This document shows, piece after piece, positions 1-35,290 of a DNA stretch of 35,290 bases (the stretch's first letter is position 1; each line of letters opens with the position of its first letter). The notes under the pieces are model-generated. The model saw only the letters and a list, made by a program, of their open reading frames with translations. It did not search any database and had not been told where the DNA came from. Origin of the DNA: a virus; IMG/VR virus record IMGVR_UViG_3300033143_002548, positions 1 through 35,290 of that record; one strand, given 5' to 3'. A program made the translations under genes and the position numbers.

Positions 1-105
1 CAACGGCGCATGCAACCATTCCCGCGCCTCACGCAAGCCGCCGCCATACGTGGCCAGCAACACATCCACGAGGGAATACAGCCAATCTATTCCGCCGCTT
101 GTGCG
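1..105 (-). CDS. Tail assembly chaperone, frameshift extension (T-like), partial
   Basis: This is the second half of a gpG/gpGT-type tail chaperone. It is reached by a -1 shift out of the frame of the gene at 87-587 and is open through the left edge. After the shift the peptide contains DWLYSLVDVLLATYGGG and then REWLHAPL. A Trp-Leu-His segment of this kind is common in the downstream chaperone frame of siphophages and Mu-like phages. There is no convincing independent start codon. In lambda, the extended product recruits tail-tube subunits to the tape measure protein. The sequence shows an open frame and a slippery site; the function is inferred from family and position. Confidence 0.7.
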
Positions 106-587
106 TTTGGGTCCGCGAGCCCCTCGGCGACCGCGGTCGCGTTGATCTTCGCCATCTGCCCCGAAATCGCGTCTGACAGCTCGTTGATGTCGGCCATGTC
201 AATCGTGGCGGTGAACAGAAGCACGGCACGCGTGAACGCATCGCGGTCGCCGAGAATAGAAATCAAGCGCGGGTCCGCTTGGTGGATGCACACGTACAAC
301 GTCTCGAAAAGATCGTCGATGCCGATGGCTGTTTCGACGGCAACCCCGTCCGCACCTTGCGCTCCGATGTCCACGCGTGCCAGCGGAGAATCGATCTTAC
401 GCAGGAGGTACAGCGTGTGCGCCCCCATGCGCGGGATGTGGTACTTGCCGCCGCAAACCGAAACTCCGCCGTCGTCATCGAATAGCGCATCGTTCGCCGC
501 GTCGGCCAACGTTGCCGCGTCGCCGTCGCGCATTTCCTTGACCGTTGCCAAACTTTGCGCCGCCGCCCTGTCACCTGCTATGCTCAT
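87..587 (-). CDS. Tail assembly chaperone (gpG-like), 166 aa
   Basis: This is a putative tail assembly chaperone that would act with its frameshifted longer form to bring tail-tube protein onto the tape measure during tail assembly. The length, the N-terminal MSIAGD start, the mid-region Leu/Ile-rich helices (GAHTLYLLRKIDSPLARVD) and the acidic helical C-terminus fit this family. So does its place after the tail completion and tube genes. The last codons carry the CCCAAAC slippery site. It follows the 101-aa gene by a 45-nt gap. The identification rests mainly on position and the frameshift signal. Confidence 0.7.
   Translation of the reverse strand: MSIAGDRAAAQSLATVKEMRDGDAATLADAANDALFDDDGGVSVCGGKYHIPRMGAHTLYLLRKIDSPLARVDIGAQGADGVAVETAIGIDDLFETLYVCIHQADPRLISILGDRDAFTRAVLLFTATIDMADINELSDAISGQMAKINATAVAEGLADPNAQAAE
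105..111 (-). promoter_or_regulatory. -1 ribosomal slippery heptamer CCCAAAC
   Basis: The minus strand reads C CCA AAC in phase with the 87-587 gene, a perfect X XXY YYZ heptamer. It lies 15 nt before that gene's TAG stop (89-87). A -1 slip re-pairs CCA/AAC as CCC/AAA and enters the frame that continues off the left edge. Position near the end of the upstream chaperone frame and shift direction match the conserved programmed frameshift of lambda G/GT. No downstream pseudoknot was evaluated. Confidence 0.75.
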
Positions 588-632
588 GTGGTGTCTCCTT
601 GTTTTGTCTTTTGTTTTTCGCCGCGTTTTCCG

Positions 633-938
633 TCAACCCTGCGACACGTCGTCCGATTCTTCTTTCGTCCTCACCTCGTCGTCACCCATGCGCAGCAACA
701 TTTTCCGACACGTCTCGTATTGCGTGATGCCGTCCGTGCCGCGCCGGTAGTCGTCAATCACGCCCGAATCCGGGATGAGGAAGTACCATTTCGTCACCCA
801 ACGCCCGCGAATCCGCACGACCTCGACGCCGTCCAGCATCTCGCCGTCTTCGCGGTAGAGTTTCGTGGCAAGCGGCAACTCGGATGTGCCAAACCGGATC
901 GGGGCCTGCCGTTCTTGTGTTGTGTTTTCTGCCGTCAT
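633..938 (-). CDS. Small tail-region protein, 101 aa
   Basis: Not recognised as a named family. The protein is soluble and charged, with no signal or membrane segment. A strong ribosome-binding stretch (AAGGAGAAAGAGAAC) precedes the ATG at 938. It lies between the tube-like gene and the tail chaperone, so it is probably a virion or tail-assembly component. The central part (RIRGRWVTKWYFLIPDSGVIDDY) looks like a beta-rich core. A role in tail-tube assembly is inference from position only. Confidence 0.6.
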   Translation of the reverse strand: MTAENTTQERQAPIRFGTSELPLATKLYREDGEMLDGVEVVRIRGRWVTKWYFLIPDSGVIDDYRRGTDGITQYETCRKMLLRMGDDEVRTKEESDDVSQG

Positions 939-982
939 GTTCTCTTTCTCCTTCTTGTGTTCTCGTCTTGCGTTGCGCGGAC

Positions 983-1339
983 CTAGCTGCCCAGATTCGG
1001 GTAGTACGTCCCCTCGAATGAGATTTGCCTGTAGTCACCGAATTTCTTCTCGTTGCTCGCCCGGTGAACGTAGATGCTGTCGCCGGTTGTTTGCAACGTG
1101 ATCGCCGTCCCGTTGCCCACGTTGCCATGCGGGGCCGACGTTTCGAGTTCCGCCCGGAACAGATACGTCCCGCGCACGGCCTTGACGCCAGCGTTGTAAT
1201 ACTCAACAGCCGCAATGTTGCCGTTGCCGCGCCGGGCCTCCCGCATCTCAGCCGACTCTTCGGCTGTCACGGATTGCACGAGGCCCCATGTTTCGTCGGT
1301 GGTGCCGAATTCCAGTTTGCTGTCACCTATTCTGCTCAT
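983..1339 (-). CDS. Putative major tail tube protein, 118 aa
   Basis: A small beta-rich protein placed exactly where the tail tube gene is expected, after the tail terminator-like gene and before the tail chaperone. A very strong purine-rich ribosome-binding site (GGGGGAGGGGTGAAAT) precedes the ATG at 1339, as expected for an abundant structural protein. Alternating hydrophilic and aromatic strands end in EGTYYPNLGS. It is shorter than lambda gpV (246 aa) but within range of compact tube proteins. The assignment comes from context and shape, not from a recognised motif. Confidence 0.5.
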   Translation of the reverse strand: MSRIGDSKLEFGTTDETWGLVQSVTAEESAEMREARRGNGNIAAVEYYNAGVKAVRGTYLFRAELETSAPHGNVGNGTAITLQTTGDSIYVHRASNEKKFGDYRQISFEGTYYPNLGS

Positions 1340-1367
1340 ATTTCACCCCTCCCCCTTCTGTGTTTCC

Positions 1368-1865
1368 TTATCGCGACGGGCGCACAAGAAGCTGCACGTC
1401 CAGACTGCGGTCGTATAGTTTTGTCCCCGTGCTCTCGTCGTATGGCGTCCCGTCACATTCCGCGTGCTCGCACGTCAATTCAGAGCCCGCCGCTTGCGCC
1501 GCGACGGTGTCATTGATCTGACTCGGCAAGTCCGTGAGCTGCCCGAATCCGCGCATGTAGCCGAAGATCGCGGCCACGACGCTCTTGTCCGGGTCGTCGG
1601 CTTGGTATGTCAGTGCCGTCATTGTGATGCCGCCCCGGTACCATCCCGTCCGGCTGGTCGCCTCCGTGAAATCTCTGGCGTACAGAACAAGGCTCGGCGG
1701 GGTGACGCCCTTGTTGAACGACAACACGCGCTTGATGTTCGCCTTGCGCGTTGCGTCATCGGCGCCGTACATGAGCGCAACGAGTCCGGACACCGCCCGA
1801 AGAATTTCAAGCGCCGCCGCTTCGACCCGCCATTCCACATCCAATTTCTGTACTGTGTCGGCCAT
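1368..1865 (-). CDS. Putative tail terminator / neck protein (gpU-like), 165 aa
   Basis: The protein starts with an N-terminal helix (VEWRVEAAALEILRAVSGLVALMYG) and continues with beta segments. That pattern is common in lambda gpU/HK97 gp10-type tail terminators, which cap the tail tube. It lies between a gp10-like protein and the tube-like protein. The ATG at 1865 follows GAGGTAGAAACG. Cysteines in SELTCEHAEC might bind a metal or form a disulfide. The call is mainly positional. Confidence 0.5.
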   Translation of the reverse strand: MADTVQKLDVEWRVEAAALEILRAVSGLVALMYGADDATRKANIKRVLSFNKGVTPPSLVLYARDFTEATSRTGWYRGGITMTALTYQADDPDKSVVAAIFGYMRGFGQLTDLPSQINDTVAAQAAGSELTCEHAECDGTPYDESTGTKLYDRSLDVQLLVRPSR

Positions 1866-1870
1866 CGTTT

Positions 1871-2395
1871 CTACCTCGCAAACCCGCCAAGCGAATGTCT
1901 ATACGTGCCGCGCAACCGTTCCATCGCCCGAGACTGTTCTTGTGCAAGCGCGGCTTGCGGCCAGTTGGGATGATTCTTGATCCGCATGATGTACGGCACG
2001 CTGTTTGACATTGTGATGCTGGGGTTCTGCGGGTTGTGCGACGCGTCAAGGACTCCGCCCTCATTCCAATTCGGGTGGCGGCTGTACACGCTGCGCACGC
2101 CCAACGCCGCCGCCGCGTTTTTCCAACCCGCCCGCGCCCGGCCAGCATTCACGCGGACCGTATAGGGCTCGGCCGGAATCCAACGCTTGCCGCCACCGCG
2201 CACAGAAATCAAGCGGTAATTGCGCACAAGGATCTTGTACGGCATGACAGGCGTATGCCACGCCAACGCCTGCAAGAGCTTGCGGCCTTGGAACCGCACG
2301 AAGTCCCGCGCCGCGTTGCCCGACCGACGCTTGATCTGCAACCACTGCGAAAAGTAGCGGTTCATATCCCACGCCATCTTGATGCCGTCGCTCAC
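1871..2395 (-). CDS. HK97 gp10-like minor tail / tail completion protein, 174 aa
   Basis: A basic protein containing a stretch typical of HK97-gp10-like tail completion proteins: ARAGWKNAAAALG, followed by a late NSVPYIMRIKNHP segment (Val-Pro-Tyr plus ligand-like loop). Such proteins sit at the tail/neck interface. The start is GTG at 2395, 2 nt after the TAA of the previous gene; an internal ATG at codon 7 is a possible alternative. Neighbours on both sides are neck and tail completion candidates, which supports the call. Confidence 0.55.
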   Translation of the reverse strand: MSDGIKMAWDMNRYFSQWLQIKRRSGNAARDFVRFQGRKLLQALAWHTPVMPYKILVRNYRLISVRGGGKRWIPAEPYTVRVNAGRARAGWKNAAAALGVRSVYSRHPNWNEGGVLDASHNPQNPSITMSNSVPYIMRIKNHPNWPQAALAQEQSRAMERLRGTYRHSLGGFAR

Positions 2396-2397
2396 GA

Positions 2398-2742
2398 TTA
2401 TCGTTCCCCCGCGTTGTAATCCGCGAACTCGCTGCCGAAATCCATGCGCACGCCAACGTCAAGCGCGTCGGTCGCCGACCTCAGCAGCCGCTGGTTCGTG
2501 CCGTCCACGCTGACAACGGTGTCGTCATCCGGGACCGAAGTCCAATCCCCGAGACATGACATGACGGAGAAGTCGTAGACGCCTTGCAAGCCCGCCGCGA
2601 CCACCTCTTGACTCGTCAAGAAATTGCCCTTGATGCCGTCAACAGTGTCGCCCCCGGAGATCAACGCAACGGGATCGCCCTCGATCAACCCTTCAAGGTT
2701 CTCCTTGGCAAGCGCCTTGTCCGGCGTGTGCGTGGCCGTCAT
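2398..2742 (-). CDS. Putative head-tail joining protein, 114 aa
   Basis: A short beta-rich protein with a pattern like lambda gpFII-type joining proteins: GVYDFSVMSCLGDWTSVPDDDTVVSVDG, then a second strand pair, listed here only by its key residues and not in full. The ATG at 2742 overlaps the preceding TGA (ATGA). Position between the peptidase-like gene and the gp10-like protein fits a neck component that attaches tails to filled heads. No catalytic motif is visible. The function is inferred from gene order and fold-like pattern. Confidence 0.45.
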   Translation of the reverse strand: MTATHTPDKALAKENLEGLIEGDPVALISGGDTVDGIKGNFLTSQEVVAAGLQGVYDFSVMSCLGDWTSVPDDDTVVSVDGTNQRLLRSATDALDVGVRMDFGSEFADYNAGER

Positions 2743-3446
2743 GATGGAACCCCTATGGTCTCTCCGGTCAAGGCGCGCATGTGTGTTTCCTGTAGCCACA
2801 ACGCACGCTTGAGCCCGAAATAGAGCCACATCGGCGTTGTCTGGTCGGCAACGATCATCTCACCCAACAGCAGGCCCTCGCGCCACACCCATGCCGGAAC
2901 CCGGTGCGCCACGAATTCGCAGCAGGTCCGCCTGTCCCGCGATATCGACTTGATCCCCACGCCGCGCCCGAACAGCACGAACCCGATATTGCGAAACACC
3001 TGAACCTTGCCGTATTCGTAGTCACGCGCCTCTTGATAGCAGTCATGCCGTGCCCGTTCGGAATGCGCCGGGTAGTGCGGGATGTCGAGAAAGACCAGCC
3101 GCTTGCCTTCCGCCTGGTTTTCGTAGTCGTCTTGCCCTTCCTGTGGGTTCATGCCGATCCACGCGAACAGCTTGGCCACCGGACACGGGCCACGCACGCC
3201 GCTCTTGCCGTTGTGCTTCTTCCAATGCGATTCCCAATACCACTGCCCGTCGGCGTCGTCGATCTGTAGCCCGCAATGTTGTAGCGTCCACGCCCGGCCT
3301 TCGCATTCCGCACCGGGCCATTCGGGGAGCAGGGGGACGCCATGCCGGGCACGGTGCCGTTCTGACTTGCGCCAGAATTGCTTTTGGCCCCACCGGATCA
3401 AGGCCGATGATCCGTGGTCATGCGTCGATGTGAAAAACGCTCTCAT
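2739..3446 (-). CDS. Possible cysteine peptidase / endolysin-like protein, 235 aa
   Basis: The N-terminus has HDHGSSALIRWGQ, and near residues 173-181 there is RTCCEFVAH. An early His plus a late Cys in a C-E/S-F-V-A context resembles permuted NlpC/P60 (YiiX-like) peptidases, which cleave peptide or amide bonds in cell walls. The usual CSE motif is CCE here. The gene follows a holin-like gene and a tiny gene with 4-nt overlaps (start ATG 3446), as a lysis cassette would. No signal peptide is seen. This is a suggestion, not an identification. Confidence 0.35.
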   Translation of the reverse strand: MRAFFTSTHDHGSSALIRWGQKQFWRKSERHRARHGVPLLPEWPGAECEGRAWTLQHCGLQIDDADGQWYWESHWKKHNGKSGVRGPCPVAKLFAWIGMNPQEGQDDYENQAEGKRLVFLDIPHYPAHSERARHDCYQEARDYEYGKVQVFRNIGFVLFGRGVGIKSISRDRRTCCEFVAHRVPAWVWREGLLLGEMIVADQTTPMWLYFGLKRALWLQETHMRALTGETIGVPS

Positions 3447-3631
3447 GTTTTGCTGCCGTCCGATCCGCGTTGGATAACGTCGTGCGCCTCTTTCGCCTTA
3501 TCCGCCCAATCCTGCTGCGCGTCGCCAAAGTGCGGATATGGCGGGTGGTGGCGTAGCGCGTTCTCTGTCTTCACCTGCCTCGATTCGAGTCCGAGAATCA
3601 GGTCAAGCAAAAGCGATTGCGAATCTTTCAT
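3443..3631 (-). CDS. Small hypothetical protein, 62 aa
   Basis: Unrecognised. The ATG at 3631 overlaps the stop of the holin-like gene (ATGA), and its own stop overlaps the next start, so it belongs to the coupled trio 3912-2739. It is hydrophilic and probably helical at the N-terminus (DSQSLLLDLILGLESRQ), with no membrane segment. It may be a lysis accessory protein, but nothing in the sequence shows that. Confidence 0.55.
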   Translation of the reverse strand: MKDSQSLLLDLILGLESRQVKTENALRHHPPYPHFGDAQQDWADKAKEAHDVIQRGSDGSKT

Positions 3632-3912
3632 TGCCCGCCCCCGCCGGCGAAGACGTGAAGCCGCACCCATTCAAGGATCGCCAAAGCAATCGCGCCGACT
3701 CCAGCGCCCGAGATGCCCGCGACCGCTGGCGCTCGCACCTTCTTGTACAGCCGGTCGATGTCGGTCTTGTTCTCCGAGCCCAACGCGCAGCCATGCACCT
3801 TGATGCCGCTGATATCCGTCTTGACTGTCGCCATATCGTCCTTGAGTGTAAGCACGCGCTCGTCAATCCGGATCAAGGTCTCGTTCATGCCGCGAAATTC
3901 TTTGTCAGTCAT
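3628..3912 (-). CDS. Holin / XhlA-like membrane protein, 94 aa
   Basis: Residues 8-60 form a heptad-like coiled coil (LIRIDERVLTLKDDMATVKTD). They are followed by one hydrophobic segment at about 65-87 (AGISGAGVGAIALAILEWV) and a short polar tail. This coiled-coil-plus-single-TM layout is known from XhlA/hemolysin-type phage lysis proteins and some holins. The ATG at 3912 overlaps the upstream stop. The next two genes are coupled and may include the lytic enzyme. The membrane anchor is directly visible; the lysis role is inferred. Confidence 0.55.
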   Translation of the reverse strand: MTDKEFRGMNETLIRIDERVLTLKDDMATVKTDISGIKVHGCALGSENKTDIDRLYKKVRAPAVAGISGAGVGAIALAILEWVRLHVFAGGGGQ

Positions 3913-4340
3913 CGCCCCACGCCCCCTATGTCAACCGCCGCCGCATTCGTACTCACCGGCAACAGTCCCGCAACCCGTTCGGCTTGATCCTTGGTCAACA
4001 CCACGCCCACCACGGCAAACTGATTCGTCATATCCGCAACCGTCGGTGCTTCAACCATGCCCTTGTGAGGGCACCACGTCCGCCCGTTGTTCCAGAACGG
4101 GAATATCTTTAGGGCCTTGCCGGTATAGCAGAACCGCCATGAGTATTTTCGCTGAGACAACAACGCCTTGTTGATAGGCATTTGCACGAAGGCCGTCACA
4201 TTCGTAGTCGCCGCGATCCGGTCTTTCATCGGCACGGGCGGCGCGCTGTTCGTGAGCGCTGGCTCGTCCGACATCTGAGCCCCCGCCACCACCGCGCCAG
4301 CAAGAAGAATAGCCGCCGTCAGTTTGCCGTGATTGTGCAT
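3909..4340 (-). CDS. Exported protein of unknown function, 143 aa
   Basis: The N-terminus is a clear Sec-type signal: basic MHNHGK, hydrophobic LTAAILLAGAVVAGA, then a likely cleavage after AGA. The mature part is polar, with a WNNGRTWCPHKGMVE segment and two Cys. It is the last of seven consecutive exported-protein genes. The start at 4340 lies 22 nt inside the end of the upstream gene. Function unknown; it may be periplasmic or surface-exposed. Confidence 0.6.
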   Translation of the reverse strand: MHNHGKLTAAILLAGAVVAGAQMSDEPALTNSAPPVPMKDRIAATTNVTAFVQMPINKALLSQRKYSWRFCYTGKALKIFPFWNNGRTWCPHKGMVEAPTVADMTNQFAVVGVVLTKDQAERVAGLLPVSTNAAAVDIGGVGR

Positions 4341-5719
4341 GCCTTGTTGTCCACCATGTTGGTTATTGCCGCCGCCCCTACGCCCGTGGGTGCCGCGTCG
4401 TCGCCTGCAATTGCGATCGTCATGTTTGTTGCGCCGCTCACGTCAAGGTCCACGAGGATGTTGTCCACGCTGGTCGTCGTCATGCCACAGTGCCCGCAAT
4501 CCGTGTTGAACCCGTGCATGGTGTTCGCGGAGAAAAAGCCGTTGCTGCTGAGGTATTGCAACGAGGATGACGTGCAGGTCCATATTGCAAGCGTGGTACT
4601 CTCGTTTGTGGCCGTCGAAAAGTCGTTGGTCAGCGCCGCGCAGCCACCATAGATACTCTCGGCAGTCGTGCATAGCGGCGGGATGTCGAGGATCTGCGTG
4701 TCCCTCAACAGCGAGCAGTTTTCCGCGAAATTCAGGAGCGTCGTCACCTTGTCCATGTTGCCGTTCCAGCCCGTCAGGTTCAGGTTGGTCATGCCGCTGT
4801 TCCCCGTAACCACCGAAGAACAGTTTTCCACATTGGTCGGCACCCATGTCGAAAGATCCAATTGCGGCAGGTCAATGTTGCCGCCTAAACACCCCGCCAA
4901 CGTTTCCGCTTTGCCTATGTCGAGGTTCGCAACCTCACAATTGGTCATGTCTGTAGAGCCCAGCCAATTCACGAACGTTACCACATCAGCAACGTCCAAG
5001 TTGTTCGCGAGCATTTCGAGTATCCCTGTGTTAAAAAACATTTCATACACCGTCACGCAAGAGCCCATGTCCCACAGCTCAATGGGCATTTCGGCTAGCT
5101 TTGTCGATGCCTTTGCCATACGAAGGAACGATGCGACGTTGCTTACATCCCAATACCTAGACGCCACGCTGACGAGCTTGGCGCAATCCCTGATCCCTTC
5201 CTGCCACGACGTTACCCCGCCCATTTCGGCGGTACCCGCAATGTTGGTGAGTTCGTCGCAGTTGTAGAATCCACGATAGAAGCTCTTCCACCCCACGTCG
5301 CCAAGGTTTGCCACGCTAACGAGCATATTCCGCATGGCCCCGGCGTTGAAATAGATGCGTTCAAACGTGCCCTTGATGGTAATCGTGTACGTACCCGCGC
5401 CGGAATAGCTGTTGGTGAAATCCGCATCATTCCACGCGGAGAAGGCTTGATCCCCGCCGCCGTCGCCCCAGTCGATTGTCCCGCTGTACGTACTGCCATT
5501 GACCGTCGGGATGTACACCGCGTCAGTGTTCGGCACCGTCCAGACCATTACGAAGTCCGTATTGACCGCAGCCGCCCATGAGTATGTCCGGTTGCCGTCA
5601 ACTACTGAGCTCCACGTTCCGCCGCCCCATGTGCCGAGCACGTTGTCAACAGCACCCGCGCCCGTGGCGGCCAGCAGCACAATGATTCCCGCAGCTATGA
5701 TCGTGCGCGCCTTCACCAT
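4319..5719 (-). CDS. Exported BspA-type (DUF285-like) leucine-rich repeat protein, 466 aa
   Basis: A signal peptide (MVKARTIIAAGIIVLLAATGAGA) is followed by a beta domain with the IDWGDGGGDQ signature and TYTITIKG. That combination is typical of the N-terminal domain of bacterial BspA-like surface proteins. From about residue 135 onward come short Leu/Asn-rich repeats (FYNCDELTNIAG, WDVSNVASFLRMAKASTKL, LDLSTWVPTNVENCSSV) of the DUF285 type. The C-terminal NILVDLDVSGATNMTI motif is also usual in that family. Such proteins are extracellular adhesins or fibres. It overlaps the previous gene by 7 nt. Whether it is in the virion or on the host surface cannot be told. Confidence 0.75.
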   Translation of the reverse strand: MVKARTIIAAGIIVLLAATGAGAVDNVLGTWGGGTWSSVVDGNRTYSWAAAVNTDFVMVWTVPNTDAVYIPTVNGSTYSGTIDWGDGGGDQAFSAWNDADFTNSYSGAGTYTITIKGTFERIYFNAGAMRNMLVSVANLGDVGWKSFYRGFYNCDELTNIAGTAEMGGVTSWQEGIRDCAKLVSVASRYWDVSNVASFLRMAKASTKLAEMPIELWDMGSCVTVYEMFFNTGILEMLANNLDVADVVTFVNWLGSTDMTNCEVANLDIGKAETLAGCLGGNIDLPQLDLSTWVPTNVENCSSVVTGNSGMTNLNLTGWNGNMDKVTTLLNFAENCSLLRDTQILDIPPLCTTAESIYGGCAALTNDFSTATNESTTLAIWTCTSSSLQYLSSNGFFSANTMHGFNTDCGHCGMTTTSVDNILVDLDVSGATNMTIAIAGDDAAPTGVGAAAITNMVDNKACTITAN

Positions 5720-7074
5720 AGTATCCAGTTCGTTGTTCCGGGCGGGTCAACGCAATACCAGCCGTTGCTGCCGCTTGTGTGCGTGCCGATAGACATGACG
5801 ATATTGCTGCCGCCAGTCGTAATGGTTTCGGTGCCAAGGTCTTGCACGTTCGAGATAGACCCGTCGCCCATGTCCCATCCATACTCGGGCTGCCAAAGCG
5901 CAATTGCCGTCCCGTTACTCGACAGGATTACGGCTCCCCCAGCAGGTACGCTTACGTCAACCGAATCCGCCGCGTCGCCGTGTTCGACCGCGTTTGTGCC
6001 CATCACTCGCAGGTAGCACGTAGCGTCGATATTGTCATTATTTGGTCGCAGCTTGATACTCCCCTTGCCGTCAAGGTCTTGATCAGAGATGTCGAGCTCC
6101 AGCGCGGTGAACTTGCAATCGCCAAGGTTCGTGAGCCCGAACCCGCCCGCGTCCATCGTCGCTTCAAGCGTGTCCCCGTCTACATTGTAGTATCGCGTCT
6201 GCGCGTCGTTTGTCGCGCCTTCAACCGCCGTCATCTCATCCGCCGTCGCGTAGTTCAAGCTCGTGTTCAGGTTCGGCGTGTGCAAGCTCGTGTCAATCGA
6301 CCCGCCTCCAACGGTGTAGAGCGTCACGGCCCCGCCGGTCCGCACGGCGTAGTACAGCACACCAAGATACCATGACGAGTCCCGCGTGCTGTTCGTGTTC
6401 AGCTTGCAGTTCAGGTCGAACGGCAGCATCACGGTCGTCATGCGTGAAGACGGGGTGCTCGTGCACAGCACGTTCGTCGTTGTGCCGTCGGACTCGATTA
6501 GTTCTCCATATTGCATGGAGTTGCCGCCACCGGATTTGAACGCGTGCAAGTGGAACGTGTAGTTCCCTGCGGGGATGAAGCCCTGCACAGGGTTGGTGTA
6601 GAAGTACGCGCCGATCAGGTTGGTCCCGCCGTTGTCCGTGCTCAACGCCGTCGCGTTTGTCCACTGCAACGCCGGGATTGTGTCAACCATCGACCCCGCG
6701 CCTGTCAACACAGGATGTTCGTTCGTCGATCCGTAAATCTGCTGCGCCACCACACTCAGGATCCTGTCGTTCACGTCGTCCGACCGCATGAGTTGACTGT
6801 CGGCGTAGAGCCCGCTGTCGTTCGTCGAGTACGCCTTGTCAAGATAGACCGCCCCGCCGTTCGTCAAGGTCTCCCCGGCAATGTCCATCGTGCCCGCAAG
6901 CGTGTCACCGCTGACTTGGTAATAGTCGCCCGTCGCGCCCTCGAGGACGATGATGCGGTCCTCGTTTCCCGCGCCTTCCGCTATGCCGTTGACGATTGAG
7001 TCCGCGCACAAGCCAACCGGCCAAACCGCACACCGCGCCGCAATCGCGAAGACAATTATTTGCCGCTTGCACAT
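5713..7074 (-). CDS. Exported fibre-like protein with GDTLxxTMD repeats, 453 aa
   Basis: The N-terminus (MCKRQIIVFAIAARCAVWPVGLCA) looks like a signal sequence. Two copies of a motif, EGATGDYYQVSGDTLAGTMD and EGATNDAQTRYYNVDGDTL, are followed by GG and LTNLG. That is the style of phage tail-fibre stalk repeats. The C-terminus is Gly/Thr/Asn-rich beta sequence. The ATG at 7074 follows GGGGGAAGTGAT and lies just after the TGA of the upstream gene. It is probably a beta-helical or trimeric extracellular fibre. A fibre protein with a Sec signal is unusual for phages. Confidence 0.65.
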   Translation of the reverse strand: MCKRQIIVFAIAARCAVWPVGLCADSIVNGIAEGAGNEDRIIVLEGATGDYYQVSGDTLAGTMDIAGETLTNGGAVYLDKAYSTNDSGLYADSQLMRSDDVNDRILSVVAQQIYGSTNEHPVLTGAGSMVDTIPALQWTNATALSTDNGGTNLIGAYFYTNPVQGFIPAGNYTFHLHAFKSGGGNSMQYGELIESDGTTTNVLCTSTPSSRMTTVMLPFDLNCKLNTNSTRDSSWYLGVLYYAVRTGGAVTLYTVGGGSIDTSLHTPNLNTSLNYATADEMTAVEGATNDAQTRYYNVDGDTLEATMDAGGFGLTNLGDCKFTALELDISDQDLDGKGSIKLRPNNDNIDATCYLRVMGTNAVEHGDAADSVDVSVPAGGAVILSSNGTAIALWQPEYGWDMGDGSISNVQDLGTETITTGGSNIVMSIGTHTSGSNGWYCVDPPGTTNWILW

Positions 7075-7075
7075 A

Positions 7076-7588
7076 TCACTTCCCCCATCCGCAATCCGCC
7101 GCAAAGGTCCGAGCATCCCGACCGCATCCCGCAATCAAGCCCGGCATGCCCGTCAGCCGTGGCCATTCCTCGACGGTCAGGTCGATCGCGTCCACGGCGT
7201 CAATCATGTCGTCATAGGATATCCGCCCGTCAGCAATACGAGCGCGGCATTCTTCGCCGGTCAACCCGCACAACCGCGCCATGATGGACTCGACTTCCAA
7301 CTGGATCGCCATGCCGCCAACACCAATCTTGCGCCGGACGGCAATTCGGGTCGTGTAGAAATATCGCATCACGTCCGCGACGGCCTTGGCGTCCGCTGCG
7401 TCAAACGCCGTGCCCTCGTACATCTTGACGATCTCCGTGGCCATCACGCGGATGGTGCGGTCGTGCACTTGCTTGTCAGGTATCACGACACATAGCCGCT
7501 TGACGTTCTCCCACCGGGGCCGCTCGCCAAAGCACATCGAAGCAAACACCACACAAGCCGCCGCAAGGATTCCGATTTGGCTCCGCAT
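7076..7588 (-). CDS. Exported protein, 170 aa
   Basis: A signal-like N-terminus (MRSQIGILAAACVVFASMCFG) is followed by a helical soluble region with basic and acidic patches. It includes VIPDKQVHDRTIRVMATEIVKMYEG and a C-terminal RFAA/CG segment. I chose ATG 7588 because AGGGGGTGCGCT lies just upstream. An in-frame ATG at 7603 that overlaps the previous stop is the alternative. No known family was recognised. Unlike its neighbours it is not beta/Thr-rich, so it may be a periplasmic enzyme or adaptor instead of a fibre. Confidence 0.6.
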   Translation of the reverse strand: MRSQIGILAAACVVFASMCFGERPRWENVKRLCVVIPDKQVHDRTIRVMATEIVKMYEGTAFDAADAKAVADVMRYFYTTRIAVRRKIGVGGMAIQLEVESIMARLCGLTGEECRARIADGRISYDDMIDAVDAIDLTVEEWPRLTGMPGLIAGCGRDARTFAADCGWGK

Positions 7589-7599
7589 AGCGCACCCCC

Positions 7600-7992
7600 T
7601 CATTCAGGTTTGAACAGGTCGAGAATAATCCGCGTGAGCGTGTTGCTCGTCCACGACACCCGGACGCCGTGGTTTTCCGGCACCGCAATTTCACCGTTGC
7701 CGCTTGGCGTCACGATCCAGTCTTGCAGGTTCGTGGTTGCCGTTGTGCCCGTCGCCTCGATCTTGAACGCGTTCGTCGATGCGTCGAGGCGGTAGAATGT
7801 TGCAAGGTTTGACGCCACGGAGTCCGTATGGAACGACATTGCCTTGACGTACACCATGCCGTGATCCGTCTGCCACCACGTCCACGAGGTCGCCGTCATG
7901 TTGGTTTCGACCGATGTCTGCCAACCGGCCAAGGCCGCCCCGGCAACCGTCATCGCAAGAATCGCCGCAAGGATCATGAATGTGTTCCGCAT
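7600..7992 (-). CDS. Exported small beta-rich protein, 130 aa
   Basis: A textbook signal peptide (MRNTFMILAAILAMTVAGAALA, cleavage likely after ALA) precedes a beta-rich, Thr/Ser/Trp-containing mature part of about 108 residues (TSWTWWQTDHGMVYVKAM). The ATG at 7992 is fused to the upstream TAA (TAATG), indicating translational coupling. No family recognised. It lies in the middle of the exported-protein block and probably forms a small beta-sandwich. Confidence 0.65.
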   Translation of the reverse strand: MRNTFMILAAILAMTVAGAALAGWQTSVETNMTATSWTWWQTDHGMVYVKAMSFHTDSVASNLATFYRLDASTNAFKIEATGTTATTNLQDWIVTPSGNGEIAVPENHGVRVSWTSNTLTRIILDLFKPE

Positions 7993-8978
7993 TAGTCGCC
8001 CCCATCGCTATGATTGACCAGTGTGTTCGTCGTCGTCGTTCCGCCCGCCGTGATCTTGACTATCAAGTCGCCGTCATCCCCGTACCCCGTACCGTCCGAA
8101 AGCCACATCACGGACGCGCCTTCATCCGGGTCAGCCGGGTCTGCCGACAATTCGCGAATGGTCAGCCCACCCTTGATGTCGAGTCGCGAGTCCGGGTCTT
8201 GCGACACGTCGTCACCCCACAACGCAAGGTAGGCCGTACCCTGTTCCCAGTACGCGGCAAAGTTCGTCGTGATGTCATCGTAAATCTGGAACCCTGCGCC
8301 GGGATTCGTCTCGTTGACCCCGATTGACCATTCTGGTGTTGCAACCCCATTCAGTTCCAAGGTTTTGAATCGCACCACGCAGCCCTTATTGGACTCCGTG
8401 ACGTCCCATGACATACAGCTCACGTCCGTGCCGTTGGTCTGCGATACCCGGAAACGTCCGTCTTCCGCTTGGTGGCCTAAAGTGACGTGCATGTTCGTGC
8501 GGATCATGTAGCCGAAAATGTTGCTGTAGTCCCACACCGAGCCGTGCCGAACGGCATACGCATGGTTGCCCGGCGAATCGTCGGTAACAAGCGTCTCCCA
8601 CGTCTTGCCGACGCAGATCATGGAGAAGCCAAGCGTGCCGTAGTCGCCATCATCCATCGTCAGCAGACCATACGCCCAGCCGCCCGTATCGTTCGTGATG
8701 TGAATCCGCAACACGTCGCTGAGGATCTGCTGCGCCATATCCACGGTTTGTGTCGCCGGGTGCCCCGACCATCCGTCCGCACCGCCCGCGCCCGCCGCAA
8801 CGATCCGACTTGCGAGCGTGTTGGTCGCGTTGTCCTGCAAAAAAACGTTCGTCCCGAAATAGCAGACTTGGTTGAAGTCCTCACGGCCTGCCGCGCAAGC
8901 CGCCAGCGGATGCCAGCAACTCGCGGCAAGGACCGCAAGGAAGGCGACGAGCATTGCGTGATTGATTCTCGATCTCAT
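7992..8978 (-). CDS. Exported fibre-like protein, 328 aa
   Basis: A signal-like N-terminus (RINHAMLVAFLAVLAASCW, then HPLAACAAG) is followed by a beta-rich body. The C-terminal region (RELSADPADPDEGASVMW, then SDGTGYGDDGDLIVKITAGG) closely resembles a recurring module of phage structural or fibre proteins (ELSSDPADPxEG...SDGTGxGDDGDxxxKITAGG). The start follows GAGGGAGGAAGGCGC. The module argues for a virion or fibre origin, while the signal peptide argues for export through the inner membrane. A lipobox-like LAASC may make it a lipoprotein. Confidence 0.65.
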   Translation of the reverse strand: MRSRINHAMLVAFLAVLAASCWHPLAACAAGREDFNQVCYFGTNVFLQDNATNTLASRIVAAGAGGADGWSGHPATQTVDMAQQILSDVLRIHITNDTGGWAYGLLTMDDGDYGTLGFSMICVGKTWETLVTDDSPGNHAYAVRHGSVWDYSNIFGYMIRTNMHVTLGHQAEDGRFRVSQTNGTDVSCMSWDVTESNKGCVVRFKTLELNGVATPEWSIGVNETNPGAGFQIYDDITTNFAAYWEQGTAYLALWGDDVSQDPDSRLDIKGGLTIRELSADPADPDEGASVMWLSDGTGYGDDGDLIVKITAGGTTTTNTLVNHSDGGD

Positions 8979-9025
8979 GCGCCTTCCTCCCTCGTGTTCC
9001 GTTCTCGTCTTAAAGGTTAGGTCGG

Positions 9026-9703
9026 TCAGGGGCCTGATGCCGACACTCCCGTCAAGATGCCGCCCGCAAATGTGTAGACGTTGGTCATGAGCGCACCCTG
9101 CATTGTAACGGTTCCGGTATGGCCGTTATCGGCTTGGACGGTGCCCGCCGTCAAGTCGCCCACAACGTCGGCGTCAATCGAAAACACCGCATTGCTTGAC
9201 GACGTAAAGATGCCCGTGGTGCCAAGCGTGCCGCCAACCGTCTGCGCGCCGGATACGTCAAGCGTGCCCGTCACGTCAATGCCGTCGGTCGCAAACGTGC
9301 ACACGGTCGTCAGTGTGCCCGCAACGTCAACTTTGATCTGCGCGCTACCGTCTTCCGTGGTATCTGTCACGTCATCCGCGTACACGTCCATCACAACATA
9401 CGGCACCTTCTGCGTCTGATCGTTGTAGGCCATGAGCAGAACGTAGCGCGTGTAGTCGTTGTCGTCCATGTTCGGCGCGGTCGTGTCGGACTGAAACACA
9501 ACAGTGCCCAGCAGATTCGACTCCGTCCCCGGCAACGCAAATGTGATGTTGGTGCCAGCCGTAGACGCCGCCTTGATCTCGGTGAACGCCGTCTTCCCGC
9601 TCGTCAGGTGTCCGATGATTCCGCCGCTATCCGCCACGCCAACATGCGCGACGACTATCAGCGCAACCGCGATGAGGGCCGTGAGCCCGATAAGTTTCTT
9701 CAT
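9026..9703 (-). CDS. Exported beta-repeat (fibre-like) protein, 225 aa
   Basis: The signal peptide is MKKLIGLTALIAVALIVVAHVGVA. The C-terminal half is made of short Val/Thr/Gly repeats (DGIDVTGTLDVSGAQTVGG and TLGTTGIFTSSSNAVFS) as in phage fibre or beta-helix stalks. The ATG at 9703 follows GGAGAAAAGGAC. It is the first gene of the exported block, directly downstream of the capsid decoration-like gene, so it is expressed with late structural proteins. Confidence 0.7.
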   Translation of the reverse strand: MKKLIGLTALIAVALIVVAHVGVADSGGIIGHLTSGKTAFTEIKAASTAGTNITFALPGTESNLLGTVVFQSDTTAPNMDDNDYTRYVLLMAYNDQTQKVPYVVMDVYADDVTDTTEDGSAQIKVDVAGTLTTVCTFATDGIDVTGTLDVSGAQTVGGTLGTTGIFTSSSNAVFSIDADVVGDLTAGTVQADNGHTGTVTMQGALMTNVYTFAGGILTGVSASGP

Positions 9704-9754
9704 GTCCTTTTCTCCAATCCTGTTTGCCGTTTCTGTTTTCCGCCGTTGCCGGGA

Positions 9755-10120
9755 CTACGCGACCGTTGTCATCGTGATCGCCACGTTGATTTCGACGTGC
9801 AGATAATCCTCGGTGGTCACGGCCAACATGCACTTGCCGATATGCAGGAAGTCGCCGCTTTCACCTTCGCCCAGTTCGTCGCATTGCTCTTCTGACACGT
9901 CCCAATCCACGTCCGCGCCCTGCGCAAACGATGTCCCGCTCTTCTTCGCCAGCCGGAACACGCCGCTGCACTGCACCGTCCCCACCGCGCCATTCGCGAT
10001 ATCAACCAGCGCAACGCCAACGCGGTCAGTCAGATCAACGGGCTGGCCCGCATCAACATCCGACCCGGTCCCGTTTGTCCATTCAATCGTGCCGCCGTCT
10101 CTCACAAGTATGTTGCTCAT
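9755..10120 (-). CDS. DUF2190-like capsid decoration / fibre protein, 121 aa
   Basis: The protein shows the DUF2190 pattern: GQPVDLTDRVGVALVDIANG, then GVFRLAKKSG and a late VDWDVSEEQ. DUF2190 proteins follow the major capsid gene in many lambda/HK97-like phages and act as head decoration or capsid fibre proteins, comparable to lambda gpD in position. The ATG at 10120 follows GAGGAAGCAAA. The gene is separated from the capsid gene by 71 nt that contain a perfect 9-bp hairpin. Confidence 0.65.
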   Translation of the reverse strand: MSNILVRDGGTIEWTNGTGSDVDAGQPVDLTDRVGVALVDIANGAVGTVQCSGVFRLAKKSGTSFAQGADVDWDVSEEQCDELGEGESGDFLHIGKCMLAVTTEDYLHVEINVAITMTTVA

Positions 10121-10154
10121 TTTGCTTCCTCGCTTTCCTTTTCGTTGTTGGCTA

Positions 10155-10179
10155 GGGCCGGTGATTCGCGCACCGGCCC
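10155..10179 (-). other. Perfect 9-bp hairpin between capsid and decoration genes
   Basis: The arms GGGCCGGTG (10155-10163) and CACCGGCCC (10171-10179) are exact reverse complements around a 7-nt loop. The hairpin lies 12 nt after the capsid gene stop and 35 nt before the decoration gene start. There is no T-run after it on the minus strand, so a classical terminator is unlikely. It could protect the capsid mRNA 3' end or partly attenuate read-through. Confidence 0.7.
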
Positions 10180-10191
10180 GCCCCAAACTGT

Positions 10192-11715
10192 CTACGCATC
10201 CACGCCGGTTTCCAGTACCGCGCCCTCGTAAGCCACAGACCCAGCCACGCAATCCAACCGGACCTTGTAGATCCTGCCGTCAACGTCGGTCTGGTTCAGC
10301 TCTTCCATGTACGGTTCTTCCTGTCCGTCAAGGAATGCCACTTCGATAACCGGCGCGTCGTCCGGGTGTGCGAACAGGTATGTTGCCGTCGCGCTGTACC
10401 CAGTGATGAGCGAGTTTTCGAGCTGCGGCTCGATCACGGGAATGATCCCATAATCGGTGAGCGGATTTGCGACGCCCGCGTTTTTGTCGTCCTTCAACGC
10501 GGACCCAGACTTCAACGCCTGCCGCAAGATGAACTCTTGCGACGGACCCGTGAGGGCCACGCGCGGCTGAAGGTCCAGATAATCCTTGTCGGTCGTCGCC
10601 TCGCCGGTCTCCAGATAGGCCGTCTGCAGCCGCATCAACTTGATGAGGTTTTTCAGGCAGTCCTCTGCATGGGCCAGCGTGTCCATTGCCCTGTCGGTCT
10701 CCGCGCTCAGGTTGCCGTGAGCCGTCGCAAACAGTGCAACGCTGTCGGCGTTCATTACCGCGTTGGCCAGCAATACCCGCACCGCAAGCCCGTTCGGCAA
10801 CACCGCAGCTTTACGCCCGAACGTCCGAGGAATCCGCGTGAACGCTTGGAGGTCGTCGTTGATCAATGCTTGGCGCGTGATCGAAAACTTCCTGCCGTAC
10901 ACGGCGAGCTGGAGGGTTTCCTTCTTGTCGGCAAAGTGCGTCGATGTGTATTCGCCGCCCTCTTTGATCTCTTTGAGATCCCCGGATTCAGAGAACTGAA
11001 TTCTGTCAGAACTCTTGAAGTCCGAGAGGTTGCCCTTCAAGCAATACTCCCGCCATCTCGGATTGACCGCCGCATATCCGTCAAGCAGCTGCTTGTTGGC
11101 GTTCGCCGCCAAGATGTACGGGAAGTCCGATGTCGCTCCGCTGATCCCCTCGCCACGCATGTACGCGTCAAGGTCCATCTGTCCAATGGACGGCCCAGCC
11201 AATGCGGCGCGCGCAAGGTCGAGCTTCGAGGAGTACCCGGCATGTTTCATCCCGGCACGCTGTAGGCATTCCCGCGCGAGTTCCATAAGCGTTCTGCTCG
11301 CAAAGGTGGCCCCGTCATTCTTCGCATCCCTGCGCTGAATTCGGCCCGTGCGAATTTCCAGCCCTTCCATTACCGCGCGGGAAAAGGACGTGCGCCCGTC
11401 TTCCGTAACGGTTGCCTGCGTCGATGTCTGGCGTTCGTTCAGCACATCAAGCGCACGCGTCTGCGCGTCTGCCAGACTCACGCCATTCGATATCATGTCA
11501 TCTCTGACTTGATCTTCGATGCCGTGCTGCGAGCATAGCCGGGTAATCCCAGCCGACCGTTCGCGTTCAACCTTGCGGATTTCCTCGGCGTCAACCGCCG
11601 GGGGTTCCGCTTGTACGACCGCCGGAACCGGAGTCGGCTCTGTCGGTTCGGTAGCTTTCACCGCTGCCGCTGCGCGGGCTTCTTCCTCCGCCTTCTTTTT
11701 CTGTTCCTTGTCCAT
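10192..11715 (-). CDS. Nested scaffold/major capsid product from internal start, 507 aa
   Basis: Inside the protease-capsid fusion an in-frame ATG at 11715 (codon 234, MDKEQKKKAEEE) follows GGAGGAGG with 5-nt spacing, one of the best Shine-Dalgarno matches in the window. Translation from here would give the Lys/Glu/Ala-rich scaffold segment plus the capsid domain without the protease. It would mirror the nested lambda C/Nu3 arrangement and solve the stoichiometry problem of a 1:1 protease-capsid fusion. The site is seen in sequence; actual use is inferred. Confidence 0.5.
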   Translation of the reverse strand: MDKEQKKKAEEEARAAAAVKATEPTEPTPVPAVVQAEPPAVDAEEIRKVERERSAGITRLCSQHGIEDQVRDDMISNGVSLADAQTRALDVLNERQTSTQATVTEDGRTSFSRAVMEGLEIRTGRIQRRDAKNDGATFASRTLMELARECLQRAGMKHAGYSSKLDLARAALAGPSIGQMDLDAYMRGEGISGATSDFPYILAANANKQLLDGYAAVNPRWREYCLKGNLSDFKSSDRIQFSESGDLKEIKEGGEYTSTHFADKKETLQLAVYGRKFSITRQALINDDLQAFTRIPRTFGRKAAVLPNGLAVRVLLANAVMNADSVALFATAHGNLSAETDRAMDTLAHAEDCLKNLIKLMRLQTAYLETGEATTDKDYLDLQPRVALTGPSQEFILRQALKSGSALKDDKNAGVANPLTDYGIIPVIEPQLENSLITGYSATATYLFAHPDDAPVIEVAFLDGQEEPYMEELNQTDVDGRIYKVRLDCVAGSVAYEGAVLETGVDA

Positions 11716-12414
11716 GTCATCCTCCTCCGTTCCGTCTGCCCTGCCAACCCCGACGGACGCATCCATCGGCACCGGCGTGAAACTAAGTTCAATCGCTTCC
11801 CAACCCACCGCTATGTAGGCCGGTCCAACGTGCCCCTTGTATTTGACCTCCTCATCCGCTAGCCATATCCATTCCCCAGGGACGTATCCGACCGATATGC
11901 CCTTGAGGGTTTTGTCAACCATGACCTCGTGTTTCGTTTTCTCTGCGTCTTCCGTTGTGCCGAACCGCACGCGGGCCAAGCCCTTGCGCGTCACCGTATC
12001 AACCCTCACGTTCTCCGGCGCGCCGACGAGTTGGTCGGGGTCGTGATTCCTCAGAACCCCGCCGACTTCCGCCAACCGCGTAAAGCTGTAGTCGCCTTCC
12101 GCGTGCGATAGTATTTCGCGGACGCCCCACCGCTTCACACCGGCTTCCGAACTGAATGACACGTCAACCGTGTTTTCGTCGTCGCCCGGCGCAACGTCCG
12201 CCCGCATCGACTGCCACTGCCGCCCGGTATCACGCGGCACGAGGCGCACAAGGCCGTCATCGTCAAGCCGCGCGTGGTATCCGTCGGCCCCGCCAAACCG
12301 CTTGGCCGCGTCGCCCGCCGGGAACCCTTCCATGGCTCGGCGCAGAGTTTCCGACCGTTCGACAACCTTGACGCCCGCATTGTCGGCTTCCGGCTTGTCC
12401 TTCTTCTTGGCCAT
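10192..12414 (-). CDS. Fused prohead protease / scaffold / major capsid protein, 740 aa
   Basis: Residues about 1-230 match the U35 (HK97/Mu-like) prohead protease. VGGVLRNHDPDQLVG holds the likely catalytic His (H124), LKGISVGYVPG the likely Ser (S174), and AIELSFTPVPMD the typical domain end. Residues about 233-335 are Lys/Glu/Ala-rich and scaffold-like. The rest (about 340-740) is the major capsid region. Such protease-capsid fusions are a known annotated class; the protease would cut the scaffold during maturation. I chose ATG 12414 because AAGGGGGCGGAC precedes it. ATG 12435, overlapping the portal stop, is the alternative. Confidence 0.85.
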   Translation of the reverse strand: MAKKKDKPEADNAGVKVVERSETLRRAMEGFPAGDAAKRFGGADGYHARLDDDGLVRLVPRDTGRQWQSMRADVAPGDDENTVDVSFSSEAGVKRWGVREILSHAEGDYSFTRLAEVGGVLRNHDPDQLVGAPENVRVDTVTRKGLARVRFGTTEDAEKTKHEVMVDKTLKGISVGYVPGEWIWLADEEVKYKGHVGPAYIAVGWEAIELSFTPVPMDASVGVGRADGTEEDDMDKEQKKKAEEEARAAAAVKATEPTEPTPVPAVVQAEPPAVDAEEIRKVERERSAGITRLCSQHGIEDQVRDDMISNGVSLADAQTRALDVLNERQTSTQATVTEDGRTSFSRAVMEGLEIRTGRIQRRDAKNDGATFASRTLMELARECLQRAGMKHAGYSSKLDLARAALAGPSIGQMDLDAYMRGEGISGATSDFPYILAANANKQLLDGYAAVNPRWREYCLKGNLSDFKSSDRIQFSESGDLKEIKEGGEYTSTHFADKKETLQLAVYGRKFSITRQALINDDLQAFTRIPRTFGRKAAVLPNGLAVRVLLANAVMNADSVALFATAHGNLSAETDRAMDTLAHAEDCLKNLIKLMRLQTAYLETGEATTDKDYLDLQPRVALTGPSQEFILRQALKSGSALKDDKNAGVANPLTDYGIIPVIEPQLENSLITGYSATATYLFAHPDDAPVIEVAFLDGQEEPYMEELNQTDVDGRIYKVRLDCVAGSVAYEGAVLETGVDA
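11716..11728 (-). promoter_or_regulatory. Strong internal ribosome-binding site
   Basis: The minus strand carries GGAGGAGG (11728-11721) followed by ATGAC and an in-frame ATG at 11715. It sits exactly at the protease/scaffold boundary of the fusion gene, where a separate capsid start would be useful. Glu-Glu-Asp codons could produce part of this run by chance, so selection for a ribosome-binding site is not proven. Confidence 0.55.
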
Positions 12415-12424
12415 GTCCGCCCCC

Positions 12425-14146
12425 TTATTCATCATCCGTTTTCAACAGCGCCGCCGCTTCGCCCGTGCGCGTGACGCGCCCAACATTCGGATCGCTCTCG
12501 ACAAGCACCTGCAACTCGTTTGCCAATTTTCGATAGCGGGCGATCTTGTGGAGTTGCGCCTCGGCATCGAGCCCGAGCGCGGCACATTCGTCATCCGGCG
12601 ACGTGATCCCTGCACGCATAGACGCCACCGACGCTTCCGCGTCTTGTAAGGGGTTGACGCCGCGATGCCACCCGCCAGGCATCCAAGCATGACGGCGCCA
12701 GAAATACTTGCCGGGCTCGGTGTAGTAGCCCGGTGCCGTGACCTTGCCAGCCATCACAGCCGCGTCGAACCACTGGCAGAAAATCGACTTGCAATGCTTT
12801 GCGGCAAACCATTCTTGCAACCGGCGAAATCCTTGGAAGTCCATCAACTGAGCGAGCCGCCCGCCCGCGTGACTCAGGTTTTCGGTGTCACGCGTCATGG
12901 TGGTGTAGCTCATTCCGAATTCGCCACCCGCCGCAAGGCTCCGCATCTGGTAGCGCGTGAACATGTCGAACGTTGCGCCCGGCTTTTGCGGCGCGAGGAT
13001 GTGAGGCTTCGCGCCCGGCGCGAGCTTGCCGATCATGCCCGGCTGCATATCCGAAATGGGGTTGCCTGCCACATCCGTTATGCTGGCCCCACTGGATTCT
13101 TCGAGTATCCCGTCTTGCGCTTGGTCGGGGGCTTGTTCAATAAATACGCTCACCATTGCCGCGAGTTGGCACGATATCAATTCCGCGTCCGTGTATTCGT
13201 CGAGGTCGAAAAAGCGCTGAGTCACCGCCGCAAGCAAGGGCACCCCGCGCACTTGACGCGGGCGCAACTTCGGGAAGACGTGGATGATCTCTTCTGCCGG
13301 GACGCGCAGTGTCTTGTTGACGCGCACGTATGACGCCGACTGTTTCCGCGCGGAATAGATCCAGTACGCTACCGGCTTCCAACTGTTGGCGTCGAGCTCC
13401 ACACCCATCTTAATCGGGTTGTCTTGATAGGATGTCATGCTCTCGTTGAGGCTGTCGGGTTCGATGATCTCCATGCGAAAAGGAACCACGGAATTCGTGG
13501 CGTCAATCACGGGATGAATGAAGTATTCGCCATCCTCAATGAGCTTCCCAAAGGCCAACTGCTGCACGTTCACAAAGGATTCCGGTGCGGATACGCTGGC
13601 ATTCACGTCGACGTCCTCGCCCCACTCGTTGAACAGGTCGCGCACGTATGCGTTGTAGTTGTCGAGAAACTGAGCGCGGAGGTCGCCGTCTTCCGTTACC
13701 ACCATTTGGCGCGCTTGCATTTGCAGCCGGATGCCGGTGCCAATCACGTAGTTGATAAGCGCGTTGCGCCATGAATTCGCGTGGGGATTGTTGCGGAACA
13801 GCCACCGGGAACGCGCGCGGATTCGCGGCAACTCTTTTCCGAGGTAGTCGTTCACGTCTTGGTTGCGTGCATCCCAATGTTGATTGAGACGGTTCACGTC
13901 GGCGGCCTTGTACGCCGACCGCGCACTCCACGATTCCAGCTTGCGCTCCATCATGTACGCCGCGTATCGTGCGCCGATTCGCCGCACCATTGATTCCGGG
14001 CGGAACACGCCGACAACGCGGTCAATGATGTTCGGGGTCGGGATGTCTTGCACGCGTGCCGCGCCACGATGGATGTCGGCAAGCTGGCGATTGACGCGCT
14101 TCTCTTGCCGTTCCATCGCGCGTTTCTGTTTGACATAGTGGTTCAT
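12425..14146 (-). CDS. Portal protein (lambda gpB-like), 573 aa
   Basis: The portal forms the dodecameric ring at one capsid vertex through which DNA is packaged and to which the tail attaches. Length and sequence fit the lambda gpB family: RARSRWLFRNNPHANSWRNA, then NYVIGTGIRLQ, IIEPDSLNE, EEIIHVFPKLRPRQVRGVP and FGMSYTTMTRDTENLSHAGG. The ATG at 14146 overlaps the gpW-like stop (ATGA). An upstream in-frame GTG at 14179 is possible, but its extension looks less like the family. Order gpW-portal-protease/capsid matches lambda. Confidence 0.92.
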   Translation of the reverse strand: MNHYVKQKRAMERQEKRVNRQLADIHRGAARVQDIPTPNIIDRVVGVFRPESMVRRIGARYAAYMMERKLESWSARSAYKAADVNRLNQHWDARNQDVNDYLGKELPRIRARSRWLFRNNPHANSWRNALINYVIGTGIRLQMQARQMVVTEDGDLRAQFLDNYNAYVRDLFNEWGEDVDVNASVSAPESFVNVQQLAFGKLIEDGEYFIHPVIDATNSVVPFRMEIIEPDSLNESMTSYQDNPIKMGVELDANSWKPVAYWIYSARKQSASYVRVNKTLRVPAEEIIHVFPKLRPRQVRGVPLLAAVTQRFFDLDEYTDAELISCQLAAMVSVFIEQAPDQAQDGILEESSGASITDVAGNPISDMQPGMIGKLAPGAKPHILAPQKPGATFDMFTRYQMRSLAAGGEFGMSYTTMTRDTENLSHAGGRLAQLMDFQGFRRLQEWFAAKHCKSIFCQWFDAAVMAGKVTAPGYYTEPGKYFWRRHAWMPGGWHRGVNPLQDAEASVASMRAGITSPDDECAALGLDAEAQLHKIARYRKLANELQVLVESDPNVGRVTRTGEAAALLKTDDE

Positions 14147-14340
14147 ATCGACACGGCTTGCCTCCTCACCACGTTCCACTGCCGGTTATTCACAGCGTGC
14201 TCTTCGGATTGGATCTCCTTGCGGAGCGTGCGGAGTTTGCCGAGGTCCGCGAATTCGTACATGCGGTCAAGCAGGGTGTACTTTTGGTGTTTCAACACGA
14301 CCGCGATTGCGTCGTCAATCTGCGCTACAGTCAACGCCAT
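14143..14340 (-). CDS. gpW-like head-tail connector, 65 aa
   Basis: A small helical protein (LTVAQIDDAIAVVLKHQ, then MYEFADLGKLRTLRKEIQ) immediately before the portal, nearly the same size as lambda gpW (68 aa). gpW joins the head after DNA packaging and closes the portal exit. The ATG at 14340 follows a terminator-like hairpin by about 20 nt, and the stop overlaps the portal start. Size, pattern and position all agree. Confidence 0.75.
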   Translation of the reverse strand: MALTVAQIDDAIAVVLKHQKYTLLDRMYEFADLGKLRTLRKEIQSEEHAVNNRQWNVVRRQAVSI

Positions 14341-14360
14341 ATCCGTGCCCCCGTGTACGC

Positions 14361-14390
14361 AAAAAGCGCAGCCCCGGTTAAGGGCGCGCT
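14361..14390 (-). terminator. Terminator-like hairpin at the early/late boundary
   Basis: On the minus strand AGCGC pairs with GCGCT (5 bp) and, inside a small internal loop, CCC pairs with GGG. The loop is TTAACC, and the stem is followed directly by TTTTT (14365-14361). It lies in the 105-nt gap between the zinc-ribbon gene (stop 14446) and the gpW-like gene (start 14340). It could terminate the early operon and be overridden by antitermination when late genes are expressed. Confidence 0.5.
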
Positions 14391-14445
14391 CTTGTCTTGC
14401 TCTCAGGGGTACGGTATTCGGCTGGATTCGTCAACCGCGCAATTT

Positions 14446-14685
14446 CTACGCTGTAGAATCCGGGTTGGCGGGGTTTTGCGTGGTTTCGCGCAGGTCAACA
14501 GGTGGCAACGTCTGCAAGGAAACGTACCGCGTGCCGCACGACAAACAGCAATGTGACCGTTCGACGACGGCGTCAGCCGGGTGCCGGGTGCCCGTGATTC
14601 GCGAGTGCGCACTTGCGCAGTTCGGGCATTGCGCGGGGTCATGTTGCACGGGGCTGAAGGCCGATGGTCGTTTCGTTCGCGTCAT
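14446..14685 (-). CDS. NrdR-type zinc-ribbon protein, 79 aa
   Basis: Two CxxC pairs (C20/C23 and C47/C50) frame an SRITGTRHPADAVVERSHCC segment. This is the pattern of the NrdR zinc ribbon and of small phage DNA-binding zinc ribbons; the ATP-cone domain of true NrdR is absent. It is the last gene of the minus-strand early operon, next to the terminator and the late genes, which would suit a late-gene regulator. Binding of DNA or RNA polymerase is inference. ATG 14685 overlaps the upstream stop. Confidence 0.65.
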   Translation of the reverse strand: MTRTKRPSAFSPVQHDPAQCPNCASAHSRITGTRHPADAVVERSHCCLSCGTRYVSLQTLPPVDLRETTQNPANPDSTA

Positions 14686-15185
14686 TCATTCTCCCCCGTC
14701 AACACATCCCGCTCAATCCACCCGCGCCCGTCGGGCACCACCACCCGCAGCCGGTTCGGTCCGTACACCGACCATAGACGCACGATATCGACGAAACGCC
14801 GGTGAATCCGCAACCGCCGCCACCGCACGGGCTTGACTTCCTCCGTGATTACCCGGCCAGTCGCCGCTTCCGTGTATTCCGCGTCCGCCGTGTACGGGAC
14901 CGCCGCCGCCGAAAGAGTATGGCGAGGATGGAAGCGAAGGTCCGCAATCTCGCCAGCACGCGCGAGAGCCGCGAGCGTTTCCGCGCGTCGGCATTCGAGC
15001 CCGGAATCGAAGGCAACCCCATCGAGTTCCGGCCATTGCGAGAAGCAGCGCGTTCCAGCGTGGCGCGGTGCGGGCTTACCAGGTGAATGTGTGTCATTGT
15101 CGAAGATCCTTTCTGCCTGCGCCCGCACGACCGGCGAGCGGTTCTTGAAATCGTCGCGGGTCCACGGTTTGCCGAATGCTGTCAC
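14682..15185 (-). CDS. DUF1064-like (PD-(D/E)XK) phage nuclease, 167 aa
   Basis: The FDSGLECRRAETLAALARAG segment (E64, R67) followed by EIADLRFHPRHTL, then Tyr98 with D101 and ITEEVKP (E115/E116, K118), is the core of DUF1064 proteins. These are phage nucleases of the T7 endonuclease I / Holliday-junction-resolvase superfamily. The domain starts near residue 55; the N-terminal 50 residues are basic and variable. GTG 15185 overlaps the upstream stop (GTGA). A role in resolving recombination or replication intermediates before packaging fits RecT and the nuclease upstream. Confidence 0.7.
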   Translation of the reverse strand: MTAFGKPWTRDDFKNRSPVVRAQAERIFDNDTHSPGKPAPRHAGTRCFSQWPELDGVAFDSGLECRRAETLAALARAGEIADLRFHPRHTLSAAAVPYTADAEYTEAATGRVITEEVKPVRWRRLRIHRRFVDIVRLWSVYGPNRLRVVVPDGRGWIERDVLTGENE

Positions 15186-15463
15186 GGCTTCCCTTCGTGT
15201 GGCCCCTCGAAATGTATCCGAAAGTACTGACCAGCCCACCCCGCGTATGGACACGAACCTACGTCGATCTTGTTGACTCGACAGGTAACGGCGTCCGACG
15301 TGTAGCCGCGCTGGAACCGGACGTAATTAATTCGATATCGGCGTGTCCATATCCGCGAGGTCCAATACGGTGTGAGCGTGCGGTATTCAACCGTCTTGTC
15401 CCCTTCAACGATTTTGTCAAACCACGCATAAGTCAGGATCAAGTGCAGGTCGACGGCTGGCAT
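15182..15463 (-). CDS. ASCH-domain protein, 93 aa
   Basis: LHLILTYAWFDKIVEGDKTV is followed by EYR. This gives the full ASCH signature GxKxxExR (G21, K23, E26, R28), then an aromatic beta region. ASCH domains share the PUA fold and bind RNA or modified nucleotides; some are amidohydrolases acting on modified cytidines. The ATG at 15463 lies 1 nt after the upstream TGA. In a phage with two DNA methyltransferases a base-related role is conceivable, but the target is unknown. Confidence 0.75.
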   Translation of the reverse strand: MPAVDLHLILTYAWFDKIVEGDKTVEYRTLTPYWTSRIWTRRYRINYVRFQRGYTSDAVTCRVNKIDVGSCPYAGWAGQYFRIHFEGPHEGKP

Positions 15464-15464
15464 G

Positions 15465-16208
15465 TCAGGCCCCCTTCTTCCAGAACACACCGACCACCGG
15501 AACGGTCGAAGGGCAGCATCCTTCGGAACAGTGGAACTTGGCGGTTTCGTAGTCGCCCCAGTGTGTGCCGGTGTCGTCTGCCCACTGGATGAAATCGTTG
15601 CGAGGCGCGTCGCTGCCCTCATGCTTCCAGCCAAGGCAACCAGCATCCCATGCTTCTGTGCCTTCAACGATATAACGTCTGGAGAGCGGCTCGTAAACCA
15701 TGCGGCGACCATCTTTGCCGCGCCGCAATCCCAACTCAACCCACGGCGCATCGTCCTTCTCCACGTCGCGGACTATTAGGCGCTTGCCGCTGTGGATAAA
15801 CGCATTGACTTCGCCGTCGTCGCAAGGCCACAATTCTCTACGGATAGACCAGCTTGGTTCTCCAATGTGCTTCTCTCCTTTTCTCGGCACCCGAAACACC
15901 ACAATCTCAAGCCCTTCCTCCGCGAGTTGCGTGGGTGTGGGCAGGGGGCAGGGGAGCTTTGTCCATTCGCTTGGACAACACAACGCGCAAGCCTCCACGC
16001 CTGTAAGGCTCATGATAAACGGGCTGCCTTCGATGATTGCGTTGACCTTGCCAAGTTTGCCGTGGATGCCATACACAACATCCCCGGCCTTGAACTCCTT
16101 CGCCTCCAACGCGGCAAGCTCGGCCTTCAACTTCTTCCGCCGCAGCACTGACCGCTCGCAAATTTTGTATTCCCTTGACAGTCCGCCCTCAATCTCTTGC
16201 TTGTTCAT
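15465..16208 (-). CDS. Hypothetical protein, 247 aa
   Basis: Not recognised. Residues about 15-40 are a Lys/Glu/Leu coiled coil (RSVLRRKKLKAELAALEAKE). They are followed by a short beta segment (FKAGDVVYGIHGKLGKVNAI) like a KOW or SH3-type barrel and by a Trp/Cys-rich remainder (e.g. CALCCPSEW). The ATG at 16208 overlaps the upstream stop and carries one of the repeated GAAAGCGAATGA junctions. It is the largest gene of the small-gene cluster. Confidence 0.6.
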   Translation of the reverse strand: MNKQEIEGGLSREYKICERSVLRRKKLKAELAALEAKEFKAGDVVYGIHGKLGKVNAIIEGSPFIMSLTGVEACALCCPSEWTKLPCPLPTPTQLAEEGLEIVVFRVPRKGEKHIGEPSWSIRRELWPCDDGEVNAFIHSGKRLIVRDVEKDDAPWVELGLRRGKDGRRMVYEPLSRRYIVEGTEAWDAGCLGWKHEGSDAPRNDFIQWADDTGTHWGDYETAKFHCSEGCCPSTVPVVGVFWKKGA

Positions 16209-16423
16209 TCGCTTTCCTCCGGCTCCGGGATGGGTGTGTCTGACCATTGGATGCCGGGGGATGGTCCTAATATATCTTCGTGGCACTCTGCCCCCGACAC
16301 CCAGCAATAGTTGCCCGAAAACCCCACGTCTACAATGCGCGGCAGAATCCAATGGCCATTCGAAAGCAGTCTGCGCCAGTACTGTCTATTGCCCATCGTT
16401 GGCACCTCATGCGTCCACTTCAT
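16205..16423 (-). CDS. Small hypothetical protein, 72 aa
   Basis: Unrecognised Trp-rich protein with two Cys (CWVSGAEC) and an acidic, Pro-rich tail ending EPEESE. The final codons also form the GGAGGAAAGCGAATGA ribosome-binding junction of the next gene. ATG 16423 overlaps the stop of the 59-aa gene. No membrane segment or known motif. Confidence 0.55.
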   Translation of the reverse strand: MKWTHEVPTMGNRQYWRRLLSNGHWILPRIVDVGFSGNYCWVSGAECHEDILGPSPGIQWSDTPIPEPEESE

Positions 16424-16599
16424 TCCGGCCTCCCCGCTTTCTCCCAGCGTTTGTAGGCGTCAAGGTGGCTAGCGTCGAACACACAACGAGAACAAGGATG
16501 CAAACACATACGGTATCGACCGGGGCAATCCTGCGCTTGCCGCGCGCGTGCCGATAGCCGCTTCCTGCTTTTGGGCACGGCCAATCTTTCAAACGTCAT
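16420..16599 (-). CDS. Small Cys-rich protein, 59 aa
   Basis: This short gene begins with ATG at 16599 just downstream of AGAGGAAGGAAAGCGA and ends at 16420, overlapping the next start (ATGA). The basic N-terminal half is followed by CPGRYRMCLHPCSRCVFD (C25, C32, C36, C39), a likely zinc site. It fills what would otherwise be a 190-nt gap in a tightly packed operon. No family recognised. Confidence 0.6.
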   Translation of the reverse strand: MTFERLAVPKSRKRLSARARQAQDCPGRYRMCLHPCSRCVFDASHLDAYKRWEKAGRPE

Positions 16600-16614
16600 T
16601 CGCTTTCCTTCCTC

Positions 16615-16878
16615 TCAGCCGTACCGTCTGGGCGTCTTGCCGCCTATGCACATCGCGGGTTTTGCAGCGCGTAGTTGTTGGGGTTGCAACGGCTGGTCAA
16701 ACGTCGCAATCTTTTGCCAGACCTTGCCAGACAATAGCACGCGCCAACGTTCCCACCGCGTCAACGCCCAGCATATTATCAAGTCGCCGTCTCCGTTTTT
16801 CGCGCATGGCAGATCCCCATATTGCGGCTGATTCTCGGCATACGTACAGTTGCATTCTTCAAACGGTATCGGTTTCAT
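16615..16878 (-). CDS. Small conserved-type phage protein, 87 aa
   Basis: The protein contains NCTYAENQPQYGDLPC and then ICWALTRWERWRVLLSGKVW and PLQPQ. This Tyr-Ala-Glu-Asn-Gln-Pro plus Trp-rich layout recurs in small uncharacterised phage and bacterial proteins. The function is unknown. ATG 16878 overlaps the upstream stop, and the start region contains the 21-bp junction repeat shared with 16599. Confidence 0.6.
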   Translation of the reverse strand: MKPIPFEECNCTYAENQPQYGDLPCAKNGDGDLIICWALTRWERWRVLLSGKVWQKIATFDQPLQPQQLRAAKPAMCIGGKTPRRYG

Positions 16879-17132
16879 TCGCTTTCCTTCCTCTCTGGCC
16901 GCGTGGCACACATATCTGCATACAACACGCCGCCAAGTTCCTCGCGAGCTTGCGCCATCCATTCAGCCGCGCATTCCTCGTGCGCGCACACAGTATCGCG
17001 TCTGCCGTCACAGAAATGCGCCCACGTAGCATACCGTTCTCCGACCACGATCTTCTCGCCGCACCAGCTGCATGGCCGAATGCGCCCGCGTCGCTTGGTG
17101 TGGTTCGTTACCCGTCCGCAATGCTCAGACAT
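16875..17132 (-). CDS. Zinc-finger-like small protein, 85 aa
   Basis: C21-S-W-C24 and C49-A-H51-E-E-C54 form a plausible treble-clef or zinc site (PCSWCGEKI ... VCAHEECAAEW). Proteins of this type are common in phages and bind nucleic acid or protein. The ATG at 17132 lies inside the last codons of the upstream gene. The C-terminus (RPERKESE) encodes the AGAGGAAGGAAAGCGA ribosome-binding junction for the next gene. Confidence 0.6.
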   Translation of the reverse strand: MSEHCGRVTNHTKRRGRIRPCSWCGEKIVVGERYATWAHFCDGRRDTVCAHEECAAEWMAQAREELGGVLYADMCATRPERKESE

Positions 17133-17415
17133 TTTCCTTCCTCTCCAACTCGGCCAACTCGCGGCGAACGCGGGCGTAGGCTTGGTAGATGTCATTTGCA
17201 ATGTTGTGAGCGTGGTTCATTCTACGCGATTGCCTCATGGCTTCGTGGCGGAAGATCCCGGTTCTGCCATTATCATGTAGATGCTCGCAAACACGTCGGA
17301 GCCATGCACGTCGCCGCGTTTCTTCTGCTTCAAAGGCGACGCGAAAAACGCGACTCGCGCCGAACCTGGCAAGCAGTGCACGTACGTGCATAAGTCGGGA
17401 TCTCGGCGTCCTCAT
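17125..17415 (-). CDS. Small basic helical protein, 96 aa
   Basis: Unrecognised. Arg/Ala-rich and almost entirely helical, it ends in VRRELAELERKENV. That C-terminal LAELERKE is one of four related tails in this cluster, and its codons double as the next gene's ribosome-binding site. ATG 17415 overlaps the stop of the 12-codon mini-frame upstream. A nucleic-acid-binding role is possible from its charge, but unproven. Confidence 0.55.
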   Translation of the reverse strand: MRTPRSRLMHVRALLARFGASRVFRVAFEAEETRRRAWLRRVCEHLHDNGRTGIFRHEAMRQSRRMNHAHNIANDIYQAYARVRRELAELERKENV

Positions 17416-17450
17416 GCGTTCACCCTTTCCAACTCGACCAGCTTGTTCAA
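17412..17450 (-). other. Mini reading frame with LVELER tail (junction remnant)
   Basis: TTG at 17450 overlaps the previous TGA (TTGA) and opens 12 codons reading LNKLVELERVNA before a TGA that overlaps the next ATG. The peptide is essentially only the C-terminal motif found on the gene at 17886-18158, and 17 bp are identical to that gene's 3' end. It looks like a gene reduced to its junction, or a spacer that keeps coupling, not a functional protein. Confidence 0.45.
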
Positions 17451-17683
17451 TACGGCGCTTTGTTCATCACTTCTTCGATCCGTTTCTTGTAGTTTCCTTT
17501 GCCTTTCGGTATCCCAACCAAATGTAGAAACCCACCCTCAAACCCGCTCACTTTGAATCGCCCGCCCTTAATCACGAGCTCTTCGTCAACCTCAAAGCTA
17601 GGCCCACGATGTTGTTCAGGAATTGACGTTGGGTATTCCGTGCCATTCCACGGAACTAGCTCTCCTGTGCGATTGTTTTGCAT
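17447..17683 (-). CDS. Small hypothetical protein, 78 aa
   Basis: The core GPSFEVDEELVIKGGRFKVS followed by a Leu-rich strand and GIPKGKG resembles a recurring small phage protein type (GPxFxVxExxxIKGGRFxV), of unknown function. It is probably a small beta barrel. ATG 17683 is fused to the upstream TAA (TAATG) and follows AAAAAAGGAGAAGGGTA. Confidence 0.6.
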   Translation of the reverse strand: MQNNRTGELVPWNGTEYPTSIPEQHRGPSFEVDEELVIKGGRFKVSGFEGGFLHLVGIPKGKGNYKKRIEEVMNKAPY

Positions 17684-17889
17684 TACCCTTCTCCTTTTTT
17701 GTGTATTCGCTCCAACTCGACCATTCCTCCGTCCAGCCATGCGGCTTCACGGAAGCACCCACGACATACCGCGCCATCCCTGTCTTTGTGTCGGCGTGGA
17801 TACATAAAGGAGCCATCCCCGCCTTTTGGCTTTCGTCCTGCCGAGACTTTTCTACACTTCTGGCAACGGTAGAGCATGTGTGCAGTCAT
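17683..17889 (-). CDS. Zinc-ribbon small protein, 68 aa
   Basis: Two CxxC pairs (C9/C12 in RCQKCRK and C42/C45 in VCRGCFR) form a zinc ribbon. The C-terminus reads MVELERIHKKGEG, related to the LVELERK tails of neighbouring genes. ATG 17889 overlaps the upstream stop and is preceded by the AGAGGAAGGACAA junction. Function unknown; perhaps a nucleic-acid-binding adaptor. Confidence 0.6.
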   Translation of the reverse strand: MTAHMLYRCQKCRKVSAGRKPKGGDGSFMYPRRHKDRDGAVCRGCFREAAWLDGGMVELERIHKKGEG

Positions 17890-18158
17890 TTGTCCTTCCT
17901 CTCCAACTCGACCAGCTTGCACTGGCCCTTCCTCACTCCGTGGTAGCCGGGTCCGAACATGGACGCCGTGGCAGTGGTCGTCGGTCTTATGCAACGTCCC
18001 AACCGGATCAATGTATTGTACATCTTTCCAAGACAAAGACTCCCCCGGAAGGTATTTATCCAAAAACCGTTATCGCGGCTGCGGCGAGGTTTCTTCATTC
18101 TTCCATCCCACACCGAACACTCCCCGTCATCATCCCGCGCAAACCAGTACATGCTCAT
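17886..18158 (-). CDS. Small hypothetical protein, 90 aa
   Basis: Not recognised. It contains aromatic N-terminal sequence (MSMYWFARDDDGECSVWDG), a basic middle and a C-terminus KGQCKLVELERKDK. The DNA encoding that tail is the longest copy of the repeated junction (17886-17918). ATG 18158 overlaps the upstream stop after GAAGGAGACATTGA. Confidence 0.55.
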   Translation of the reverse strand: MSMYWFARDDDGECSVWDGRMKKPRRSRDNGFWINTFRGSLCLGKMYNTLIRLGRCIRPTTTATASMFGPGYHGVRKGQCKLVELERKDK

Positions 18159-18457
18159 TCAATGTCTCCTTCGTCCGGCTTGGGCATAGGGATGTTTGTC
18201 ACGTTGCAGCTTTCCCAAAATTCCGCCAGCGTCATTACCCTGAAGGAGTCCCAATCGATTATGTCAACCACTGAAAGGTTCGTACATCCCCGCAACGTCC
18301 CAGCATCTTTCGCTACCATGTAAGCCACCCACGCCTTGGCTTTCTGTTCGGCCCGGCCCTCTCTTGCGGGTGTTAGGTGTGGCCGCTTGACGGGCGTTAG
18401 GGCCACAAGAGCTGCCCCTAACGCAACAATGATTCCCGCCGTTGTGCATCCGTTCAT
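18155..18457 (-). CDS. Small protein with N-terminal hydrophobic segment, 100 aa
   Basis: Residues about 5-21 (TTAGIIVALGAALVALT) form a membrane anchor or uncleaved signal. The rest is soluble, with NLSVVDIIDWDSFRVMTLAE. No family recognised. ATG 18457 overlaps the stop of the 56-aa gene and follows AAGAGGAGGAAGGC. The likely location is the inner membrane with the C-terminal part outside the cytoplasm, or exported. Confidence 0.55.
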   Translation of the reverse strand: MNGCTTAGIIVALGAALVALTPVKRPHLTPAREGRAEQKAKAWVAYMVAKDAGTLRGCTNLSVVDIIDWDSFRVMTLAEFWESCNVTNIPMPKPDEGDIE

Positions 18458-18624
18458 GCCTTCCTCCTCTTCCTCTTGCCGTCCCAGGTGTAGCGGGTAG
18501 CCGGTGGTAATGTCGATTGTATGTTCCACGGCACGTATCGATAGACCGTTGCCGATCGGAACGCATATTCTCGATCATCTTCCTCTGGTGTAGGGTTCCG
18601 TAATGTTGCGTCTGGGTCGTTCAT
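18454..18624 (-). CDS. Small hypothetical protein, 56 aa
   Basis: ATG 18624 overlaps the upstream TGA (ATGA), and the TGA at 18456-18454 overlaps the next ATG, so it fills the space exactly. The protein starts MNDPDATLRNPTPEEDD, is acidic at the N-terminus and strongly basic at the end (KRKRRKA). The last codons make an AAGAGGAGGAAGG ribosome-binding site for the next gene. Function unknown. Confidence 0.55.
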   Translation of the reverse strand: MNDPDATLRNPTPEEDDREYAFRSATVYRYVPWNIQSTLPPATRYTWDGKRKRRKA

Positions 18625-18806
18625 TCCAACACCTCCCCAACAGGCGCAACCCGCGCCACGATCCTCGGCCCTACGTACACGCGCCCTCCAACGTCCCCCT
18701 GCCCCTTCGACCAGCGCCTACGGCATTCCGCCACGCATTCCGGCTGCGTGCCCGTGTACAGCGTCTCGCCCGTCTGGTGATTGGTGATTGTGTGTTGTTC
18801 GGCCAT
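18621..18806 (-). CDS. Small hypothetical protein, 61 aa
   Basis: The protein begins MAEQHTITNHQTGETLYTG and contains QPECVAECRRRW and a Val/Gly-rich end. It is small and beta-rich, of a kind common in phage early regions, with no named family. I chose ATG 18806 (TGATG coupling, AGGGG 4 nt upstream). An ATG directly before it at 18809 is equally possible. Confidence 0.55.
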   Translation of the reverse strand: MAEQHTITNHQTGETLYTGTQPECVAECRRRWSKGQGDVGGRVYVGPRIVARVAPVGEVLE

Positions 18807-19177
18807 CATGCCCCTATGAATGTTGATGGGTGCAGATAGACCCATCCATTATCTTGCAAGTACTGTGCCAGCCGTACATGTTGGCACGGGTGGCAGACGA
18901 ACCCGCCTGCGTCGCTGCCGTATATGTTGGGATCTGGTATAGTGGCGTAGTTTTTGCGCTGCTTCGCCCACTTGGCACGAATGCGCCGCCGCTTAGATCG
19001 AGGAACTCGGACTTGTGCCCCGCGTATGGTCAATCGCGCATCCACAAAAACCTTGGGCACTCGGATGGTCGGCCCGAACTTAGTTCCCACCGTTGCCCAT
19101 GAAACGTCATGCGACGCCGTTCCGCTTGCGTCCGTCTCACCCGCCTGACGGTTGGTAAATGCAAATTGCGTCTTCAT
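18806..19177 (-). CDS. Hypothetical basic protein, 123 aa
   Basis: Unrecognised. The N-terminal half is a soluble domain (WATVGTKFGPTIRVPKVFVD). The middle is very basic (VPRSKRRRIRAKWAKQRKN), suggesting nucleic-acid contact. The C-terminus has a CHPCQHVRLAQYL segment that could bind a metal. ATG 19177 shares a base with the upstream stop (TGATG), after AAGGAGAAATCG. Confidence 0.55.
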   Translation of the reverse strand: MKTQFAFTNRQAGETDASGTASHDVSWATVGTKFGPTIRVPKVFVDARLTIRGAQVRVPRSKRRRIRAKWAKQRKNYATIPDPNIYGSDAGGFVCHPCQHVRLAQYLQDNGWVYLHPSTFIGA

Positions 19178-19428
19178 CACGATTTCTCCTTGAGCGCCGG
19201 GCAGGTGGCTTGGCGGCACTCTGAACAAAGGGGAGTCTGCATCGACATACATTCGCCCCGTTTCGGATATCGGCAGAAGGCCCTGAACACATCCCACGGC
19301 ATCACGACCATGCCCTTGACCGCCGCCTTGCCATCCGCGAATCCGTCGGCGTACCCGTCTCTTGCCCCGTCGTCGTAGGTTTTTGGCGTCAGGACGGCTG
19401 GAGAGGATATGGTTGGCTCTTTTTTCAT
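19177..19428 (-). CDS. Hypothetical protein with Cys cluster, 83 aa
   Basis: Unrecognised. It contains DDGARDGYADGFADGKAA, a short Gly/Asp helical pattern, and a C-terminal half with four to five Cys (CRYPKRGEC ... LCSECRQATC) suitable for zinc binding. ATG 19428 overlaps the upstream stop. No signal or membrane segment. Confidence 0.55.
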   Translation of the reverse strand: MKKEPTISSPAVLTPKTYDDGARDGYADGFADGKAAVKGMVVMPWDVFRAFCRYPKRGECMSMQTPLCSECRQATCPALKEKS

Positions 19429-19814
19429 CGTTGCCCTTCCAACACGTCAAGCGCCCTGTCCATACGCGCCTGCGCTTCGAGCATGATCTCATCGCGCTTG
19501 ATGGCCGCGAGTTGCGCCTTGCGCAGCGTTGCGATTGACGCCGACAGGTTGACTACGTTTGTTCCCGCGTCGTTCTGCTGTACGCGCAACCAGACCATAC
19601 CCGTCCAATGGTCGCCCAACATGGTGGCGTGCATTGCGCTCACCCGGGTCAGCTCAGTACAACGGTCGCCCAATACGTCGCACCGCTTGCCAAGTGCGGC
19701 ATCCCACCGGCACACGTACGCCATCACGGCTACGAGCAGGATCAAGCCTGCCGCTACCAGGGCAATCCCGCTCAGCGGCCACGTCTTCGCGTCGTTCGGT
19801 ACTTGGTATTTCAT
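19425..19814 (-). CDS. Membrane-anchored coiled-coil protein, 129 aa
   Basis: One transmembrane helix (residues about 15-34, SGIALVAAGLILLVAVMAYV) is followed by a long helical region with coiled-coil character, ending RMDRALDVLEGQR. The layout (N-in anchor, helical periplasmic domain) resembles Rz/i-spanin proteins, but it sits in an early region among small genes and no o-spanin partner was recognised next to it. ATG 19814 overlaps the upstream stop. Confidence 0.6.
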   Translation of the reverse strand: MKYQVPNDAKTWPLSGIALVAAGLILLVAVMAYVCRWDAALGKRCDVLGDRCTELTRVSAMHATMLGDHWTGMVWLRVQQNDAGTNVVNLSASIATLRKAQLAAIKRDEIMLEAQARMDRALDVLEGQR

Positions 19815-20059
19815 TCTGCTCCCTTCGCCTTCGCGAGGTCTGTAACCAAGCCATCCATCACGTCGGCCACCGCGAGGATCGCCGCGCGCCGTGTCGCACC
19901 TGCCACGTTTATCGAATGCGCGTTGCCGTTACGGCACGCGGCCACAATGTCGGACCACGCTTCGCCCGTCGCCAAGCTCGCCTTGGCCTTCGCGAGCCCG
20001 TCCCGCACGCCCGCGTCAATGTTGCCTATGATCGCTTGTAGGTTTTCGTCGTCCGTCAT
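19811..20059 (-). CDS. Small helical protein, 82 aa
   Basis: Unrecognised, mostly alpha-helical and Ala-rich (LQAIIGNIDAGVRDGLAKAK, then VADVMDGLVTDLAKAKG). No Cys pairs or membrane segment. ATG 20059 overlaps the upstream stop (ATGA). Nothing points to a specific role. Confidence 0.5.
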   Translation of the reverse strand: MTDDENLQAIIGNIDAGVRDGLAKAKASLATGEAWSDIVAACRNGNAHSINVAGATRRAAILAVADVMDGLVTDLAKAKGAE

Positions 20060-20400
20060 ATCAACACCCCCTGCCCAGAATCCGTTTCCCATCCACGCGA
20101 CGCCACACGCGCCCGCCGCTTCGCAAGTTTCCGCAACCGCCGAATCTCGCCCACCGCGTGCCGCATCGTCCGCCACCAGAACCGCATCCAGTCCGCCCGT
20201 GTCGCGTTGTCAATGTGGCAGTAGCCGCGTGCGGGGTCGCTGATGGCGCAGTCAGTCAGCAGTCCGGGCGTGCGCCCCTCCTGCCGGAGCTTGCGCTTAC
20301 CAACGCCCCACACGTAGCAGATCATCGTTGTATTCTCCCAACCGCCGCGTTCAAGTAGCCATCCCTCAATCGTTTGGCCGCCTATGCGTCCCGCGCTCAC
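20056..20400 (-). CDS. Hypothetical protein, 114 aa
   Basis: Unrecognised. GTG 20400 lies 1 nt after the TAG of the coiled-coil gene and follows GAGGGGATAGC. The middle has Cys/Trp-rich sequence (MICYVWGVGKRKLRQEGRTP). The C-terminal third is a very basic helix (WWRTMRHAVGEIRRLRKLAK). A DNA- or RNA-binding role is possible from charge only. Confidence 0.5.
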   Translation of the reverse strand: MSAGRIGGQTIEGWLLERGGWENTTMICYVWGVGKRKLRQEGRTPGLLTDCAISDPARGYCHIDNATRADWMRFWWRTMRHAVGEIRRLRKLAKRRARVASRGWETDSGQGVLI

Positions 20401-20401
20401 G

Positions 20402-21181
20402 CTATCCCCTCACCGCCGACCCTTGGACCTTGACGACGCGGAGTCCCGGCACGTTCATGTTGCCTTTCAGGGCCCGCGCCAGCTTGTTCGCCGCCGTGGC
20501 GTCCAGCTTGACCAGGTCGGACGTTGCCTGTGGGTGGCCGCCCGCAATCGCCGCGCATAACGCCGTGATGTTGACCAGCTCCACCTTGTACGTCGTCGTG
20601 CTGTGCCAGTGCTTGCCCTTCGGCGGGGCGGCCACGAGCGGCAACGCCACCGGTGCAACCGGGGCCGCTTCCGCAATGGCCGCTTGTTCCTCAATCTCTG
20701 CGGCGGCCTTGGCGTCGCCTTCCGCCTTCGCGCGCTCCGCTTCTTCTCGCAACGCCGCCGCCTCGGCTTCGCGTTCTGCCTCAGCCTTGGCCGTCGCCTC
20801 TGCCAGCGCCTTGCGTTCCTTCTCCTCGGCGATCTCGCGCTGTTCGTTCTGGTAGTCGAGCATCCGGCCCCGCACGATCTTCTCGGCTTCGATGATCGGG
20901 CCTTCAAACTTGGCCTGCTTGGCCTCGTTGTCACGCCGCCCCGCGTCGGCTTGCCGCTTGATCTCGCGGAAGCGTTCCGTTGCTGGACCAAACGCGGACT
21001 GCACCTCCTTGCGCAACTTCTTGCACGTCGCCAGCGCCCTATCGCCCGCCGCGAATGACGCCGCGCTACGGATGCGCAACGCCTTGGCGCGTTCGGGTAG
21101 CGTTATGATTTCCGCCGTCGTGGCTTCCGGCACCGACGTTTCCGCCGGGAACTCAATCGTGTCTTGCGTCTCTTCTGTCAT
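20402..21181 (-). CDS. Coiled-coil protein of the recombination module, 259 aa
   Basis: Residues about 75-180 are a long Ala/Glu/Lys coiled coil. The C-terminal domain (YKVELVNITALCAAIAGGHP ... LARALKGNMNVPGLRVVK) matches a type of phage protein usually encoded beside RecT or exonuclease genes, of uncertain function. I place the start at ATG 21181, 7 nt from GGGGG; an ATG at 21187 that overlaps the upstream stop is possible. It probably works with the annealase/nuclease pair upstream. Confidence 0.65.
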   Translation of the reverse strand: MTEETQDTIEFPAETSVPEATTAEIITLPERAKALRIRSAASFAAGDRALATCKKLRKEVQSAFGPATERFREIKRQADAGRRDNEAKQAKFEGPIIEAEKIVRGRMLDYQNEQREIAEEKERKALAEATAKAEAEREAEAAALREEAERAKAEGDAKAAAEIEEQAAIAEAAPVAPVALPLVAAPPKGKHWHSTTTYKVELVNITALCAAIAGGHPQATSDLVKLDATAANKLARALKGNMNVPGLRVVKVQGSAVRG

Positions 21182-21183
21182 CG

Positions 21184-21363
21184 TCATTCCCCCTTTTGCT
21201 TTGCACATTTGCACACGGAGACAATGATGGTGAGGTCATAGTCGTTGTCGATCCTTGTGTCAACCTCCAGCGGTTCGTCGCAATCCGCGCACACGGCTTC
21301 GTACGGCTGTGCGCCCATGTGTTCCCGTATCATCGTTTCTATCTCGGTTGTATCGAACGCCAT
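21184..21363 (-). CDS. Small Cys-pair protein, 59 aa
   Basis: C25/C28 (CADC) and C51/C53 (CKC) are spaced like a small zinc site around an acidic beta region (EVDTRIDNDYDLTIIVSV). It lies between the nuclease and the coiled-coil gene. The GGGGGAATGACGATG start region is duplicated at the next gene; spacing favours ATG 21363, with ATG 21369 as the coupled alternative. Function unknown. Confidence 0.6.
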   Translation of the reverse strand: MAFDTTEIETMIREHMGAQPYEAVCADCDEPLEVDTRIDNDYDLTIIVSVCKCAKQKGE

Positions 21364-21365
21364 CG

Positions 21366-21938
21366 TCATTCCCCCTTGTGCTTCCATTGATATACCGTCA
21401 ACGCCGCCTGAAACGTATACCATGCCCGCGCGTCGCGCACCGGTCCGGCAAGCGTGTACGTTCCGTCCTTGCGAACGTATACGATCCACCCCACTTGCAC
21501 CCCAACGATGCGCTTGTATGCCTCAATCTGTAGCCAGTGCGACGCGCACGAGGCACCGCTCTTGATGTCAACCACACCGCGAACGCCCCTGATCTTGACG
21601 ACCCGGTCGGGCTTGCCCGCGAACAGCTCGCCGGGGTTCATTCCGATCTGTTCCGATTCGAGGATGGTCGGGCGCATCGCATCCTTGAGCGCCCGCCACC
21701 CGTGCACGTAGCCCTCGATCTCTGGCGACACCGTGCCCCAGTCCAGCGTCCCGGCGTCCAACAGTTCGCATGCCGTGTGGACGTGGGTGCCCCGGAGCGC
21801 CGCCTGTTCCAGTTGCCACGGGGGTATGCCGTCCAGCCCCGATAGCCCGGCTTCTCCGATTATCTGCGTCACGCCCGGAATCACCCGCTTGCCGAGCGTG
21901 TATACGTGGTCGTCGGATAGTTTCAGCCTAGGCTTCAC
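21366..21938 (-). CDS. RecB/Cas4-like PD-(D/E)XK nuclease, 190 aa
   Basis: A phage nuclease in the recombination module. Visible motifs are GTHVH (H52/H54), ESEQ (E95), GKPDRV (D111), DIKSG (D124, K126) and a downstream QxxxY (Q137, Y141). These are the core of RecB-family exonucleases, which use two metals to digest DNA ends. It overlaps the end of recT by 11 nt (GTG start 21938). By analogy with lambda exo/beta or RecE/RecT it would make single strands for RecT to anneal. Confidence 0.8.
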   Translation of the reverse strand: MKPRLKLSDDHVYTLGKRVIPGVTQIIGEAGLSGLDGIPPWQLEQAALRGTHVHTACELLDAGTLDWGTVSPEIEGYVHGWRALKDAMRPTILESEQIGMNPGELFAGKPDRVVKIRGVRGVVDIKSGASCASHWLQIEAYKRIVGVQVGWIVYVRKDGTYTLAGPVRDARAWYTFQAALTVYQWKHKGE

Positions 21939-22890
21939 GCGCCGCCTCCAGCAGGGACTTGAGTTGGTCGTCGGTCATGTCGGTTCTGCCCACGTCGGAC
22001 AAGCCAAGCGCATCTTTCGCCCTGTCACGCGGCCCGGCGGGTATCATGTCCAACACGTTCAGCGCCTGCTCGCGGTCGAACGCCGCCGCCGGGAATGGGT
22101 CGTCTTTGGGCGGCTTCCCCTTCTTTCCCCGCCCGTCCTTTGGCTGCGGCCCGGCGGGCGGCGCGTTGGTCGGGTTGTCGGCATATTCGATGGGCGCATC
22201 CATGCTTGCTCTCATACCTTGGTCCTCGACAAGGGCGGTCTGCAGCGCGTGCATCTCTACGCTGAGCATCCCCCATTTCGTCAACAGCTCTTTTACTACT
22301 GTCTTGAGCGCCATCGCGTCGAAGTTTGTGAACCACGGGCTATCCTTCTTCTTCGCCCGATACGCGGCACTAAACTTCTCTGCGTGCGTGGCCACGTCGG
22401 CTTTTGTCCTGTATATCGTGTGCTCGTACCCGCTCACCAACATCATGTAGGCCGCGTAACCAGTCACAACATCCGACGTTGCCGCGTCGAAGTCGAATGT
22501 GGCTTCTCCGCGCAACTTGTCTTGTTTGATGAGTTCGCCCTCGCGAACAACGACGGCGTTAAGGTGCTTATACTGGCCTGTCCGCAACGCAAGCTGAACG
22601 AAGCCCTTGTACCCCATCTGGAACTGAGCCTTGCCCGCGTATGGAACGATATGGGCAAAGCCAAGGTTCGGGTTGATAGGCAAGTCCAACGTGGCCGCCG
22701 TCATCGCGCTCGCCAAGATGCTTTTCGGGTCGGCCTTCTGCAGCTGCGCACTTGACTGCACGGCAGAAATCAGGCTTGACGCGAACTGAGGCCCGCGCTT
22801 GCCAAGCACCGATTCAATCCGCGCCTTAACGTAGTCGGTCGCCACCAGCGCCTTGATGTCGTTCGTGTGTTTCGCTATTGCTGTTGTCAT
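21928..22890 (-). CDS. recT: RecT single-strand annealing protein, 320 aa
   Basis: The body of the protein is RecT-like: SSLISAVQSSAQLQKADPKS, then SILASAMTAATLDLPINP and LGFAHIVPYAGKAQFQMGYK, followed by KGFVQLALRTGQYKHLNAV and an EFxFD-like segment (FDFDAATSD). RecT coats and anneals single-stranded DNA and promotes strand exchange. The C-terminal 90 residues are Pro/Lys/Asp-rich and variable, as in many RecT proteins. ATG 22890 overlaps the upstream stop after GGGGGAGGAAGACGA. Confidence 0.93.
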   Translation of the reverse strand: MTTAIAKHTNDIKALVATDYVKARIESVLGKRGPQFASSLISAVQSSAQLQKADPKSILASAMTAATLDLPINPNLGFAHIVPYAGKAQFQMGYKGFVQLALRTGQYKHLNAVVVREGELIKQDKLRGEATFDFDAATSDVVTGYAAYMMLVSGYEHTIYRTKADVATHAEKFSAAYRAKKKDSPWFTNFDAMALKTVVKELLTKWGMLSVEMHALQTALVEDQGMRASMDAPIEYADNPTNAPPAGPQPKDGRGKKGKPPKDDPFPAAAFDREQALNVLDMIPAGPRDRAKDALGLSDVGRTDMTDDQLKSLLEAAREA

Positions 22891-23138
22891 TCGTCTTCCT
22901 CCCCCTTGTCTCGTTGTCCGTCTTCTCCGTCGGGCAGCACGCCCCACACCTCGCCGCGCCCCTCGCAGTTGCCGCACGGCTCGCCCCACACGTCCGCGTA
23001 ATTGTCGGGGTCGCCCTTGCACGCGGGGCATTCAACATCGCCATGCGCCACGCCCGTTGTATCACAGTCCGGGCACGGGAACCTATCCATGTACTCGCTT
23101 GACTGCCAGCGCGTTCCGAGGCATGCGGGGCATTTCAT
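22887..23138 (-). CDS. DnaJ-type zinc-finger protein, 83 aa
   Basis: Four CxxC(x)G-like motifs (CPACLG, CPDCDTTG, CPACKG, CGNCEGRG) give the repeated pattern of the DnaJ central cysteine-rich domain, without a J domain. Free-standing copies are common in phages; they bind two zinc ions and may act in protein-protein or nucleic-acid contacts. The C-terminus is strongly acidic. ATG 23138 shares a base with the upstream stop (TGATG) after AGGGGTATTG. Confidence 0.75.
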   Translation of the reverse strand: MKCPACLGTRWQSSEYMDRFPCPDCDTTGVAHGDVECPACKGDPDNYADVWGEPCGNCEGRGEVWGVLPDGEDGQRDKGEEDE

Positions 23139-23509
23139 CACAATACCCCTGTCCGTCGTTCCTCGCCTCCGACGAGGAATTCAAATCCGTGCCCATAATA
23201 TCCGTTGTGCGCATTAAACAGGTGCAGGAACTGTTCTGCGTCGCCGTTTGTCATGCGGAAGATCGCCATATCCCCCTCTTCGAGCACGTCGTATTTGCCA
23301 GGCATATCCTGCCATTTACGAAAATATGCAGGGTCGAATGCCCACCCAGTCAGGTCTGGATCGTCGCCGCGTTCGACGATCTCCATCATGGGGTTGTCGG
23401 CGATGAACCAGTCGGCGTGCTCACAACAATTTTGGTCCATATCATACCCAAGCACGACGTTGTTCTCATCTACAAAGTTGACCTTGCAGTCTACGCGAAA
23501 CAGTTTCAT
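23138..23509 (-). CDS. Hypothetical acidic protein, 123 aa
   Basis: No named family assigned with certainty. Distinctive patches are NCCEHADWF near residue 28 and FLHLFNAHNGYYGHGFEF near the end; the latter (HNGYYGHxF) recurs in a family of small phage and bacterial proteins of unknown function. It is rich in Asp/Glu and aromatic residues. ATG 23509 overlaps the upstream stop (ATGA). Confidence 0.6.
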   Translation of the reverse strand: MKLFRVDCKVNFVDENNVVLGYDMDQNCCEHADWFIADNPMMEIVERGDDPDLTGWAFDPAYFRKWQDMPGKYDVLEEGDMAIFRMTNGDAEQFLHLFNAHNGYYGHGFEFLVGGEERRTGVL

Positions 23510-24084
23510 TCTGCGCCCTCCGATTCGCTCTTCGTCTTTGGCGGCCACCCTATACTCGCGAGATCTATCTCACGCACAACCCGGCACCGATGCACGCGGA
23601 ATTTACCGTCGGACGCGATTGGAATACACGCGATGTCGGCGCGGCCAAATTCTACAACCAGCACGCGATATCCCTCCCGCCACTCTTTCAGACACCAGTC
23701 AAGCGTTGCGAGGTTGATGCCCGGCGCACACTGGATGGCGTCGTCCGTGTCTGCGTCATCGACGCTAACCTGCTCGCCAACGCGATACTCGATGCCGCCC
23801 TTGATTGGTCCATATCCTTCTTCCGTCACCAACTTGTACGCGCGAATCTTGCCGACCTGGTCAAGAAGAATGCAAAGAGGCGAACAGAGCTGCTTACACA
23901 CCCCATCCGCGCCCGTCAAATACGCGCCCGTCAAATACGCGCCCGTCAAATGCGCGCCCGTCAAATGCGCGCCCGTCAAATCCGCGCCCTTGCCGACCGC
24001 CGCCTCGACAATTAGCCTCAACGATCCAAAACTCCCCGAGAACAAAACGGACCCGCTCCGGCGATGCTTAACTTCAATCTTCAT
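23506..24084 (-). CDS. Pentapeptide-repeat protein with C-terminal phage domain, 192 aa
   Basis: Residues about 34-61 are a pentapeptide repeat (ADLTG, AHLTG x2, AYLTG x2, AD), too few coils for a DNA-mimic like Qnr. The C-terminal domain (YGPIKGGIEYRVGEQV, GINLATLDWC, IASDGKFRVHRCRVV) matches a DUF5758-type domain often fused to such repeats in phages, function unknown. It is the first gene of the minus-strand early operon. The repeat is encoded by five near-identical 15-bp units. Confidence 0.7.
   Translation of the reverse strand: MKIEVKHRRSGSVLFSGSFGSLRLIVEAAVGKGADLTGAHLTGAHLTGAYLTGAYLTGADGVCKQLCSPLCILLDQVGKIRAYKLVTEEGYGPIKGGIEYRVGEQVSVDDADTDDAIQCAPGINLATLDWCLKEWREGYRVLVVEFGRADIACIPIASDGKFRVHRCRVVREIDLASIGWPPKTKSESEGAE
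23909..23983 (-). repeat. Five tandem 15-bp units encoding LTGAx pentapeptides
   Basis: Units GCGCCCGTCAAATAC/TGC/TCC (plus-strand reading) occur at 23909, 23924, 23939, 23954 and 23969. They differ only in the last codon positions (Tyr, Tyr, His, His, Asp). The DNA identity implies recent expansion by slippage or recombination, not ancient protein repeats. Confidence 0.9.
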
Positions 24085-24328
24085 GCTCCCCCCGCTTTAC
24101 CGACAGACACGGACGGGACCGGGGTCGCGTAGCATGATGAGCCAGAGAGCGAACGCACCGGCCCCGCCGCGTGTGGTTTCAGGTCGGTTTTGCGACTCAT
24201 CATGCGGCAACCCTACGCCCGCGCCGCCAGAGTGTCAACAATTATTTTCAATTTGTTTCGCTTTTTTTCTTGCGTTGCGATTGGCGGCGGTGTACGGTGC
24301 CCGGCGAACATCGGAAAGGGGGCGGCGA
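24085..24328. promoter_or_regulatory. Divergent early control region
   Basis: This 244-bp gene-free stretch separates the two early operons, which start at 24084 (leftward) and 24329 (rightward). Leftward candidate promoter: TTGACA (24238-24233), 17-nt spacer, TAGGGT (215-210 of 24 kb). Rightward candidate: TTGCGT (24270-24275), 17-nt spacer, TACGGT (24293-24298). Both -10 hexamers are weak, so activation may be needed. An AT-rich tract (about 24234-24270) stands out in the GC-rich region. A 10-bp inverted repeat lies between. Confidence 0.55.
24132..24205. promoter_or_regulatory. 10-bp inverted repeat, possible operator pair
   Basis: GCATGATGAG (24132-24141) and its exact complement CTCATCATGC (24196-24205) are separated by 54 bp, about five helical turns. 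Centre-to-centre spacing of 64 bp would put two protein molecules on the same face of the helix. The site lies just downstream of the leftward candidate -10, in the leader of the leftward operon. A repressor or looping site is inferred. Confidence 0.5.
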
Positions 24329-24595
24329 ATGACGATAGGAAAGCCGGATATGGCGGCAACGACAATATCAACTATGACAGACCTTGAGGCGTTCGAATGT
24401 CTGATAGATCGGTTTGGCATCACAAGACCCTTGTTCGTGCGGTTTGACGACAAAGACGGCGCAACCACATTCACGCTGGCCCCGAGTCACGACGGAGACA
24501 ACGAAGCAAAGATCGCGGGCGTTCCGTGGACGAGCGCGGATGTGGTTTTTGGCAAGGACGGAAGATTCCATCAAGTCGTTATGTACGGAGACTGA
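24329..24595 (+). CDS. Small hypothetical protein, 88 aa
   Basis: First gene of the rightward early operon. Soluble and mixed alpha/beta, with a hydrophobic strand RPLFVRFDDKDGATTFTL and a C-terminal DVVFGKDGRFHQVVMYGD. Similar small proteins with a final FxxxGxFxxV strand are frequent in phage early regions. The function is unknown. ATG 24329 sits in the repeated GGGGGCGGCGAATGA leader. Confidence 0.6.
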   Translation: MTIGKPDMAATTISTMTDLEAFECLIDRFGITRPLFVRFDDKDGATTFTLAPSHDGDNEAKIAGVPWTSADVVFGKDGRFHQVVMYGD

Positions 24596-24612
24596 CGAAG
24601 AGGGGGCGGCGA

Positions 24613-24885
24613 ATGAAGTCACTCGATCCAGTGTATTGCAGTGCGCGTGTAAGGCATGGATGGCACGACCACCAATGCAGCCGAAAGGCGGTGCGTGGCG
24701 GTTGGTGCATGCAACACCACCCGGACTCTGTTAGGGCTAGGCGTGCGGCCACCATAGCGCGATACGACGCCAAGTGGACGAGGGCTCCTGTGATGTTGCT
24801 CGCAACGGCCTGCAAACGAATCAAGCAACTAGAGGCGCGAGTTGCCGCGTTGACGGTAGCGGCAGGAAAAGGGGGCGGCGAATGA
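24613..24885 (+). CDS. Small Cys/His protein, 90 aa
   Basis: C9, C22, C32 and H35/H36 (QCSRKAVRGGWCMQHHPD) form a likely zinc knuckle typical of small phage proteins with a GxCxxHxP motif. Residues about 66-85 are a short coiled coil (CKRIKQLEARVAALT). ATG 24613 follows a second copy of GGGGGCGGCGAATGA. Function unknown; possibly nucleic-acid binding. Confidence 0.6.
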   Translation: MKSLDPVYCSARVRHGWHDHQCSRKAVRGGWCMQHHPDSVRARRAATIARYDAKWTRAPVMLLATACKRIKQLEARVAALTVAAGKGGGE

Positions 24886-25067
24886 CGAAAGCAAAAAGAG
24901 GAATGTGGCAGAGGAACTACGCGAAGACGCGCGGCAAGGCTGTGTTCATCGGAGGGCGTATTCCGTGGACGCTCGGGAGGTCCGTGCGGGCGCAGGCCAA
25001 GCGGCGCGGCATGACGATCACCGCCGCGATGATCGAAGCGTGGGAAGGGTGGGCGGCGAGGATATGA
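24882..25067 (+). CDS. Small basic protein, possible ribbon-helix-helix regulator, 61 aa
   Basis: A short strand (AVFIGGRIPWTLG) is followed by two predicted helices, SVRAQAKRRGM and TITAAMIEAWEGWAA. This is the size and pattern of Arc/MetJ-type ribbon-helix-helix DNA-binding proteins. It lies near the divergent control region, so autoregulation is plausible. ATG 24882 overlaps the upstream stop inside the third copy of the leader motif. The fold is a guess from pattern only. Confidence 0.5.
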   Translation: MTKAKRGMWQRNYAKTRGKAVFIGGRIPWTLGRSVRAQAKRRGMTITAAMIEAWEGWAARI

Positions 25068-25267
25068 GGACAGAGAAAAACAGAAAAGAACGATGCGACG
25101 AATGTAAGTTTTTCCGCGTGCGGCGGTGGTTCCTCGATGCGATGACTGCCGGGGTGGAGATCCCAGAGACATTGCGCGAAACGGCCTCGGTTTGCGTGCG
25201 GTATCCGGGGGCGATCATTACCGCATCAGACGGGTGGTGCGGGGAGTATGCGGCGGGGTCCGAATGA
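25064..25267 (+). CDS. Small zinc-site protein, 67 aa
   Basis: C11/C14 (RCDECKFFR), C44 (VCVRYPG) and C59 (GWCGEY) give the CxxC...CxRYP...WCGE pattern of a widespread family of small phage proteins with one probable structural zinc. The function is unknown. ATG 25064 and the stop both overlap neighbouring genes by 4 nt. Confidence 0.65.
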   Translation: MRTEKNRKERCDECKFFRVRRWFLDAMTAGVEIPETLRETASVCVRYPGAIITASDGWCGEYAAGSE

Positions 25268-25398
25268 CCAAGCTATTCCCGACGATCCTGATCGTGCTGG
25301 ACGTGTGCGCGGCGCTGGCGTACGTACCGAGCGGGGACTGGCGCAAGGTGGTGTACTGGTGCGCGGCGGGTGTTTTGACTACCGTTGTGACCTACTGA
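25264..25398 (+). CDS. Small membrane protein, 44 aa
   Basis: Two hydrophobic stretches (FPTILIVLDVCAALAYV and VVYWCAAGVLTTVV) around a short polar turn suggest a two-helix inner-membrane hairpin. ATG 25264 overlaps the upstream stop (ATGA). No family recognised; the size is compatible with a small holin or inhibitor, without further support. Confidence 0.55.
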   Translation: MTKLFPTILIVLDVCAALAYVPSGDWRKVVYWCAAGVLTTVVTY

Positions 25399-25407
25399 GG
25401 AGACGTG

Positions 25408-26130
25408 ATGGACAAGGATGCATGGCCGCCGCCGGGCGTGACGCCGTACTACGCCGACGATCACGTCCGCATCATCCACGCAGACAATCGGGACGTGCTG
25501 CCGGTGTTGCCGAAGGTGGATCTTGTTTTGACTGATCCGCCGTATGGCACGGAAGACTTGGGAGGAGGGTACGGCAGGAGACAGAACCACGACCCCAAGG
25601 GGCGATTTGGTCGACGTATTGCAGGCGACAAAGACTTGTCTGTTATGCGCGACGCGGTGTTGGCTCTGGTACTGGCCCCCGTCGCCGTTGCCGTCGCCTT
25701 TTGCTCGGCGCGGAAAAGGCATGAGTCCGAGTCTTTGTGGCGCGACAATGGTTGGCAGTATCGCGGCGAATTGATTTGGGACAAGCAGACGCCGGGCCTT
25801 GGCCACACCATTCGCTATACTCACGAGACGGCCATGGCATTCTATCGCGGCGATGTCCCCACCCCCGATCGCGCCGCTTTGTCGATTGTTCGACAACAGG
25901 TGTCTCACAAAAACACACAAGACCGGCATCCGCACGAAAAGCCTGTCAAATTCTGGATCAACGCGGCAAGGTTGTGCCCCGGATTGATCCTTGATCCATT
26001 CATGGGGTCCGGAACTACGCTCCGCGCCGCCAAGGATTTGAACCGCCGCGCTATCGGGGTTGAAATATCCGAGGAGTACTGCGAAATCGGAGCGCGTCGC
26101 ATGCAGCAGGAGGTGCTTGGCTTTGGATGA
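25408..26130 (+). CDS. DNA methyltransferase, DPPY type (N6-A or N4-C), 240 aa
   Basis: S-adenosylmethionine-dependent DNA amino-methyltransferase. Catalytic motif DPPYG lies at 43-47 and the SAM-binding motif FMGSGTT at about 198-204, then AIGVEISEEYCEIGARR. With DPPY before FxGxG, the order is the beta class. Length is usual for solitary phage methylases. It probably protects phage DNA from host restriction; no cognate endonuclease lies next to it. ATG 25408 is preferred over GTG 25405 for its spacing from GAGGAGAC. Confidence 0.9.
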   Translation: MDKDAWPPPGVTPYYADDHVRIIHADNRDVLPVLPKVDLVLTDPPYGTEDLGGGYGRRQNHDPKGRFGRRIAGDKDLSVMRDAVLALVLAPVAVAVAFCSARKRHESESLWRDNGWQYRGELIWDKQTPGLGHTIRYTHETAMAFYRGDVPTPDRAALSIVRQQVSHKNTQDRHPHEKPVKFWINAARLCPGLILDPFMGSGTTLRAAKDLNRRAIGVEISEEYCEIGARRMQQEVLGFG

Positions 26131-26140
26131 GGAGAAGCAA

Positions 26141-26446
26141 ATGACTGACAAGATCGTGCCCTACGACCACACGCCGATAAGTGACGAGCTACACCCAACG
26201 TCCGTGCGCTCGCTCACCACCCCGCATGGTTCACGGGTGGAGGTGGGCCGCCAGAAGCTGCCCGACGGCGACCTCTACGTCCACCGGCTGTACCACCCGA
26301 AAGGCGACGGCACCACGTCCGAACTCACGTTCTCGCTGAGCCCGGACGCATGCCTTGCGCTGGCGGTGCTGTACGAATCTCACGGGTTGCTGCGGCCTTT
26401 CAGCGTGCACGAGCCCAAGCCGAAAAAAGAGAAACCCGCAACATGA
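26141..26446 (+). CDS. Hypothetical protein, 101 aa
   Basis: Unrecognised. The body has a beta pattern with PHGSRVEVGRQKLPDGDLYV and a hydrophobic helix DACLALAVLYESHGLL. The C-terminus is Pro/Lys-rich (EPKPKKEKPAT). Good ribosome-binding site (GGATGAGGAGAAGCAA) before ATG 26141; its stop overlaps the next start. Confidence 0.55.
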   Translation: MTDKIVPYDHTPISDELHPTSVRSLTTPHGSRVEVGRQKLPDGDLYVHRLYHPKGDGTTSELTFSLSPDACLALAVLYESHGLLRPFSVHEPKPKKEKPAT

Positions 26447-26649
26447 TCGCAACCCACAAACCAAGCTCACTCCAGGCAAGAAGCGGTCACGCGATTGTGC
26501 AGCAAGGCACCGGCCTGCGCGGTGTCCCGGAATGCCCGTCGTGCGCACACGGGTTACTTGACGCCGGGCGTGGTCCATTCATGCGTTGCAACGAATGCGG
26601 CGCAACGTTCACGTATATGGAACTGGCAGAAAAGAACATCCTGCGATAG
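26443..26649 (+). CDS. Zinc-ribbon protein, 68 aa
   Basis: C31/C34 (CPSC) and C49/C52 (CNEC) frame a Gly-rich loop and are followed by GATFTYMEL, a classic small zinc ribbon. The N-terminal 25 residues are Ser/Gln/Gly-rich and flexible. ATG 26443 overlaps the upstream stop. Nucleic-acid or polymerase binding is possible; no target visible. Confidence 0.6.
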   Translation: MIATHKPSSLQARSGHAIVQQGTGLRGVPECPSCAHGLLDAGRGPFMRCNECGATFTYMELAEKNILR

Positions 26650-26698
26650 AGGAAAATAGGTGTTGACATCCCCGCCACGCAATACACAGAGGAGTGAC

Positions 26699-26956
26699 AT
26701 GAGCGACAAGAGGACATTCACGTTGCAAGTCGAGCGCATCACGACGGAAACCCATCCCAGTGAAATCGTGGCCCTTTTCCGTATGTCGTTGCCGTTGGCG
26801 TCGATGGCGAGCATGTACGCGTTTGTGTATGACGCATACGGGGAGGGATGTATCTGTGCCGAGACACCGAAAGGGTGGCTGACGGTATGCAGAAAACCAT
26901 CCAAGAAATCCTTGACACGCCCGCCGATCCCGCGTAGGGTGGCGGTAGAACACTAG
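26699..26956 (+). CDS. Hypothetical protein, 85 aa
   Basis: Unrecognised soluble protein with a hydrophobic helix (LFRMSLPLASMASMYAFVYD) and a basic C-terminal third. ATG 26699 follows AGAGGAGTGAC. It is preceded by a 49-nt gap, one of the few in this operon, that includes a TTGACA hexamer (26663-26668) without a convincing -10. Confidence 0.5.
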   Translation: MSDKRTFTLQVERITTETHPSEIVALFRMSLPLASMASMYAFVYDAYGEGCICAETPKGWLTVCRKPSKKSLTRPPIPRRVAVEH

Positions 26957-26970
26957 GAGTGAGGATCGCA

Positions 26971-27081
26971 ATGCGTAAACACGCCTCCCTGATACGTTCC
27001 AATCTTGGCCCCGTTCGCGGGCAGCCTTGCTCTTGGTGTTCTGCGTTGACGGGAGGCTTTTTCTTTGGAGGTGCGCTATGA
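26971..27081 (+). CDS. Possible small protein or leader peptide, 36 aa
   Basis: ATG 26971 follows CTAGGAGTGAGGATCGCA and ends in TGA that overlaps the next start (ATGA at 27078). The peptide contains CSWC and ends in TGGFFFGGAL. GCCTCCC (26983-26989) and GGGAGGC (27051-27057), followed by a T-rich run, could pair across the frame, so it may be a leader peptide over an attenuator. Either role is uncertain. Confidence 0.35.
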   Translation: MRKHASLIRSNLGPVRGQPCSWCSALTGGFFFGGAL

Positions 27082-27290
27082 GATGTTTCTTTTGCAGAAA
27101 ACCACACACCCCTGCCGACCGCTTGATGGTGGCTCGCGTGTGGATAGCAAGCGGGAGAGAAGAAGACGACACACCATACGGGTTCTGCGCAGATTGCCTG
27201 CAAGGCATGACGGCGGCTGAGTTTTGGAGGCGGATTGCCGTGTGCGAAGCGTTTGGGGTTGCCGAGTTTGGCTCCGAGGACGGTTCGTGA
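27078..27290 (+). CDS. Zinc-ribbon small protein, 70 aa
   Basis: C3/C6 (CFFCRK) and C37/C40 (CADC) give a two-knuckle zinc ribbon with about 30 residues between. The C-terminal half is helical (TAAEFWRRIAVCEAFG). ATG 27078 follows GGAGGTGCGCT. The stop overlaps the GTG of the replication initiator (GTGA), so the two are coupled; a replication accessory role is possible. Confidence 0.6.
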   Translation: MRCFFCRKPHTPADRLMVARVWIASGREEDDTPYGFCADCLQGMTAAEFWRRIAVCEAFGVAEFGSEDGS

Positions 27291-28090
27291 ACATACACGG
27301 GCGATACGTTCTCCTGTACCACAAACTACTGGATAGCCCGATATTCGCAAGCGAACCATTGTTAAAACTTGCCGTATGGTGTCTGCTCAAAGCAAACAGG
27401 TATCCACACACCACAGCGATGAAAACTGGCAAGGGAGAAACGCTTGTGAGCCTGAAACCCGGGCAGCTCGTATTCGGGCGCCATACAGCGGCGCAAGAAT
27501 TGGGCATGAAAGGCACCACGATACGCTGCCGAATGCTGAAACTCAAAGAACTGGGCTTTCTTGACATGCAATCTGACACCCATTACAGCGTGATAACCAT
27601 TGCGAAATGGGGAGAATATCAGATTCCGCCAGATGAAGTTGACAGGCAAGTTGACACCCAACTGACAACCAACTGCCAACCAACTGACAACCAACTGACA
27701 CACTCTAGAGGGATAGATAGACATAAAGATAAAGGGATTAAGAACCCCCCTACCCCCCAAGGGGGGATTGCGCTTGAACTCGCAAAGCTCTTGCTTGAAT
27801 CCGTCGAGAAGGCTGAGGGCCGGAAGCTCACCACGAAACCCTCGGCAGGTACCGCACCGATTACTGCGCTCCTCAAAGACGTGACCGAAGACGATATCCG
27901 CAATACAATTGCGTGGTTGTGCAGCGAGAACCTCGCCCGCGATTATCGGTTTGCCGTGCAATCCGGGAAAGCTCTGCGCGAAAAGTGGGACCGCATACAG
28001 GCGGCAATGAACCGAAAGGACGACGGCCATGATCCTCGAAGCAAGACAAATCGCGGAGTCAATCGTGCGTCAGACTACGCAGGCTGTTGA
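27287..28090 (+). CDS. Replication initiator (lambda O / replisome-organizer type), 267 aa
   Basis: The N-terminal domain (about 1-115) reads GRYVLLYHKLLDSPIFASE, LKLAVWCLLKANR, LKPGQLVFGRHTAAQELG, TTIRCRMLKLKELGFL, a winged-helix pattern of phage initiators. A low-complexity Thr/Gln/Asn linker (about 118-155) is encoded by an iteron array. The C-terminal domain (about 160-260) resembles the helicase-loader contact domain of replisome organizers. It is immediately followed by a DnaC-like gene, like lambda O-P. GTG 27287 overlaps the upstream stop. It would bind its own iterons and recruit the host helicase. Confidence 0.8.
   Translation: MNIHGRYVLLYHKLLDSPIFASEPLLKLAVWCLLKANRYPHTTAMKTGKGETLVSLKPGQLVFGRHTAAQELGMKGTTIRCRMLKLKELGFLDMQSDTHYSVITIAKWGEYQIPPDEVDRQVDTQLTTNCQPTDNQLTHSRGIDRHKDKGIKNPPTPQGGIALELAKLLLESVEKAEGRKLTTKPSAGTAPITALLKDVTEDDIRNTIAWLCSENLARDYRFAVQSGKALREKWDRIQAAMNRKDDGHDPRSKTNRGVNRASDYAGC
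27636..27766 (+). other. Candidate replication origin: iterons, A/T-rich tract, palindrome
   Basis: Four directly adjacent 11-bp units lie at 27658 (CCAACTGACAA), 27669 (CCAACTGCCAA), 27680 (CCAACTGACAA) and 27691 (CCAACTGACAC). They are preceded by two AAGTTGACA copies (27636, 27648). A purine/AT-rich tract follows (about 27704-27745), then CCCCCC-AA-GGGGGG (27753-27766). Period 11 is not a multiple of three, so the repeat is maintained at DNA level although it is inside a coding region. This matches the layout of lambda ori within gene O. Confidence 0.75.
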
Positions 28091-28682
28091 CCCCGACCCC
28101 GACGGCTACCTTGCCAAGCGTGCGGAGTACAGGCTGGCAATCCCAGAGAGCTATCGCGGGTGCGAACTGAGCAGGTTTGAGTGGGAGAACCCATCAACCG
28201 TGTGCGCCAACTGTGAGCGGCTGTTGCGTTTTGCTGGCGCGGGTTCACCGGCGGGCCTGTTTTTGTTCGGGGTTTCCGGCAACGGCAAGACACACCTCGC
28301 GGCGGCTGTGGCGAACATCTGGATTGACGCCACCCCGCCCTTGCGGGTTGCGTGGTGCAACGTGCCTCTACGCGGACTGCGGATCCAGGATAGCTACGGC
28401 AGGAACGACACCAGCGCCATGTCGATACTCAAACCCTACATCAACGCCAAGCGGTGTATCATCGACGACCTGGGTACCACCCGCGCCGACTACGTGGCGG
28501 ACGCTATCCGGGTGCTGCTGAACGAACGCGCCGAACGCCGCTGCATCACGCTGATGACCAGCAACCTCACCATTGCGGACATTGCCGCGAAGATTGACGA
28601 ACGGATAGCCGACCGGATTCTGCGGATGTGCGACGTTGTGGAGTTGGACACCAAGAGCTACGCGCTGAGGCGGAAGGAATGA
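28029..28682 (+). CDS. DnaC/IstB-like helicase loader ATPase, 217 aa
   Basis: AAA+ ATPase that would load the replicative helicase. Walker A is GVSGNGKTH (81-89), Walker B IIDDLG (144-149), and sensor-like MTSNL follows (176-180). A Cys pair before the ATPase (VCANCERLL, about 59-62) hints at a metal-binding N-terminus. Similar in length to DnaC (245 aa). ATG 28029 lies inside the initiator gene's end (62-nt overlap) in a different frame. Together with the initiator it forms an O/P-like pair. Confidence 0.88.
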   Translation: MILEARQIAESIVRQTTQAVDPDPDGYLAKRAEYRLAIPESYRGCELSRFEWENPSTVCANCERLLRFAGAGSPAGLFLFGVSGNGKTHLAAAVANIWIDATPPLRVAWCNVPLRGLRIQDSYGRNDTSAMSILKPYINAKRCIIDDLGTTRADYVADAIRVLLNERAERRCITLMTSNLTIADIAAKIDERIADRILRMCDVVELDTKSYALRRKE

Positions 28683-28858
28683 AGCCGGGCTGCACGCTAT
28701 GCCAAGGGCTGATAACCACGGACGGGCACAAGCGGATACCGTGCCGGTTCTGCGGGTTTCTGTTTCCACGGCAAGCGCCGTTCGAAGCGAACCGCCCGCA
28801 CATCCGGGCCGCAATGTGGTTCCCGCACATGCCGCGTAGGTTCAAGGGGTCGACATGA
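28679..28858 (+). CDS. Zinc-ribbon small protein, 59 aa
   Basis: C5/C8 (CTLC) and C22/C25 (CRFC) form a zinc ribbon in a basic, aromatic protein ending PHMPRRFKGST. Overlaps both neighbours by 4 nt (ATG 28679). Position between helicase loader and cytosine methyltransferase gives no clear role. Confidence 0.6.
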   Translation: MKPGCTLCQGLITTDGHKRIPCRFCGFLFPRQAPFEANRPHIRAAMWFPHMPRRFKGST

Positions 28859-29889
28859 ACGAACTGTCATTGTTCTCCGGCGCGGGCGGCGGACTGCTCG
28901 CAACGCAACACATGCTGAATTGGAGGAGTGTGGGCTATGTCGAAAACGACACGTACTGCCAAGGAATACTTGCCCGACGGACGGAAGACGGGCTTCTGCA
29001 TAGCGCCCCCATCTTTGGGGATATCCGGCGATTTAACGAAGACGGATGGGCCGACGCGTATCAGGGAATGGTTGACGTCATCAGCGCAGGATTCCCATGC
29101 CAGCCGTTTTCGGTCGCCGGGAAGCAAGCGGGAGAAGATGACGAGCGGAACATGTGGCCTGCAACGATCGAATGCATTCGTCTGGTACGACCGCGCTTTG
29201 CGTTTCTGGAAAACGTGCCAGGGTTGCTTGCTTCCGGATACTTCGGACAGGTACTCGGAGACTTGGCCAAAACGGGGTACGATGCGGAATGGTGTGTGCT
29301 GGGCGCGGACGATGTTGGTGCCCCACACAGGCGGAAAAGGTTGTGGATCTTGGCCTACGCCAACGAAGCAGGACGGGGAGAACAACGCCGGCCCGAGCCA
29401 GTGGGGCCGGAACAGCGACCCGCTGAACGTGGCCGTTCATCGTGGTGGAACATCGACCCGGCGGACATACCCGACGCCGAGAGCGGAGGACAGTCAATGC
29501 GCGGGCGGACACAGAGGGAAGCCCGACACGCTACATGCACAAGGGAAAATATGGGCAAGCCCGAAGGCGAGCGCAAGCGGCCCGGACTACGCACGGAAGA
29601 ACCGCCCGAACAGCGGGAGCGACGATCTGGCGACGCAGGTTCGCGGGCAACTGAATCCGGGGTGGGTAGAATGGCTGATGGGGTGGCCGATAGGCTGGAC
29701 TTCACTCGAACCATTGCCGACGGACCGCTTCCGCGCGTGGCTACGGGGGTCCAGAATCGAGCCAGCCGATTGAAGGCCGTTGGCAACGGGCAGGTTCCGG
29801 CGACAAACGCGGCAGCATTTGAAGTCCTCGACAAGGCAAGGTGCGAGAAGCAGGACAGACACGAAAAACAAGAGGAGCGGAACACATGA
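28855..29889 (+). CDS. dcm: DNA cytosine-5 methyltransferase (Dcm-type), 344 aa
   Basis: Transfers a methyl group from SAM to C5 of cytosine in DNA. Motif I is LFSGAGGGL (6-14), motif IV GFPCQPFS with catalytic C82, motif VI ENV (119-121), motif VIII GAPHRRKRLWILA (155-167), and motif X RLKAVGNGQVP (about 305-315). Between VIII and X the target-recognition region is Arg/Glu-rich and low in complexity. The overlapping frame there has its own Dcm-like signatures. ATG 28855 overlaps the upstream stop. It likely modifies phage DNA against restriction. Confidence 0.9.
   Translation: MNELSLFSGAGGGLLATQHMLNWRSVGYVENDTYCQGILARRTEDGLLHSAPIFGDIRRFNEDGWADAYQGMVDVISAGFPCQPFSVAGKQAGEDDERNMWPATIECIRLVRPRFAFLENVPGLLASGYFGQVLGDLAKTGYDAEWCVLGADDVGAPHRRKRLWILAYANEAGRGEQRRPEPVGPEQRPAERGRSSWWNIDPADIPDAESGGQSMRGRTQREARHATCTRENMGKPEGERKRPGLRTEEPPEQRERRSGDAGSRATESGVGRMADGVADRLDFTRTIADGPLPRVATGVQNRASRLKAVGNGQVPATNAAAFEVLDKARCEKQDRHEKQEERNT
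28928..29773 (+). other. Overlapping +1 frame carrying a second Dcm-type C-terminal signature
   Basis: This frame is open for 281 codons inside the methyltransferase gene. From about 29240 it reads SETWPKRGTMRNGVCW, from 29348 SWPTPTKQDGENN, further on YPTPRAED, and from 29645 GQLNPGWVEWLMGWPIGW then TSLEPL. These are familiar features of the C-terminal region of another class of phage cytosine methylases. It would be entered from the methylase frame by a +1 (or -2) shift. It may be an ancestral frame, a shifted product or compensating sequence errors. Confidence 0.6.
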
Positions 29890-30731
29890 AAATCGAATGG
29901 CCACACGGCCCTCTGCGATGGGAACAAGACGGGGCTCTTCATATATCGGTGCCGTTCACGTGGAACGTGCGTTCTCTTGTCGAAGAACTAAAAACCCCAG
30001 ACCTATTCGGGCGGACCGTTGTCGTGGGGGGGCCTGCGGTGCTTCTGATGCCAGAAGCCTTTGACGGAATTGATGGCGTGGTTGTCGGCTTGTGTGTTCC
30101 GGGAGTGTTGCAACGGGTAAACCGTTGGGCAACACGAACAACGACTGGATGTCCGAATAAGTGCGGGTTTTGTGCTGTGCCCATCATCGAAGGGGGGTTG
30201 ATCGAATTAGGCGACTGGCCCGATCTGCCGATTGTGTGCGATAACAATTTACTTGCGGCGTCGTCGGCTCATTTTGGCAAGGTGTGCGACCTGCTCGAAA
30301 AGCATCCGTGGTCGGACTTCAACCAAGGGCTTGACGCCCGGCTGCTTACGGATCACCACGCGGAAAGATTAGCCCGGTTGCCTGGTTGCATTGTGCGCCT
30401 TGCGTGCGACAGTGTTGACGTTATAGACGAATGGGATCAAGCGTTCTTTCGATTAACTCGCGCAGGTTTTCCGAAGTCGCGCATTCGGTCATACGTGTTG
30501 ATCGGGTTTGGAACCGGCATCGAGGATGCGTGGGAGCGATGCGAGTTTGTGCAAGAGCGCGGAGTGCGGGCGTTGCCCCAGTGGTATCATCCGCTGGATG
30601 CGACAGAATACGGAAGAGTGCTTCCGGCGCAGGCGGATCATGGGTGGACAAAGAAAGACCAAGCGAGGATCATGGGGTACTACTACAAACACAGAGGCAA
30701 GAAGCCGCAACGAGGGGAAGCGAAGACATGA
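29886..30731 (+). CDS. Radical SAM enzyme, 281 aa
   Basis: The cluster motif CPNKCGFC (C89, C93, C96; CxxxCxxC) binds the [4Fe-4S] cluster that cleaves SAM to a 5'-deoxyadenosyl radical. The N-terminus has a VVVGGPAVLL strand as in B12-domain-like radical SAM proteins, but there is no full cobalamin domain. Later DFNQGLDARLL and RSYVLIGFGTGIEDAWERCEF fit the barrel. The substrate is unknown. Its coupling to the methyltransferase (ATG 29886 overlaps its stop) suggests nucleic-acid modification, but this is inference. Confidence 0.85.
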   Translation: MKIEWPHGPLRWEQDGALHISVPFTWNVRSLVEELKTPDLFGRTVVVGGPAVLLMPEAFDGIDGVVVGLCVPGVLQRVNRWATRTTTGCPNKCGFCAVPIIEGGLIELGDWPDLPIVCDNNLLAASSAHFGKVCDLLEKHPWSDFNQGLDARLLTDHHAERLARLPGCIVRLACDSVDVIDEWDQAFFRLTRAGFPKSRIRSYVLIGFGTGIEDAWERCEFVQERGVRALPQWYHPLDATEYGRVLPAQADHGWTKKDQARIMGYYYKHRGKKPQRGEAKT

Positions 30732-31330
30732 GAACAGAGACAACAATCGCATGGCTGGCCGTGGCGTTTCTCGCGACGTGCCTGTTGGGGTGTGGCGGGT
30801 GCGCAAGCGTGCCAACGGGGCCGCAACCCATCCCGGAACCCGTCCCGCCAGCGGACATGGGCCCTATCCCGGAACCGCCGCCCGACGTGGCGAGCGAACA
30901 GCGCGGGCCGAAGTGTATCCCGCTGCCGGGCACGGATACGGGCTCGGTCACGATCCACACGTTCGACATGGCCCCGCCGAAACGTGCAGGGGGCAAGTTG
31001 GAAAACTTCGTACTTGCCCTGCGCGGCCCCGGCATCAAGCGCATGGCCGTCATCAACATGGCGAACAATAACCGTACGCGGTCAATACGGCTGCTCATGC
31101 AGAGCCAAGCGGGAACGTGGGACAAGCGCAACGCGCACAGCAACTATCTTCCCGGCTGGCATACGTGGCGCATCGAATGGGAACCCGGCGAGTCAAGAGT
31201 ATACCTTGACGGTAAATTGATCGGCAAGGGAAAGCACCGCGGTCAGCCTACGGAAGCATGGGCCGGGACGTGGGATGGCAGGCGCTGGTGGCCCGGTGTG
31301 TGGCGCGGGTTGAAAGGTGGTGACTTGTGA
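30728..31330 (+). CDS. Lipoprotein with concanavalin/LamG-like C-terminus, 200 aa
   Basis: A lipobox (LLGC, Cys22) follows a hydrophobic signal. A Pro-rich linker spans about 30-58. The C-terminal domain contains PGWHTWRIEWEPGESRVYLD and GKLIGK, the pattern of LamG/GH16-like jelly-roll folds that bind sugars. It should be lipid-anchored in the envelope with a carbohydrate-binding head. Superinfection exclusion or envelope modification are possible roles. ATG 30728 overlaps the radical SAM stop. Confidence 0.65.
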   Translation: MRTETTIAWLAVAFLATCLLGCGGCASVPTGPQPIPEPVPPADMGPIPEPPPDVASEQRGPKCIPLPGTDTGSVTIHTFDMAPPKRAGGKLENFVLALRGPGIKRMAVINMANNNRTRSIRLLMQSQAGTWDKRNAHSNYLPGWHTWRIEWEPGESRVYLDGKLIGKGKHRGQPTEAWAGTWDGRRWWPGVWRGLKGGDL

Positions 31331-31710
31331 GAACATGGACGTCGTGGGTTTCGGCTATCCTGTTAGTGGTTGGCGTTTTGTTGCTGACTCAGAAGCATTG
31401 GAACCACCCAGCCCTCGAACCACTGCCGGTTGTCTGTACGGCAGAACCAACGCACGCGCCGGGATTAGAACCGGGCCGGGTAGCTGCGGAATTAGAGCCG
31501 ACTCGGTTTCGCACATTCGCTTCGATGTTTTCCGGTTGCTCTGCCTTGCAACGGATAGACGTATCTCAGTGGGGGATGGCCGACGGACCCGAACCGCCCA
31601 CAATCCAGTCAAAGGCACCGCGCCAGCCACAAGCAACCGGTGACGACGTGCTTGATTTCTTGGCTCGGTTGAGCCGCGAAGAGAACCAACGGATGGAGGC
31701 AGCGGAATGA
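31327..31710 (+). CDS. Membrane-anchored protein with one BspA-type repeat, 127 aa
   Basis: One transmembrane helix (about 6-20, SWVSAILLVVGVLLL) is followed by a Pro-rich linker and then TRFRTFASMFSGCSALQRID with VSQWG, a single DUF285-type repeat like those in the exported protein at 4319-5719. The C-terminus is acidic. Start GTG 31327 overlaps the lipoprotein stop (GTGA). It is probably in the inner membrane with the repeat on the periplasmic side. Confidence 0.6.
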   Translation: MRTWTSWVSAILLVVGVLLLTQKHWNHPALEPLPVVCTAEPTHAPGLEPGRVAAELEPTRFRTFASMFSGCSALQRIDVSQWGMADGPEPPTIQSKAPRQPQATGDDVLDFLARLSREENQRMEAAE

Positions 31711-31880
31711 TATGGCAAGAAATAGTTGGCGCGGGCCTAATGATCGGCCCGTTTGTAGCGTTGATGTTGTGGCTCTTGTGCGTCAGTTGCGGCGGGAAGG
31801 CGGCTGCAATTGCGGGGACGCTACTTGCAATCATGGGGATCGGTGCTGCGTTGTTCGGTTCGCCGATGTGGGGCTTGTGA
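31707..31880 (+). CDS. Small two-helix membrane protein, 57 aa
   Basis: Two hydrophobic segments (IVGAGLMIGPFVALMLWLL and AAAIAGTLLAIMGIGAALFG) flank a short CGGKA loop. ATG 31707 overlaps the upstream stop. It is the last gene of the rightward operon, 25 bp from the end of the convergent HNH gene. The layout is holin-like, but no lytic gene is beside it; function not assigned. Confidence 0.55.
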   Translation: MIWQEIVGAGLMIGPFVALMLWLLCVSCGGKAAAIAGTLLAIMGIGAALFGSPMWGL

Positions 31881-31881
31881 A

Positions 31882-31911
31882 CAATGACAAACCCGCCGAC
31901 CATCGTCATTG
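31882..31911. terminator. Inverted repeat between convergent operons
   Basis: CAATGAC (31882-31888) and GTCATTG (31905-31911) are perfect complements with a 16-nt loop. The repeat sits precisely between the end of the rightward operon (31880) and the end of the HNH gene (31906). There is no T-run in either direction, so a weak bidirectional terminator or RNA end-protecting hairpin is only a possibility. Confidence 0.35.
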
Positions 31912-32271
31912 ACACCCGCGCGCAGCAGCCTTACGCTTCGCCTTGAAGTGGTATTCCCACGACGCTTGTATGCCGCGAATGGTTGCGCTCAGGTTGTCGT
32001 TGTACACCCGCCAGTTCTTGCCGTGCCCCACGAGCCAATGATGGACGCGGCATAGCGTTATCAGGTTGTCGGGTTCGCATGCCAAGCCCGGCGCAACGTG
32101 GACGGGAACGCGGTGGTGTACGTCATTCGCCCGCCCGAAAAACGAGGGCTTGACCCCGCACAACGCGCAAACGGGCTTGCCCTTGCGGTGCTTGTTCTTG
32201 GCCCGTGTGACTTGATACTCGGTCCACGGGTGGGCAATCACGTTCTTTATTCTGTCGGTTCGTGCTTCCAT
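31906..32271 (-). CDS. HNH endonuclease, 121 aa
   Basis: Zinc-structured HNH nuclease: C35/C38 (CALCG), DVHHRVPV (H52/H53), N69, then LCRVHH (C74, H77). Phage HNH proteins next to terminases often assist cos cleavage or packaging and require the large terminase. ATG 32271 follows GGAGGCGGTGAC and lies 1 nt after the terminase TGA. The longer frame from 32355 lacks support. The last ~25 residues are very basic (KAKRKAAARG). Confidence 0.85.
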   Translation of the reverse strand: MEARTDRIKNVIAHPWTEYQVTRAKNKHRKGKPVCALCGVKPSFFGRANDVHHRVPVHVAPGLACEPDNLITLCRVHHWLVGHGKNWRVYNDNLSATIRGIQASWEYHFKAKRKAAARGCQ

Positions 32272-32272
32272 G

Positions 32273-34222
32273 TCACCGCCTCCTAATGTTGATCTTCCGT
32301 TTGATAAACGGCTCGGGCGCGTTGCCCGCCGCCTTCTTTGCCGTCCGTGGTTCATACGCCGCCGCCGCCGTCACGACTTCTTGCTCCGGCTTCAACGACA
32401 TGCACCGCTTGACGTTCGCGATGGCCAGCGCGTACACGATGCAGTCAAGGTAATGGTTCGCCGCAAATCCGGGCCGCGTAACCCACCGCGTGACGCGCTT
32501 GCCCCCGCGACTCTTCCGGGAAACCTCATGTTCGCTCTGCATGTGGCGGTCAAAAACCGCGTCACGGTCGGCAGGGAGGTGGAACCGGACGGGGTCGCTC
32601 TGGTCGCGCCGGTTGATGCGATAGTAAATCATGCGCTTCCAATACGCCGTATTGAGCAAGTAGCCGCGTGCGCTGCCCGGCAACGGCTTCCCCTTGGCGT
32701 CCTTGTCGAGCAACGTCACGCGGTGCGGTTCAAGCACGCGTGTCCGGGTATATACCTGTTCATCCTCGCCGAGCACAACAGTCATCAGCGGTTCGCCCCG
32801 GCAGAATTCTTTGATGTCTTTCGGCTTGAACCTTCCGTCAATCGCGCCCGCCGCGACGTGCATGCTTTTCCCCGACGGGTGCAAGAACGTGGTTGACCTC
32901 AGCCACGCCTTCAACTCGTGTTCGTTGCCCACAATGCCCCACGCAATCACCCACACCTCGGACGCCGCGCCGAGCCCGATCACAACATAGTGGACCTGTT
33001 CAAGTCGAACGTCGGAACCGAGAAACAGAACCTTGACGCCTTCCGGGATCTGGTTCCGGGAGTACGTTGTCGGGCTCAATTTCGATACGGCGTCAAGCGT
33101 CTCCGCCGTTATCAACACGCTTCCCAGGTCATCCATGTCGCACGGCAACGCAAGCCACGAACGGACAAAGTCGGCTATGTTTTCCGGGTCGCCCGATATC
33201 TTGGCGCGCAGATACACCGCCGCGATCTCACCGAACTTGCAAGAGTCCCACGGCGCATAGATGCTCGGCAGGTAGAACGTTTCCCACCGGGCACCGGGGT
33301 TGAGTGCCTCCCACTTTCCCCGCGCCAGCATCTCCGGCAGGTGTCGGTCAAGAATCTTGCCGCCGCAGTCTTGGCATTCATACCAGCCATGATCCGGCAA
33401 GTCGCGTATCGCCATGTCTTTCGGCCAGCGCATCTGTTTCCATTCGAGGCCAATCCGCTTCCTGCAATGCGGGCACGGCACGCGGAACAGCCACACGGTT
33501 GACGTGCCGTCGGGTTCCCATGCAGAGACATTCCACAACTCTTCACCCGTGGCCTCGTCGTTTTTCGGCTTGAGCCCGACGGTATTCCAGAACGCATCCT
33601 TGCGCGTGCGTGGTGTGGACGCCGACACGATCTTGTGATTGCTGTACGACTTCGTTCTGTTGTCAACCGTGGCCGACGATCCGCGCTCAAACAAGGATTC
33701 CTCATCCTTGAACACGTTGCGGATCGGGTGGCTGCGCTGCGTGGATTCCGAACCCGCCCACCCGAAATAGAACGTCATGCGGTCGAGCGTGTATTCAAGG
33801 ACGTTGAAGTCGTGCGAAGCCCCCGTCTTGTGCCGCCGGATCGCGGGGCTATCGTTGATGAACGGTTGCAACCGCCCCTTGCTCACGCGCTTGCAGAAGT
33901 CCTGCGTCGGCCCCATGTACATCGTCGGACCCGGATGCAGGTCAATCGTGTAGCCCATCATCAAAAACATGGCCGTCGTCTTCGCGGACTGCGTGCCGAA
34001 GCAGAGCTTGATCCGCTGGATGCGCGGGTCGATGTAGCGGTTCACAATAAATCTCAGGTACGGCGTGTACTTGAACCGGAACGGCCCGGACAATTGCGAT
34101 TGCCGATTGGTCAGCGTGACGTTGCGCTCGGCCCATGCGTCAACCTGTTCGAGCTTAGGGGGCACCATGGCCCGCGTGAATGATTCGACGATTTGAACGC
34201 TGAGCGATTTCTCTTCATTCAT
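32273..34222 (-). CDS. Terminase large subunit (lambda gpA-like), 649 aa
   Basis: The packaging motor and cos-cleaving nuclease. The ATPase region has GTQSAKTT (76-83) as Walker A and NVFKDEES (169-176) as the Walker B acidic pair. A CPHC...CQDC zinc site (250-253, 283-286) is usual in the gpA family. The C-terminal nuclease starts near FLGSDVRLEQVHYVV. Length is close to lambda gpA (641 aa). ATG 34222 is chosen because it overlaps the small subunit stop by 8 nt; the frame upstream of it is an Arg-rich shadow of that gene. Confidence 0.93.
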   Translation of the reverse strand: MNEEKSLSVQIVESFTRAMVPPKLEQVDAWAERNVTLTNRQSQLSGPFRFKYTPYLRFIVNRYIDPRIQRIKLCFGTQSAKTTAMFLMMGYTIDLHPGPTMYMGPTQDFCKRVSKGRLQPFINDSPAIRRHKTGASHDFNVLEYTLDRMTFYFGWAGSESTQRSHPIRNVFKDEESLFERGSSATVDNRTKSYSNHKIVSASTPRTRKDAFWNTVGLKPKNDEATGEELWNVSAWEPDGTSTVWLFRVPCPHCRKRIGLEWKQMRWPKDMAIRDLPDHGWYECQDCGGKILDRHLPEMLARGKWEALNPGARWETFYLPSIYAPWDSCKFGEIAAVYLRAKISGDPENIADFVRSWLALPCDMDDLGSVLITAETLDAVSKLSPTTYSRNQIPEGVKVLFLGSDVRLEQVHYVVIGLGAASEVWVIAWGIVGNEHELKAWLRSTTFLHPSGKSMHVAAGAIDGRFKPKDIKEFCRGEPLMTVVLGEDEQVYTRTRVLEPHRVTLLDKDAKGKPLPGSARGYLLNTAYWKRMIYYRINRRDQSDPVRFHLPADRDAVFDRHMQSEHEVSRKSRGGKRVTRWVTRPGFAANHYLDCIVYALAIANVKRCMSLKPEQEVVTAAAAYEPRTAKKAAGNAPEPFIKRKINIRRR

Positions 34223-35087
34223 CCGCTTGCCTGCGTTCGACTTCCGGCATCTTCGCCGGGTCCATACTCGTGAGCGTGTCCCGGCATGCCTCCTCGATGA
34301 TCCGCAACGCGTCCGGCAGCTTCGCCTGGTCTCTGAGATACGGAGCCAACAGCGTGGCAACGTGCGTCGGGATTTCAAGAACGGAGTCCCGCACCCATAC
34401 CGCAATACTCGACCATAACGCCTCGACCTCGCGGGCGTCAATCAACACCCCGCGCTCACGCTCAAACTCTAGAAATTTCAGTTCGGTGTCGCGCAACAGC
34501 CGCGTGAGCTTGGCCTGCATCTCGCGCAAGCTCTCGATCTTCGCCCGACGCGCCGCCGATATCACCTTACCCGCGCCTTCCACATCGTCGAGGCTCGCGC
34601 CCTCAGTTTTCAACAGCCGCACGAGTTGACGCCCGACTTCCGCCTCCGTCCAGCGCAACCGTTCAAGCGCACCGTCGAGTCCCTGCTTGGTGAGCAAGTC
34701 TTCCTCGATCCCGGCGGCGGCGAGCTTGGTCAGCGCGTCGGCTTCATCTGTCCGCGCTGCTTTCCGCCCGCGCTTGCCTTTGGAGAGAGGTGTTGCGGTC
34801 ACGCTCTCGGCGGCGGTATCCAACGCGGCCACCGAAAGCGCATCCGTGTACGGCGACTTTCGCCCGTGATCCGCCATCCACACAAGCGCCGCGTCCGGGT
34901 CAACGGCCCACCGCGTGCGCCCACCTGTCGGTGCATACGGAACCCGAACCGCAGGCAACCCGGCGGCCAGCCATTTCTTGATCGTGCAGAGCCCGACGCC
35001 GAGCAACTCGACCAGCTCGTCAAGCGTCACCGTGCCGGGCTTGGCTTTCGCCAGCCGCTTCCTCGGTTTGCCCTTTGGGATTGTCAC
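34215..35087 (-). CDS. Terminase small subunit (Nu1-like), 290 aa
   Basis: An N-terminal helix-turn-helix (residues 20-48, VTLDELVELLGVGLCTIKKW with LAAGLPAVR) is the Nu1/MerR-like DNA-binding motif that recognises the packaging site. A longer helical region (about 175-215) then suits oligomerisation and contact with the large subunit. At 290 aa it is longer than Nu1 (181 aa). Start GTG 35087 follows GGGGGAGG at 10 nt. Immediately followed by gpA-like terminase. Confidence 0.8.
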   Translation of the reverse strand: MTIPKGKPRKRLAKAKPGTVTLDELVELLGVGLCTIKKWLAAGLPAVRVPYAPTGGRTRWAVDPDAALVWMADHGRKSPYTDALSVAALDTAAESVTATPLSKGKRGRKAARTDEADALTKLAAAGIEEDLLTKQGLDGALERLRWTEAEVGRQLVRLLKTEGASLDDVEGAGKVISAARRAKIESLREMQAKLTRLLRDTELKFLEFERERGVLIDAREVEALWSSIAVWVRDSVLEIPTHVATLLAPYLRDQAKLPDALRIIEEACRDTLTSMDPAKMPEVERRQADE

Positions 35088-35290
35088 AAGTCAAGAACCT
35101 CCCCCACCGCAAGAAAGCGCCCGGTGAGTGCCGAACGCTAGCGGCCTATACCAGCGTATAGGTGCGCCTGCAATCGCCGTGCCAGCGCGCGACCAGACCC
35201 CGCCGCGCGGACGCCTACCTTTTGTCCGTGTGTGTAGCACAACCCTTTGGGCGGTATTTATCAAAATTGCCAAACTCCACCCAGCATGAC
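35088..35290. promoter_or_regulatory. Non-coding region upstream of terminase, hairpin and weak promoter
   Basis: No convincing gene. CCTATAC (35145-35151) and GTATAGG (35156-35162) form a perfect 7-bp hairpin with loop CAGC. On the minus strand TTGCAG (35173-35168), 17 nt, then TATAGG (35150-35145) could be a late promoter overlapping the hairpin. In lambda the cos site occupies the same place before Nu1, so packaging signals may lie here. No cohesive-end sequence could be identified. Confidence 0.4.

Follow-up and report, generated by a model that had tools for sequence, protein, structure and literature searches.

A predicted replication origin with an 11-bp iteron pitch within the initiator gene of an uncultivated phage

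Results

Organization of the replication region

The window analyzed here is the whole IMG/VR record IMGVR_UViG_3300033143_002548, a linear fragment of 35,290 bp. Its replication region contains an initiator gene, which carries a repeat array and an A/T-rich tract inside its coding sequence, and the gene of a helicase loader. The features are as follows:

27287..28090, plus strand: initiator gene (GTG start, 267 aa), encoding an N-terminal winged-helix domain, a linker predicted to be disordered, and a helical C-terminal part
27308..27640, plus strand: winged-helix DNA-binding domain, codons 8-118 (block pLDDT mostly above 90)
27639..27651, plus strand: extra diverged unit TTGACAGGCAAGT upstream of the array, at 12-bp spacing
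27652..27706, plus strand: iteron array composed of TGACACCCAAC, TGACAACCAAC, TGCCAACCAAC, TGACAACCAAC, and a degenerate TGACACACTCT, at 11-bp pitch
27674..27676, plus strand: in-frame would-be TGA (codon 130), which reads TGC (Cys)
27700..27745, plus strand: A/T-rich and purine-rich tract adjoining the array downstream, a candidate DNA-unwinding element
27754..27767, no strand assigned: CCCCCC-AA-GGGGGG palindrome (C6-AA-G6), present in the window and not conserved in the family
28029..28682, plus strand: DnaC-like helicase loader gene, overlapping the 3' end of the initiator gene

The initiator protein matched PHROG 2514 ("DnaD-like helicase loader") over residues 7-253 with an E value of 9.7e-21, and no Pfam family at E ≤ 0.1, the RepA_N domain (PF06970) included. 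The product of the overlapping gene is a DnaC-like AAA+ loader (IstB PF01695, E value of 2.3e-11; PHROG 50, E value of 1e-30), as an earlier sequence-only reading of this DNA had anticipated. A DnaC-like loader or a replicative helicase is encoded directly after the initiator in the window, Bacillus Palmer, Pseudomonas Orisa, and Shewanella 3/49, and also in mEp235, Lactobacillus AT3, ST160, and Vibrio 1.085. Of note, DNA methyltransferase genes, one of the N4/N6 type and one of the C5 type, are found on either side of the replication region (25405-26130 and 28855-29889). In an ORF on the minus strand (23506-24084), pentapeptide-like units (LTGAH/LTGAY) follow one another in tandem, and the 15-bp repeats that encode them are similar.

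An AlphaFold model of the window initiator was built with 44 family sequences. Residues 8-118 formed a confident winged-helix domain, residues 121-158 were of low confidence, and the C-terminal part was helical and less certain. According to this model, residues 121-158 are probably disordered. The array and the A/T-rich tract together correspond to codons 122-153, so the candidate origin would lie within the disordered linker, in line with the placement of the iterons between two domains by the sequence-only reading.

A sequence search found no solved structure of the window initiator, and the family profile gave nothing but weak matches to regulators. When the N-domain model was used in a structure comparison, 4pql (Z of 8.7) and 4pt7 (Z of 8.1) were the only ones among the matches listed to align over the whole domain, with rmsd values of 4.6-5.0 and middling Z values. 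These structures represent pSK41 RepA, and 4PT7 and 4PTA are entries for staphylococcal plasmid RepA proteins (PMC7145576). The window protein does not match the RepA_N Pfam family of such plasmid initiators, and the structural match is a lead rather than proof.

When the window protein was the sole query, scanning viral contigs detected no relative. Using tblastn, the window initiator matched Staphylococcus phages (E value of 1e-24) and the O protein of coliphage mEp235 (E value of 3e-8), while HK022 O and the P22-type gp18 were reached via a family member, with E values of about 1e-10. By sequence similarity, the nearest relatives of the window initiator are therefore members of the HK022 O/P22-type gp18/"DnaD-like" family, and not lambda O.

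An 11-nt periodicity within the initiator gene

A repeat search identified direct repeats of one family at 27652-27706, within the initiator gene (27287-28090), spaced by 11, 11, and 11. Units of the CCAACTGACAA type start at 27658, 27669, 27680, and 27691 (block 27658-27701), with 0, 1, 0, and 1 mismatches, respectively. The four adjacent 11-bp iterons previously read at this place are thus real, and they are accompanied by a partial, degenerate fifth copy at 27696-27706. The rest of the window has no comparable CCAACTGACAA-type array, with a single site carrying two mismatches at 33158.

The array lies approximately 370 bp into the coding region. At a lag of 11, the best match over 33 nt in the initiator gene was 30/33, at 27652. 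Shuffling the codons of this gene 20,000 times never attained this score and gave a maximum of 23. Lags other than multiples of 11 scored at most 19, and the linker taken alone gave a codon-shuffle p value of approximately 0.001 at lag 11. The 11-nt periodicity of this gene is far beyond chance.

The pitch is conserved in the initiator family while the unit varies

Relatives of the window initiator (the HK022 O/P22-type gp18/"DnaD-like" initiators, hereafter family A) were gathered by protein similarity from named phages, IMG/VR, and the genomes of three bacterial phyla. After dropping members that were more than 85% similar, 87 non-redundant sequences were kept. The N-domain was placed by HMM, and the 150 nt downstream of it were analyzed. 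In this linker region, the mean best match was 0.79 at lag 11, with further peaks at 22 and 33, and approximately 0.5 at most other lags. No 11-nt pitch was found in the regions coding for the N-domain and the C-terminal part of the 87 members.

Lag 11 was significant (p ≤ 0.01, codon shuffle) in 68/87 members, and the control lags 10, 13, and 14 in 1, 1, and 0 of the 87. The proportion was 66/85 when the window and the loci found through the array itself were left out, and 37/51 under a stricter redundancy cut. The repeats that the sequence-only reading expected in the linkers of relatives are thus present in most of them. Many of the 19 members that fall short of significance at lag 11 have repeats of 12 or 22 nt instead, and a few have none.

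Unit sequences vary within family A while the pitch persists. Unit similarity correlates with N-domain identity (Mantel r of 0.246, 0/2000 permutations) and not with C-terminal identity (r of 0.008), although the C-terminal parts are diverse, which makes this half of the test weak. Linkage of the array and the N-domain within one gene could contribute to the correlation. It should be noted that the unit alignment was rotated toward the unit of the window, which biases the base profile; this profile was not used for any claim of a shared motif.

Pitch in other initiator families

Two further groups were analyzed, the Tuc2009-type initiators (family B) and the TP901-1/80alpha-type initiators (family C). 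An 11-nt pitch was present in 24/26 family B members, or 15/17 when counting only those found by protein, and a 5-bp (WWAGG)n tract comes after the family B arrays. The family C linker has a 15-nt pitch (match of 0.84), and none of its 19 members was positive at lag 11. Because 15 is a multiple of 3, a protein repeat is a possible source of the family C pitch. Profile comparisons detected no similarity between family A and family B, family C, or lambda O. The N-domain model of the Tuc2009 type was of low confidence (mean pLDDT of 63.5) and was not used. Many phages with only distant relationships share the 11-bp spacing, which depends on the initiator type: with 11 in families A and B, 15 in family C, and 20-24 in lambda, the pitch follows the DNA-binding-domain family.

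The (WWAGG)n tract of family B (for example in L001, L046, and L093) encodes LGKDRLGKDR. Its TTAGG, TAAGG, and ATAGG variants are ordered in such a way that neither TAA nor TAG falls in frame, an order that suggests selection at the DNA level.

Long arrays of the same iteron, mostly followed by a (WWAGG)n tract, were also observed away from any initiator gene, in chromosomal DNA between genes. Six of these are found in one genome (G001, the Clostridiales MAG Firm_04; L007, L010, L014, L017, L023, and L039) and one in Oscillospiraceae RGIG6106 (L008). In Firm_04, a prophage-type initiator gene (L021) also contains one copy. Among 100 genomes of that family, no other one has the junction of array and tract. 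These initiator-less arrays could be decoys, origins of satellites or mini-elements, or relics. Finally, Magnetococcales DCbin2 (L016) has three iteron units at about position 2187, in apparently non-coding DNA with no initiator gene at the array, shortly upstream of the 3' end of an apparent tRNA gene.

Selection on the DNA of the array and escape from stop codons

In 92 arrays, deviations from the consensus unit were spread evenly over codon positions 1, 2, and 3 (14.1, 15.2, and 15.2%, respectively). The unit contains a stop triplet in 37 of these arrays. As 11 and 3 have no common factor, an array of perfect copies of such a unit would place a stop in frame every 33 nt. Out of frame, the stop triplets were retained in 83% of 136 cases; in frame, the would-be stops were escaped by exactly one base in 44/52 cases. 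Because the frame is open, the absence of retained in-frame stops is true by construction, and the informative observations are the single-base escape and the out-of-frame retention. The window follows the same pattern: the would-be TGA at codon 130 is changed to TGC, and the remaining copies keep TGA out of frame. Loci with a nearly identical unit have TGG (L001 and L004) or TAT (L003) at the in-frame stop site. Selection acts on the DNA of the array, as the sequence-only reading had argued from the pitch.

The repeats might instead do nothing but encode a low-complexity linker rich in Q, N, and T, the DNA repeat being a by-product of slippage or composition. The linkers of the family are indeed Q-, N-, and T-rich, and that of the window is predicted to be disordered. 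This explanation is nevertheless highly improbable. Since 11 is not a multiple of 3, protein repeats cannot yield an 11-nt pitch; codon shuffles that keep the composition do not reach this pitch, and the deviations are even across codon positions. Moreover, the TP901-1/80alpha-type linkers are also N/T-rich and yet have no 11-nt pitch, and the pitch is kept while the units diverge, unlike in recent slippage.

The A/T-rich tract, the palindrome, and GC skew

The tract that follows the iterons (27700-27745), also pointed out by the sequence-only reading, ranks second in A/T content among all 46-mers of the 35-kb window, with 65% A+T versus approximately 41% for the genome. The most A/T-rich 46-mer (24237-24282, 72%) is located near a switch in gene direction and is a candidate divergent promoter region. 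Across family A, the 30 bp located 3' of the array are 75% A+T and 75% purine, while the genes are 61% A+T.

The C6-AA-G6 palindrome described in the sequence-only reading exists, its arms ending at 27767 and not 27766. As a family feature, it was not recovered: the best inverted-repeat arms after the array averaged 5.33 versus 4.92 expected, with 7/67 at p ≤ 0.05. The hairpin was therefore not kept as a conserved element.

GC skew, which had been suggested as a check, did not prove useful. In the window, it did not point independently to an origin at 27.7 kb, and it is uninformative on this point because it tracks gene orientation. As the record is a linear fragment, a second origin could lie elsewhere.

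Comparison with known systems

It is well established that origins can lie within initiator genes (lambda O, SPP1 gene 38, Tuc2009, TP901-1, 80alpha, and pSK41), and the window array is very probably a further example of this arrangement. HK022 O, the P22-type gp18 (ST160), and mEp235 O share the N-domain family of the window initiator, and a helicase or P gene is next. They carry 11-nt repeats at the same gene position (21/22 for the TGTCCAACGGA units of gp18 and 17/22 for HK022), with unit sequences that differ from that of the window. The gp18/gp12 phages encode a replicative helicase in place of the DnaC-like loader.

The linker of Tuc2009 Rep2009 contains 11-bp direct repeats whose unit, CAACCAAATGA, is nearly that of the window, and the Tuc2009 record is annotated as "contains origin of replication". 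Its N-domain, however, belongs to another sequence family with no profile similarity, and its array is followed by the (WWAGG)n 5-bp tract. The Tuc2009 and TP901-1 initiators are described as binding direct repeats that are internal to the initiator genes themselves and function as ori (PMC8965321). TP901-1 ORF13 and Staphylococcus phage 80alpha ORF20 are described with the origin in the initiator gene, as proposed for the window (PMC8965321, PMC5499656), but they have a different N-domain and a pitch of 15 bp instead of 11. Complementation of an 80alpha ORF20 mutant in trans did not succeed, which suggests that an ori is embedded there (PMC5499656). In plasmid pSK41, whose RepA winged-helix domain is the one that aligned over its full length with the window model, the Rep NTD binds four boxes located centrally in rep, and the linker that the origin encodes is not required (PMC5703833). 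Characterized RepA_N iterons are mostly described as semi-palindromic (PMC7145576). SPP1 gene 38/oriL, likened here to the window on the basis of its published description, has direct repeats in the initiator gene, an A/T-rich unwinding element, and the loader gp39 (PMC6316719).

The sequence-only reading had called the array lambda-ori-like, and the anatomy supports this likeness: in lambda, iterons and an A/T-rich tract are also found in the middle of the initiator gene O, which is followed by a loader gene (PMC7466680). Could the array then be a lambda-type origin, belonging to the lambda O/ori family? The lambda iterons are 18 bp long at 20-24 bp spacing (starts at 39034, 39054, 39078, and 39101 in the lambda record), versus 11 bp in the window, and lambda O has no 11-nt periodicity (lag 11, only 10/22). 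No similarity to lambda O was detectable with the family A profile, although a distant homology is possible. Membership in the lambda type was rejected on iteron length and spacing, and we consider it very unlikely. The suggestion of an independent or very diverged lambda-like case is not supported either, as the window protein belongs to a large family that includes mEp235 O, HK022 O, and the P22-type gp18.

Discussion

From the array, its position, the family-wide pitch, the DNA-level constraint, the co-variation of unit and N-domain, and the synteny, we infer that the array and the A/T-rich tract are very probably the replication origin of this phage, located where its own initiator gene encodes the linker and used through N-domain binding, tract opening, and helicase loading. 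By analogy with Tuc2009, TP901-1, SPP1, 80alpha, lambda, and pSK41, the N-terminal winged-helix domain would bind the 11-bp iterons, approximately one per helical turn, so that several initiator protomers would sit side by side on the same DNA face. The aligned initiators would strain and open the A/T- and purine-rich tract downstream, after which the C-terminal part and the DnaC-like loader would load the host replicative helicase.

The array could also be seen as an operator, with binding of the N-domain regulating or repressing the initiator operon rather than starting replication. The N-domain fold is common to many transcription regulators, and binding inside the gene could serve autoregulation as well, since operator and origin roles are not exclusive. 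We regard an operator in place of an origin as unlikely: the array lies inside the coding region (approximately 370 bp in) and is followed by an A/T-rich tract, the next gene in most relatives encodes a helicase loader or helicase, and homologous or analogous arrays are described as origins on experimental grounds (PMC8965321, PMC5703833).

Beyond the predicted origin of this phage, we lean toward a general pitch rule for origins located in phage initiator genes. Iteron spacing would be set by the DNA-binding-domain family, the unit would drift freely, and the frame would be kept open by single-base departures at would-be stops, making origins and initiator types readable from genomes. The values behind this rule are 11 bp in two families without detectable sequence similarity, 15 bp in the TP901-1/80alpha type, and 20-24 bp in lambda. 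In a literature search of incomplete coverage, with the principal review of phage replication modules (Weigel and Seitz 2006) outside its scope, we found no paper stating the pitch rule or the stop-escape pattern. What may be new in this work is the pitch rule.

For this uncultivated phage, the likely origin is placed to within approximately 100 bp, and the protein predicted to bind it is named. The array would be a sequence that doubles as protein-binding DNA and coding DNA, in which the conflict, a stop codon at every third repeat, and its solution are both visible. If the pitch rule is true, origins would be predictable in thousands of phages and prophages whose replication is unstudied, and so would origin-based interference (the PER phenotype).
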